Below are positions 1 to 64,000 of a stretch of DNA of 64,000 bases, one piece after another; the first letter of the stretch is position 1, and every line of letters starts with the position of its first letter. The DNA comes from Branchiostoma floridae (lineage: Eukaryota > Chordata > Leptocardii > Amphioxiformes > Branchiostomatidae): the NCBI RefSeq assembly GCF_000003815.2, contig NC_049982.1, positions 11,100,175 to 11,164,174 on the forward strand, given 5' to 3'. The notes below the pieces were generated by a model. The model was not told the DNA's origin, made no database searches, and worked only from the letters and a program-made list of their open reading frames with translations. Position numbers and translations under genes: made by a program.

Positions 1-671
1 CCCATTGGCCTGGGATTTTCTTTATGTAACCTTAAGATAAGGGATAGTCTAAGCGAAGCAGAGCGACTTTTCATATTTAAGTTCAGTTTAATTGTTATAA
101 GAAAAGCCAAATATCTTATGCAATGTCACGTAAAAGTAATTTGCCAATTTCATATAAACTGATTCATTGAAATAATGTACCTATAATCATCAATTTCTGT
201 CAAATAAGAACGATTGGTCATGGTGGGTTAAAGAGGCAAAATGAATCAACTTTGAATTATGAATTTATAATCTCTTTATCAAGGAATCGATATCTTAATA
301 ATAATCGGGGGACACTGTTTTAATAAGATCAATGGTTATTATCTTATAGGGACATTGATGTATGGGAAGACCTACAATCAATTGCAATCAGCAATCGACA
401 ATCACATTAAGAAAGACTCTGCTTGTTTACCTTAAGTAAATTAAGAAGAATGATCTGAACTCTTTCATAGAAAAAGTTTTTGAATGATAAAACAAGTTCT
501 TTAGAGCGATGCTTTAACTAAAATATTATGCTGCCAGGGAGATTTAAAACCTCATCAGCTCATGACCTGACGTTACATACGTACAGTAGCAATAAAAAGT
601 AACATTTTCAATGTTTTGTCAAAGAAAATCTTGAAGCTGTGAAATATCCATAGCTTACTGATTTAACAAAG

Positions 672-850
672 GACAATGGCGCCGTGTTGAGCTTTCGACT
701 CGGAATCTAGAAGTCCCGAGTTCGATACCCGCCGTTCCCCCGAGTTCGTGTCCTTGAGAAAGACACTTCACATGATCTTCCTCACTTCACTCTGGTGGTG
801 TAAAAATGGGTACCTGACTTCGGTCGGGAGATTCTGTTTGTACTGTGTAT
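672..850 (+). mobile_element. tRNA-derived SINE remnant
   Basis: The segment holds a B-box-like GAGTTCGATACCC preceded by a tRNA-like arm (GAGCTTTCGACTCGGAATC). It is followed by a non-tRNA tail (GTGTCCTTGAGAAAGACAC, then GGGTACCTGACTTCGG) of the type common in SINEs of marine invertebrates. No cloverleaf of a functional tRNA can be closed. It lies in the intron downstream of exon 3 of the CTHRC1-like gene. Ends are approximate. Confidence 0.55.
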
Positions 851-982
851 GTGGTGCGTATGTGGCACTGTTAATATAACATAAGTTACTAACTTGAGTG
901 CCGTGCCACATTGTCCTCGTCTGTCCAAAAAGCAAATATGCCCCTAACAACCCATGCCCAGTTGAGCAGCTTCTGATCTTAC

Positions 983-3900
983 TTGAATGACTCCCACGTC
1001 TGCCCCGTTGTTGAGGTTGGGCCAGCTGCACTGCTTCCAGTTCATAGTCGATGCCTTGGTACAGGAGCACTTCCCCGGGGTGCCGCGGTCTCCCTTATCC
1101 CCCTTCGGTCCCAGCGGACCCACCTCGCCCTACCGATATGAAGTTATCTTAGTGACAAGCAGTTACTTTGTTAGGAAAACGGTTACAGTTGATTACTGTT
1201 GATCATATTGTAAGCTTGCTGACTTATATTTCAGGATGCATTACGAACTACGATGTATCATGGACAACATAATTGAGATACACAAGAAGCTGCCTCGCAA
1301 CACACGATGCATTTACTATTGCCTGCATTTAGAGTCCATTCCAAGACACCATGCGGATGTTTGTTGCCATTGTTTAGAATTGATTTTAAAGTTTTGTAAT
1401 TATATGTCTAGGACATTTGATACTTCAGAAATATTTTTAACACTGTTTCAACTTCAACTTAATTTTCCCTGGTCGTGTAAAACTTTGGAAATATTCATGG
1501 TGTGGAATTTTTTGTAAATATTTGTAAATGTGAAATAATCACAGAGAGGTTTCACAATTATTCTAAATAAAGATATTTTTGTAAAGTTACTTTCAAAATG
1601 TTTCTAAAATATTCAAAGAAATTCAAATAAATGAGTATTTTCTTAGTCAATTTTTTTTAAATAATTTAATTATTGTGGTTCAGATATTCTTTTATTCAAA
1701 ATAATTCAGACTAATTATAAATATCGCCTAAAAACCTCATGGTGTCTTGGAATGGACTCTAGTTTGTTTCAAAATTTCAATTCTACACTAAATGCTTCAC
1801 ATCCTGATACAGTGTAGTGAAATCTGATTTGTCTTACAATGAAAGTGCCGTAAACTTACTGTAAAGTGATGCGGAATGACATCATCACACTTACCTTCCC
1901 GCCATCCCTTCCCGGTTGTCCATGCGCGCCTGGTATCCCAGGAGTCCCAGGGATGCCATTTAACCCGGATGAACACCTGTCTTCATTTCCGTTGGGCATC
2001 ATGTTGTTGTTGTTCTGATAGGGTACACTGTTGAGCTGCGGTGCCAAGAAGAGAAGGTAGTATTTACACTCTATTCGTTTCGGATACGATCTGTTTGATA
2101 TGTCATAAACTTCGGTGAAATTCCGTCATGAAAATAATTCTTCTACTTAGTAATATGACTTAATTAGCTAGCTTCCACATGATACGAAAAGAGTTTAAAC
2201 ATCACAAATCAAAACTCCCGCATATACACCTCCCTATAGACAGCAGCCTGAGTAGTCTAGCACTTTGTATGAATACATCAACATGCAGTATTACTGGGCC
2301 AGCATGATAATGATAACCACTGTCGACAATATAAAGCAAGATTAAATGCAGCTGCGGGACATTCCAGAGGCTGCAGATGCAGAAACCAGTGGGTGATGAT
2401 GAAGTTTGCTGCACCGCTCCTAACTGACTCCCACCCACTCCATCATCTATCGCCTATCAGCCCAGATATAAAGTGCTGCTCTTTATAACTGATACCTGAG
2501 ACAGAATATCCATCACGGTCTTACCGAGGGGGGACGTAAAGGTCAACACCTAATAAGGCTTGTGAGTGAGTGCTTGCCTCGTCCTCCCCGCGATGGGAAT
2601 CCAGCACCTCGGTCTCCAATTACGGCATCATGTTCCTTACCAGAACCCATCAATCCGCTACAAGCACAAAAGCGCCCAGGAACAGTTCGCTTGGCCTTGA
2701 TTGTATATAATATATATAGGGTAGCTTGTCTTTAATCAGGGGTGGATTATACTGTTTAAGACCCTAATCCGTTAAGCCTGATCTCAGAGGTCCCGGAATA
2801 AAAGATTATGGATTAACTGAAGGACTGTGAGACAGCTTCCATTTACTTTCTGTTTTGTATTGGCGAGCGGACACGGCACCTCGTGCATGCTGCACATTAG
2901 GGCAATCTTTTGATGGTACTAATTTCAAAAGACGCACTAAAAAAGATGCACTGTGTAAGTCTCAGAGTTGACAGACGTGACCACAGTGGATATATTGCAG
3001 GTCATCATTATAAATATTCTAAGTGCTCTGAATGGCCCCTCATTTCCCCAACATGCTCGTTTGGTAATTCCCCTCCGGTCCTTTGCGAATAACATAATTG
3101 GCCATTTACAGTCGGCTGTAATAATTTATCAGCCATAAATTAGCCCAGGTCGGCCCTTTGGGGCTCTACCGCTCACTCCCAGGATGAAAACCCAGGATAA
3201 CTCACCAATAACTGCTCTGCTTATATTAAGAGAAGATGAGCATATTGGCATCCAGTTGGAAGAGAGGGTCTCTGAAGACATCACTGTGTCGTAAATTTTT
3301 GAGCTGTTATGGCCATGCTCCTATTAACCCTAATTCCCTTCATCAGTGATATGTGAATCGCCCGGTAAATCACATATTCTTATCGAGCTGAAAAGGAAAT
3401 TGATGCCCTTCGTGAAGATCCATCCGTGACAAATGTTCCCTGTAATAGAGACAGCGCCTTTTGTAACGCGTGGGGCGTTTTGTCCGCTTGAAAAGAGTCA
3501 TCATCCGTGAAAGGTCACCAGGGCGTACTGTTCACTGGAGAACTTTACAAGCAAATGCCACCACAGAACGGTGTAGGCGAAATTCTATCAATGATTCATG
3601 TTTGTTATGGAGAGGTGAATAGAAGACATCTGTATCTGGGCATCAATAATTCTTTTTGATGTTATTTATTAATGATGTAATTGTGATGTAATTGTAAGCA
3701 CTTCTTAAACGTAGATCAATATTGTACTTACAGAATGGAAGCAGCCACCACAACGTGTCAAGCTCACAGACATTTCAATAAAATGTATTTCAACCCATTG
3801 TTTGTAATATCATCGTTTACAGGTTAGAGGTGGACAGAATGAATAACGAGATGATTTCGTGTCGCCGAATGCCAAATCAGTATTAGTTCAGCGACAATGC

Positions 3901-6900
3901 GGTAAATATAACCATAAAGATATCGTAACTAACTTTATTGCCATGGGTAGTAAGATACTCTTTCAGTTAAAAGGAAATCAAATCTACAAACTCTCCCTAT
4001 GATCTATTTTACAACTTCATGTTGTAATCAAAGCATAAGTGTTATTGACTGACCTCCTTGAAGACTGATACTGCGCAGCTGAGACGCCCTAAAAACCTGT
4101 TTCCCTGAAGGAAGTTGTGTGAAGCACTGCTCTTCCCGGCAACTGACACCCAGGTGGCAATGCTGCGCGCACATTCAACATTACAGAACCAATGATTAGT
4201 AGGCGTTAATTACATTAAAGCATTGATAATCAAACTGGAGTATCATCGTATTCTACCAGAAAATGTTTTGGGGTGCATTAACCATGTGTATACATTTCAT
4301 TTCTACTCAATAAATCTAATATAAAACAATCTGTAAAATTTGATCTTGCCAGTGCGGCTTAGCAACAAGCAGTACACTGCACGTATCAAAACCCTCAATT
4401 GTCTGTATATTTTTCTAGACATAAAATCCACCGACAAAAGTGTAGTTATAAATCTTAAGTACCCAAATGTAGAGATGTGCCAATCATGGGTATTTTCACA
4501 GCAGCTAGTGAAAAAAATAAAAACTTAGGAGACAGTTTTATGGGCAAAAGGCCAACATCATGTATACGACTGAATATCGGATCGCTATCACATATGAAGT
4601 AAAGGTGGTATTCCTAAATGTGCACTATTCACACACATTTCTCAAACGATGTTGTTTTCAGAAAGTTAAAGAAATTGTGAAAAGAAATCATCTAGAAACA
4701 TCAATCAAGACGGTTTGCAGATTTGGAACAAAGCAATATGACGCCGGTAACTGGAGGCGATGGGCCAATAGAGTACCGCCTTAAACAGCTTTTCAAAATG
4801 TAGCTGGAGTTAATTTCTTTTGGAAAATATCAAGCAAGACCGAGTTATTCGTCTTGTTCTTCTATAATGCCGGCGATATGGCACACGTTTCTGTAGACTC
4901 CTGCCATGGTCGAAACTATCTAGATGGGACATAACTAATACAACGTCTGGTAATATCTTCATCAATTTTTTTTTTCAGTGTACAAACCGCCTAAAATAAA
5001 TCATAATGGTAAAATATAATGGTAAATCACTTGCTTTTGGGAAGTTTCAAACGATTTGGTGGCAGGACAATTGCTCGAAGAACTTTTCCAAATCAGATAA
5101 TGTATTTTGCGGCAAAAAGCAGTGATCAGATCAAGAGATGTGAGCGCCAAACTCAATCAAAATATCCTGGACACCAAAATCTAGTTATGCAAAGATGATC
5201 TAACCCATAGACAAATTGTAATGGCTAGCTGGTATCTAATACTGCTTAAATACATTACAAGATGGTGATACGTATTGAGCAAAAACAGGACCGATGGATG
5301 TCTAACCTGATGGTACGGGTCGGAGAAGAGTGCCAGTCGGGTGCCAGTGGCGGCGGGAAGAGCAGCACAGAGCTTTGTTTGCCACCCCAGCCTTTATATG
5401 TACCGCTTGGAACGCGCACGTAATGCAGATGGAGGGGCTGTAATATGCTAATTAATCACCTTGTGCGTCACTGTCCATAAACAATGCCAAGCATAATAAC
5501 CCTTAAAGCCACCACAATGAGATAAGGGTTTTATTAGACACTGAGGAATGCTCTGTAGGTCAGAAATGACGGGAAAACGATGATTGGGCTTTATCTTTAG
5601 CCAACAGTTGAAGCTCGTCATAGCTTTAGCAGCTTGCAATGAGCTTGCTACTTCCCGTAAGCCAATGATTTGTGCTGTTGCTCTCTCATCTTCGGATCGG
5701 AAGACTTCGTTCAAGCCAGAGTGATGGTTATGACTAGTCGAATTGCTGATCTCCTGTATTAAACATGACCAAACGGCATCATAACCCTTTATGAGATAAC
5801 AAGTTTGAGAACGGAATAAAGAGAAAGTCATAATTAGGTGCCATTTTACCCATTTTTCTCAATCTAATGGTTTCTGTTTCTATCAAAGTCCATTCTCATA
5901 CATTATTGTCGTGTCTGACATTTTTCCCTGTAAGATACAAGTGAGGAACTGTCAAAATGTCATATTTTCGCCATGCTTACCGTCAGCAGTTTCTCCCCGG
6001 ACTATGTATACCAGTATTGCTCACTGATCTCTGGAGTGTCGTTACCACAGAATTGATTAGATCAGGGAATCATTCCCTCGCTTTGCAAATCAAGTCGTGA
6101 AGATGCAACGCAAGACCGCAAAGCAATTGGGCAGAACATTTGACCTCGGAATCCTTCAACAGTAAAGCAACCACCGTACTTATTCTAAGAGGACATTCGT
6201 CTTGTTGCGTTGTTTGGAGTGCAATGGCAAGGTTTGATAAAGATAGATTTACACAACTGTACAACACGACAGAAACCTATTGCGCCATTTTTCAGCCACT
6301 TTTCTAGGTGATATAGGATATAGAAATGGAAATGTGTTATTATTCCATATCAAACAATTCTCATGTGGTTGTTCATGCTTTGATATAGCAGATGGGTTAC
6401 ATGTGGCATTTATTTGGTAGTCATTTGTTCTCGAAGATGACTGTCGGAACTGTCATTAAAGAAGATAGGACCTCATGTGGGTCCAGAGTCAAATCTTCTA
6501 AAAGAGCGCAGTCGTCGACATTTGCACTGAGCAGCGGTAATAAACTGCCCTCTAAGCAGAGGTTCGGTTCCGTCTGTCTTTGACGTGTGTTTTTTTGCGT
6601 TTTTTATCGGGCTTTCTATTGTTTTCTTTATATAGGTCTCTCGGCCAACATCCGCGGGGCCGAACCTCTGCTTGGAGAGACCAGATATGACTCAGAGTAC
6701 TAATTTTGTAGTGGGGAAAAATGAAGAAAAAATCGAAAACAGTATCGTTTCACAATAATTAATTGCGAAAACAAAAAGACATGCATAATCTTGAAATTTC
6801 TAGCCTTGGCCCACGATCTAAAATGACTTATCTTTTTCCAATATCTGATATTACACTTTGTGAAATTGAAATTGATGAGTGCAGTCCATTCATGTAATTG

Positions 6901-9900
6901 AAAGTCAGTGCAATGTCATTTCTGTACAGTTCTTCCCCAGCTGCAATTTCTGCTGCCTGGATTTTCAGCCGAAAGAATCAATCATTACCAAAGTGCATCG
7001 GACCCAAAGGACCATGCAATATCGTTTTATTCGATATGAAACTATTTGTAAACCGTTTATAAAACCCGTCGGAAATTACAGTTTACCTTTGCTTCAGAAC
7101 AGTTTATCAAAGGTCATTCTCGATCTCAAGTGTAACATTTACATGAGGATACTTTCTTATCAACACTTTCGTCATGCATCACACTGAGAAGATGATCTTC
7201 TACAGATAGCTGAGGGTGAAGCAGCTATAAGAATCGCAGGGACATTTTCTTAGTTTTTTACTATTCCATTACATAGCAGTTTTTCCTTCTTTTTAATTAG
7301 GTGACATGGCGAAATAGAAAGCAGATTGTAAAACATTATATGCATATTTCAGAATATCGTTAGATTTAGCAACTATGACAATGTATATATTGTATATAAC
7401 GTTACATAAATGATTGTATTTTAGTAATACTGAAGCCCAATGTTAGCCTTCAATTTTTATTGACTAGAATTTTCTAGCTTAAAGTATCATTTTGTACTTC
7501 TATTTTTTTCTAAGTTGATCACATAGAAGTCGCTACATTTGTTTGTTTGTTTTATGTATGACTTCTACTTCTACAATGTACTTGCTATGTGATCACATAT
7601 CACTACTTCCACCTATCACATATTACTACTTACATATCTTCCAAACTGTTCTGACCATTTGCCATATTTGTAAAATTCAAGACACCCTGTCTTACTAATG
7701 TCCGCTGAGGGGAGTGCCGGTCATCAGGATCAGCCAGTTTCATTACTGCACACCGTGCCTTCCTGACGGAGCACCCCCGTGGTGCTGCAGTTCAGCACGG
7801 GGGCGGGATATTCGGGTTGTCTTATTACTTTATGGCCTAACGATTGTTGCAATACGAAATGGACACAACTATATTTACCGCTAACACTTGACTAGTCGTT
7901 ATAAATCTAGAACGAATCAATAGACTTACGTAACCTGGCCTGATTCCTTTTCCCTCTTGGAATTTTTCCAAGAAATAACCAAGAATTCTAAAGAAGAGCA
8001 TTGGGATCATCTTGGCTTTCATCACAATGATTGATTTGACAGCTCAGTCTCGAATTGATAGAAGATCCCTTACTTCATTTTCTACCTGTCTCAAGGGTCT
8101 GTTATTCAGTCACATGCTTCTTCTAGAGTTGCAATCTGTTAGGGTGCGGTCACATCGTCGTTCGACGTCGTATCTTTTTGATGTCGTACGATTTTAGAGC
8201 AGGATATGACGGAACCAACCACCGACAAGGATTTAAGGTAGCATTATTGGTAACGAGACAGCTGAATTTTGTATAACACGCAACGACAATCTCATGACTC
8301 GGTTTGCGATCGTACAAGGCTCGCACGACGAATGTGACCAGGCGCTTGTTTGTTTGTTTATTTGCACAAGAAAATACACAATAGTAATACAATAGATAAT
8401 GGGATTATAACAGGGGTTATGTAGGCCCTCCTCCTTTGTGCTAAACAAAATTGATCATACTTGAACCAGTTGAACTGTAGGTTTGATTATAATTCATGAA
8501 TTATAAAGTACATGTACAATGTACATAAGAATAATCAAGTAATGAATTAGTAGCATTAGATAAAAACTGAACATGTGAGTCTTCTACAGGGATGATTGGC
8601 TTGGATGATTTATCAGATGGGTTTTCATGGCACTTTTAAACGTTAGAAAAGAGGAGTTTGTTTATTTGAAGGCTGTTTCATATTTGTCACATCTGTATCC
8701 TACAGAACACTGAAGGACTGGGTATTGTGGATTGACAGGACAAAATGTAACATGTAATTATGGTTAACATATGCTCAAATAACAAAGTCCCCCGGTACAG
8801 CTAAAAAGTTTGCCAGACATTGCAACCTAATGCATCACCATGCCTGTCATTGTGTCCAGTCACCCTGGGGAGTCATCCTTCCATTTAATCAACTCTACAT
8901 TGTCCCCATCTATATTGTCACTGCGCCTCATTGTCTAGTCGAGGACATGGTGTTGTCTTCACCGAAATTTATGATAACTGTATCATGGCAAATATAGATG
9001 ATACAGCTGAATGAAATGACAATGTGTCATCTTCGGATTTTATCTCGATAGTCGATCTCAACGTGTCTTTGGAATCAACCAAAAGTCGTATCAAGCTATG
9101 TATTCAAGCATTTGATTGTCCAATAATTGTGAGTGAATTTATATATTATACTCTAGAAAACAATCTTTATCGTCATATATTTATATGATTATCTATTATC
9201 TATTAAGGAAGACATGTACATGCCATAGGGACATAACGCTTTTGTGGAAAGTAAAAAGGAAGAAGAAACACATAGCTTATGCAAACCATATCCAATCTAG
9301 GTGAAACCCATTACAAACACGGTAGGTTTACGACAGGTCAAAGGTCACGGCTGCTTCGACCAAATATGTCTTCCGTATATCATTCTCCCGACGATTGGGT
9401 CTTACCAATACGTTTTTCAACCTCCATGGTCTTACCACTTCATTGAGACGCAAAAGTGCTGATTACCTGTCACAGTGGCTAGTTTGTTCTTGACTGTTGT
9501 TAAGTCTTTTGATACTTTTTCAACTCATACTTGCCAAAGTCATCTCGGATTGCTTGTTGACTGGAGTCGTTGACTGGACTCATGGCCGCGGCGCGATCAT
9601 TTTCAGACGTACTTATATCAGGCACTTGAAATGAGCTTTCGCTAATACCCCTGTCACATTTGGCGAAAATCGATCGGACGACGATTCTGCGCCAGTCGCC
9701 CGAGCCTCGCTTATATTTATAATAGTAAATTTATTGCACAACAATTGTACAAGGTACAAAGTATGGCTTATATGTGACAGGGACGGTTTTCATGTGAAAA
9801 ATACGCGCAACTCTCTGTCAATCTTAAATATGGCCGATCTTCCATGGATACGCTCGAAGATCGTGGATAATGTGACAGGGGTATAAGGTATAACGTAGGC

Positions 9901-10464
9901 GGTATTCCGAAAAGAGAATATAGGACTTGGTTTTAAGTAATGGATGATACGATCTATAAGCTGCACTCTAATACACACATAGAGGTAACAATAAAAACTA
10001 TCATGATGTGTAATAAATCAAGATGAATTTACTTAAGATTGCTGAACCCCTGAGTAAAAGAAACTGCGGTGCAAAATTGACAGAGCTACACTAACTTTTC
10101 CTGGCGGTCAGGTCTGTTACATCTATCGATGCCTGCATCGCAGCCATTGCAAGTGTAGCGTCACATTCTTTAACAACATTTGATAAGATTTAAAGTTTCA
10201 ATTCATACCACTGCGTGACCAGCTGCTGTTTTATGTTTAAGAGAAGAGATTTACAACTGTTACAGTATATAATCCCGATCACTTTCCTCTAACTGAGCAT
10301 TGCACTTAACCCCAGACACAGGATGGGCGTGGTCGACTCCTTGCTCCCGATGTGTGCCCACACAAATGAAAAGAATGAACCGGATTACCAACCTGCGCAG
10401 AGATGTGCAGACAGCCCAGCGACAGGATGAAAACTCCCGCGAAATTGCCCGCCGATGACTTCAT
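983..10464 (-). CDS. CTHRC1: CTHRC1-like secreted collagen-triple-helix protein, 5' three exons (partial)
   Basis: Three minus-strand exons in agreeing phase 0. Exon 1 (10464-10393) begins MKSSAGNFAG and encodes a 24-residue signal peptide. Exon 2 (2035-1895) begins LNSVPYQ, has a short Asn run, then starts the collagen repeat (GLNGIPGTPGIPG). Exon 3 (1129-983) continues the Gly-X-Y repeat (GEVGPLGPKGDKGDRG) and passes into the conserved KQCSWPNLNNGADVG segment, matching the KQCSW..LN.G region after the triple helix in vertebrate CTHRC1. Donors and acceptors are canonical. CTHRC1 is a secreted glycoprotein linked to matrix remodelling and Wnt/PCP signalling; that role is inherited from the family. 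The Cys-rich C-terminal domain should follow on one or more exons left of position 983 and is not seen in bases 1-982. Use of exon 1 across an 8.4 kb intron is inferred from phase, signal peptide and TATA box. Exons 2 and 3 are near certain. Confidence 0.8.
1332..1759. mobile_element. MITE copy 1, TIR GAGTCCATTCCAAGACACC, TA target duplication
   Basis: A 428 bp element ends in a near-perfect inverted repeat of at least 22 bp starting GAGTCCATTCCAAGACACC. It is flanked by TA on both sides, as in Tc1/mariner-type non-autonomous elements. The interior is AT-rich without a transposase. It sits in the 1130-1894 intron of the CTHRC1-like gene. A longer relative is at 36641-37336. Confidence 0.85.
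6550..6679. repeat. Foldback repeat family A, truncated copy
   Basis: It begins CTCTAAGCAGAGGTTCGG and ends CCGAACCTCTGCTTGGAGAG, so the ends are inverted repeats. The left arm continues as ATCGGGCTTTCTATTG, as in the longer copy at 17291-17501, but most of the right arm is missing. Confidence 0.7.
8144..8346. mobile_element. Short TIR element (GGTCACAT..GTCGT ends)
   Basis: The left end reads GCGGTCACATCGTCGTTCG. The right end, reverse-complemented, reads CTGGTCACATTCGTCGTGCG. The TIR is imperfect over about 20 bases and the interior is non-coding. It lies in the first intron of the CTHRC1-like gene. Confidence 0.6.
9645..9884. mobile_element. Short TIR element with ATACCCCTGTCACATT ends
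   Basis: A 240 bp segment is bounded by a perfect 16 bp inverted repeat ATACCCCTGTCACATT. An internal TGTGACAGGGACGG resembles another end, so the element may itself be composite. It has no coding capacity. Confidence 0.65.
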
Positions 10465-12394
10465 CTCTTTGGTGTGTGTTTGCGTGGGTGGACTGCAGCC
10501 GACAAGGTATATAAGGCCACCGAAAATCACTCTCACTCTCGGCGATGTCTTCCGCCCCACTTAACGGTGCTGTCGCTTTTCCTCCTCCCAAAATTTATTA
10601 CCGGGCTGTCGATTTCACTCGTCCAATCCATACATCGTATTAATTTGACCAAAGCTTTATTGCTTTATGTATGGGCGACCGCCGGTTTAATATGAAATGG
10701 ACTCATTGGAAAATTAAATTGGCACGGGACAGTTTGTGGTGTAACCGGGTTTGAGTTGACCGCTTCTGTATCGATGAAACAGGCTTTGGTCACTCCTCTA
10801 CATGTCCTGGCTCTGAACTAATGTCTGCAAAGTGCTTTGGAGTGTCCTATATCGCCGTTTCAGGTTCATCATGAGATGGGTGTGCGGGCAGCTTGCCAAG
10901 AATCCGCTGAGTAAGCGAACTGCGGGGCTGCATTCCTCTCCGCATCATTCTATTATTACCGATTTCCATTAGTCCGTGCGGAACTAGAATGCATTAATTA
11001 ATCCCGTAATCTAATAAGACTGGTATGTAAATTTCGGGCGTCCTTTTCTTATAAAATTCGTATCCGCTTTCACTTTGCATGATGAAGATGAAATGCACAT
11101 GACGCGAAGAGCCACTGTATACAATGCCACTTTTTTTGTGATTATTACAACAGACGTTTTACCATGAAATGTTCTGAAATAAAAGTCTTACAACTAGATT
11201 ATTTTCAGTTCTAAGCTCATGGAGAACCTTTGGAAATATTCAATCTTAAGAAACCACGTTTGACCCCATATAGGATAGCTGTAATGCATCATATCGTAAC
11301 TATTTACGCATAATGACATGATTTGATTCGGCAATATACTACAATAACAATGTACTTCGAATCTATTGTTTTGTTACATTGAGAAAGTATATAACCAAAC
11401 TTTACTAAATTGTACATAAACAAGAACAAGAAGATATGTATTTTGTATAGCAGATTGTTTCCGACCACGGAATATTGACGGCATTGAATCTAGCTTAAAC
11501 CCACTCTGCCAGGATCTGATACCAATCACAAAGCTGAAATCAATACATATTTAGCATCAGTCAGCCCTGTGGGGATTCCGTACGTTTCTGGTGAACCACA
11601 TGTCAACCTGACGGCCACGAACTGTGCGCACTTCTTCCCGGTCATACTTGTAAATAACGGATCGCTGGCAGAGTTTTAATCATATCCACATACTCCAAGG
11701 AGAGTATCATGTGCCAAGCAAAACAACTCTCAAAAGATTACAAGGGAAGCGTTCTGCGAAATTAAGTATTAGCTGATTCGATGTTTTAGCTGTAAATTCA
11801 GTTAGAACGCCTTTATTTCTGCGCAGCTACACAATCTGTACACGATTATTGTGTTGACAGTCTATGGCCATATTTGAACTTTTAAGACTTAAAAGTGTTT
11901 ACTTTTACACAGTACGTACGGCAGCATGCTACTAATCAGTTGAAGTGATATCGCTGAGTCACCTGGAAGGCTGTACAACAAATGTTGAATAACACAGAGG
12001 AAACAATGATACAAGCTTAAGTGCAATCTTTTATTCAGCGGTTGTACATACATACAAAGTAAGTATGAACTTGCGTAATGATAGCTCAAAACTTTCAGCC
12101 ATAAATCTATACGGCTATAGTTTGACATAATTGATAAAGTATATGATTTCCCTTTCGACCATCTTTAACAAGTATTTGTTTCTTTGATGACATTTTCTCT
12201 CGCCGTTCTCTATCACAATTTAAAAAATTGCTTATGGCAAGTTACTTTGTTTTCCCTGAGTTCATGATTCTTTTAGCTTTATATAGACATATTCTTGTTC
12301 AAGGATGCACCATGCAAAAGCGCAATTACACATATGCCTATATTTAGAAAATCATGACCTCTGAATTCATCTAACATTAACAGGCCGAGTAATA
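10465..12394. other. Intergenic, CTHRC1-like promoter side to NAT16-like 3' end
   Basis: The right part is the 3' flank of the NAT16-like gene. No exon, RNA gene or clear repeat was recognised. The small ORFs here look like chance. Confidence 0.5.
10505..10516 (-). promoter_or_regulatory. TATA-like element upstream of the CTHRC1-like first exon
   Basis: Read on the minus strand the bases are CCTTATATACC, about 45 bases before the ATG at 10464. The spacing fits a TATA box with a very short 5' UTR. This is a position and motif argument only. Confidence 0.35.
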
Positions 12395-14264
12395 TCATAG
12401 TTTTCCTTCTACCACTACTCCGAGACTAGCATGGGGCAAGTCAAACTGGCGCAAACAGAGGATTTCCGAACAAAATGTTTCCGCCGCCGTTACCATGGCT
12501 TTATTTGTGACGGACACTGTTAGGTAGACAGGCAGCTGTGTGTCACACCTACACATCTCAACAAAGTGTTTCAATAGGTGAGCTTTCAGGTGTCTTTCCT
12601 CGGATACATGAAGGTCCACAAAATACTGCACTCCTGACGGAACTGGAAAACATTTTCCAAAACTAAAGCTCTCTGCAAACGGCTTTGTGTCGTCTGCGAA
12701 TAGAGAATAACCGTTGTTCAGCATGTACAGAAAGTTTTCTTCGCAGAAGTTTAGTGGGTCCCACCGCCCACTCATGAGTCCGTTGGCGAGTAGGTTTCGT
12801 GAAACTTCGGGGTGGAGAACCGAATGGAGATCGTCTTCGTGAATTCGGCGGAGTTCGGGAAGAGTCGGAAAGTCCGGAAGGTTGTTTGCCGCTCGTACGG
12901 CACATGCGCGTTGGCTGTCTCGGGTGTGTGGCTCGTCCGCGAAGGAAATCGTTTGCTGTAAAGAAAAGCAGGATGAGAAAATGAGCATTCCATTCCAAAA
13001 TGTCAAAATCATCTATGAAGCGAATACCTCGACCACTCCCAGACGTATAAGATTGTATAAGAAACATTGCAGCATATTCGAATTCTTTAAAAACGCTTTT
13101 GGTGACTTTGTCAGTTGACTCAATGAGGTTATACACTCTCCTACTTTGTTATGGAGATTGACACAATACTGTAGAAAGTATATGAAATAATCCCCAAGCA
13201 GATCCTACAGTGATATAAGATAGGATCATAAGCTGGCCGATACAGCCGTTCAAATGGACACTCCTTGGCTAGCTTATGATACTATCTTATGCCACTGTAG
13301 AATCTACTTGGTGATTATAGAGGAAAGTCCGAATGGGGTCTATTTGGAACTCAACGAAAATGGCAGATTTTATTGCTTATGACCAAAACATAACGGGCTC
13401 CGTTTGGGCCCAGTTCTGTCATTTTGAATCGAAAAAAATAAGAGTCCTTAAGGGTTGGTAACGAGTGACGTAAAAACATGTGTAAGAACATTTCGCAATT
13501 CTAACTCACCAGATGACAAACAACATCCATTCCCTTTTTCTTCAAGGACTCGACCTTCCCGGCGTCGACAACCAGCTTCCTCTTGCGTTCCACCGCCGGG
13601 AAGCGTGCCCGCACCGCCCGGTCCACGTGCTCGGTCAGGCGGCGGCTGATGCCCAACCCGCGGCACGACTCCGCCACGCGCAGCGCCTTCTCTATGTACA
13701 CCTCGCCTCCGTCAACGATAAAGGCGGAAGACAGCCCCACCTAGCGGTAGTACAGATTAAGACAACATTAAGTACAGCGTCAACGATGTATACACCTTTA
13801 TACATGTACTAGTCTAGATACCAGACCCCAGCCCGATCTCAAAAATATCTATCGTGTAGAGTTGAGATCGGGCTGGGGTCTGGTATCCATGCTAGTTAAG
13901 AACGTACGGTCTGTGATTTTGTGATATCATGGGTGTATGCGTCTTAGGGACAATTTGTTGGTAGACTCGGTAAAAGAGGTAATACACTAACAAAGAAAGA
14001 AAATGTAAGGCAAACACCCTAAAATTGATAGCAAGTAATTATAAACAACATCAAAAACACAAAAAGCGAAATAAATGTTGAGGCTACCCTTACAATTTGA
14101 CCGTCCATCTCCGCCAGTACGACCAGTCTGTACGGGTCGTCTATGAAGGTGTGATAGTGGGACGGCAGGTAGTCCAACCCGCCGTAAACTCCTTCTGACA
14201 TGCGCACAACTTCGTCGAAATCGTCATGGGTCGCCAGGCGAAACTCGAGACAGTCCACGGGCAT
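12395..14264 (-). CDS. NAT16 / histidine N-acetyltransferase-like GNAT enzyme
   Basis: Complete three-exon model, 320 residues, all junctions phase 0: exon 1 14264-14094, exon 2 13740-13510, exon 3 12955-12395. The start ATG has a good context (cacc before ATG). Exon 1 carries the family signature VYGGLDYLPSHYHTF...DPYRLVVLAEMDG. Exon 2 carries GNAT motif A, LRVAESCRGLGISRRL, where the acetyl-CoA loop is R84-G-L-G-I-S89; the usual last Gly/Ala is Ser. Exon 3 matches the long C-terminal half specific to NAT16 (WDPL..CEENF, then a DLHVSEE..LKAHLLKHF region). The teleost member (HISAT) acetylates L-histidine; substrate use here is inferred only. Human NAT16 is 369 residues, the difference lying mainly in its extended N-terminus. 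Introns hold two palindromic repeats (13201-13304, 13809-13895). Confidence 0.88.
13201..13304. repeat. Imperfect 38 bp palindrome
   Basis: Left arm 13201-13238 (GATCCTACAGTGATATAAGA...) and right arm 13267-13304 are imperfect reverse complements separated by 28 bases. It sits in intron 2 of the NAT16-like gene and looks like a small foldback element. Confidence 0.7.
13809..13895. repeat. Foldback repeat family B (ACCAGACCCCAGCCCGATCTC), full copy
   Basis: Arms of about 34 bases containing CCAGACCCCAGCCCGATCTC and its reverse complement are separated by a short AT-rich loop. Related sequences occur at 39459-39493 (one arm) and 43148-43215 (both arms), so this is a dispersed family. Located in intron 1 of the NAT16-like gene. 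Confidence 0.8.
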
Positions 14265-17200
14265 GGTGACGTCACTACAATCTCTTCCTCGCGGTTTTCT
14301 AGTGATTTTTAGAGTCACTTGTTGAAAATGATTTTCTCCTGTGATGAAATAGATATCATGAGTTATGTAAGAAAGAACGACAACATAAGAAGAATTTTTT
14401 GAAAGGGAAAAATCGAACTGAAAAAAAGATCTAAAATTTCCAGTGAAAACTGTACAATTGCACATGTATGCCATGTATAATGGCCTATTGTGACTGCACA
14501 CGCCAGATAAGTGATTGCAGGCATTATAAGCTTGATGCTGTCGGCGGGCTGGGTCGTGAATGGGCCCAGCGGTTGTTGGGAAGGAGCCGGCCTGCGAAGG
14601 ATCGATCGAGGCTAGCGTATAATGTGCATATAGACTTATACAACTCATTAGGACTTGTGATGTAAACTGTATCTCTGTTATATACTTTGCTGACTTTTGT
14701 CTCTTCCCTCATGACCTCAATGAAAAGCGGCCTGCAGGCCGACTTGAGTTTTCATTAAGTTAAAAAACAAAGGTTCAAACAAACACAAACAAAACACTGA
14801 AAAGACAAAGGTTATATAGAAAGGAGGCCTTTGTAGGAACTAATAACAAAATAGTCTCCACCAGACTCTTCTATGTGCTTAAAAAGTACGAGATGGCAAA
14901 ATAGGATGTTAGCTGGCCATTGAAGTTCACGTTTCCCTATCAAGGGCCAATTTCTACTTTGTTTTTTATTCCGCAGATGACTCTATCCACTCTGAATGTA
15001 AATATGTAAAAGTATGAATGGCATAAGGGGAAAAACTTGTAAACATTGCTACGAAAGGAGAGAAAAATAATCTAACCTACCTTCAGAGACTTGACGAGGT
15101 GTTGACAGCCGATGGCACCTAAATATCACTGAAGACTGAGGATCCGGCCCTGTTGGCCTTTTAAGTTTTGTCACTAACTATGACGTCAGAAAGAGATGAT
15201 CACACGGCCGGGGGCCTTTCCCAGAAACGTCCGCTTCACTCGTCAGTGAACTCGGATCACCGCAGGATGTGCCGTGAGTTGGCACATTTATTTCTTTTGT
15301 TTCCCTGCTCCAAGAATCCTCATATTTCATAAGATAGTAAGATAAGATGCTGTATAACACTGCTGATGAAGCTCGTCGATGGATGGTTCGTCATCCTGAT
15401 AATAAGATACGCCAAAAAGCAGTTCCTAGAGCAACTGAAAGTTGGAGTCTATGACAGGTTGACAGTACGAGTTATATGCAAAAAGGGAAGGAGGACAATT
15501 TTAGTAGTCCAAAGAAACCAAGAATGAGACAAGTTAATTTGTTGATGCAAATGAGTTAATTAGCTCCTGTTGTTTGAATTGCAAGAGCTATTTAAATCGT
15601 GCTGGTGTGACTAGTTAGTCTGCCAGCGATATTACATGGGGCCGAACTGTTATTCTGACTCAAATATTCATATTGTTCTTTGACATTGACGTTACTCAAA
15701 AAACTGTCCAACTTCAGAGTGTTTCCCACTTTCACTACAGTCCATCAAACAAAATCACCCAGATTGATCAGTGATTGTCAGGTTGATAAATATAGCGAAC
15801 AGTGGGTAAATATGTACGGTCTACACTGATTAATTCATTCATTAACATTATTCTACGCTCCTTGTACACAGTTTTCACTGATTAGCGGTGTGTGAATTAT
15901 TACAAGGCTTGTTGGCAAAAGTGTTCGCCATAAACATTCCTATCCACTGTTTGACGAAGACTGAGGGAAACCCGTAAACATTTGTATATCAAAATAGTAC
16001 GTGTCACTCAATCATCTTTAACTCCCAGATTTAGGATGAGAGCGAATTATAAATCTACTTTCACAAAACAGTTATCCTTCATGTAGAGTTGTGTACTTGT
16101 CAACAAGATCCGCGTCATGGTGACGTCATGTAATCTAAACAACATAATCCTGTGATTCGCAGAACCCCGGGAACACTGTGGTAGGCAAATGTCACAAGGC
16201 CGAATTCGCCATCAGTCTCCTGTACCCCGGCATTACTTACCCTTTTCATCCACTTTGACCCATGTTCAAAAGTACTCGTGCAACTCAAAGCATAAACGCC
16301 GGTCGCACCTAGAAGGTCTGCGAATTCGAAGGAATCCCTCTACCCCACTCCACCACCACACTCGAAATACGAAACGCCTGACGTCACACGTCATGTACAT
16401 GTAGCTACAAGCTGTACGCTTTCCGGTGATTCCTAGAATCCCGTTTCTACAATATTTCTAGTAAAACTGACAATCTGCAATCAGTGAAGAAACAAGATTA
16501 AACATCGAAAGTAAACTGGGCTACCCATCATTTTGTTATATAGTTGGCAGATTGAAGGTTGCACGCAGTTAGGACTTACAATGAGCTGGCATATGCATTC
16601 GGAAAGCAAGCCTCTCAAGATCTTTACCATGGCAATACACCTCATAACAAGTGCTCATACGTTTAGGGTGCCACTTTGTACGTTGCTCTATGTTTACTCA
16701 CATCCTTTGTCGTCAATTTTAACCACTTGTTTTGATCGTCCAAGTCTATATTTGTACCCACCGGAAGTAAGGTGCGACGCTTTGTTCACCATTTCCTGTT
16801 TCCATTGACGTACGTTGACTCAGGTGGAAATGCGCAGGTAAAACTTACCGTGACCTGTTCTACTGGAGTTCAAGTGACGAAGAGAAGTTTGATCAAACGA
16901 TCCGAACCTGTACACATAATCAAACCCATACAACAATACAACTTTTCATTTTTGTCTCAGGGGTCGTTTAATGTCAAGTATTCTTTTTATCATTCAGCAT
17001 TAAAACACCATGGTTATCATTTTTAAAATTTCAAAAACATGTAAGAGATCGGTTATATTTCGTAACCATGGGCTCTTCGTCAGTATACCTGGAATACAAT
17101 TCCCATATATAGGCATAGCTTACATTTTTTCAACGCTACGTAACTTTTATGAGATCATATACTTATACACTTGGACCTGAGGCAGGAAAACATATTAGTT

Positions 17201-17768
17201 GTAATGATTTTCGTTTGTTATAACTTCTGCTACATAGGAGCGCCCGTACCGCCCATGGTTGATCCACGTACTGAATAATACAATGGCCCGCTCTCCAAAC
17301 AGAGGTTCGGCTCCGGCTGTTTTTAACGTGCTTTTTTATCGGACTTTCTATTTTGTGCCATTTTCTTTATGTCTCGCTACCATTCAAGTCTCGTTGGCCG
17401 CGAGATATAAAGAAAACGGTACAAAATAGAAAGCCCGATAAAAACGCCTAAAGGTTAAAGCACGTCATAAAACAGCCGGAGCTGAACCTCTGCTTGGAGA
17501 GTAACAACGGCATCCTTTGTTGTGTCAACTCAAGTGACCCCTGACACAGCACGCGAGGCTCAGGTAACTACTTCCGGGTCGTTGCCCCGGCACCAGGTGA
17601 CGCTTTGTTTGCGGCGGTAAACAGATTTCATTGATTGCGCGAGAGAGCACTATCCGCCACAAGCTCACGGGATTTAATACTCCAGAAGCCGACAGACTGC
17701 TCAATATTTGACGAAGGATCCGTCTTTGGGGAGGATTTTAGTTAGGAGTTGGGAAAGGCGACCAAACC
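14265..17768. other. Intergenic between divergent NAT16-like and Pro/Trp-rich genes
   Basis: No coding exon was recognised. CRE-like TGACGTCA palindromes occur at about 14266-14275 (just before the NAT16-like ATG), 15180-15188, 16113-16121 and near 16380. On the minus strand bases around 15200-15083 end in a good donor (CTGAAG|gtaggt), so a non-coding 5' exon of the NAT16-like gene is possible. The family A foldback repeat at 17291-17501 ends 270 bases before the next gene's ATG. Confidence 0.4.
17291..17501. repeat. Foldback repeat family A, near-complete palindrome
   Basis: A 211 bp imperfect palindrome. The left arm starts CTCTCCAAACAGAGGTTCGG and the right arm ends CTGAACCTCTGCTTGGAGAG. 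The arms pair along most of their length (AACGTGC, CTTTCTATTTTG and CATTTTCTTTAT are all mirrored) around a loop near 17380-17395. Partial relatives are at 6550-6679 and 53376-53480. It has no coding capacity and no clear target duplication. Confidence 0.8.
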
Positions 17769-19970
17769 ATGGATATATCCACCAGTGCAAGACGCTACCC
17801 AGAAACAGGTACGTGGTGGGGTGCTGTGTGCTGGACTGTACAGAAAGTATGTTAGCAACGCGAAGGTCAACATGCAGTCACCAATGGCGTATACGTAATC
17901 TAGCCTGAATAGAACGAATGGGAAAATGAGACTAAGTCTGTCCTATACACTCTGTATATTTAATATTTACACTTGGGCTACGTCTTCTCAATCACTACAT
18001 GTCCGGTGTGGTTAGCAAATGCAATATAAGCTCTCTGACAAGACAAGTAATGCCATAACATGCATCTGCCCAATGGCAATGTCTTTCTTTTTTTGTCCAT
18101 TGGCGTTCAACGTAAGAATGTTACGACATGATTATGATACGGATCAGCCAGCAAATATTTCCGTACTTCATTCGCCCCTCCCCTCCCCACGTGTTTTGCT
18201 ATATGTTTACTGTCAACATATTGGAATAGAGGTAGCTCCAACAGTACAGCTACATACCCCACTGTGGAATCCTAATCTACAGGCGATGTATGTTTACTTT
18301 TTAATACTCATTTCAGATTTACAACGCGAATACGGCGTTGAAAATCTTACGATCTGAGAGATCAAGGAAAAATGTTCCCCATATACTAGTAGCACTTACC
18401 AGTGTCACAACTTGATTCGTCACTACAGGTACAAGTTACAGACAAGAAGAGCTGAGATCGCTTGAAAACCACAGAACGCCCATCTACAAGGAATGGATCA
18501 AGATAGGTTCGCTAGGGGGCGCCGGCAACATTCAAAAGGTCGTCCCAGATCCTCAGGTGAGAATAAGGAAGGATATGATCATGATCTCTTTATAACCTGA
18601 GGGAGGGGGGGGGGGGGGCATTCCGAATATCAACTGCAGGATCCGGATGATAGAGAAACAATTGAAATTTGTTTCGATACCGTGTCGCAGAAAGTAGATA
18701 TTTGCAGGGAAGCACCATTACAATGCCTTTTATAATTATCATGTGAAATAGTACTGTTCAGACTTTTAAAACACAACTTGAATTTCCACTTTCGTGCACT
18801 GTGCGAAGCAATGACTCGCTATTAAGTGTACGTAGTTATATAATTGTAGATGTAACTAGAGGTTTATTACCTCAATGATGAACATCACCTTCCTTAATTC
18901 ATGTAAATGTGCAAGTCATTTGCATAAAATTTACAAAAGCTCTAAATATTTCATGGTGGTATGAAGTCGCCAAACTCTAGTTTCATTACTGATGTTATAT
19001 TATATCTACAGGTACGGCGAGATCGCCCCACCGTGAAGGAAGGTGTATATAAAGGTTCCCGTATCTACGACCGTTACGAGCCGACGGCCACCCGTCCCCA
19101 GCCGTGGAAGGGCCTGGGTCCCGAGCCGGGGGCGCGGTACGTCAAGGTCGACCCCGACTACATCTCCCACCGGCACCGGCCGCTCGTCAACCCGGACGTC
19201 AGCCGGGGCGACATCACCGAGCTGCCGCACGCCAACAGCCTCCGCTCCTTCGCCGGGGCCGACGACTGCAGCGTCCAGTCCCCGTACGGTGCCATGATGC
19301 TGCCGCCTAACCCCTACTACACCCGCTGGCCGCAGGGAGTCTACCCCGACCCGCGAGGGCCCGTCTTCGACCCGAAGCCCGACTGGCCGGCATGGATCGA
19401 GCCCCGGGAGCCCTACCCGCCCTTTCCCGAGTGTAACAACCGGCCATGGCAGTACCGGAATCCGGAACCACCGCTAGCTCAGCCGAGAACGGAACGGAAA
19501 GAGGCTTTCCACGAGGTTAATAAACCACGCCCTCGCTAACATTCTATTTCTTCTTGCACAATTTTTATTGATGTTTCTCGCTTTCATTTGCTCCATGTGG
19601 AACGAATTCGCTGCCTATCTATTTATATTTCCTACATTCGCTGTAAGTTCCTTGCTCCGGCCAAATCACAAATGCATGTACTTGCCTCTATGCCACACCA
19701 CTTTCTTGTGTTTTTATTGGACCGCCCGCCATTGTGTTATATCAATTTGTAAAGTAGTAGATATTATTGACCTACAACATGTTTCGTTTAGTACTTTTCT
19801 CTGCACTTTTTTTTTAAATTTTTAGTCATTAAAGCACGGTGTCTATTCACTTGTCTATTCAGATGATCCTGGACACAGCAAGACCAAACGAGCCCCTGAA
19901 CCTGCCCTATCCACCGGAGAGGGACCTCGACAAACCACAGAAGGAAGAACCTATTCTCATCCCGGCATAA
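17769..19970 (+). CDS. Uncharacterised Pro/Trp/Tyr/Arg-rich protein, 259 aa
   Basis: Four-exon model with agreeing phases: 17769-17808 (MDISTSARRYPET), 18429-18556, 19012-19515, 19863-19970. The start has a good context (accaaaccATGG). Exon 2 is open only in the frame joining exon 1 (TSYRQEELRSLENH). Exon 3 gives VRRDRPTVKEGVYKGSR and a GC-rich body with DPRGPVFDPKPDWPAWIEP. The donor at 19516 (CACGAG|gttaat) links to MILDTARPNEPLNL and the stop. No signal peptide, membrane helix or catalytic motif is visible. I do not recognise the family. The basic, Pro/Trp/Tyr-rich composition without globular motifs resembles ciliary or sperm-axonemal microtubule-associated proteins, which is a guess. The downstream gene at 22565 has similar composition and orientation. 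Confidence 0.75.
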
Positions 19971-22564
19971 ATGTGAACAACAAGGATATCGATAATGTCA
20001 CCAACAAACAATATCTCAGAGTAACCCGACTAGCTATGCAATCACGTTGACATAGAAGAAATGTTTTAAGAACAAATAACTTTTACTCAGAGTTAATTAG
20101 ATATACTAGTGTTGGTCAACCTTGGTAGTACTTCTCGATCATTAAATGTATAATATAGTGTAGAAATCACTTTTTAACAAATTGTGTAAAAGGTAGCTCT
20201 GTCCATTATTTTAAAATGTATACTAGTAATTCAGAACATTATAGTTACTAGTACATTTACTTAGCTTTCGTTCAGGAAACATATGCCTTATGTCGACGAC
20301 TTTAAAACAAGAAATGATCTTGTTTTAAAAAAATCTAACATTTTCCAAATGAGGTCAATAGCACTAATCGTTGACAAACAACACTTAACAACTGTATAAA
20401 TTATGCAAATGTACATACTTTCTTTTGAATAAATGATTTGGCTGAAGTAGTTGTGTATACTGAATCGTTCGCTTATGGCACGTCCCAATAAGAAATTGAG
20501 TATGTAAAAGTGTATATTCTAAGAGTAAACAAATAGAGGTAAAGACTTGCATAACATAACTTTATTATTTAAGGGTCGAAAACGTTAATGATATAAGTAC
20601 TTCCTTTAATTTTTCATTTTTTTATGGCGCCCTGCTTACAAAGAACGTAATACGTCAACAAAATAAGCATAGCAACGTGGCTCACAAAATATCAACTGAA
20701 TTGATACTCCAAAGGTCCCTATACTCAAGTTGCAAACAACAACTTGATATAACACTGTGTCAACTTCATCCAAGCTGTTTTCTTTAATTCTCTCGTAGCT
20801 CCCACTGGATGTTTTCTTTTCCCGTCTCCATTCAAAGTAAATGAGCGTTGCGTGGCCCCTTTATCTCGAATAGCCCGCCATGGCAAACACCGGATCCTAT
20901 AACAGGTGTGTACAAAGGCCTCACAAATGGCGGGGTGGCAACATTTGACCTTTTACCCTATTGTGTGACGTATTTATTACACCTGTCGCGAGAGAGGGGT
21001 CTTGTGGAATGTTTTAACATAGCGGTACGACCAGTTTTTCCTGGGTTCGCGGGAAAACTCTCGCTGCACAGTCTGACGAAGAGTGCAGGGATCGTTGTAG
21101 AATATTCAACTGGTGGAGACCGTAAGGTGAGTGTTGGGTGTATGTTTTGTTGAATAGTTTGCGGACAGACGCCCATAGTTACGGCGAGAACGTCGTCGAT
21201 ATTTTTCTTCTGCAAACATTCCTGTGCGTTTGGTTTGGGATATCGGGCACTTTTAGTATACGAAGTTTGAAGCCAAAGTAGCGTAAAAGCCTTACATGAT
21301 AGCGCTCTGTGTGTATGAGTTACGGTAACAGCGAAATAGAAAGGCATAAAGCCGTCGACATGGGTTTAAATCTCATTCTCACGACTTCCCAAAAGTCTTA
21401 CAAGCGTCCTTGGTTACCGTAAACAAAGGCATTATGTAGATCCTAGTTTTACATGTTCCGATAACACACTGGTCTAGACGTCTAAATCCGGAAGCACGAA
21501 CTGACAAGTGTTTTCCCGTCAATCTCTCTCCGAATTCCGAAGGTGGGTTAAAGTTAGAATTTTCGTTCCTCTTCGGCACTTTGGCAAAACGTTTCTTTAG
21601 TATTTCTGTGGACCGTAGCGAACGAAGATACAGTTACCGTGCGATACACTCAGCCATAGCGTGGGATCTTGTCTTTCCTACAATATGTGGAAAATCTAAT
21701 ACCGCTCCCTGCACATTAACAATGGGTTTCTTCACAAGCTTATAAGTGGGGGACAGGGAGTAAAATTTCGCAAAAGACAAATGTGAATTCGTAAACAATA
21801 AAAAAACATGATAGAACGGCGTTTGTCTCATTGACTAATCTTTTATACGTTACCAAGTATTTGTTTGTTTTTGTTGTTACTTCAATATTATGATCAACTG
21901 TTGTGAGGCATGTCATTTAACACTTAGTAAAATTAGCTGTCATTACGTTAATTGGGTCGATAAGAAGACAACTATTAATTCTAGACAAAGACAGGCTTCC
22001 GACGATCATTTACCTATAGACAAGATAAACCTGTAACCCGTACATACTGCGGTCACACTTGGTCAGAATACCTTAAGTTGTGTGGCAAATAAATTTATCT
22101 AGCTTTGATGGATTTTCTAAAAAGACCGACAGGGCATCCGACATAAGGGCACGCATTTGTTATGTACATGTACAAAACCTCCCAGTTGTATCGCGGGTTC
22201 GAAGGCATAAATTATTTAGAACTGAAATCTAGGACAGCTTTGATCATGCTGTGTCCCTTTTTCATCATGTGGTCCAATTAGATTGTCATGTTGTGAACAA
22301 GACGTGGTAACGAGGCAACGGACTTTCAATGTCATTTCGACTGCTAACAACACATTCTTTGTAAGTTTACTTGATTCTACATACCGCAGTTGCCATACCT
22401 CCTTTCACAGGCCTTCCTGACGTCTTTGTAAGAAGTCAATAATACCAAACACTATGATACAACATGTATGTATGTAATACATAATATGTCCGTATGTTGA
22501 TTGTATCTGTATCTAGTGGGTTGAAGGATTTACTATTTCCCTCTCCCTTCCAGCCGAGACCAGG
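19971..22564. other. Spacer with candidate non-coding first exon of the 22565 gene
   Basis: The left part is the AT-rich 3' flank of the preceding gene. A plus-strand donor at 21127 (CGTAAG|gtgagtg) and an acceptor at about 22552 (ctcccttccag|CCGAGACC) suggest a 5' UTR exon ending at 21126. Joined in the phase required by the downstream ATG, it would put a stop codon (TAA) just before the junction. So coding must begin at 22565. Nothing else was recognised. Confidence 0.45.
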
Positions 22565-23287
22565 ATGCCAAACAAACTAAACCCGGTGGACAGTGAGGGC
22601 GTTCCTGTGCCCATGTTCGGCCGACCCAAGTTGGACCCCATCAAGGCAGGACAACGTCTCTTAAACTTCCCCTTCATCGACCCTCCCAGGCCCATCGAGC
22701 TGGACTGGTCCTGGCGGAACCAGACACGACCCTGGTCCAACTTCGCACCACCCAGACCGGGAGCGAGCTACTCCTGGCCCACCGAGGCTCCCAACCCGAG
22801 GCTCCGACCCGAGCACGGCAATCCCCGAGGGCCGCAGTGGCCTCCGGAGGAGCAGTGGCCTGCGTACCAGCGACACCCGGCCCCGACGCCTCACACGGCC
22901 CGCGATCCCGTCCCCAAGATCGGCGAGAAGAACCTGCCCTGGCCAAGGTCTGGCGTGTCGTGGAACGCCGTCACCACCGGCCCGGGGCCCTACTTCGGCG
23001 GGACCAAGGTACACGACCCCGAGGGTGACAAACTCTGGTGGTCCCTCCAACCTCAGTCCGGCTGGCCTAGGATCCCCTACCCGTGGTTCACGGGACGCCC
23101 CGAGCACAAGAGCCGCGCCAAGCTGCGCTCCGACGTGCCCGAGGACTACTTCGCCGTGCTGGGCCGACATCAGATGAGCTCCCACCTCATCAACAGGTTC
23201 CCGTGGAAGGCGGAGACGGTGCTGTACCAGACCACTAAGGAGGGGTACTCACATCCTAAAGTATCAGCTCCTAGAATTACCGCATAG
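22565..23287 (+). CDS. Uncharacterised Pro/Trp-rich protein, 240 aa
   Basis: One long GC-rich open frame starting MPNKLNPVDSEGVPVPMFG and ending in TAG. It lies 11 bases after a good splice acceptor, so the whole CDS sits on one exon behind a non-coding one. The protein is about 15% proline and rich in Trp and Arg, with motifs such as ELDWSWRNQTRPWSNF, NPRGPQWPPEEQWPAYQRHP and PYPWFTGRPEHKSRAK. No signal peptide, membrane segment or known catalytic motif is visible and the family is not recognised. The sharp rise in GC compared with the AT-rich flanks and lack of stops over 723 bases support real coding. Its neighbour upstream (17769-19970) has a matching PRGP..P..WPA motif. A structural role, perhaps in cilia, is speculation. 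Confidence 0.75.
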   Translation: MPNKLNPVDSEGVPVPMFGRPKLDPIKAGQRLLNFPFIDPPRPIELDWSWRNQTRPWSNFAPPRPGASYSWPTEAPNPRLRPEHGNPRGPQWPPEEQWPAYQRHPAPTPHTARDPVPKIGEKNLPWPRSGVSWNAVTTGPGPYFGGTKVHDPEGDKLWWSLQPQSGWPRIPYPWFTGRPEHKSRAKLRSDVPEDYFAVLGRHQMSSHLINRFPWKAETVLYQTTKEGYSHPKVSAPRITA

Positions 23288-24671
23288 GGGACATGGGGAC
23301 AAAACTGAACTTACTGGAACATGCATTGTACGTGCATGTTGAAGAAAGACCTGCTACCAAAAAATGCTCAAGACTCTTTGTAAAGTGGAAAAGTTAGCTG
23401 TATGTAAAGGGATTTTAAAGATAAAAGCTTGTCACTTCCAAGTCTTCAAAGAGAAGATGTTTAAAACAAATTATTGTATTACGATATCTTATGAAGGGTC
23501 AATCTTTATGCTACCCTATATTGCTTAAAACACATATAGTTTGTTGTATATTTCAGTTACATAGTATTACACAGAGATGTAATATGTATCATAAGGTCTT
23601 CAGACATGGATATGCACATGAAAGATGTCATGCAGGTAATTACAAGGGTGACACACATTTTTACTGTGCATTTGCATCATTATCTTCTGAAATATATGTA
23701 GTAGTTGTTGATCATAAAAATTATTAATGAAAATGCTTGAGATTTTTCACATTGAGATTGTTTTGCTGAAGCACAAATGCTGCTATGATTTATCAACAAA
23801 TATCACTTTGCATCAATTATGCTAATGTCTTGAAGTAAATGTATTTTACAAAAGTATCTTGCACAAATAAACATTTGGCATTTTATAACAATCCACATTG
23901 CATATTTCTTGTATATAATAACTGTAACTTCATATGCACATTTCTCATTGATCATTGTCAACTTTATGACTGGTTTTGGAAATTTAGCTGGAGAAATGAG
24001 TACACCATATATAGCTGCAAGTTGAAGGAAAAAAATGTAGCCTGTATCATTTTGCCATACTCTGACATATATATACTAGTATGAGACAAATAACCCAATA
24101 ACAGAGCTGCCAGTACATGTGACCAAAAACTTAACATAAACAGTGCCTGTAACTTAAAAAGCTGACAAAACATATAAACCTGAAGGCGTCATTCTTTCAA
24201 GACATAAACTAGCATTTCAGTATGTGGATACGTCTGCTATTTCATTTCATTAAACTTTGTAAAAAAAATTCCATGTAGTCTGAATCCAACAGTTCTTGAA
24301 CATGACATTCAAGCTATCAAAGGGAAAGAAAAGTACAATATTTTACATGCTTCTTCAATTCACAGCTGGAATGTCTGAGTAAAAGTCTTGCAGTGTCATT
24401 CAAGTTCTTAATTAAACTATCACTTGTCTGAATGAGAAGCAATGTGAAGCAATGTTGAGGTTTAATCTTCTGTTGGTACAAAAACTAAAGGGAAGTATAA
24501 AGCTAACTACTGCTAATACAAAAATGTTCAAACATCAAAAGAAAAATACTATGGATATCCACTACATTCATTGAAACTAAGATTAGAATGACATGTGTCA
24601 AACTGATGGAACAAAGTTACAAACTTAGAGAAACAGAATCATGAAGACAGTTTCTAAAGTAGAGATGTGGT
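23288..24671. other. Convergent 3' flanks of the Pro/Trp-rich gene and SAAL1
   Basis: AT-rich sequence between two converging genes. It must contain both 3' UTRs; possible AATAAA occurs near 23866 on the plus strand. No further gene was recognised. Confidence 0.4.
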
Positions 24672-27600
24672 CTAACTTGCATCCATGCCTATTGCAGCTG
24701 CCAAACGTGGATACTTGTCCTCCGAGCCAGACAAAACTTCTTCTAGGTGAGGAATCTGCATTAAGTGGGAAACAAACAGTATACATTGTACAGGCATACC
24801 GTATATGTTAGTCTCATATTATATTATGTATCATCAAGTACAGATCATGCATCATAAAATATCTTTTCTTGGGTTCAAAGACAAACTCAATACTCCCAGA
24901 AACACTTCAAATAAAAAAAAAACTAATATAATTTCTCTCAACATTAATTGTAATTGTTGGATGCATTTTATGGTGTTCATTGTATAGCAAATTTAATAAT
25001 TAGAAAAGTGCACCACAAAAAGTTGATTCAGATGAAGACCCTACCAGCGTGTCATCAGTGTGGTCCTGTAGTGCCAGCACCATACTTTCTATCTGGTCTC
25101 TTGTACATCCATTCAGATATCCAGCAACTTGGCTCTCACCCTGTAAGATGTGAGAGTTATACATGCATCAAGACATCAAGTCAAGTCACACATGTAAGAA
25201 TGTTTAGATGTAGTTTATCTTTTTATCTGTTTTCATGGCTTTCCATATATAGCGATTTGTGAGTTTTTTTCAATCTCCTTTTATATGTCAATGAAGGTTA
25301 GATATCAAGGTAATAAGATACGTCAGATAGCAATTACTCAAGCAACTGGGTATGATTTTGGAAGCTCCTTTTATAAGCTTAGCGTACAATTATCATGACT
25401 TAGTCCCCATCAGCTTTGTTAAAACAATCTTACCTTNNNNNNNNNNNNNNNNNNNNNNNNNNNNNNNNNNNNNNNNNNNNNNNNNNNNNNNNNNNNNNNN
25501 NNNNNNNNNNNNNNNNNNNNNNNNNNNNNNNNNNNNNNNNNNNNNNNNNNNNNNNNNNNNNNNNNNNNNNNNNNNNNNNNNNNNNTCTGTCCAAGGGCTG
25601 CCCTCTGCACAAGTTCTGCTGCCTGTTCCGTTCACATCAGCCTCAGTTTTGTCTTCAGTTCTGTGCCTGGAAGAACGTGGCGTTGAAACCGGAGTTGATT
25701 TGTGACTTGATCCCGCTGCAGCAAGAGTCATGCTTGTCCTGCGGTCCTCCTGTATGACTTCAAACAGCTGCATCACACACTCAACACAACTGGAGTCTGA
25801 AAACAGGAAAGATGATGAGAAGAAAAATCATCAGACACATGACAGTAATTGCAAGTTATTAGCTTAAGTAAAAGTCTTCCAGATGTACTGTACATACATA
25901 TACACATGTACTATATCATACATATATATACATAAGGTGCAAATAGATATACTTCAACATAAAGTATATACATGTACTTATAATATAACATTAAGTAATG
26001 GTACTACAGTAATTCTCCTCAAAGAGTAGCAATCTTCTTTAAGGCTTCCAACGTTGTCATAACTATATTAATCACCTGTAGTGTAGTTTTATCATGCCTA
26101 TACTTCTGATTTCCAATGCTATGCTTGCTGAGCACTATTATGAGTATTTTGGAAATTTTTTTATGAAACCATAAAATGTCAGAATCCATCAAAGTATTCC
26201 AAAGTACATTGGCTAACGTTAGAGCAGCTATTGCTATTTCTGTGACTTGTTGAACTTTGAATTGTACTTTGAGTCTGGTTAAAGTTCAACTACATTGTAG
26301 GGTATAAAATCAGCTGATGCTAACAAGGTGAACATACAGTTCCTCTAACTTCCTTATCTGCCAGTTTTCAAATCAAAGTGAGGGTTGTAGGAGTCAAGAG
26401 AGACAGGCAAGTGCAAGGTACTTCCTTCTATCTATTCTGAGTAAGAAAATGTTATGTTATGTAGGAATTGGTCTTCTGCAGATTTTTGACCGGGAAAGCA
26501 AGCTATTCTATACAAATTGATTACAAAAAGGGGAAAAATACATCTGACATGTACAGAAAAATACATGTATCAAGGCACATGTGTACACCAGCACTCTAGA
26601 GTTTAAGTAAACATGACACAGGACATTTTGGTAAATTTTTTAAATAACATGAGTATTTTGACAAATTGTAAACCTTTAATTTGTGATTAAATGTTAAAGT
26701 AAACATATAGTGGCTCAAACAAGCCCTTATATCAACAATCATAGACACCAACAAGGGCCAGCATGTTCCCAAACATTGAAGACAACATTGAATTTTACCC
26801 AAACTGGTGATCTTTTGCAGGTGCAAAAATGCTGTCCGAAAGTTATAGATACAAATTCCTCAGAAAATTAACAGGTCCACCGGAGGAAACTAAAAGTTCA
26901 GACAACACACATGGAGGTAAGGGCACGGATGAAAAAATCAAGATGAAGCAAGTAAAGGACATTGTAGAGGATGCACAAACTAACAAAAGAGCAAGGCCTC
27001 CAACTAGTCTGGCAAAAATGTACAGGTCAGAAGGTCTGATGGAGGAGTGCCTCAGAAGAGTGGTTTCACTCGAGGCTGACGTAACCAACTTACGGCAAGA
27101 GAATGCATCACTAAAGGCAGATTTGCTGTCTCAGCAACAAGAAAAGGAAGAGCTGAGAGAAAAGGTAACTGACATGCAGAAGGAGATGAAAGTCTTGAAG
27201 CAGACAGTTGAGACTACTCAAAGAGAGCAGCAGTTTGACAGTGAAAATGTCCAACAAAGGCTTTATTGCTTGGAATCACATGCTCAAGGCCTGATTGCTC
27301 TGGAGGCAGGCAGTGCAAACCCTAGAATCGTCTGCCTGGACACTCGTACAGGAACTCTCAATCGCAGAGCTTCTACAAGCGCTATTGTAACCACGGGTAC
27401 CTCTTCTGAAACAGGGCCTGACAACCCTACAGATAAAGCAATGACATATGAACACAGGAAGAAACTAGCTTCACAACAGCTAAAGAAGGACTTGCAACTT
27501 GGCATAGTGTTACCTGCCCTTGAAGAGGCCAATATCATCACAACTGAGATGAAAGAAAGGATTGACAGCCATACTAGCAAGATGGAAAAGGTTGAGGAGT

Positions 27601-30600
27601 TTTTGAACATTTTGAAGACAAGGGGAGATAAGGCATTTGAAATATGTCTAAATGCACTGAAAGAAGACCCAGGATCTGCTCATCTGGTGAAGGAGTTAGA
27701 AGTTTCAAATGTGTAAGGAAAAGCACATTGCCCCCTCAAATTAAACACAAGTACATACATGTAATTTCATGTAAGTATGTATGTTCATCACCAGGAAAAT
27801 AGCTGCAACAAAACTTATGGAACTTTAGGAAAGTACAAACTCACTTTTCTCCAGGAGAACTAGTCCCTCCTCCCCAGCTGAAGAGAAGAGAACATTGAGA
27901 ACAGACATGGCTGAGGCCAGACTCCTCTCCCTCCCTCCCACTGCGATGACATCTTCACTACACACCCGGGCCACGTGGGCGGTCAGCTGGGGGAACAGCA
28001 CACCTGTACACTCCACTGGACAGAAACAAGCAATCCAAATAGGATTCTTTTAGTGTGATACATGATATAATATCATTATATCTATGGGATATTGGAGTTT
28101 TCATTTGCACCATGTAAGCTCGACCTCCACGAAAAGCGGCCTTGAAGGCCGATGGAGTATCTATCGAGTTGAAAGGCACAAACAAACAAAACAAACTGGA
28201 GTGCTGCTTCTCTCTGCTATATGTCGCCGATGTACGTGATGCTTTTGCGACAAGAACAATCCCAAATGTGGCTAAGTCTGTCAATATAGCTACTATTATT
28301 GCAGCTACATATAGCGGTTAGAAGCAGCACTTCAGTTGGAAGTTTTGAGGAAGATGTCTGATAGGTAATGAAACTTATGAAGGAGAGACCTAACTGTTTG
28401 TGTAAAAGAAAAGTCTAATATCCTTTCTGTGTTCTTCCAACCTGATAAAATCATTTTTGGTACACATTTTATGGAATTTCTCTTTTAAGATATCCAGTTG
28501 TTTTATATCCAATGTAAAAGCTGATGATTTCAAAGCAGTGATTGATGTAAAGAAACCTAGCTGCAGTTTCATTATATTTTGCTAGATGTCCTCATTTACC
28601 AGCTGGTTTTACTTCAACTTTACCCACCTAAAGCCTGCACTCCGTTTTCTGTAGTTGACAGCAGTTGTAGACAGTGTAGGTATGAATCTACAGTCAGCTC
28701 CTTCTCTTCACTGCAACAGAGAAATTGTGAACAAGACACTTCAACATATTAAGGGACTGTACGATATTTATCAGGGGGGGAGGGCTGGTGCGTTAGGGGG
28801 GGAGGGCCATGTTAATTTTTTTTAGGTGGGGGGAGGGCCATGTTAATTTTTTTTGAGATAGAGGGAGGGCCATGTTAATTTTTTGGAAAGAATTGTTTAT
28901 ACTATTTTTTGTTTTGATATCTTGACATGGCCCTAAAACTGATAGAATAAGCCTTCTGAATAGCCTAAAATGCAAGAGCTTCCGGGGGCCCCCCTAGGTC
29001 CCCCAAAGTGGCGCTGCCCTGGACCAGTGTTCCCGTCATTTTCTGGAAAGACGCACTCGGCTCGGCTGAGCATCCCCAAATATTTAATCATTTAAGTTAC
29101 AAAAGCGGTGCGCGGTAAATATGTGAAGAATCCAAAACTATACACTTTATTTTTTATTTACGACATTTCTTTTGTTTCAAAAGGACAAAATTTGCGGCAG
29201 AAAAGGGGCCGCAATATTGTTGTCAAGCGTCGATCGAGTCGGCTGTGCACTGGCATTGGCGTCTGTAGCACATAGCGCGGCACGCCCCCCTCCCCAGACG
29301 GACTGTCGATCGCAGCGCCCAGCACGTTGGGACGTCTTTTCTGGCTACTCCTTCAAGGCTACACCGGCACTGATCACTGCCAAAGACGCAGCAGATCGCC
29401 CTCCTTCGTATGATGTATAACGTTCTCTACTCTATGTAAAAAGAAATCCAGCGGTGAGCCAACGATTTCACGCCAAAAACAGGGTTACCTGAGGTCACAC
29501 GAAACAAACGCACACTCCTGGAAAATGACGGCACGGCCTTGTAAAACCCGACCAATTCGATAAATTTGAGTAAAATCATCGGGCAAAATAGGAAAAAAAA
29601 ACACAAGGTGTGATGGCGCCATTATTCTATCCTCTGGAAAAACTACTAGGCATTTGATGCGGGAGGGCGCAACATCGATCGCACGAGGTAGGCATTCTTT
29701 ATTCAATGCCGGAAAAAAATTGGCAGGACTTTTCCATGGGCTGACGAACTCACTGGCTAGAGCCCTGTTTGGAAGCATCACAAACCCAAAATTTTCATAT
29801 AGACATGACTGGACAAATAATACCGGGTCAGATCACGGGCGGCTGATTCCCCGTGCTTATAGTTATAACGTATTTTTTGGGAGAGGGCGGACGTCGATTA
29901 CTGAAAAACGGGAGTAAAAAAGGCAACCGGCATCCAATCTCAAGGGCATAATTTTCCTCTCAAATTGCAGGAAATTCTGTTTTAGAGGGTTTGAAAATCC
30001 AAATTTTCCCGGGGGAGCATTCCCCCGGACCCCTGCCCCGACGCTGTGAAAAAATCCTGGCGAGAACACTGGCGCCCTTGTGCCCTGACGTCTATATTAA
30101 GATTATTTTATCGGTTGTTTTTCTACCCGTTTAATTATGCCTGTCGGGGGGGAGGGCCATGTTGATTTTTTTTAGGTGGAGGGGGAGGGTCACGTTAAAT
30201 TTTTTTGAGATGGGGGGGAGGGCCATCAAAAAATTTTTTGATCCGACTTCCAATGCACCAGCCCTCCCCCCCCAATAAATATCGTACGGTCCCTAAACAG
30301 TGCTGTGAGCTCTATATTTTTCTGGTAGATTGTACCACACATTTCCAGGTTAAGCACCTTGATCTATATAACAAGGTGCAATCAAAACTGCCTGAGAAGA
30401 CAACTCAGAGGGCCGATAAAATCTTGGCTCTGTGGACACTATAGATAGAATTTGTATGCTTGTGTCAATGGGAAGAAAAATCTAAGGAAGCCCCCAAAAT
30501 TGGTCACATTGACCAGGTGGTCTTTAAGTACAGGTCTGACTGTAGCAGCAATTGTAGATACACATAAAACAGGCCTATCAAAGATCTATTCTAGGATTAG

Positions 30601-33600
30601 AAAAAAAAGGTAACTCTTAGGGTAGAAACTAAAAAGACATTTGTTACTACATGTAATATTTGCTCCTAACCCATACTAGTCATCAGTGTGTTGCTACAAA
30701 ATACACTACAACAACAGTGGATACAATGTAACTGCCCACCCTGTCTGTTTGATGGCCTCATGTAACCCCTGTACAAAGTCAGGTGCAGCCCACGCAACCA
30801 GCAACTCCTCATCCACATCCAGTAACAGGTCCAGCAGGGAACTCAGGTTGTGTAACAAGTCAGCTGGAACAACAACATAACTCATAAACATCAATAACAA
30901 CAGAAAACTGTACCTTAGTTAGAAATCAGTTATGAAACACAGCTTGGTAGGGATACATCAATTATAGAAGAACATTCAGATGGCTTGGCGGAAACGGCTG
31001 CCCGGTCGGTCGACGGAAAACGCTGCCCAGTCCGGTCCGGAGGTTGGTTTGGGGGGTTTCGAGTGTACCAAATGTAAACAACATGGCTTGCTGTCGTAAC
31101 AGTAATCTAGGTGCATTTCTCGTGTAGGCTGACCCTACATTGAACAGTAGCACTAATATCGGAAACATTAACGTAATTACCGTAATAACGGCGTAATTTC
31201 GATCTTATACACGTTTACGGTAAACACCAGATTTCGGTGAATGCCAGCTCATTAACACTTATAAGGTCAATAATAAGCCGCGTGTCCTCACCGTAAGAAC
31301 TGATTAGCGCCTTGATTTTTTATTTTTTTTGCGAAAATGTTATCCCCAACACTAGTTTTATATTTATATACTCTGAAATAAGAAAACTGTAGGTTAGATT
31401 GTGTAATTCATCGGAGGTTTTCGGCATTCCATGCGGCGCACAGTAGGTCGTTGACCCCGAAATACGCAGCGTGTGTAGACGTGGATATGTGTGAGGCGCT
31501 TCTAATAGGGGACAGTAGTAAACTTTATCATTACTTGCTCTTCGGAAAAGCTTTAGACAAATAAGAAGTGGGCATCGATCAGAGTATGAGTCATTTGTGT
31601 TGAAGATTAATTGCTAATTTAAAAATTTTCTCGAGCTGATTATGGCCACGTTGTTTATCGCGGTGTTATTTGGGCTCTTGCCGCTCTGTCGATCTGAGAT
31701 ATCGAGACTGGATGGGATTCTGCTGACTTTTAGTGCTTTGGCCACGAACACATTTGTTAAATCCATGGTTAAATCTTTATTATCTGCGGATTTCTTCATT
31801 TCCGACATGTGTGAAAATAGTATCGCGACCAATCAAAGAATTGCAGTTTCAGGCTGTTTGAAACTTTGATTTATGATTAATTATGTTCTCATTTATATTC
31901 CGTCTACACGGTATTCAAAAGATGAATATTCTTAATATTACTGACCGCTCTCCACGTGATAGCGCCCCGTAAATACGGCCGTAATTACGATCGGATTTAC
32001 AGCATGTACTCGATTACCCTCCTCATAATTTAGATACAGAACACTACCACACAGTACCAGCCATTTTCCAACCAAAACCCCGTCCAAAATTTCGACACGG
32101 TTTTGTATACGTTTATTCTACGATAAGTGTATGTTTAATATTGAGATTACAATGCTTTCTGCTGCAAGGAGACGCAGCTGCACTAGATACCTTACTCTCT
32201 GTATGCAATACTCGAAACCCCCCAAACCAACCTCCGGACCGGACCGAGCAGGGGTTTCCGCCGACCGACCGGGCAGACGTTTCCACCAACCCCATTCAGA
32301 TACATGTAAATCTAAATAAAAATGCAACACAGTAGATTCTGCATTAATTCAATGTAAGGCCATGTTGATTTGATTATATGGATGACATCCGCGCTCGCAC
32401 CAATTTTCGGCCGTTTCCAAAAAAAAAAAAAAAGTTTTCGACCACACAATAACTTGTGCAAAGCAGCTGTAAAATGAGCACAAATATTCTGTAGATTGAA
32501 CAAAAAGTATCAGAAAACAGATAACTAATTAGAATGCCAAAATAAATCTAAAGTCAAAGAATAAGATGTGAAAGGACAGAAAGAACAAAATCTACTGTTG
32601 GTAGGGGGAGGTACCAGTACAGAAAATTCAGGTCCCGTTCAGGTCCAGAGGATCATTTTCAGGTCCGGATCTGAACCTGGACCTGACTGTCTGTGGAAAC
32701 TTGAGAACTGGCAATACTCAAAACAATGGTAATTGGTCAGTTTTGCTACAAAGGAATCTGTTTGGTGGATTATTGGACTCCCACTGGCATTTGAAAATCC
32801 CATCTCCAAGTAATAAAGGCTAACTTCCTCTTGTTGTTTTCTTGGCCGCCGGTAAGACCCCAAATGCCTGCCGACATAGTGTGGCCATTTTGTAATTGGC
32901 GAAACCTGTTCCTCTGATTTTTTTCCAGGTCTGCTTTTTTTTCGGATTGGTCCAAGAAGAAAAAAATGCCTTGCACCCGTATAATGTACTGGTCCCTACA
33001 CCTAACTGTTGTTAGAACATGGCCATCTTTCCTCAGCCAATCAGGAGCGAGTATTTCTTGTGACTATATCCACATAGTATGGTGTCCCTAGGGGTAGGGG
33101 TGTACTAAGTAACGAATAAATTGACTAAGTTGGAGACGCCCACCATTCAACTGAATGGTCTCCCTTGGGGTAGGGGTGTACCAACCAACGAATAAATTGA
33201 CTAAGTTGGAGACGCCCACCTTTCTCATGCAAATAAAAGCAATTAAAGAATTAACAAAAAGGGAAACAGCAAATCAACCTATGTTACTGAACATCTTTAT
33301 TCATAACATAAACAAAGGAAATTCTTACGATCATGAAAGAAAGTCAGAAAACGAACAAGACAATAATAAAGAGTTTCTTGTAACAAGAAAATGTACAAAC
33401 AGCGTTACATCAAACTGTCAAAGACATGAAAAATATAACCTCCTTGGTTACATCAAGCTAGGGAACAGGCTCCAAGATAGTAAAGAAAAACTAGTAGAGA
33501 TGCTACATAAAAACATGCAAGTTAAATTGATCAAAACGATCAATACTTCCATAAACGAGAAACAAACTAAAAATGCAGGAAGATAATGCATGATGTGGTC

Positions 33601-36600
33601 TACCAGGAACGGGTCAAACCGGGAACAGGACAGCTCGTCAGAACGGTTACTCCAGCAGGGCGAATGAAATGGGGGAGGAGGCAGCGACATTGGCCGGTCT
33701 GTCTGGCAGGAGCTGGTCAGGATCAAAACAGTTCGACAGAGATGCCAATAGGCTGCAGCAAAACGTTTTACACCAGCTCGAGCTGGAACTCAGACATGTC
33801 GGGTTGTGTACGGAACTCGCCTGAACATACTGTGAAAACCCGTGAACATACTCGAGAAAATGGGCCTCCCTGAACATACTCGAGAAAATGGGCCTCCCTG
33901 AACATACTCGAGAAAATGGGCCTCCAAGACATGCCACGTCCTGCTCATTTGAGGTCAGGTTGGGAACTGGGATTGATCTGACATACACCCACAGAACAAT
34001 GGCATTGTGGTGCAAAAAAGTGTTGTAAAACCAGACATGAATTTCACACAAGCCTCATGAGGAAAGGTGTGAGGCGCCATCACCAGGGTCATGGATGGGA
34101 AATAGGAGAAGAATATAGCCTGTCTGTTCAAGGAGCTTTTCTTGGTCTGTTCGCTTGCTAGGAAAACAAACTGCATGTTTCTAATGACTAAAAAAGTGCA
34201 TTTTGCTTCGGAAAGATGGCCATGTTCTAAGTCAGATAGATCCTGGTAGTGTCCTGACTATGTGGATTNNNNNNNNNNNNNNNNNNNNNNNNNNNNNNNN
34301 NNNNNNNNNNNNNNNNNNNNNNNNNNNNNNNNNNNNNNNNNNNNNNNNNNNNNNNNNNNNNNNNNNNNTTGCCTCCAGTATGAAATCAAAGTGGCCAGGA
34401 AGGTTTAACAGATAATCCACATAGTCAGGCCACTCCCATGATCTATCTATTACGTATACCATACTATGTGTGTTATCTGTTAAACCTTCCTGGCCACTTT
34501 GATTTCATACTGGAGGCAACTTTTTTTTTTTTGGCCAAACTTTTTTTTTATTCGCTCGCTCGCATCAGTTATGGAGTTCCCAGAGGATGTCATCCATATA
34601 ATCAAATCAACATGGCCTAAGTGGGAAACTAAGGATGCTGTATGCAGGGGGTAGAAGGATTTACTCATTCAGAAGGCCCTTCCAGTACTAATATTTGATA
34701 ATAGTTTTCAAAAGTAGACCTCACCATTGGTAGAGCTCTGTAACATGAACAGAACGGCAGTGTAGACTGTACTATCCCTCTTCATGGGAGTCAGCCAGTT
34801 TGTTCTGACATCTTTGTTGGAAACACAGGTGTGAATCAATCTGAAGCAAAGCATGTAAGTGTAATAAATACAGAATCACCATGTGTTATCCTAAGAGAAA
34901 AGCAAGAAAAAAATACAGCTCTAAGTCTAACATTACAACATGCTCTAAGAAAATGAGATAGTAGTGTACAATAAGAAACAATGCTGAAAGATTTGGAATA
35001 TTAAACAAACCTTATTGTTTCTACAAGAGTAGGTGCATCCGGGTCTTGCAGCAAAGCTAGGATAACATCTCTGGATATGGTGAACAGGAAAGAAATGATA
35101 TTGTTAAGTACATATACACACGTGCATGTACATGTACTACATTGGAGTTCTTCCAACGTCACAAACATAGAAAAGAGAATATTGTACTACATTTGATTTT
35201 TACATCAAATGGTACCCCTGTCTAGCCTGGGTGCCATCCTATCTAGTTTACATGGGCTATTTACTCACACATCGAGTATGGGAGTCAAAATAAACTAGAT
35301 GATGTAGGTTTGGTTGGTGACACTACATATATTTCACCACCTTTCCTGCAATTTCACATGGTCAGGCAGAGGAAAAGCACAGAAAGTGAGAGAGGTGATC
35401 CGATATAATGCATGTTGTACTTACACAAGTTTTTCATTGTTACTGATGTCCTTACAGATTTCATCACAGCATGCCATATTGCCGAGGATCCCCACACAGA
35501 TTTCCTTGTGGAAGAATACATATGTCATAAAAATTGTCATTGATCATAACAGGTTCACATTCTTTATTGAAACACATCATTCATTATCTAGATATTACAA
35601 TATCTAAATTGTAATGGCACTTTTCTGTCTTACATAGCCACATTAAACTTGAACCAGGCTGAACATGAAAATGAAGCCATTCCATACATACATCGTACAA
35701 ATGTACATGTAACATAACTGGTACATTATTTGTACAACATTGAGACAACATGTGCACATTGTTATCAAGTTGCATATTATCAGGAAAAGTTATTCTCATG
35801 GAGTAAAGCAGCTTGCTTGCATTTTTTGTGTGACTACATGTACATTGTGGTTTTCCAAGGAAATTATAACTATTCCTGATGTACTTACCGTGACCCTGGG
35901 AGCCCGAGACTTGTCGATCACTCCCATCAGGATGTTTACTGCATGGAATTCTTGCAGGAAACGTGCAACATCCTGTCAATCAAAATAAACAACAAAATCT
36001 TTGCTGCAAGTACCACTAGTACTGTTGTAGCATTCAAACACTATTTCAAGATTTAAAAGAAATGTGCACTGTATACATGTACAGCTACTTATCAATTCTC
36101 CATTACACCTATGACAACCCAGACAAACTAGGAAAGAAAAACATTCTGACTTAAAGAAAAAAACTTGAGCCTTTTATCTTGTGCTTGGCTGAATGGCACA
36201 TCTGTAATTTTATTTAAGCATTCTGACCCCTACTTTGTTAATGGACATGTCCCACAGTTTGCAGAGCTCGTTCTCCAGCTCCTCATCAATATCAATCCCA
36301 GCAGCCTCTGCTTCTCCTTCTTTCTTGACTCCAGTCTGATCTAACTTCTCTACTTCCTGTAAAAAAATAATACAGATGGATAAAAATTAGTCGAAATTAA
36401 TACTCAAACACCTCAGATTGATCACAGGCTCTATTTCAGTATTTCTTGGAACCATTCTGTCACTACACATTATAAATCCATGTGTTTGGCTACTATCCTA
36501 AGTTAGCAGGGCTCTAGCTAGAATCCGTTTTCCATCAATTTTGCTGCGTGTGACGAAATTATTCAAAACCAATCCATCAACCTTGGCCATTAATATTTGT

Positions 36601-38562
36601 TTACGATGTTTTATAATAGTGACTTTACAAGTTGTTTATAGAGTCCATTCCAAGACACCATGCGGATGTTTGTGGCCATTGTTTAGAATTGATTTTAAAG
36701 TTTTGTAATCATATGTCTAGGACATTTGATACTTCAGAAATATTTGTAACACTGTTTCAACTTTATAAATATTTCCCTGGTCCTGTAAAACTTTGGAAAT
36801 ATTCATTGTGTGGAATTGGATACTTCTAATGGTTTCTAAATAATGATAACAGCATTCTACCATTATTTACCATTTTCTACCATTTTTTGTAAATGGTTCA
36901 GTGGGCTGGGAAGATAGCAATTCACACATTCTTGCAAAGTATGGTTGGGTGCCATGCAACAATGGCCCACCACAAAGGATTCACCAGTGCCCAGCAGTGG
37001 AATCTAAAAATATACAGATACAACAATAGGGCTTACTTTTATGGGGGCAATAAACTAATTTAACCATTTGGCCAGGTTTACCATTTTTTGTAAATATTTG
37101 TAAATGTAAAATAATCACAGAGAGGTTTCACAATAATTCTAAATAAAGATATTTTTGTACAGTTACTTTCAAAATGTTTCTAAAATATTCAAAGGAATTC
37201 AAATATATGAGTCCTTTCTCAGTCAATTTTTTAAAAATGATTTAATTATTGTGGCTCAGATATTCTTTTATTCAAAATAATTCAGACTAATTATAAATAT
37301 CGCCTAAAAACCCTCATGGTGTCTTGGAATGGACTCTATACAAAAATATATTACAAAACCTCATTGTGCACGTGGCATCTCATTTTCTCTCAATGACAAC
37401 ATTTATTTTGTAGTGTCATAGCAAAATCAGTTAATTTTTGCAGGAATTGGCTGACAGATAAAAATTTTGAGCTGGTTAGAGCCCTGACCCTCGTCACAGT
37501 GATGGACAAACAGTAACACAGGCTAGTACCCAATCTAAACCACCACATCCAATTCTGACCTGGATGAGGTTCATTAACGTGGTGAAGAACCAGTGTTTGC
37601 TGTAGGCCGTGTCTCCGATGTTGTCGGCATGGAGATCCACGCCCTCTCCTAACATCTCCGCAGGGGGCGGGGACGGGTTTCTGGATGGAATCCTCCGTGG
37701 GGATGGCGAGTTGTCTGGACAAGGTGGGATAGGTGCAATGACACCGAATTCAAATGATCAACTTAATAATAACATTTTGCAATAGGTAACAAATTTTATT
37801 GCGAAGGATTGATTGGAGGTCGATGACCGCTTATTGTAAATGCAGAAATGTTCGCGGTGGATTAATGTTCGCGGTTTTCGCGGCGACCACTTCACCGCAA
37901 ACATTTTTCTATTATGGTATTAGACTGCAGTCTATGTTGTTACCATGAAATTAAAACACCCGCGAAAAGTCATTTTTCCGCTACCGCAAAATTAAATCCC
38001 CACAAACTTAAATGCAGTTACAGTATTTGCTGATTAGCTACTAACTGTTAGTATTTAATTTCAGTCATCAGCGAGGCTTTTTCATACTGTATGTTGAATG
38101 TTCAAAAACAAAATAAGCTCAGACATCAAAACCAGAAGTTGTGCTCCAGTATACTAGTATGGAAAAGTCACCAGCCCAGAATCTAATCTTGTCTTTGACA
38201 GGGCTAAACAATACTGTTAATTATGTAACGTTAGATTATGCTTATCAACATGCAAACAAAGGCTTTCATGCAAAACATAACCTTCTCTGTGAAGGTTAAA
38301 GATCAAAAACGTTTGCACACTCCTATAAGGGTCCAGCAAAAATTTTACTCGTCATTTTTGGATGCATAACGTTAACGTTTATACACATTTCTCTTCCATG
38401 AAAGCGTTCTTCTCCAAATTACGATATCTAATTGCTGTGTTTACCTTCACTGGACATTTTAATGTATTGCAGCACCGATTACTGTTCAACAATCACCACA
38501 GACTAGAAAATTTGCCTGCAAAGAGCCTGACACATGGGGAGGGGGGCTTAACACGCAGCCAT
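24672..38562 (-). CDS. SAAL1: SAAL1 (serum amyloid A-like 1) orthologue
   Basis: About 13 exons, phases agreeing: 38562-38553 (tentative MAA), 37714-37560, 36356-36234, 35972-35889, 35504-35425, 35070-35011, 34840-34725, 30863-30740, 28710-28628, 28015-27845, 25796 into the N gap with a donor at 25434, 25140-25045, 24755-24672 (stop). Diagnostic matches to vertebrate SAAL1 are [77 protein letters not shown] and [20 protein letters not shown]. Length is about 515 residues against 474 in human; the Ser/Thr-rich stretch next to the gap accounts for some excess. The family is helical, armadillo-like, and has been linked to cell proliferation (SPACIA1); no enzymatic motif is expected. Exon 1 of ten coding bases fits by phase only and uses a GTTAAG donor. 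Confidence 0.92.
25437..25585. other. Assembly gap inside a SAAL1 exon region
   Basis: 149 N. The exon entering from 25796 is still open at 25586, and a donor (AAG|gtaaga, read on minus) lies at 25433 just beyond. A single exon may span the gap, but 149 bases would break the phase by one, so the true size differs or an intron is hidden. Confidence 0.8.
26829..27716 (+). CDS. Coiled-coil protein with C-terminal CARD, 295 aa, single exon
   Basis: Uninterrupted frame [14 protein letters not shown] to VKELEVSNV. Residues about 70-158 form a heptad-rich coiled coil ([38 protein letters not shown]). Residues 205-290 read as a [56 protein letters not shown] and [15 protein letters not shown] follow the six-helix death-fold pattern with its LL.IL..RG..AF core. 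CARDs make homotypic contacts in apoptosis and innate immune signalling; coiled-coil/CARD adaptors oligomerise. The gene is nested in the SAAL1 intron 25797-27844 on the opposite strand and has no introns in the CDS. A TTTTGCAG just before the 5' end could be an acceptor for a non-coding exon, otherwise it may be a retrocopy. Partner and ligand are unknown. Confidence 0.85.
   Translation: MLSESYRYKFLRKLTGPPEETKSSDNTHGGKGTDEKIKMKQVKDIVEDAQTNKRARPPTSLAKMYRSEGLMEECLRRVVSLEADVTNLRQENASLKADLLSQQQEKEELREKVTDMQKEMKVLKQTVETTQREQQFDSENVQQRLYCLESHAQGLIALEAGSANPRIVCLDTRTGTLNRRASTSAIVTTGTSSETGPDNPTDKAMTYEHRKKLASQQLKKDLQLGIVLPALEEANIITTEMKERIDSHTSKMEKVEEFLNILKTRGDKAFEICLNALKEDPGSAHLVKELEVSNV
28752..30294. 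mobile_element. 1.5 kb TIR DNA transposon, non-autonomous
   Basis: The left end AGGGACTGTACGATATTTAT and the right end, reverse-complemented AGGGACCGTACGATATTTAT, form a TIR of about 45 bp that continues through GGGAGGGCTGGTGC. Inside each end lie two or three GGGAGGGCCATGTTAATTTT repeats in the same orientation. No transposase is seen. A second inverted-repeat element (29025-30071) occupies the middle. Located in a SAAL1 intron. Confidence 0.85.
29025..30071. mobile_element. Element nested inside the 28752-30294 transposon
   Basis: The left end is CAGTGTTCCCGTCATTTT. The right end, reverse-complemented, is CAGTGTTCTCGCCAGGATTT. CAGTGTTC starts resemble hAT-type ends. The ORFs inside (82-108 codons) match nothing recognisable. 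Target duplications are not clear. Confidence 0.6.
30982..32293. mobile_element. 1.3 kb TIR element with perfect 8 bp target duplication
   Basis: Ends GGCTTGGCGGAAACGGCTGC and, reverse-complemented, GGGTTGGTGGAAACGTCTGC. The TIR runs about 80 bp, including CCGGTCCGGAGGTTGGTTTG. It is flanked by ATTCAGAT at 30974-30981 and 32294-32301. An 8 bp duplication fits hAT, P or Merlin-type transposition. Internal ORFs (such as 31642-31869, 75 codons) are not recognisable as transposase, so it is probably non-autonomous. Located in the 30864-34724 SAAL1 intron. Confidence 0.9.
33080..33220 (+). repeat. Two 75 bp tandem copies
   Basis: GGGGTAGGGGTGTAC...AACGAATAAATTGACTAAGT...GGAGACGCCCACC occurs at about 33080-33144 and again at 33155-33220. 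It is intronic in SAAL1. Confidence 0.8.
33843..33925 (+). repeat. Three 28 bp tandem copies
   Basis: Unit TGAACATACTCGAGAAAATG plus GGCCTCCC starts at 33843, 33871 and 33899. The copies are essentially identical, so the expansion is recent. It is intronic in SAAL1. Confidence 0.9.
34269..34519. repeat. Palindrome adjoining a 100-N gap
   Basis: 34269-34368 is N. The arm 34369-34414 (TTGCCTCCAGTATGAAATCA...) is repeated in reverse complement up to 34519. The sequence left of the gap (CTGACTATGTGGATT) is mirrored in the loop at about 34413-34430. The gap therefore lies in a larger inverted structure. Confidence 0.8.
36641..37336. mobile_element. MITE copy 2, same family as 1332-1759, with 270 bp extra interior
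   Basis: It has the same TIR (GAGTCCATTCCAAGACACC) and TA flanks as copy 1 and high similarity on both sides. Copy 2 carries about 270 bp more between TGTGGAATT (about 36818) and TTTTTTGTAAATATTTG (about 37086). CCATTTTTTGTAAAT occurs at both about 36888 and 37082. It lies in the SAAL1 intron 36357-37559. Confidence 0.85.
37831..38026. mobile_element. Short TIR repeat family C (TGTTCGCGG), copy 1
   Basis: It runs from TTGTAAATGCAGAAATGTTC through GCGGTGGATTAATGTTCGCG to a right end that reverse-complemented reads TACTGTAACTGCATTTAAG. An inverted copy is at 40373-40570. It lies in the first SAAL1 intron. Confidence 0.75.
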
Positions 38563-39097
38563 GTTGGTACTCTCGTACCGCCTGTCTCGTTCCCAGGTCT
38601 GACAAAGTTGATGTTGTTTACAAAAAAAAGTTTGGCTATTATCTATGTAAATTTATGCGAGGTCACAAACAAAGTAAATAGATGAATTGACTAATCAGAA
38701 AGCCGATAGCGGGGGTTTGTGACTGGGTGTGACCAATCAGAGTAAAACTGTTGTCGAACGATTTGGATAGTACCACTCTGACGAAATAGGTAATTTCTTA
38801 TATTTTATTTTACACTAAGACATCATTAATGTTGACTATATCTTTTTCATTACTACGAACAAAGTTATTACTGTTAGATTAAAGTATGACAGTATCGATT
38901 CATAAGTATTAGTCTTTGAAATTACGTTTGATTAGACGTGGGTTTGACCTACTTTCCGAATGGAATCGACTGTTAATCAACTGGCGTGGCACGTGATCGA
39001 TTAGCTACAAAAATGGCGAAAGATATCTGACACAGTTCGACAGTTTTCGTAGGTGTCGTTGTCGGTTTTCGCGGGATATCTTTCTCGAGCCGACAAG
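38563..39097. promoter_or_regulatory. Shared divergent promoter region of SAAL1 and the PNPLA2-like gene
   Basis: The two start codons (38562 minus, 39098 plus) point away from each other, 535 bases apart. A CCAAT box (CCAATCAG, 38733-38740) lies between them. The proposed SAAL1 start region, read on minus, is CAACATGGCTGCG, which resembles the YY1 box found at housekeeping start sites. There is no obvious TATA box. The inference of co-regulation depends on the tentative SAAL1 exon 1. Confidence 0.5.
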
Positions 39098-42000
39098 ATG
39101 AACATTTCCTTCTCAGGCTGCGGTTTTCTGGGGATGTACCATGTTGGGGTGGCGTCCTGTATCATACAGCACGCGCCCAATCTCCAGCTGCAGAAGTTGG
39201 GAGGAGCATCTGCGGGAGCGCTGAGTGCTGCCATGTTGCTGTTCGGATGCGATCTCAGTAAGTCTATTGTGTCCAAAAAAATTCTGATCTCTAACATTCT
39301 TTTTGCATCCAGAGGGACTGGTGTTATACGATGAATCAAAGGCAAAATCATCATCATCTCTCTGTTTCAGTCTAACACAAATCTAGTAACCACAGATCGA
39401 TTTCAAAACAAACGTCATCATCATAACTTATGAGAACGTATCGTTGTTCATAGTAGTCTTGAGATCGGGCTGGGGTTTGGTAAGCAGGCTATAGTAGTCT
39501 GGATGCCAGACTGTTCCCAGGGCCTGCACAAGCAAACTCCTCGGCTCTAGGGCCAACATGACCCCAAGGAAATTGTACAACAGGCCCCCTTAGTTCAGGG
39601 TCTAACTATGGTCCTTGAAACAGTCTGGCATCCAGGTTATGTTCACTCTGAAATTGCAGTACTAGTTCTCCTAAACTTATTCTCTCCACAAGATGACTGG
39701 CTGATGACTGAGGTGGGAGTAGTCACCATTTAGATGTACAGCACAGTCAGCCACCAACTAGTCTATGTAACACAAACTCAGCTGTCTGGGGCTGTATTAT
39801 ATAACTGGAGGCTGGCGGGTGGTGATGACTGGCTGCTATAAGTATAAGCGAGATTTAATCACATTAGACATCAACCAACCAATCAATCAATCATGTCCAT
39901 GATAGTGCTGTACTGCATCACCTTTTGAATTGAAGTTTAAAGATCTGATAGAAAATAGTACTAACATCAAGATGTGAAGTTCAGTACAGTTTGAACACTG
40001 ATGAAAAGACAATCCTGCAAAGTTCCTTTTAGCTAGTACTAATTATTGCATCAGCTGTTCTACTTTCCTTGTATGTAATCTAGGTCATAATTGAGGTAAT
40101 ACAATCAAGTATGTGTCGGCTATTGCGCACTGCATATTTGCAGTCCGATAGTCCTATAGATAAAGGCCCTTATATCTTTGCAAAATCACATAGTCCTACA
40201 AGACTTATTTCAACAGGGACTGGTTGAATTTGGGAAAAAATAATAAAAAGGAGATACCACGCAACCAAACCCAAGAATCTGGCAAGATTACTTATAGGAT
40301 TTGTGCTGAAAAGTTTCACTGAAGTGTTCTATTGTCTCAATCAGTCACCTTCATCTACATGAAAGCTGCAGACACTGTAAATGAATCTAAGTTCACAGGG
40401 ATTTAATTTCACAGTAGTGGGAAAAAAAGAATGTTCGCGGTAACACCAAAGGCTGCAGTCTAATACCATAATGGAAAAATGTTTGCGGTAGTTTTAGGTT
40501 TGCGGTGAAGTGGTCGCAGCTAACGAACCGCGAACATTAATCCACCGGGAACATTTCTACATTTACAGTATTCCACTTTCAAGGCTACAGTATGCTTGCC
40601 ATAGTTTACAAGTCAACTTAGCAGGGTGCACCACTCTTAGTTCAGTAACCTGCAGAAAAATGGGCATTGGACTGTCAGTCTCCCCTATGCTACTGAAATC
40701 TAGACCTGCACATCAAGAGAGATGAATTTAGCAAGCGGAATACTACAGGGCTGCCAGTGAATGACCCCTAGAAGTTAGCCTTGGATCAGTCTGCTCTTAC
40801 AGTCATTGACCCTTTATAATATATGATGCAAGTTGACCTAATTCTGTCTGCAGTACATGGCAGCACTAGTCCTCCAGGTCATTGACCTAGGTAACCTAGA
40901 GAGGTTTTGTTACCATGAGCCAGTTCCCAGAAGTAAGATGCTAAAAATCCAATGGTTTTATCAAAACAAAAGCTTATTTCTTTCCAAATTATCTTGCTGA
41001 TCAGTCATTGAATCTCAGTTCAATAGCTATGCCTATCATCCCTTAACCTGGAATCCAGTCCTACTGCTNNNNNNNNNNNNNNNNNNNNNNNNNNNNNNNN
41101 NNNNNNNNNNNNNNNNNNNNNNNNNNNNNNNNNNNNNNNNNNNNNNNNNNNNNNNNNNNNNNNNNNNNCATGGACATGGCTGGTATCTTCCCTGGCCCCG
41201 TACAAAGCCTGCACTATAGTACGGTAGGCCCAGCCAGCAGTAGACTGGATTCCAGGTTAATCATCCCTATCAATATCAAGACATGTGGAATAACTGGAGC
41301 CTGTAACTAGATACCTCAAACATCCTCTGCATGTGTCAGGCCATGTGATAAGCTGCACCCAGCTGAGTTTATCTGGGTCAATGAAATGTACATATGGTTA
41401 GCCCTGCTCAAATAAAGACTTGCTCTGTCTAGCCTGGGTGCCATCAGAACACCCATACTCACTCCCTAAAATGTTGGGGTTTTTTTACACGTGTAACGTT
41501 GTATGCTGGCCCAGGTTTTTTAGGGACCAAGTACAGAACCTCATTTTTAGGGAGTATAGAAGCCCAATATTTACGAAAGCAAGTATGGGATCCCCATTTT
41601 TTTAAAGCAGCCCCAGTAAACTAAATATGTAGGACCCATGCTTGGCTCTGTTTGCATGTGTATCTTCTTCGGAGGTCACACAGCTTTATTCAGAAAAGCA
41701 AGTCCAACAAAAAAGGCATGATGTGTTTGAGTGTATTTACTGTACATAAGCCGCTTGTACATGTGCTTTGATTTGCATATTCAAATACTAATATGGAGAT
41801 AACCATTTGGAGGTTAACCACCTGGTACAAAGAATATACTACCTTGAAAGAATGCTTTATAAAATTTCCTTTTTTTTTTATTCCGGGTCATTTAACAAGC
41901 ATTGGCAAAGTTATGCAGAGTTTTTATCTTAAAACCTGATTAATAACTAAATAAGGTTCCTTCTTCCAAGGCCAACAAAATTGAAGGCAAATGTATGGAT

Positions 42001-45000
42001 GTGATGAACAGATTAACAGATTTTCCTTATATCCTTAGAAGAAACAAGGATTTAAGTTTTATCTGTTCAGTGATTCAAGCCAGTGCCACTTCATTCCCAG
42101 TGTAAACATACTTAGGTACCGGTATAGGCCTATTCTTTTTCTTTTGCTTATCTGATGAAGAGGGCCTAAAGCAAAGAAAGTTCAGTAGAGAAAACATGCT
42201 GTGATCATGTTGTACTAGACAGCACCTACTCAATGACATGTAGGACCACCATAGCCTTATAATTTCCTTTTCTTTCCTCAGGAGAGTGTACAGACTCAGT
42301 GCTCAGACTGGCCACACAGGCCAGGAAACGTGTCCTGGGTCCCATGCACCCCAGCTTCCGCCTGGTGAAGACCCTCCGGGAGGGCATGCGCCGGGTCTTC
42401 CCTCCCAACGCTCACGAGATAGCCTCTGGACGGCTCTGTCTTTCAGTGACCAGAGTGTGCGATGGACAGAACGTCATCCTGGACCAGTTTGACACCAGGG
42501 AAGAGCTGATCCAGGCTTTGATCTGCTCAGCTTTTGTACCTGTGTACTGTGGCCTGGTGCCACCAATGTTCAAGGGAACGGTAAGTTTCAACCTGTACAA
42601 CAATGCTAATAACACAAAAGGCTTAGATTGTAGGTCATAGCAGTCCTTCCTATGGTCACTTGTTCCACTTGTCACCATTGTTAGCTTGCACCATATCAGT
42701 GTACTTTTTCTATATACTGTTTCATGTTGCATGTAATCCTGGGACAAGAAAATCCAAGTAAAACTCATTTATTCAATAGAAATATAATACTATAATTACA
42801 ATTACAGTTTTTGACTTGTTGAACCAATAGCCCTACTTTTTCAACCAAATGTACATGTTTTGGTGTTTACCATACAGAAATATATTGCTGTCTTTTGAGA
42901 AAGCTGGTTGGTACGATGGAGATGAATTATACTTGCATTTTCATGTTTCAGAGATATGTGGATGGAGGTCTAAGTGACAACTGTCCGCACCTTGGAAAGA
43001 ACACCATCAACGTGTCCCCCTTCTCAGGAGAGGCCGACATCTGTCCTGTGGACAAACTGTCCAAGTAAGTAAGTTCAAGATTCAAGAACTGTGGAGCATT
43101 CAAGAACTGCGGAGCATTTTGTACAATCCATCTAGTTCAGTATTTGTTAGCCTGGATACCATACCCCAACCTCAAAAATATCTTGAGATCGGGCTGGGGT
43201 TTGGTAACCAGGCTAAGTATTTGTATGATTTGAAAGAAAAATTGCCACTGTATGTCAAAAGTTTAAACCTGGTCTGTGGTACTGTGGACTTAGTAGTCAT
43301 GATTTGACTTGACCACTTGCCCATATTTTGCATAATTTCACACAACTTTTCTGTTTTTTTTTCCATCCATGCAGCAACTTGTTGAACTTCTCCATGACCA
43401 ACACCAGTATTCAGTTCACCACCACCAACATGTGGCGCATGGCCATCGCGTTCTTCCCACCAGAACCCGAGGTTCTACAGGAAATCTGCAGGCAGGGGTT
43501 CAACGATGCTCTCCGTTTTCTACGGGAAAATGGTAAGAATCCTGTAAATGTGTACGTACACCTCTCCTTGCACTACTTTAAACCTTCATAGATTTGTAGT
43601 GAATTTCATCTTCATTTGTATATTTCCTCATCATGTTTGTGCACATTTTCCCTCTTGCAGACCTGATATACATGTAGATTTGTAGTGTTAGAATTTCATC
43701 TTCATTTGTATCTTTCCTCAAAACGTTTTTCCTCTCTTGCAGACCTGATAGGCTGCATGAGGCATGTCAGCAGTGTCAAGTCTATGAGCGAAGCTTTCAG
43801 TGACTACAGCGGCAGGTCAACCAGCGAATGTAGCAATGATAGCTCTGCAGAAGTGTTTGTTGAGATTGACAGGGACAGAAGAGAAGAAACCGCCACACAG
43901 GAAAAAGAAGATTGTTCAGAGTGCAAGTCAGAAATCCATCATGCAAACAAGCAGACACTTCCAACTCAGGTTTTAGATGGTAGGTACCTGAACTTGAAAG
44001 GTTTCGTGTTGTCTTGGAATAAGTGCAATAGTGTCATTCAAATTGAAAGTCTCAGTAGATGTTCCACATTCATTGTGAAAGGGTAGTTCTTTTGAGAGGT
44101 TGCATTATTGATAATGTATATGTTACATTATTGTATGACAACTTTACATTTAAAATGTTTATTCTGTTATTTGTTGATCATAAGAAATCCTTTGTTCAAG
44201 TATCTCACAGAATAGTGTCCTAATGGCTGCATTGTGTTTGTTTTCAGTTTTTCAGGAAGCCAACAGGAAGGGCATACTACAGAGTATTCTGAACAGCCAC
44301 ATGGCCAGCTTTGTATCTGTGGTGACTCTGCCTTATATCCTACCATTCGAGACAGCCTTCAACTACACTCTCAGGTCAGGACGTTGTTGTAACTTTCATC
44401 TGTTACTCATGTTATATAGTGTGTTGAATGGGAAAAAATGTTTTCTCCATTTGTTTTTGTAATAGCAAATAATAGAAAATTACTTCTGTGTATGATGTAG
44501 GAATGCAAGTTTATTGCAAACTTAATCCAAGGTCTGCTCGCAACAGCATATCTCTCTGAAATGTGAATTTATGACACTAATTAGTGGCGTTTATTTTATA
44601 TTGGTTATATGGATGCCCGCAATGATGATGATGATGGTTATATGGATACAGATACAGATACAAAATACCTTTTCAAAGTTGTTGTGTCATTGTTGCTTAA
44701 AATCATTCTTGTGTACCTGTTTGTGTACCTGTACCTGTAATTTTGTGTACATGTACCTGTAATTTTGTGTACCTGTTTCTGTAGATAGCAAACACGTGAT
44801 AACGTTTTATCAACCTCTTAGTCTTACTGAATCAATCCTACATGCAGGTTTGCTGAGTGGGCACCTGAAGAGACGGCATACTACCTGAAGAAGCTGTTGA
44901 AGCACCTGGAGTCACGGGTGGAGGTACAGGCCTGCCAGCTGAAGGAAAAGTATGTGGGATCAGTCTATGTTTGCTTCAGATGAGCTCTTTGTCAAATCTG

Positions 45001-47559
45001 GCGTCAAACAGAAAGGAAAAAAAATAGCTGGCCGGTTCAGCCTGCGAGATGAAATGGGACATTTTTATTAGAGGGAGTTTAGAATTAGCATGATTGTAAA
45101 CAAGCAAATTGTACTATGGCAGCTACTGCTTATGATATTACAACTGCCATGTTTTGATCAGAAATACACAGGCAATCATTGTTGTACCCTTAGAAGCAGA
45201 ATGCACCTTGACCTGGCAGCCATGTTGTTTATGTAGGGTGATGGACTTGGGGTCAAAGTCCACCTACAGTCAGCAGCTCACAGACTGCAGGCTTGTTGTC
45301 TTCCTGAAAAGACTCCTGGATGAGCTGCATAGAAGAGGAGTCATTTCATGGTAATACCCATATGTTTTTCTATGCTTGCTGACAATCCTGTGTGAAACAT
45401 AAGATTTGTAAAAAAAATGCTTGTAATATGTACATGTGACTTTGTGTATGATAAAGAAAGTCTAAGTTATAGATACTACATAGTTTCTGATTGTAGGAAG
45501 TTGTGCCTTCAAAACTGTCATTATTATGGTATGGCTGAAATATTTTTTTTTTTCATATCTGCCTTTAAAATGATTTAATTAAGGTTTTTTTGGTCATTTT
45601 AAGAGTAAAACTGTATACTTTGGCCCCCTGTACCCTGGTATTACATATATCCAAATGAGCTGAAATTTGGCACAGATGTGCCTTGGTAATTCCCCCATAA
45701 AATGTCAATATCACTTTTGGTGTACAGTATAACAAAATGCTTATTTTTGCGATTTTTTGGACATTTTTTGACCAAAAAAGGACACTTTTGGCCCCTGTGC
45801 CCTGGTTTTAGAACCGGATGACCTGAAATTTAGTAAAGGAGTGCCCTAGACATATGCGCACATGGATTCATTAACACTTGAGGCACACAGTACAACAAAA
45901 TGCTTAATTTTGCGATTATTTGGCCATTTTATGACCGAAAACGTACACTTTTGGCTCTTGTGCTCTGGTTTTAAAACCAAATGACCTAAATTTTGGTAGA
46001 AGGGTGCACTAGATATTTATAACTACTGCAAAATGATATATTTGGGGATTTTTTTGTCATTTTTCCAATAGCCAGATGGGTCAATGACCTTAAGGTCGTT
46101 GGTCAATGACCTTAAGGTCGTTGTTGACCCCCAGCTGCAGATTGCACCTACTGGCATGTATGTCCATTTAATCTAATTAGATAGGTAACCAATCACTTAG
46201 CCTGAATCTATATCCTAAAGAGGGGGGGGGGGCAGCCAATCAGCGAGCCCGGTGTTATCTGGAAGAGTCCATGCTTACACGGAGGGGTTCATTTTTTTTT
46301 AAATTCATCATTGGACTGGTGAAGTCTTTCAGTAGGGTTATTTTTGGACTGGTCTAATTTGCAATTTTACATGGGTGTGCTGGAAGAGTCCATTCTTGCA
46401 TGGAGGGGGGCTTTTTTAAAAATCCATTTTTTGGACTTCAGTGATTATGTCAATGTCCTATTTTAGCGGATGTATTTTTGGACTGCTCTACTTAACATGG
46501 AAGAGTCCATTTTTGCACATGGAAGGGGGATTTTTTCAAATTCAGTTTAAAACGGGTGATGATTCAAAATTCAATTTTTAGTGGAAGTGTTTTAGACTGG
46601 TCTATTATACCTTTTCATGCACTGGGACCTTTTTTGCTAAATTCAATTTTGGATTTGGTTTCTTATTCAAAGGGCCAAGGTTTCAGTGGGAGTATTTCTG
46701 GACTGGTCTATTGTGCAAAGTCACATAGGGTGCACTGGACTCCATTCTTGAACGGGGGAATTTTGTTAGATTCATTTTTGGGTTAAACCGTCATTAGTAA
46801 AAGTGAATTTCAAATGGGTGATTTGGAAATAGTCTGATGTTGCATGGGGAGGGAGATGGCTGATATATGCTGTATTTGCTCTCAAGCAAATGTTGGCCTT
46901 TCTAGTTCTTTAAATTTTTGTTGTCATGTCCAAGGTACCCTCCTTATAATAATCCCCTTATTGTGCCATATTCAGCTGAATTGCTTACCTTTATTTTGGA
47001 CAGTGACCACAGCTAAAGATGCATTAACCTTTCACCTACTTTTCATATATGTACAATGCCGTAAATGTGGAGTAGGGATAGTATTTGTTCTGGAGGTTTA
47101 TGATTTACCAACCACTTCAAGAAACAGTGCTTTTAGACACATCTTAACATCACCTCACTTAATACTGGTTCCAGGAGAGGGCTGCCGGCTACTGACTCCT
47201 CACCACTTTGGGACAACATGGCCGAATCTTCTCTCTTGTCCTTAGAATGCCCTGAAGACGTTGTTGTGCTAAACGACAACCCAACATTCAGACACCGCCC
47301 TCGTTTCTACTTTGATGACATCCTGGACAACAGTGAAATATGGGACATGGACACCCTCCTGACATTTGTAGATACACAGGACTACATAGTGCACAGGGTG
47401 GACTGGGTAGATGCTGTGGTTGCATCTTACTACAGCAAGACGATTGACGGTAACTTGGATGACTGCAAAGAACTGGAAGTGAGCATATCTGAGGACGAGG
47501 GGATCGCTAGTTTGGCAGATTCCACTGAAGTGGCCTTCCTGTACAATTCCAAACTTTAA
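39098..47559 (+). CDS. PNPLA2 (ATGL)-like patatin triacylglycerol lipase, 564 aa
   Basis: Nine coding exons in agreeing phase: 39098-39257, 42282-42580, 42952-43064, 43375-43532, 43743-43979, 44248-44374, 44848-44949, 45237-45350, 47175-47559. The patatin domain is complete: oxyanion loop GCGFLG (residues 7-12), nucleophile elbow GASAG (Ser38), and the dyad Asp157 in YVDGG. Further matches to vertebrate PNPLA2/3/5 are [61 protein letters not shown] and [21 protein letters not shown]2 performs the first step of triglyceride hydrolysis on lipid droplets. The protein starts about nine residues later than human PNPLA2. Exon 5 is an acidic, Ser-rich linker, and the long last exon ([18 protein letters not shown]) has no counterpart that I recognise. 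It could equally be pre-duplication to PNPLA2/3/5. Confidence 0.93.
39459..39493 (+). repeat. Foldback family B, single arm
   Basis: TTGAGATCGGGCTGGGGTTT followed by GGTAAGCAGGCTA matches one arm of the repeats at 13809-13895 and 43148-43215. Intronic. Confidence 0.7.
39499..39635. repeat. Foldback element with CTGGATGCCAGACTGTT ends
   Basis: CTGGATGCCAGACTGTT at the left is exactly mirrored by AACAGTCTGGCATCCAG at the right over 137 bp. Non-coding, in the first intron of the PNPLA2-like gene. Confidence 0.8.
40373..40570. mobile_element. Short TIR repeat family C, copy 2 (inverted)
   Basis: The same family as 37831-38026, in opposite orientation (CCGCGAACATTAATCCACC near the right end). 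The two copies bracket the SAAL1/PNPLA2-like promoter region. Confidence 0.75.
41043..41260. repeat. Foldback repeat containing a 100-N gap
   Basis: TTAACCTGGAATCCAGTC at the left is mirrored by GACTGGATTCCAGGTTAA at the right. N run 41069-41168 fills the inside. Intronic in the PNPLA2-like gene. Confidence 0.75.
43148..43215. repeat. Foldback repeat family B, both arms
   Basis: TAGCCTGGATACCATACCCC...CTCAA, then TTGAGATCGGGCTGGGGTTT...CCAGGCTA. Intronic, between exons 3 and 4 of the PNPLA2-like gene. Confidence 0.8.
45590..46860 (+). repeat. Two degenerate tandem arrays in the last PNPLA2-like intron
   Basis: Array 1 (45590-46020): CACTTTTGGCCCCTGTGCCC followed by TGGTTTTA...ATGACCTGAAATTT recurs at about 45619, 45787 and 45952, a period of about 165 bp. 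Array 2 (46250-46860): GGAAGAGTCCAT.CTT.CA..GGAGGGG recurs at about 46258, 46381 and 46499, then decays, with a period of about 120 bp. Between them is a 22 bp palindromic unit repeated twice (46079-46122, TGACCTTAAGGTCG core). Confidence 0.65.
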
Positions 47560-49136
47560 AACTGAGAAGAGTTTACTGGTTGATTACCTTTCGACAGTTT
47601 ATGTACATGCACATCATATGCATTTGTACATGTAACCAATGAGTATAAAAGAAAGAATTTAAGTAAGAATTTTATCTTTGTAAAATGTGCAAAGAAAAAC
47701 TGATTTTTGTACATTATGCGCACCTTCACACTCAATTGTAGATAAAAATGATTAAGTGTATTGTGTCAAGGGAAAACCGTCAATGTTTTATGTTCATTGA
47801 TTTCACCACAGCTTCCTGCAGGTTTGCAATATTGGAGCATTTCTGTGAAACGTCAGAGATAAATACATGAAACTCTGGAGAGACACAAAGTCTTTTGCTA
47901 CCTCAGGTTTAGAACAGACATGTGCCTTAGCCAATAAACCTTCATGTTCACAGTCAAATCTGTACAAGTGACCACCTCTACATAAGGAGCCCCTGGCTAA
48001 TGTGACTCCTTGTTGTTGGTCCTTTAGGTAATTCTTCATATGAAACATACTGAATTCTGCATATAGATCAGACTTTGTTGGTCCCCTGAATGGTCTCCTT
48101 GGGTGTTTTTGATTGTATGAGGGACCACTTATGACTTAAGACGTGGACCAGTATAGACCAACAGCAAAGTGTAGTTAAATGCTGTTATCAGTACATGTGC
48201 AAATGCAATGTCCTCTCATGTGCCAAAGCTGATGCATAAAAGACAAACAAACATGTTACTCCTTACATGCATTAAGAAATCTGTACCAATAGAATGTCTT
48301 CAGAACATGTGGACCATTTAGATAAAACACTTAGGCCACAGCAAGTAAATTGTATGAATGACATTCTCTGCAGACTGCAAAAATAATGAGACAGGGCAAA
48401 AAACAAGATGGGTAAACAAAACAAGATTCAACATGGACACCATAACTGTTATAAATAGAATTGAAGTGACAAAAAATGGTGTCATTTATTACTGTTTTCA
48501 AGAAGTGCGGTCAACGTGGCAGACTGGCATCACCATGTTTGCAACCCCACTCATGGCTTCCATATTGGTGCCAGTTTTACTAGTTTCAGTTCTACAACTA
48601 CGGTCATAGCTTCCTCACTTGTGTCTTTTTTACAAGTACAATTATTAGACTATAACACATTTTCCCATTTTTGTCATGTCCCACAGGAGAAAAAAATTAT
48701 TATCTTTTTTGAAATTAAAAAAAATTCATGAGCACGTTGATGTCATCCATAGAATTTACTTGCTGCATAGGGCCTTATAAGAGAATATGTATGTACATGT
48801 GTACATGAAATAATTTTTTAAGATGATAAGGATATTTAAAGTTGAGCATAATGAGCAGATGTCATCCAAGTAACAAAGTGAATACCCACTAGTATTGTAA
48901 ATGAAGATAGTAGAATATGTGTTGGTTATATGCAATCAATGATAGCAAATTTCACACGTGAATCCAGCTGTCAGTGGGTATTATACATGTAGTAATATGT
49001 ATGTCCATATAGCAAAGTTGAAATAGAGATATTACGAGTCATATGCAAGTACTTACATTAAATGATACATTTCTTTCTTGTCAGTGAAAGTTATTGAGGT
49101 ATTTTAATTATGCACACACATTCTATTATACACGAT

Positions 49137-49278
49137 GTGATGTGCCAAACTAACGGGGGCAATTGCATATTAAAGATATGTGCTTTCCAAAGCACTGGCA
49201 ATAGCAAGTGATGTGCCAAACTAACGGGGGCAATTGCATATTAAAGATATGTGCTTTCCAAAGCACTGGCAATAGCAA
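49137..49278 (+). repeat. Two identical 71 bp tandem copies
   Basis: Unit starting GTGATGTGCCAAACTAACGG occurs at 49137-49207 and 49208-49278 without visible differences. Confidence 0.95.
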
Positions 49279-49920
49279 GTACATTGTACAGTTCTTTTAT
49301 CTTCATGACACAATTGATGTGACTAGTCCTGCCTTTTAAGTGCTTAGGCCAGAACTGGTCGTCCCTTGCTCCTGTCTGTTGCGGCTCTCCAAAATGCAGG
49401 GTTCTTTGCATTTGTTCTGTCCGTTGTGTAGGCCTTATCCTATCTACATTAAACTGATGGAAAACACACTTTTGGTTCTTCGAATAAACTGATTGTGCAG
49501 TGATACTGTCTGTTAACCATTGTCTGCTGTGCGACGTCATTCCGTGGACTAAGAACTTACGAGCGAATGTCTGTAAGGGTCACAAGCAAGTATTTCATAG
49601 ACAGTACATGTATATATAGAATACAACACGGTGTATTCCGTATCACCCAAGGTATCAGCCCGACCACAAGCATTCATCTAATACATATATGTATATAGTC
49701 CTTTAGTGTGTTATCATTTGGTGAGAATTGCAAGCGAAAAATCTTTACACTTGCGGACTTTCCGTGCTTCAAAGTTGGGCAAAATTTCAGTTTTTTCCAA
49801 GGTGAAAACAGTGTTTTGCATTCAGGTTGCCCATAACCATAGATTTTACAGAAGATTGACTTTACTGCTATTTAATGCAAGTTTAGGCATTGCTCTAATC
49901 ATCACATTCTGCTTTTGTTG

Positions 49921-50041
49921 TATTAGTGCCCTAAAGTTGGCCAATTTTCATGTTTTTGATCAGTATTAGTGCCCTAAAGTTGGCCAATTTTCATGTTTTT
50001 GATCAGTATTAGTGCCCTAAAGTTGGCCAATTTTCATGTTT
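49921..50041 (+). repeat. Three 43 bp tandem copies
   Basis: Unit TATTAGTGCCCTAAAGTTGG...TTTTTGATCAG starts at 49921, 49964 and 50007; the third is incomplete at its end. Confidence 0.95.
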
Positions 50042-50846
50042 TTTATATGCCAAAATCTGGGAAAATTATCTATAAACTTCTTTGGCCTGTTGCCATAGCA
50101 ACGAGAGGTTCTGGGCAGAAAGAGAGCTATTTTCAGGGGTTGTGTACCAAGTACTATCACTGCAAAATGAGCCAAATCGATTTTTTGACCCCTGCCACCA
50201 TTGTTTGACCGTAACGTTGCAGGCATTCGCTCTTAACCTTTCATACCAGTGCGTGACTTACCTGCAAACGGATAACTTTCCTAGCTAAACCGGACAACTG
50301 TGAGTACAGATTATATATGTAACATATTCCAGGTTCTTGGGGATCAGTTCATGACCATAACGTTGCCCTGGTCAAAACTCGACCGCAAATAGTTGATTGT
50401 ATCGATCATCCGTTTAAATTTTTCGTTCAAGTTCCGCTAGACATTCAGCTGTAGGTACCAAAGTTCATGTCAAAGTACAACCTATATGCGTCCGGCTAGG
50501 GTCATGGAAAAATATGTAAGCCTTGAGCATATCTGTTACCTTCGAAGCTGTAAATCTGAAAAAAATGAAAAATTCGGCACATATTTCATGGAACTCCATT
50601 AGAAATTCAATATGGCAAGGGAAATGTTCAGATATGTGGTTGACAAAGATCGATTTGACATACGTACGCTTGTGAATAACTAAAGCCTTTTACTTCTTCA
50701 GTATGACAAATGTTGTCCGAAATATACTAGCTAGCAAGATAGAAACGCAAGTCAATGGAAGAATAGATTTTGCCTCATTATGACATAAGCAGTTTTATTT
50801 TCCGTCGAAAGTTCCTAATCTCATTTCCACCGTATGCTAGATCGCC

Positions 50847-53800
50847 ATGAGTTACCTGAAGTCCGGCTGTGATGAGCCCCTTGTGGACGTGACGCTGGGA
50901 CAGCTGCTGGACGACGCCACGGCAAGATGGCCCGACAAGGAGGCTTACGTCTTCCGCAAGCAAGGAGTGAGAATGGCGTTTGCTGATGTCAAACAGGAGG
51001 TAGGAAATCTATGTGACTTAAAGATAAAATCAAAGCGTTTTTCGAATATTTCAACGTGACATGCCACGCACGGAATAAGGGGAACAGACAAGCTGAGTTC
51101 TTATCATAAACCAAACATAACCTTACTGGTAAACATACGCACGTCCACATGTATTCCTCGGCTTTACTCGCCCCCAATAGTATTTATGAATCCAGGGCAA
51201 TCTGAGGTTGCGATGGCGTAATGGATAGTACACTTTGCCATTTTAGATAACAAGCTAACGAAATTTAAAAAAATCAAAATTGCTCCCGCTATTCTAAGTG
51301 CAATGAACATTAGCCTATTATGACGTTTATGCAACATAACACACTCTCCACACAGGCGGACCGGCTGGCTGCCGGACTGATGTCTATCGGAGTAGGCCGT
51401 GGTGACGTGGTGGCATGGGTCATCAGCGGCCGGCCGGAGTGGGGCCCTTTGGCTTTTGCCATAGCAAAGATTGGAGCCGTTTCTGTAAGTCCTCTTATGT
51501 TATTTGTGTTCACGTAATTCTGTTCTGGTGGCCTGTCATAGGGTAAACCCGGTAAAAACAGTTATTCCATTCATTCGTTCGTTCATTCATCCATTAATGT
51601 AATCTTCATTTCTTTACCAAACATGTGACCACTTCAGTACCTGTTGTGTCGAATGGATCTAATCAATTTTTTTTTCTACAGCTCCCTCTTATTCCCCTCT
51701 ACTTCTGGTCGTCATACGATGACACCGTTAGCAAAGTGATGGCCAAGGTAATATATGCAAATGTTTACAGCAGTTCTGTGGTTACAGCTGTCGTTTGGAG
51801 TTAATGTTCTCATCATATTGTATATAGAGGAAGAAAACGCACAAACGTCTGGTTTTCGTATGCGTTTCGCTTCATTATCTACCAAGATGACAATCATGTG
51901 TAGATAGTTTTATTTGCTGTGTTGATGATAATCCTGCTCTGTTAGAGATAAATAAACCATAGAATTAGTCCAAATGTAATCTATAATGCGGCGTTATCCA
52001 CAGTATAGAAGAGAAAACGAGTACGACACGGTAATAAGTGAAACATTAGAATGAACAGAAAACCGAGAAGGGTGGAGAAAACTAGTTCCCAGATCTTCCG
52101 AGGAGCCTGAAGGTCAAATATAGTTAGACTAAGGAATATACTAGAGATTAGATGAGAATCTGTTATGAAGTATGCATCAACTGCTTCTTTTCTTCATTTC
52201 AAGGTTAAGGTCAAAGTCTTCTTGATGGAAAATTTCCCCGCAACTGAAGACTGTGAAGGAACGCTGCCGTTCCTTAGAAGGGTCTTTCCGGAGACGACGT
52301 CAAACAAGACTAAGAGCTTAACCATTGACACGCACGTATTCTCAGACTATCGTTTTGAAGACTGCTGTTATATTTACATGCACTAGCAGCTACGATTTGC
52401 TACATAATACTAAGGAGGCGGTTATCATATCAAGTAAGTACAGATTGGTGCTTGAAAAAATCCACCTTTGTTATCTACACAGCAAAATATTCAAAAGGCA
52501 GAATTCTTCTCAACAACCTGTTAGGTATATATCTATACAAGGTGGGTTGTGTTGCCATGTAACTTCAAGTGCGGATTTGACCATATCAAACCTTAGGTGT
52601 TTTGATGCACCGTAGAATGTGTTTCACCAATACTTCACATGTCGTTTTAACAGAATGCCAAGCTTAAGATCTATTGTAATCATCGGCGACAAGAATCACG
52701 AGTAAGTATGACATGCCGCATGGCACGTAATGTAGATATAAAGAAATAGATCAGGAAAGATTGACAGTGTGATAAAAAGGGCTTAGGATATGGCTGTTTT
52801 ACGATATATTGAGACAGTGTCAAATTCTTTTTTTTTTTGGAAAATGTCCCTTCATAGATATCCAGTGCTAAAGTGTACAATATAGAATTCCTTCCATAAC
52901 CACTAGAATATACATGTAATGTTATACAATTATTGATATTCCTTACCCAGCTCTGTTGAACACCATTGTTGAAGTGCTGTTTTTCACACAAGTATCTATT
53001 CAAGTTGTTTGTTTTTCTACCAGAGACGCCTTCTACAATCTTGAAGACATACAAAGCCTGGGAACCGATGCCTCCGCCTGGGGACGTGTACAGGACGCTC
53101 AGAGCCACGCGGACTGCCACGATGCGGTTTTGTTGGCGCTTACTTCGGTAAGTAGTGTTTTCCTTTTCTGTTGGCAACACATAGATGGCCTGTGATACAA
53201 GCATGATGGTCCTTTCACTTAGCTACGTGTTGGCCTTCGAATGGCATGTTGCAATATCTTACATGTGGATCATACCAGACTGGAAAATCTTCAGATACTT
53301 AAGTTATGCTGCAAGAATCCTGCAACATTGCCTGGTGATTCCACAATCAGTGACTCTCCAAGTAGATGTTCGGCTATTTTGTGGCGTTGTTGTCTTAGGC
53401 GTTTTAGTCGGGCTTTCAATTTTGTGCTGTTTCTTCATTTTCACTGGCCAAGAGCCAGAGCTGAACCTCTGCTTGGCTGAGGGTTATTTAACAATGTTCC
53501 ACACACAGGGAAGTGCTGGTCTTCCGAAATGTGTTGAACATAGCAGCCTCACCATTGTCAACAGCACACGCCTTCACATGAAGGCCACTGGCATGGATAA
53601 AAAGGTAACCACAGATTTGCTACAGACACTATGTTTGGTATCCATCTGTAAATGGTTTGTGAAATTGCTGGGTTTTTACCTAGTCGCTTGAAGTATCGTC
53701 ATCGGTGTCGGCAGTCTGGTTTCTGCACATGTCATGCCATCTCCCGTACCTCCCGTTATGATATAACCTGCGCACCGTATTACGTATAGTCCAATGGTAA

Positions 53801-56800
53801 GCAGCCCTGTCTCTGGACCAACAGGCTTGGGATTGGGATACCGGCTGTTGTCGCCCACCCAACACGTGCGCAACTTGAAAGGGTTGCAACCCTTAAAGGG
53901 TGGGACGTTAAGTCATATTAGTCCATAGTTCATAATCTGCTTGTCGAAAAAAGCTAACGAAATTTCTCCTGTAAATACTGTACATACCGCCTGTCTTCTC
54001 TGTCACCATGGACCAGTGGAAGATAAGCAGTTCGGTGAGCTAAACTGGTTGGAGATTATTATCGTTGAGTATATCTCCCTGTACCCTACAGAGCACCGTG
54101 CTGTTACCCACAGATCTGACTGAGATGCCAATAGCCTTCCAGCTTCCCTTCACCGCGGGCTGTACCCTTGTCCTTCCAAGCGAAGAATCACCTACAGTCT
54201 CAGAAATCCTTACCGCTATAGGGGAGGAAAGGTATCTGCGCGTGTCTACAATGCCAGTCGTTTGTGTCTCTCCGTCGTGTATAAACAGAGATGAAGATCT
54301 CACTGATATCGTCAGCGTAAACGATTTACATGCATTTGAGCAAAGCCTATAACTTGCAAGATTGCATGCCATTTGTAGGTTTGAAACGCTCTAAACTGAC
54401 ACTTACGATATCAAAGTTGGAGAGCAAAATGAAGAAATACTTCAGTTAGATTGCATAATACACTTGTCTGATTGCTTGACACGTGTATTATCTAGAAATT
54501 GAATCCATACCCTCTAGATTATGATTATTGACATCCATTCGATCACCTTCAGGTGCGAGACCACCACCTTAATGTACGTGAAGACGTTTCATGAGTTCCT
54601 GCACGATCCAGCTTTGAATGAGTACGACTTGTCATTCCTGGAGCAAGGTACTCAGCTATAGTATGTCTTTAAGTTTAACAAATGGTACCTTCAAAGTCGC
54701 TGTGCTGTCTAACACCAAATTAGGCCCTGTGATATCTACCATTCTACAACCCTCGTATCAAGCATCAAACAGATCTGGCCCTGCCTGACAGAAGAAATGA
54801 TTTGGTAGCCCAGTGTGTTCTGCTGCTGCAGTGGTCTGAACGCATGATAACAGTGACAGTCACTGTTCTATATCAGTAAGAATGGCAAAACACGAGGTCC
54901 TGCTTGCACCCTTCCTCAGTTTAAAGTTTGTATCAAGAGTTGTTTTAATCCTTTCAAGCTGTATTTACTGGGCTGAATACGTAAGTGATACGAAAGTCAG
55001 CCTCAGAATAAACCATTCATATTCATGATGCTTGCGATAGTGAATACTTCATTTTTGTATTCCTTTTCACCCATTAAACCACTTGTGGTCATTTGTGCAT
55101 TTAGCCTACCGGCATGAACATGCAATAAAGATTATTATTTAATTTGATTAAAAAATCGCTCCGAACTTAAAAATTCAAAATCTTATGTTTCAGTCTCAGT
55201 AGGGGGAAATGCTGTGACCACGCCTCTGATACGGCGCGCTGCTGAAGTTCTCCCTAGTGTGGAGATATCAGTGAGTATGAAGCAAAATTCGAATTCGCAT
55301 GAAAGTTCACCTAATTGTGAGGGTATGCGTAATAGATATATTGATTTCAAACATTATATCTGTGAACAAAGAAAACACACCAATGTCATCACTGCCAATT
55401 TTTCGCTAGTCCTCTGATTCATGTCAAGTTGAAATATCACGCATTCTGACCGGAAGTATGACGTCAGCAACGGGCCTTCAAAATCTCCGTGGGCGTGTGA
55501 AGCCGATACGTGGACAGGATATATTTTTCATATTTTGTGGCTTGTACGCTAAACAGAAATATGTCCGGTTTTGGTAGTCCTAAAGTGCACCCTACTATAT
55601 TTTTTTCCGCGTTGAAGCCGGTCACCTTGTGGCCCTTAACTATAGAAATCACCATAGGCCAAAAACTGTGCTCTGATATACGTTATGTCGTCCTTACCAG
55701 TTATTATTGTACAAATGTTCTTGTGTTGTAACAGCAATGATCTATAGCTACTTACATTAATCAAGAGAAACAGTCGGCAGACATGTCTGAAGAAAGTTAG
55801 ACCAGTTTCAGTGACTAATACCAATATTGTTTCCATCCTCTTCAAAGAAAATGTACGGATCAACCGAAACCTTGACCATAACGGTCACAAGTCGTGAAAT
55901 GACAAAAGAGCAGGTAGAGTCAACAGTGGGAAGTCTACTGCCACATATGGAGGTAAGAACTCAAAGGTTCTACTTACAATTACAGTGAAAAATTAGCAAA
56001 CAAAATAACGTAATACTATACAGACCAGCAGGTGAAAGGCCTGGTAATTGTACAACGATTTACCTCCCGAATAGATTGAATAAAGATTTGAGATCTCATT
56101 GCTTCAAGCCGATTCAAGAAAACTTCCGATGGCTACCGTGATGATTGGTTTATTCAGTACCCAGCATAAATTGCACAATGTACCACTGGTTGCCTGGATT
56201 ACACTCTAATTTACAAAATGACTCAATTACAATATTTTTTACATTTTTCAAGCATTATCAAATCTTTAATCTTGGTACATGATTGATTGCAAGAAACTCT
56301 CAGAAACTTGAGTTCCACTTGTCTCTTCATTGACTAGTGTTTCACCACCTCACTAATCATTCTTTGATCAAGATGAAAGTTGTAGACAGACACGGCCAGA
56401 TCGTCCCCTTGCAGCATGAGGGAGAAGTGTGGGTTCGAGGCTACTCTATGTTCAAATGTTACCGAGGGGATGAAGAGAAAACTGCAGAGGTGAAGACGGC
56501 TGACGGGTGGTACAAAACTGGGTAAGGCATCCCTGTTGGTTAATGGCATTCATGTATCCACAGGCATGAAGATTTGATTAAAGTATCGAGAAGATAATCA
56601 TGTTCTTGTCTTACACTATCTGGATGATATAGCGATAGATTTGTGCAAATTCGATCAATAAGCAAATGCGGGCATAATATGCACAGTTAACGCGAAAATA
56701 CTGTTGGTATTTTGGGTCATTGAACTCAAGCTGAAGCAAAATGAAAATCTAGCTTTAAAGCACAGTAGTGTCTTTTGTTTTGTTTTGTTTTGCATAATTT

Positions 56801-57243
56801 TTCCAACGTAAATCCATTGCATGGACAGCATATCAATTTGAATATGAATTCTGCATTTCAGAGACATTGGAATTCTTGATGATAATGGGTTGCTGAAGAT
56901 CACAGGCAGGAAGGAAGTGAGTGTCACTGACCATGCCTTGTTCTGTATGATACCAAAATGTTCACTTTTTATGTCTAATGTGACATGATCGTATCCTTTC
57001 AAATCACAATGTTGCCACTTAGATACTGACTGATTTTCAACATGATTCAATATTCAGCAAAGTCAATTTAATTTAGCGTGGGAGAGACGAGGAACGGCTA
57101 ACACTCGTGACCGGATAAGTAAGATATGATCAGGACTTTATCAAAATTTTTCACAGGAATTCATCATAAAAGACTCGACAAACGTTCATCCCACGATGGT
57201 CGAGCAAGTTTTTCTCACGCATCCCAAAGTCTTCGATGTGAAG
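50847..57243 (+). CDS. ACSF2-like acyl-CoA synthetase, N-terminal 473 codons, C-terminus not found
   Basis: Fourteen exons with agreeing phases: 50847-50999, 51356-51484, 51682-51747, 52204-52298, 52654-52701, 53024-53147, 53509-53604, 54092-54231, 54553-54647, 55194-55270, 55848-55952, 56373-56521, 56862-56916, 57157-57243. It matches ACSF2 in order: DVTLGQLLDDATARWPDKEA, AAGLMSIGVGRGDVVAW, P-loop-like TSGSAGLPK (residues 204-212), MYGSTE (343-348), VWVRGYSMFKCY, GWYKTGD (to 427) and GRKEFII. ANL-superfamily ligases adenylate a fatty acid and pass it to CoA. Oddities: the P-loop lacks its second Thr and is followed by Cys instead of Gly. The usual PLYHC.G motif is replaced by LTEMPIAFQ. After a normal donor at 57244 no exon for the last 100-odd residues, including the catalytic lysine, is visible. 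Either distal exons lie beyond the window or the gene is decaying. The exon 4 donor (AC|gtcaaa) is weak. Confidence 0.8.
53376..53480 (-). repeat. Foldback repeat family A, one arm
   Basis: AGTCGGGCTTTCAATTTTGT ... GAGCTGAACCTCTGCTTGGC corresponds to the right arm of the palindrome at 17291-17501. Intronic in the ACSF2-like gene. Confidence 0.7.
53765..53905 (+). mobile_element. Possible tRNA-derived SINE fragment
   Basis: A tRNA-like stretch (AGTCCAATGGTAAGCAGCCC, GGGATTGGGATACC) is followed by CTGTTGTCGCCCACCCAACA and a TTGCAACCCTTAAAGGG tail. The promoter boxes are degenerate. Intronic. Confidence 0.4.
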
Positions 57244-58164
57244 GTAATTATGAATCTTGAGTTTATATTTTTCTGTTTACGACGAACGTTTGATCATTTG
57301 GGTGGAGTGGTGGTGGTAATTTTTTAGGAAGATTTAGCAAAATCTGGCAACGCTGGTTCACCTTTATCCGAGGGGAACCTATATCCGTTGTTTGTAAAAA
57401 AAAAGCAGATTAAGGGATAAGAAGTCGACGGACGGTGGTTTCGAATCAGAAAAAGTTGAAAATACATTTGTATTGCAAATTTGAAACCACATTCCGCAGT
57501 TTTAATACTCCAAAATGTGCTGTTTTTAAAGACAACGGATAAAGGTCGCCCCGTGGATAAAGGTGAACTAGCGTTAGATATTGTGAATTTGACAACTGTA
57601 AAGACTAAGTAAAGGTAGAATCCCGTGGTCCATGCCTTCGCATAATGATACATGTGTTAACATTTTACAGTTGACGTATTCAAAAGTTGTTTTATTTTCA
57701 TTGATTATGCAATAAGGTCACATTTTCATATTCCGTACCAAATAGCATTTTAAGTAGCCCAAAGTTTGAAAGGCAAAGAAGGTTTTTGTGGCATTTTCCA
57801 GACCTCATTAATTATGCAAATGAGACCCTAATTTGCTTGACTTATGTCTAATGATGGCCATGCAAGTGAAGCTCGTTAACCACTTTGATACCATAGTGCT
57901 GTAGTATTCTGTTATCACTGGTGATTGTGAAAACAAGGAAATGAGGTCTCCATTGGAATGATTGATATCTATTTTCCTCTGTTTTAGTGACTTTTACTTA
58001 ACTTTAAGTCATGCAATGAAACGCAATGTAGTTATGTAGTTTCCTCATCAATTATTTAAATTAGCGTCTGATTTAGATACTGATTTTGTCAGAGATATCA
58101 TGCCATAGCCCCTCTCCCCTGCATGCACTATTTCCCCCATCAAAGCACTATTGTAGCTGTCCCA
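57244..58164. other. Region between the last ACSF2-like exon and the NLR-derived gene
   Basis: Scanned on the plus strand for the missing ACSF2 C-terminus (expected V.G..D...GE, later a Lys-rich end); none seen. Otherwise AT-rich with no recognised repeat. Confidence 0.5.
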
Positions 58165-59925
58165 TTAGTCTCGCAACAGCTTGATCCGTAAAAACACCAT
58201 CAACCGTTCCCTTGAAATATGTACTCCTGTTTGTAGTTCCTGTTTGACTCGTTGCCATGCCAGTTCCTGCTTGTCGCCTGCACGAGAACCATCGTACAGG
58301 GTTGTGCCGACCCTGTATGTGCGAACCTGTCCTGCAATCGTGTGAACGGCGTCTCGTGCTTGTTGCGCCGCCACGCGGAAGGACGCGGCTCTACACTTCA
58401 CGTCGAACGTGACATACTCCAGTCTCGACATGTTGACAAAAGCCTTTGCCAGTGAGGAGAGACTGAGAGCCAGTGCGTTGTCCGACAAGTAGAGTTTCTG
58501 TAGCTCCTGCAAGTGAATTAATCTCTTTGCCATGGCTTCGCCTCCCACCTCGGTGATCGCATTGTTTCTAATGTCTAGAGCTTCCAGTCTTTTCAGGTGG
58601 GGAAATTTCTCTGCAATCGCTCTGATGCCATCGTCTCCAATCTTATTGTTTTGAAGAGAAATGTGTGTCAGAGTCGTCAGGAGTTGAAGGCGTTCAGCCA
58701 TTGATGTTGCTGCATTTGCTGAAATTTTGCAGTTCGGCATGAAGAGCTTTCCCGTACCTTCCAGGTATGGGAAAAGGTTAACCAGAGCCGCAACATCATT
58801 ATCTGACAGAGTATGAGATATAGATAACACTGCGGGAACACATATCGGCACACTGTCTGTGCTTGTTGTCACATTCTGCAGTGCCTCCAAGGCGTTACGC
58901 ACGGAGAAAAAGAAGTCACTGTACGCTAAGAAGCCATGTGATGTCATGTACTCGCTTGAAGTTCCGGATTTGACGCAGAAGGCGACAGTCTGAGCTAAGG
59001 TGCATGGGAGACTCCCGCTCAGATTCCAGTACCGACACACCCAGGGCCAGAAGAACCTGTCTTGTAACAGGGACATCACGACATCGTTGGCAGCATAACC
59101 TTCCTCCAGTGCCGTAGCGGGATCGCTGTTTTCTGCAAAGTACTCTCTGATGTACAAAGCCCACTCGCTTTGCCAATCTGCAAGAAAGGGAGGGGAATAC
59201 TTCTCTTGCAACTGAATCTGGGTAGGGGAATGTGCAACCTTAAATCAATCTTCATCAAGCCCAACTCAGTGCCCATACATTTTCATTCCATGCCTGATAG
59301 TTTCTTCTTTGAGTAGAGGTTGTGTTAGTGGTATTTGCAATTAAGAGTTCCAGAAAAACAGTAGATATCCTAAAACGCCAGCTATGATTCACTTGCCATT
59401 CAAAGAGTCAACATGGCGGTGAGTACAGCTGTGACGTCATGTGAGAACGCCCTATTACTGCTGTGCAAAATCTCAAAGAAACGTTAACATTTGATCCGTA
59501 CAAAATTGGTCAACATTCTCTTTGTGCTTACCTGTTCCCTCTGTAGTCGGTGTTGTGAACGGCAGTTGTGGTTTGGAAGTGGTTGTTGAAAGTGTTTTCT
59601 GGTTCATCTGGTGTCAAACACAATAGAATTATTCATTAGAACGAATCGTGTTTGTGTGTGTAAGTGTGTTTGTGTTACGAGTATGCATGTGTGTGTGTAT
59701 GCGTGCATGTGTGTTCATCTGTGTGCATGTGCGCAGGCGCGCAAGGTAGTATGATCATGTGTGTGTGAGTGTGTGCGTGCGTGCGCGTATGTGCTCACGC
59801 GCGCAAGGGTGTGTATGTGTGTGTATGTGTGTGTGTGTATGTGCGTGCGCTTATGTTAGTGTGTTATCGCGTGATTTTGTTAATCTGTGTGTATGTGCTC
59901 AAGCGCGCAAGTGTGTGTGATCGTT

Positions 59926-59956
<31 letters not shown>

Positions 59957-62900
59957 GTGTGTGCATGAGTTAATGTGTAAGGAGAGGGCGGTATATAGAG
60001 AGGCACAGAGAAAGAAAGAGAGAGAGAGAGGGAGTGATATGAATGGGAAACCTTACCAAGTCATCAGAGCGGTTGAAGACTACGCTGACTACAGTTATCG
60101 CAATAGCGGCAATAATGACACCAACGCCAACAGCCACCATGCGCCCTAGACGGGACCTAGAGAATACGCGGCAGTTCTGACTGCACCTCGCGTCGTCATT
60201 ATCATCTCCTGTGAAGCAACACAAACACACAGGGGTTATTGTAGAACCCCTACGTTTCAATCAATCATTAGTGCTACCGTCCTCAAGGCTGATTCTACTT
60301 TCCACTGCTTAATGGTGCTGCTGTGAAAAGTAAGGAATCCAATCCATGAAACATTATTTCTGTATCCTCATCATCACAGGTCATGATGTTTCGGACCACA
60401 TTCTTCTTATTGTCGAGCCATGTTGAGTAGAACCCATCCGTAATTTTTGCCCCAATGACACGAAGGCATTTTAGTAGAAGGAATTTCTTAAGGTGTCAGG
60501 TAAATATTTTTGCCAGCCCAGCAATGAACTGCATTACACAGTTGTGCATTGTAGCATTTCTTGGTAGTCCTCCGGTATCCAAGATGACTCATTGTGTACT
60601 TATCAGGGGGCGTTGGCAGTCCAAGGTCAAAGTATAAGGCCCCTTGCATATACAGTAGACAAAGAATTATGCGTGCGCACTTGGAATTGTGTTCTAGCTT
60701 ATAACTTACCCCTGTTCTGTTCCCTGACTCGGTGCCTCCTGCAAGCTTCATCTTGAGCGGCAACGAACTCGGGATCCAAATCGGCGTACACGTTACTTGA
60801 TGAGGCGGACTTGCCCAGTCGACTGTCGTCCATCTGGTAAAAAGGCTGTTCTTCTTTTTCACCATCGGCTGCTGAGACAACATCCATCTCGTAAAAGGGC
60901 TGCCCTTTTTGTAGCTTGTCTTTGGCAGCGGTGGCATCCATCTTGTAAAACGGTTGTTCTTGTTCATCATCAGCGGGGGAGATGTCCATCTCATAGAACG
61001 GCTGAGCTGAGGCATTTTGGATCGCGTCTTGTGCTGCCAGGAAGTCAGGGTCTAAATCGGCATAAACGTGGGTTGATAGATTCGACTGTTCCTCGCCATT
61101 CTCGTAATTATGCGCGTGTTTTCTATCATTCTCGTAATGCCCGTGATTTTTATCATACTGGTAATATTTGTGTTCCCTATCATTTCTGTTATGTGCGTGT
61201 TCTGTATCGTTCTCATAATCTGCGTGATTTTTATCGTACTGGTAATATTTGTGTTCTCCATCGTTCTCGTAGTGTGCGTGTTCTCTATCGTTCTCGTAGT
61301 GTGCGTGTTCTCTATCGTTCTCGCAGTGTGCGTGATTTCTATCATTCTCGTAATGTGCGTGATTTTTATCGTATTGGTAATATTTGTGTTCTCCATCATG
61401 CCCGTAGTGTGCGTCTTCTCTACCTTTCCAAAGTTTCCTGTTATGTGTGTGTTCTCTATCGTTCTCATAATGTGCGTTTTCTCTATCGTTCTCGTAATGT
61501 GCGTGATTTTTATCGTATTGGTAATATTTGTGTTCTCTATCGTCCTCGTAGTGTGTGTGTTCTCTATCGTTCTCGTAGTGTGCGTGTTCTCTACCGTCCC
61601 TGTTATGTGCGTGTTCTCTATCATTCTCGTAGTGCGCGTGCTCCCTATTGTTCTCGTAATTCGTGCTGCCATGGTTTTGGAAATCAGCTTCTCCGTTTCC
61701 AGTAAAGTCAAGGACAGCGCCCTTGCCATATTCTATAACAGGCTTCAAAGCTGCGCCTGGATCTTCCCTTGCACGCAGTGCTTGTCTCTGCCAGTCGAGG
61801 ATCCGTTTTGTGGACCAGAACCTCTGTCCCTCCCGTCTGACGTACAGCGGGTCCGGCGGGCGGCAAGATGCAATGGCCGGATGAGGTTTTAGTTCCTTCG
61901 GTCGAACCGCAGCGGGCCGAGACACTGAAATATCAAGGATAAGTTATGACGCGACAAAAGATTAAGAAACAAAGTTACTGGAATATGTCATTTGATTTGT
62001 ATTTACGGAATGATGCACAGAAATACAGCTGGGTATGAAAAGGCTGTGTCGGATTAAAGGGACGCGCAACGACAACTTTCGTTGCCAACGCAAATCATTT
62101 CGTCTCCTGCGCGCAGATATTTGTTTGTCGTTGTGTGCGTTTGTAAACCATTTATGTCCTGTGCCCTGCAGTAGTGTCCTTCACATAAACATGAGTATAC
62201 ATAAGACGCGCAGTGTCGGTCACGTGTTTGTTACTATGGTAATGCCTGGACATGTAAATTGTGTCCCGCTTGGGGGGACAGATTTATTTCCCCAAGGACA
62301 TTACATAAAAAGATTCTGATGTCCTTGATACACCTAATCACTACCATGAGTGACCAGACTACTTAGAGGCAGCGCGCGGAGACAATCCCCGCTCACGCGC
62401 GCGCGCACGAGATTTAATTCTGATGACGCTCACTTAACATGATCTTACATCAACTCCGTGGGGCAAGCGGACAGACGTGGGAGTCAGCTAGATATAAATT
62501 TTACAAGTAGTGGGGGCGGGTGCAGAGTTTGTGTGCCCAAGTGGCCGGGGATCGGTGGCAAGTCCTCCGCACCCCGCCTCTATTTTGAATTTTGGAGTCT
62601 GGTCACCCAAGGTGCCTCTTCACGTAAAGAAACGCACTTATCAAAAAGCGTAGGGGTCTTCTCTGGCGTACGTGACTGAAAACGTGATTGCACACAAAAA
62701 ATGTCGAAAAAGCGTATCCTTTTTTGGAGACTTGATATGAGTCACGTTACGGGCACCATGATTGCTTAAGCTTTTCTTTCATATTTCATAATTTCCCATG
62801 TTAAACAGTTATTATATTTTAACAATAATGCACCACAACATTATAGTACCAGGTAGTGGCTTGTAAGAAATATACAGCCACGGTTGGAATTTATCGCCCG

Positions 62901-63856
62901 CGCCTGAGACGACATCCATCATTCAAAAGCAGCTTGAAACGTAGCAATGCTGTTCAAAGAATGATTGTTTGGTCGCTGTGTGTCCTTGATAAAACTAGCT
63001 AGCCAGGCCCTCTGGCAAATCAAGTCAGAACGCTCCTGTCACCGCAGCACTGATCGATAAATTGACTAACATTTTACGCAGACTTTATTGACTCTCTAAA
63101 GGAACAAATCAAACGTGACTGTTTGCTGTTATTTGGAACCAGTCTAGCTGGATGAAATCTTTACATGTATTTGACTTGGCGTAAGAAAGCCGCCCTGTTT
63201 CTAAACGTCCATACGCACGCCCCTTTATTTCTGAAACATGTAACGTTAGATAAGAAATGCCTTCAAAGCCAAAGTGTGCGTTCTAACGTCCGTTACCGGC
63301 AATAGAAAGCATACCCGCCGCAGGAATGTATGTATATATTTATTGCTTTGTCCTTGGTCGGTCGCTCTACCTTAATACACTACTGTTGAATACAAGATGC
63401 TCGGTACTAGATCTCCTCATATCGGATATGTACGACCGACTACATTATACTTCATACGGCGGTTGGATATCTTACCTACTAATTCACAATTACTAACCAT
63501 ATTGTTTCGGTAAAAAAAATCAACATACCCGTTTGCGTTGCCTTTCGATTTTCGTAGAGCTGGTCTAACTCGTCGTCTTGACTTGGTGATGAAGAGGTTT
63601 GCACCGCTGTCTGTGTGGTCTTCGCTCCCTCCTTCCGTGGCAAGGACGGTTCCTTGTGTACTACAGCGTGAGTCGTGATGGTTGTTCTCTCTCTAACGTT
63701 GGACTGGGTATCTTCAGCCGGGCGTCCGCACGACTCTTGCCTCCCGGGCGCTGTTTTCCTCCGCCTGACTGACTGCTTTTTCTTGGACGGACTAAAACCC
63801 TCCAAATCGCGGCTCATTTTTGGCTCCCTAACCACCGCATCTACGTTTTCGGTCAT
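58165..63856 (-). CDS. Predicted membrane protein: Tyr-repeat cytoplasmic region, TM helix, NLR-type LRR ectodomain, 936 aa
   Basis: Five exons, phases agreeing: 63856-63529, 61924-60710, 60208-60057, 59607-59532, 59204-58165. Residues 1-110 are basic and Ser/Thr-rich (SKKKQSVRRRKTAPGRQ). Residues about 199-383 are some 20 copies of a nonapeptide like YENDREHAH. Residues 397-500 hold two VYADLDP.F.AAQD motifs and four QPFY.MD motifs. The TM helix is 538-559 (MVAVGVGVIIAAIAITVVSV), preceded by RSRLGR, so by positive-inside the N-terminus is cytoplasmic (type II). Residues 561-590 are a Thr-rich stalk. Residues 605-673 (YIREYF...LLQDRFFWPWVCRYW...LPCTLAQTVAFCV) resemble the end of a NACHT module in NLRs, followed by LRRs of the ribonuclease-inhibitor type (LTHISLQNNKIGDDGIRAIA) at about 718-878. 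The P-loop half of NACHT is absent. The exon 5 acceptor (GTTGCAAG) is non-ideal, chosen by phase. A signalling or pattern-recognition role is inferred. Confidence 0.78.
59645..60032 (+). repeat. GT-rich microsatellite followed by an AG run
   Basis: Long (TG)n stretches interrupted by GCGTGC and GCGCGCAAG motifs, then (AG)n at about 60008-60032. Alternating purine-pyrimidine sequence of this kind can adopt Z-DNA. It lies between exons 3 and 4 of the NLR-derived gene. The ORFs it makes (such as 59769-59954) are spurious. Confidence 0.9.
61104..61658 (-). repeat. 27 bp coding tandem repeat (nonapeptide YENDREHAH) array
   Basis: About 20 in-frame units inside exon 2 of the NLR-derived gene. Consensus is Tyr-Glu-Asn-Asp-Arg-Glu-His-Ala-His, with variants YQYDKNHAH, YENDREHKY and NRNDREHKY. 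One unit is expanded to 12 residues (NRKLWKGREDAH). A higher-order order EHKY-YQYDKNHAH-YEND recurs at four places, so multi-unit blocks were duplicated. The array is also open in other frames on both strands. Confidence 0.95.
61925..63528. other. First intron of the NLR-derived gene
   Basis: No exon, RNA gene or clear transposon recognised. A CG-alternating run (about 62395-62406) is present. Confidence 0.5.
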
Positions 63857-64000
63857 TTTTGTCGGTATTGGCTCTCGTATGGATAGATTTTTGCCAAGTC
63901 AATCCTCTGAAATGAGGCCCTGTTTCTACTACCGAACGTAGAGCCGTCAAAAATGACAGAACCTCGCCGCAAGGGACTATTTTGATGCTGTTGCCATGGA
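63857..64000. promoter_or_regulatory. 5' flank of the NLR-derived gene
   Basis: 144 bases upstream of the minus-strand ATG. They would contain the 5' UTR; no TATA box is visible before the window ends. Confidence 0.3.

Follow-up and report, generated by a model that had tools for sequence, protein, structure and literature searches.

A family of predicted single-pass membrane proteins in amphioxus that joins an NLR-like HD1 segment and leucine-rich repeats to a tyrosine-rich tail, with no detectable NTPase

Gene structure at the locus

The window, by which we mean the whole 64,000-nucleotide stretch of Branchiostoma floridae DNA analyzed here, holds a gene of five exons on the minus strand, on the contig labelled C4. 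Joined at the genomic level the exons yield one uninterrupted open frame of 927 codons plus a stop; all introns are of the GT/AG type and their phases match. This structure, like the family and its conservation, the HD1 and LRR homology, the transmembrane (TM) helix and the lack of a detectable NTPase described below, was established computationally.

Exon 1 (63529..63856, minus strand) opens with the start ATG at 63856 and, judging from its open frame, GT donor and hydropathy, encodes an N-terminal region without a signal peptide. Its counterparts are 77% identical in paralog L010 and 73–79% identical in L011; in some clade-2 copies the match is weak and covers about residues 56–111 only. Exon 2 (60710..61924, minus) encodes a tyrosine-rich tail, in which a 27-bp tandem repeat is followed by six conserved tyrosines. 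Exon 3 (60057..60208, minus) encodes the single TM helix, which is bordered toward the tail by a Cys/Arg-rich stretch (CSQNCRVFSRSRLGR); exon 4 (59532..59607, minus) encodes a stalk rich in serine, threonine and proline (S/T/P). Exon 5 (58165..59177, minus) comprises the predicted ectodomain: an NLR HD1 segment (58957–59175, minus), a linker, leucine-rich repeats (LRRs) of the ribonuclease inhibitor (RI) type, a C-terminal cap and the stop.

Exons 1 and 2 were placed in the present analysis, the initial annotation having named the last three exons only. Its limits for exons 3 and 4 (60208–60057 and 59607–59532) are right, but the exon 5 acceptor that it gave, 59204, lies 27 bases too far upstream: the corrected acceptor is at 59177 (ttcttgcag), and all 14 paralogs (L009–L022) have an acceptor at the equivalent place. 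The single TM helix that it proposed is borne out by a hydropathy peak of 2.81 at residues 541–559; outside residues 533–563 no 19-residue window of the 927-residue protein exceeds 1.6. Hydropathy gives no hydrophobic, signal-peptide-like N-terminus in the window protein.

HD1 and LRR homology and the missing NTPase

The beginning of exon 5 had been read as the last part of a NACHT region, and for HD1 this is correct. Its first 73 residues (W..YIREYF ... FFWPWVCRYW ... LPCTLAQ) align with the beginning of HD1 from true NLRs of amphioxus, the counterpart in one of these, L030, being FIMKYF ... VPMLLLQVCLLW. When a profile of the family and its relatives (hhalign kept 16 of its 18 sequences) was aligned with four NACHT-containing frames from amphioxus (L030–L033), the score was 34.1 at columns 262–317 of 791, which correspond to HD1; 397 column shuffles gave a mean of 13.4 (sd 2.4) and a maximum of 25.1. 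A profile made from 12 sequences of the TM family only scored 32.6 at columns 264–312, against a maximum of 21.4 in 300 shuffles, while a longer profile of the TM family, extended by the linker, scored only 16.7, with a probability of 4%, still at HD1. On these profiles the resemblance exceeds chance, although the hhalign probabilities for the HD1 comparisons are modest (31–51%). An NLR relation, the failure of which would have counted against the first reading of the locus, is thus found by the hhalign profiles.

Searching with the HD1 segment (tblastn) returned 11 frames on contigs C215, C3 and C11, with a best E value of 4.6e-7. A lone sequence of this C215 type, L029, scored 18.1 against the true NLRs, within the range of its shuffles (mean 15.1, maximum 27.5); after this result ten more members were added and the profile comparison was repeated. 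The profile of eleven C215-type relatives, ten of them kept by hhalign, scored 36.9 against the true NLRs (200 shuffles: mean 16.3, maximum 31.6); the alignment spans 153 columns and takes in both HD1 and the winged helix. Neither winged helix nor HD2 was detected in the TM family, where the LRRs begin some 40 residues after HD1.

The identification of the repeats as RI-type LRRs is likewise upheld. Pfam recognizes LRR_6 (1.5e-9) and LRR_4 (3.1e-9) in exon 5, and the profile of an exon 5 alignment (A1, covering 12 of the 15 family loci; L012, L018 and L022 were omitted as broken) matches ribonuclease inhibitor in the PDB at 2.2e-30. NLRP3, NLRP5 and others are among the best 60 of 186 sequences matched in that search; the matching stretches in these 60 lie in the LRR part and none in HD1. 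In Pfam scans of exons 1, 2, 3 and 5 neither NACHT nor any other NLR domain came up. The AlphaFold2 model of exon 5, made from the window sequence by itself, is too poor to be used (pLDDT 39, pTM 0.24).

NLRs in the sense of NACHT-LRR proteins have a NACHT NTPase with Walker A and Walker B motifs, and this the window protein lacks. As the initial annotation had stated, neither Walker pattern occurs in the 927 residues; moreover, Walker A is absent from the open frames of at least 80 amino acids in the entire window and in the DNA fetched for the 14 paralog loci. A genome search for NACHT, in which 103 of 152 candidates were scored, listed 104 matches. Each of the matches listed is more than 360 kb from every family locus, and the closest one on the list is 4.09 Mb from the window gene, which, as far as the DNA goes, speaks against the joining of exon 5 to a NACHT exon elsewhere.

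The module of HD1 and LRRs is also found outside the TM family. CARD exons precede it at L025, L026 and L027 (E values of 1.3e-11, 5.1e-9 and 9e-11, respectively), and at L029 the module lies about 1.5 kb downstream of the start of a Death-domain exon (2.9e-9), with no NACHT-like frame visible by eye between the two; a NACHT match lies 64 kb off on the same contig. From their order, strand and distance, the upstream CARD and Death-domain exons probably belong to the same genes as the module. No upstream signalling domain was seen in the DNA read for L023 and L028. A query with the HD1 of L026 gave 41 matches, among them the TM family, the C215 cluster and more frames on C12, C3 and C4. The proposal that the NTPase was lost through the move onto a TM protein is not supported by these relatives, three loci linked to CARD and, where upstream DNA was read, one to a Death domain, which show none either. 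Because relatives of cytosolic type show no NTPase, the TM family appears to belong, as a single branch, to a broader class of proteins without it.

The paralog family and its tyrosine-rich tail

Exon 5, compared by tblastn with its own genome (513 Mb in 431 contigs), gave 91 matches. The close family comprises 15 loci, the window gene and 14 paralogs, on seven contigs (C1, C2, C4, C5, C7, C9 and C10), with exon 5 of the paralogs 52–81% identical to that of the window. Upstream of exon 5, each of the 15 loci has a TM exon, in which the core measures 23 residues and the donor is in phase 0. Between the two, every locus has a recognizably similar S/T/P-rich frame; its splice sites were scored in five loci, and in the others the frame was chosen for being S/T/P-rich and resembling the stalk. 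The tail exon was seen in 14 loci; at the fifteenth, L022, the genome search places it just beyond the fetched DNA.

The family evolves under purifying selection. For exon 5 (11 copies) the median omega is 0.40 and none of 55 pairs exceeds 1; for the TM exon (15 copies) omega is 0.56, with 4 of 103 pairs above 1; and for the tail segment (14 copies), the most constrained part tested, omega is 0.26, with 0 of 90 pairs above 1. Pairs with dS of 0.02 or less, or saturated, were excluded, leaving 90 of 91 tail pairs and 103 of 105 TM pairs. The exon 5 values are unlike those of a pseudogene, a possibility that had been raised for this exon as a fragment; for the window copy both a plain chimera and a pseudogene were rejected.

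Tail and ectodomain distances are congruent across 11 copies (Mantel r 0.917, 0 of 9999 permutations). This congruence suggests that a single fusion preceded the expansion, and was retained while the synonymous distance of exon 5 across the family reached a median of 0.86. Exon 5 is broken or truncated in four of the 15 loci: L012 and L018 contain stops, L021 is truncated and L022 is split. L024 is a fragment, and further fragments exist. In having broken copies the family resembles those that evolve by birth and death.

The repeat of exon 2 encodes units resembling HAHYENDRE and rich in YEND and YxN motifs; it is followed by VYADLD, FYEMD, FYKMD, FYEM, FYxM and VYADLD. All six tyrosines occur in every one of 14 copies, although two of them, the first and the last, already belonged to the pattern by which the segment was picked. 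The window tail contains 12 YxN motifs, against a mean of 2.3 and a maximum of 8 in 2000 shuffles, counts that are not independent because they come from a tandem repeat; among copies without an assembly gap in exon 2 the number runs from 3 to 23. Phosphorylated YxN is a Grb2 SH2 site. Inspection by eye gave neither a strict ITIM ([SIVL]xYxx[LIV]), the YADL motifs of the window tail having H or N at −2, nor the ITAM pairing of YxxL motifs at a spacing of 6–8, the two YADL motifs being more than 80 residues apart. Neither TIR nor LRRNT/LRRCT, the marks of Toll-like receptors, is among the Pfam matches of exons 1, 2, 3 and 5.

The matches did not support a transfer of the tail to different ectodomains by shuffling: the strong ones among 53 matching pieces sit at family loci. 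One extra tail copy, L034, runs into a gap of 100 Ns inside its TM exon, and the weak matches that remain involve the repeat part of the query only (residues 73–272).

Topology, possible function and known relatives

Canonical NLRs are cytosolic. For the amphioxus family the opposite placement of the LRRs is likely: flanking charges, the stalk and juxtamembrane sequons together point to a tail inside the cell and LRRs outside, in keeping with the positive-inside argument of the initial annotation. Lysine and arginine are in excess on the N side of the helix in 13 of 15 copies (equal in L016, reversed in L018), the comparison being between flanks that differ in length (15 residues on one side, 5 to 14 on the other). 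With one TM helix, no cleaved signal peptide and this positive N flank, a type II single-pass protein is predicted. On the LRR side of the helix lies the stalk, S/T/P-rich and mucin-like, and in nine of 15 copies a juxtamembrane sequon (NES, NMT or NIT). The ectodomain is low in cysteine (61 of 3999 residues, 1.5%) when set against five frames of CARD/Death-domain or related type (1.8–3.9%; L023, with 8 of 352, was left out of this comparison) and four true NLRs (2.4–3.3%). As a test of topology, sequons within exon 5 show no enrichment (31 observed against 25.9 expected in 12 sequences); N-x-T at position 101 is kept in ten of the 12 sequences and N-M-S/T at position 248 in all 12. The HD1 cysteines are no sign of a disulphide because both recur in CARD-type relatives.

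These features bear directly on the alternative that the protein is a membrane-anchored intracellular sensor, with the helix reversed or in an inner membrane, the HD1-LRR part cytosolic and the His/Tyr-rich tail lumenal or extracellular. That the other carriers of the module with an identified upstream domain (CARD at L025, L026 and L027, Death domain at L029) are of cytosolic type agrees with such an arrangement, as does the lack of sequon enrichment in exon 5. We nonetheless think it unlikely: the Arg-rich flank is on the tail side, the stalk and the juxtamembrane sequons are on the LRR side, cysteine is lower, there is no signal peptide for sending a tail of 530 residues across the membrane, and no other part tested is as well conserved as the tail segment.

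A cell-surface signalling receptor of type II, built from an NLR descendant, is the reading we consider fairly probable. We infer a surface location, tyrosine phosphorylation, adaptors, a ligand and an immune role. The N-terminal tail, carrying repeated YxN motifs and the six conserved tyrosines, would be cytosolic; one helix would span the membrane, and the short mucin-like stalk would bear the HD1-LRR ectodomain. The ectodomain would bind an extracellular ligand, probably of microbial origin or else a marker of self, and binding would cluster the receptors. A kinase of the Src-family type might then phosphorylate the tail, and SH2 adaptors (of the Grb2 type for pYxN) or SH2 phosphatases could relay the signal, for instance to phagocytosis. 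No nucleotide switch would take part, since the module shows no NTPase in the cytosolic-type CARD and Death-domain relatives either.

An expanded family of type II LRR proteins could instead serve adhesion or development, as receptors for cell-cell recognition and not for immunity. The ectodomain is under purifying selection (0.40, 0 of 55 pairs above 1) and gives, at this resolution, no sign of an arms race over a ligand, as such a role would have it. We regard it as quite unlikely given the descent from NLRs, the lineage expansion with broken copies, and a tyrosine tail like that described in the available text on a published amphioxus immune LRR receptor (PMC8211107).

The initial annotation had left the choice between a surface receptor and a decoy. 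Of the two, receptor appears the better reading; a decoy or scavenger, with LRRs that capture ligand and a silent tail, seems very unlikely. Although Pfam recognizes nothing in exons 1 to 3 that is known to signal, a silent tail is disfavoured because the tail segment is constrained more than any other part tested (omega 0.26) and each of 14 copies has the six tyrosines; the excess of YxN in the tail also weighs against it. A last alternative is that the gene model is an artefact, exon 5 in fact following a NACHT exon that escaped notice and the TM exons being part of a different gene. The scoring of 103 of 152 candidates in the NACHT search leaves room for this, but it is extremely improbable: TM exon and exon 5 keep the same order at all 15 loci, splice sites are canonical and phases match, tail and ectodomain have diverged congruently, the listed NACHT matches are all more than 360 kb away, and window frames of at least 80 amino acids contain no Walker A.

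The type II receptor may also be placed in a wider scheme, which we offer as a tentative possibility. NLR descendants without an NTPase would form a whole class in amphioxus, their HD1-LRR module being plugged into CARD, Death-domain or TM-tyrosine outputs; in the TM branch, a surface receptor, signal strength might be set by the number of pYxN sites that the coding tandem repeat supplies (3 to 23 per copy), the multivalency of adaptors replacing a nucleotide-driven oligomer.

NLR-related proteins at membranes have been reported from other animals. According to the available text of two reports, AjNLR-new and AjNLRC4 of the sea cucumber are membrane NLR-related proteins that act in phagocytosis of Vibrio; they keep NACHT, have Ig domains and two TM helices, and the NACHT part of AjNLR-new is described as extracellular and AjNLRC4 as without LRRs (PMC13133943, PMC8699970). 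The amphioxus family, in contrast to these receptors as there described, has LRRs, one TM helix and a tyrosine tail and is without the NTPase. The TM-containing NLRs of actiniarians are likewise a lineage-specific innovation, but as portrayed in the text available they have three to five N-terminal TM helices and NACHT (PMC5094078), where the amphioxus family has one helix and no NACHT. Within amphioxus, BbLcLRR of Branchiostoma belcheri is also an LRR receptor with cytosolic tyrosines, reported to be phosphorylated by Lck and to associate with SH2 phosphatases; it differs in having its N-terminus outside and LRRNT/LRRCT and WSC domains, and the available text mentions no NLR part (PMC8211107). 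FrLRR of the same species is an LRR membrane receptor tied to Grb2 and phagocytosis, for which exon shuffling was proposed; it has a predicted GPI anchor, Slit2-type LRRs and a folate-receptor domain, again with no NLR part mentioned in the text available (PMC10199209). Amphioxus NACHT proteins are described, in what is available of one report, as undergoing domain shuffling with NACHT present (PMC2575513). With canonical NLRs the TM family has in common RI-type LRRs and, by way of the amphioxus NLRs, HD1; the NACHT NTPase and winged helix of canonical NLRs were not detected in it.

A literature search, going by titles and the openings of abstracts, found among the publications listed none describing an amphioxus family with TM helix, stalk, HD1 and LRRs. 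The initial annotation had called the locus the best candidate in the window for an undescribed system. Membrane-bound NLRs as such are known elsewhere: those with NACHT were already known in sea cucumber and anemones, and what would be new is the NTPase-less, single-TM, tyrosine-tailed form. The NACHT switch is taken to be indispensable to NLRs. If the reading given here is true, the sensor end of an NLR has been uncoupled from that switch and reused, both in a membrane receptor and in CARD and Death-domain proteins. It would add another animal route by which NLR parts reach the membrane, beside the TM-NLRs of sea cucumber and anemones, and the family permits a direct test of the role of HD1 where there is no NTPase for it to hold.

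Repeats and cysteines of the family gene

Exon 2, which encodes the tyrosine-rich tail, contains a 27-bp coding tandem repeat (window 61110-61660) whose units encode YEND motifs and whose copy number varies strongly among paralogs. Part of exon 1 is itself present in several tandem copies in one paralog (L010, 1971-2624). Conserved cysteines adjoin the transmembrane (TM) helix of exon 3 (window 60208-60057, and paralogs) on its tail side: the motif is CSQNC, with further cysteines in most copies. These cysteines may be acylated.

A further tail copy (L034, C7:25940500-25949400) ends at a 100-N gap within its TM exon. By eye, the DNA past this gap resembles a MARCH-type RING gene; the combination is possibly an assembly join.

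Other coding frames in the window

On the plus strand, a frame at 26811-27716 combines a coiled-coil-like part with a C-terminal CARD (Pfam, 4.6e-14). A histidine N-acetyltransferase C-terminal domain lies on the minus strand at 12395-13012 (Pfam Hisat_C, 1.8e-13).

Relatives of the HD1-LRR module

At three loci the HD1-LRR exons are preceded upstream by CARD exons, without NACHT (oriented positions: L025, 7848; L026, 7047; L027, 4565). L027 has an extra exon that on visual inspection resembles a TRADD-N-type segment, although no convincing match to it came from Pfam.

The C215 cluster comprises L029 and L035-L044, of which L041 and L042 lie instead on contigs C3 and C11, respectively. Its frames carry HD1 plus a winged-helix-like segment. 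L029 has numerous LRRs as well, together with an upstream Death-domain exon; no NACHT was seen between that exon and the HD1-LRR part. The frames of this cluster look like NTPase-less NLRs.
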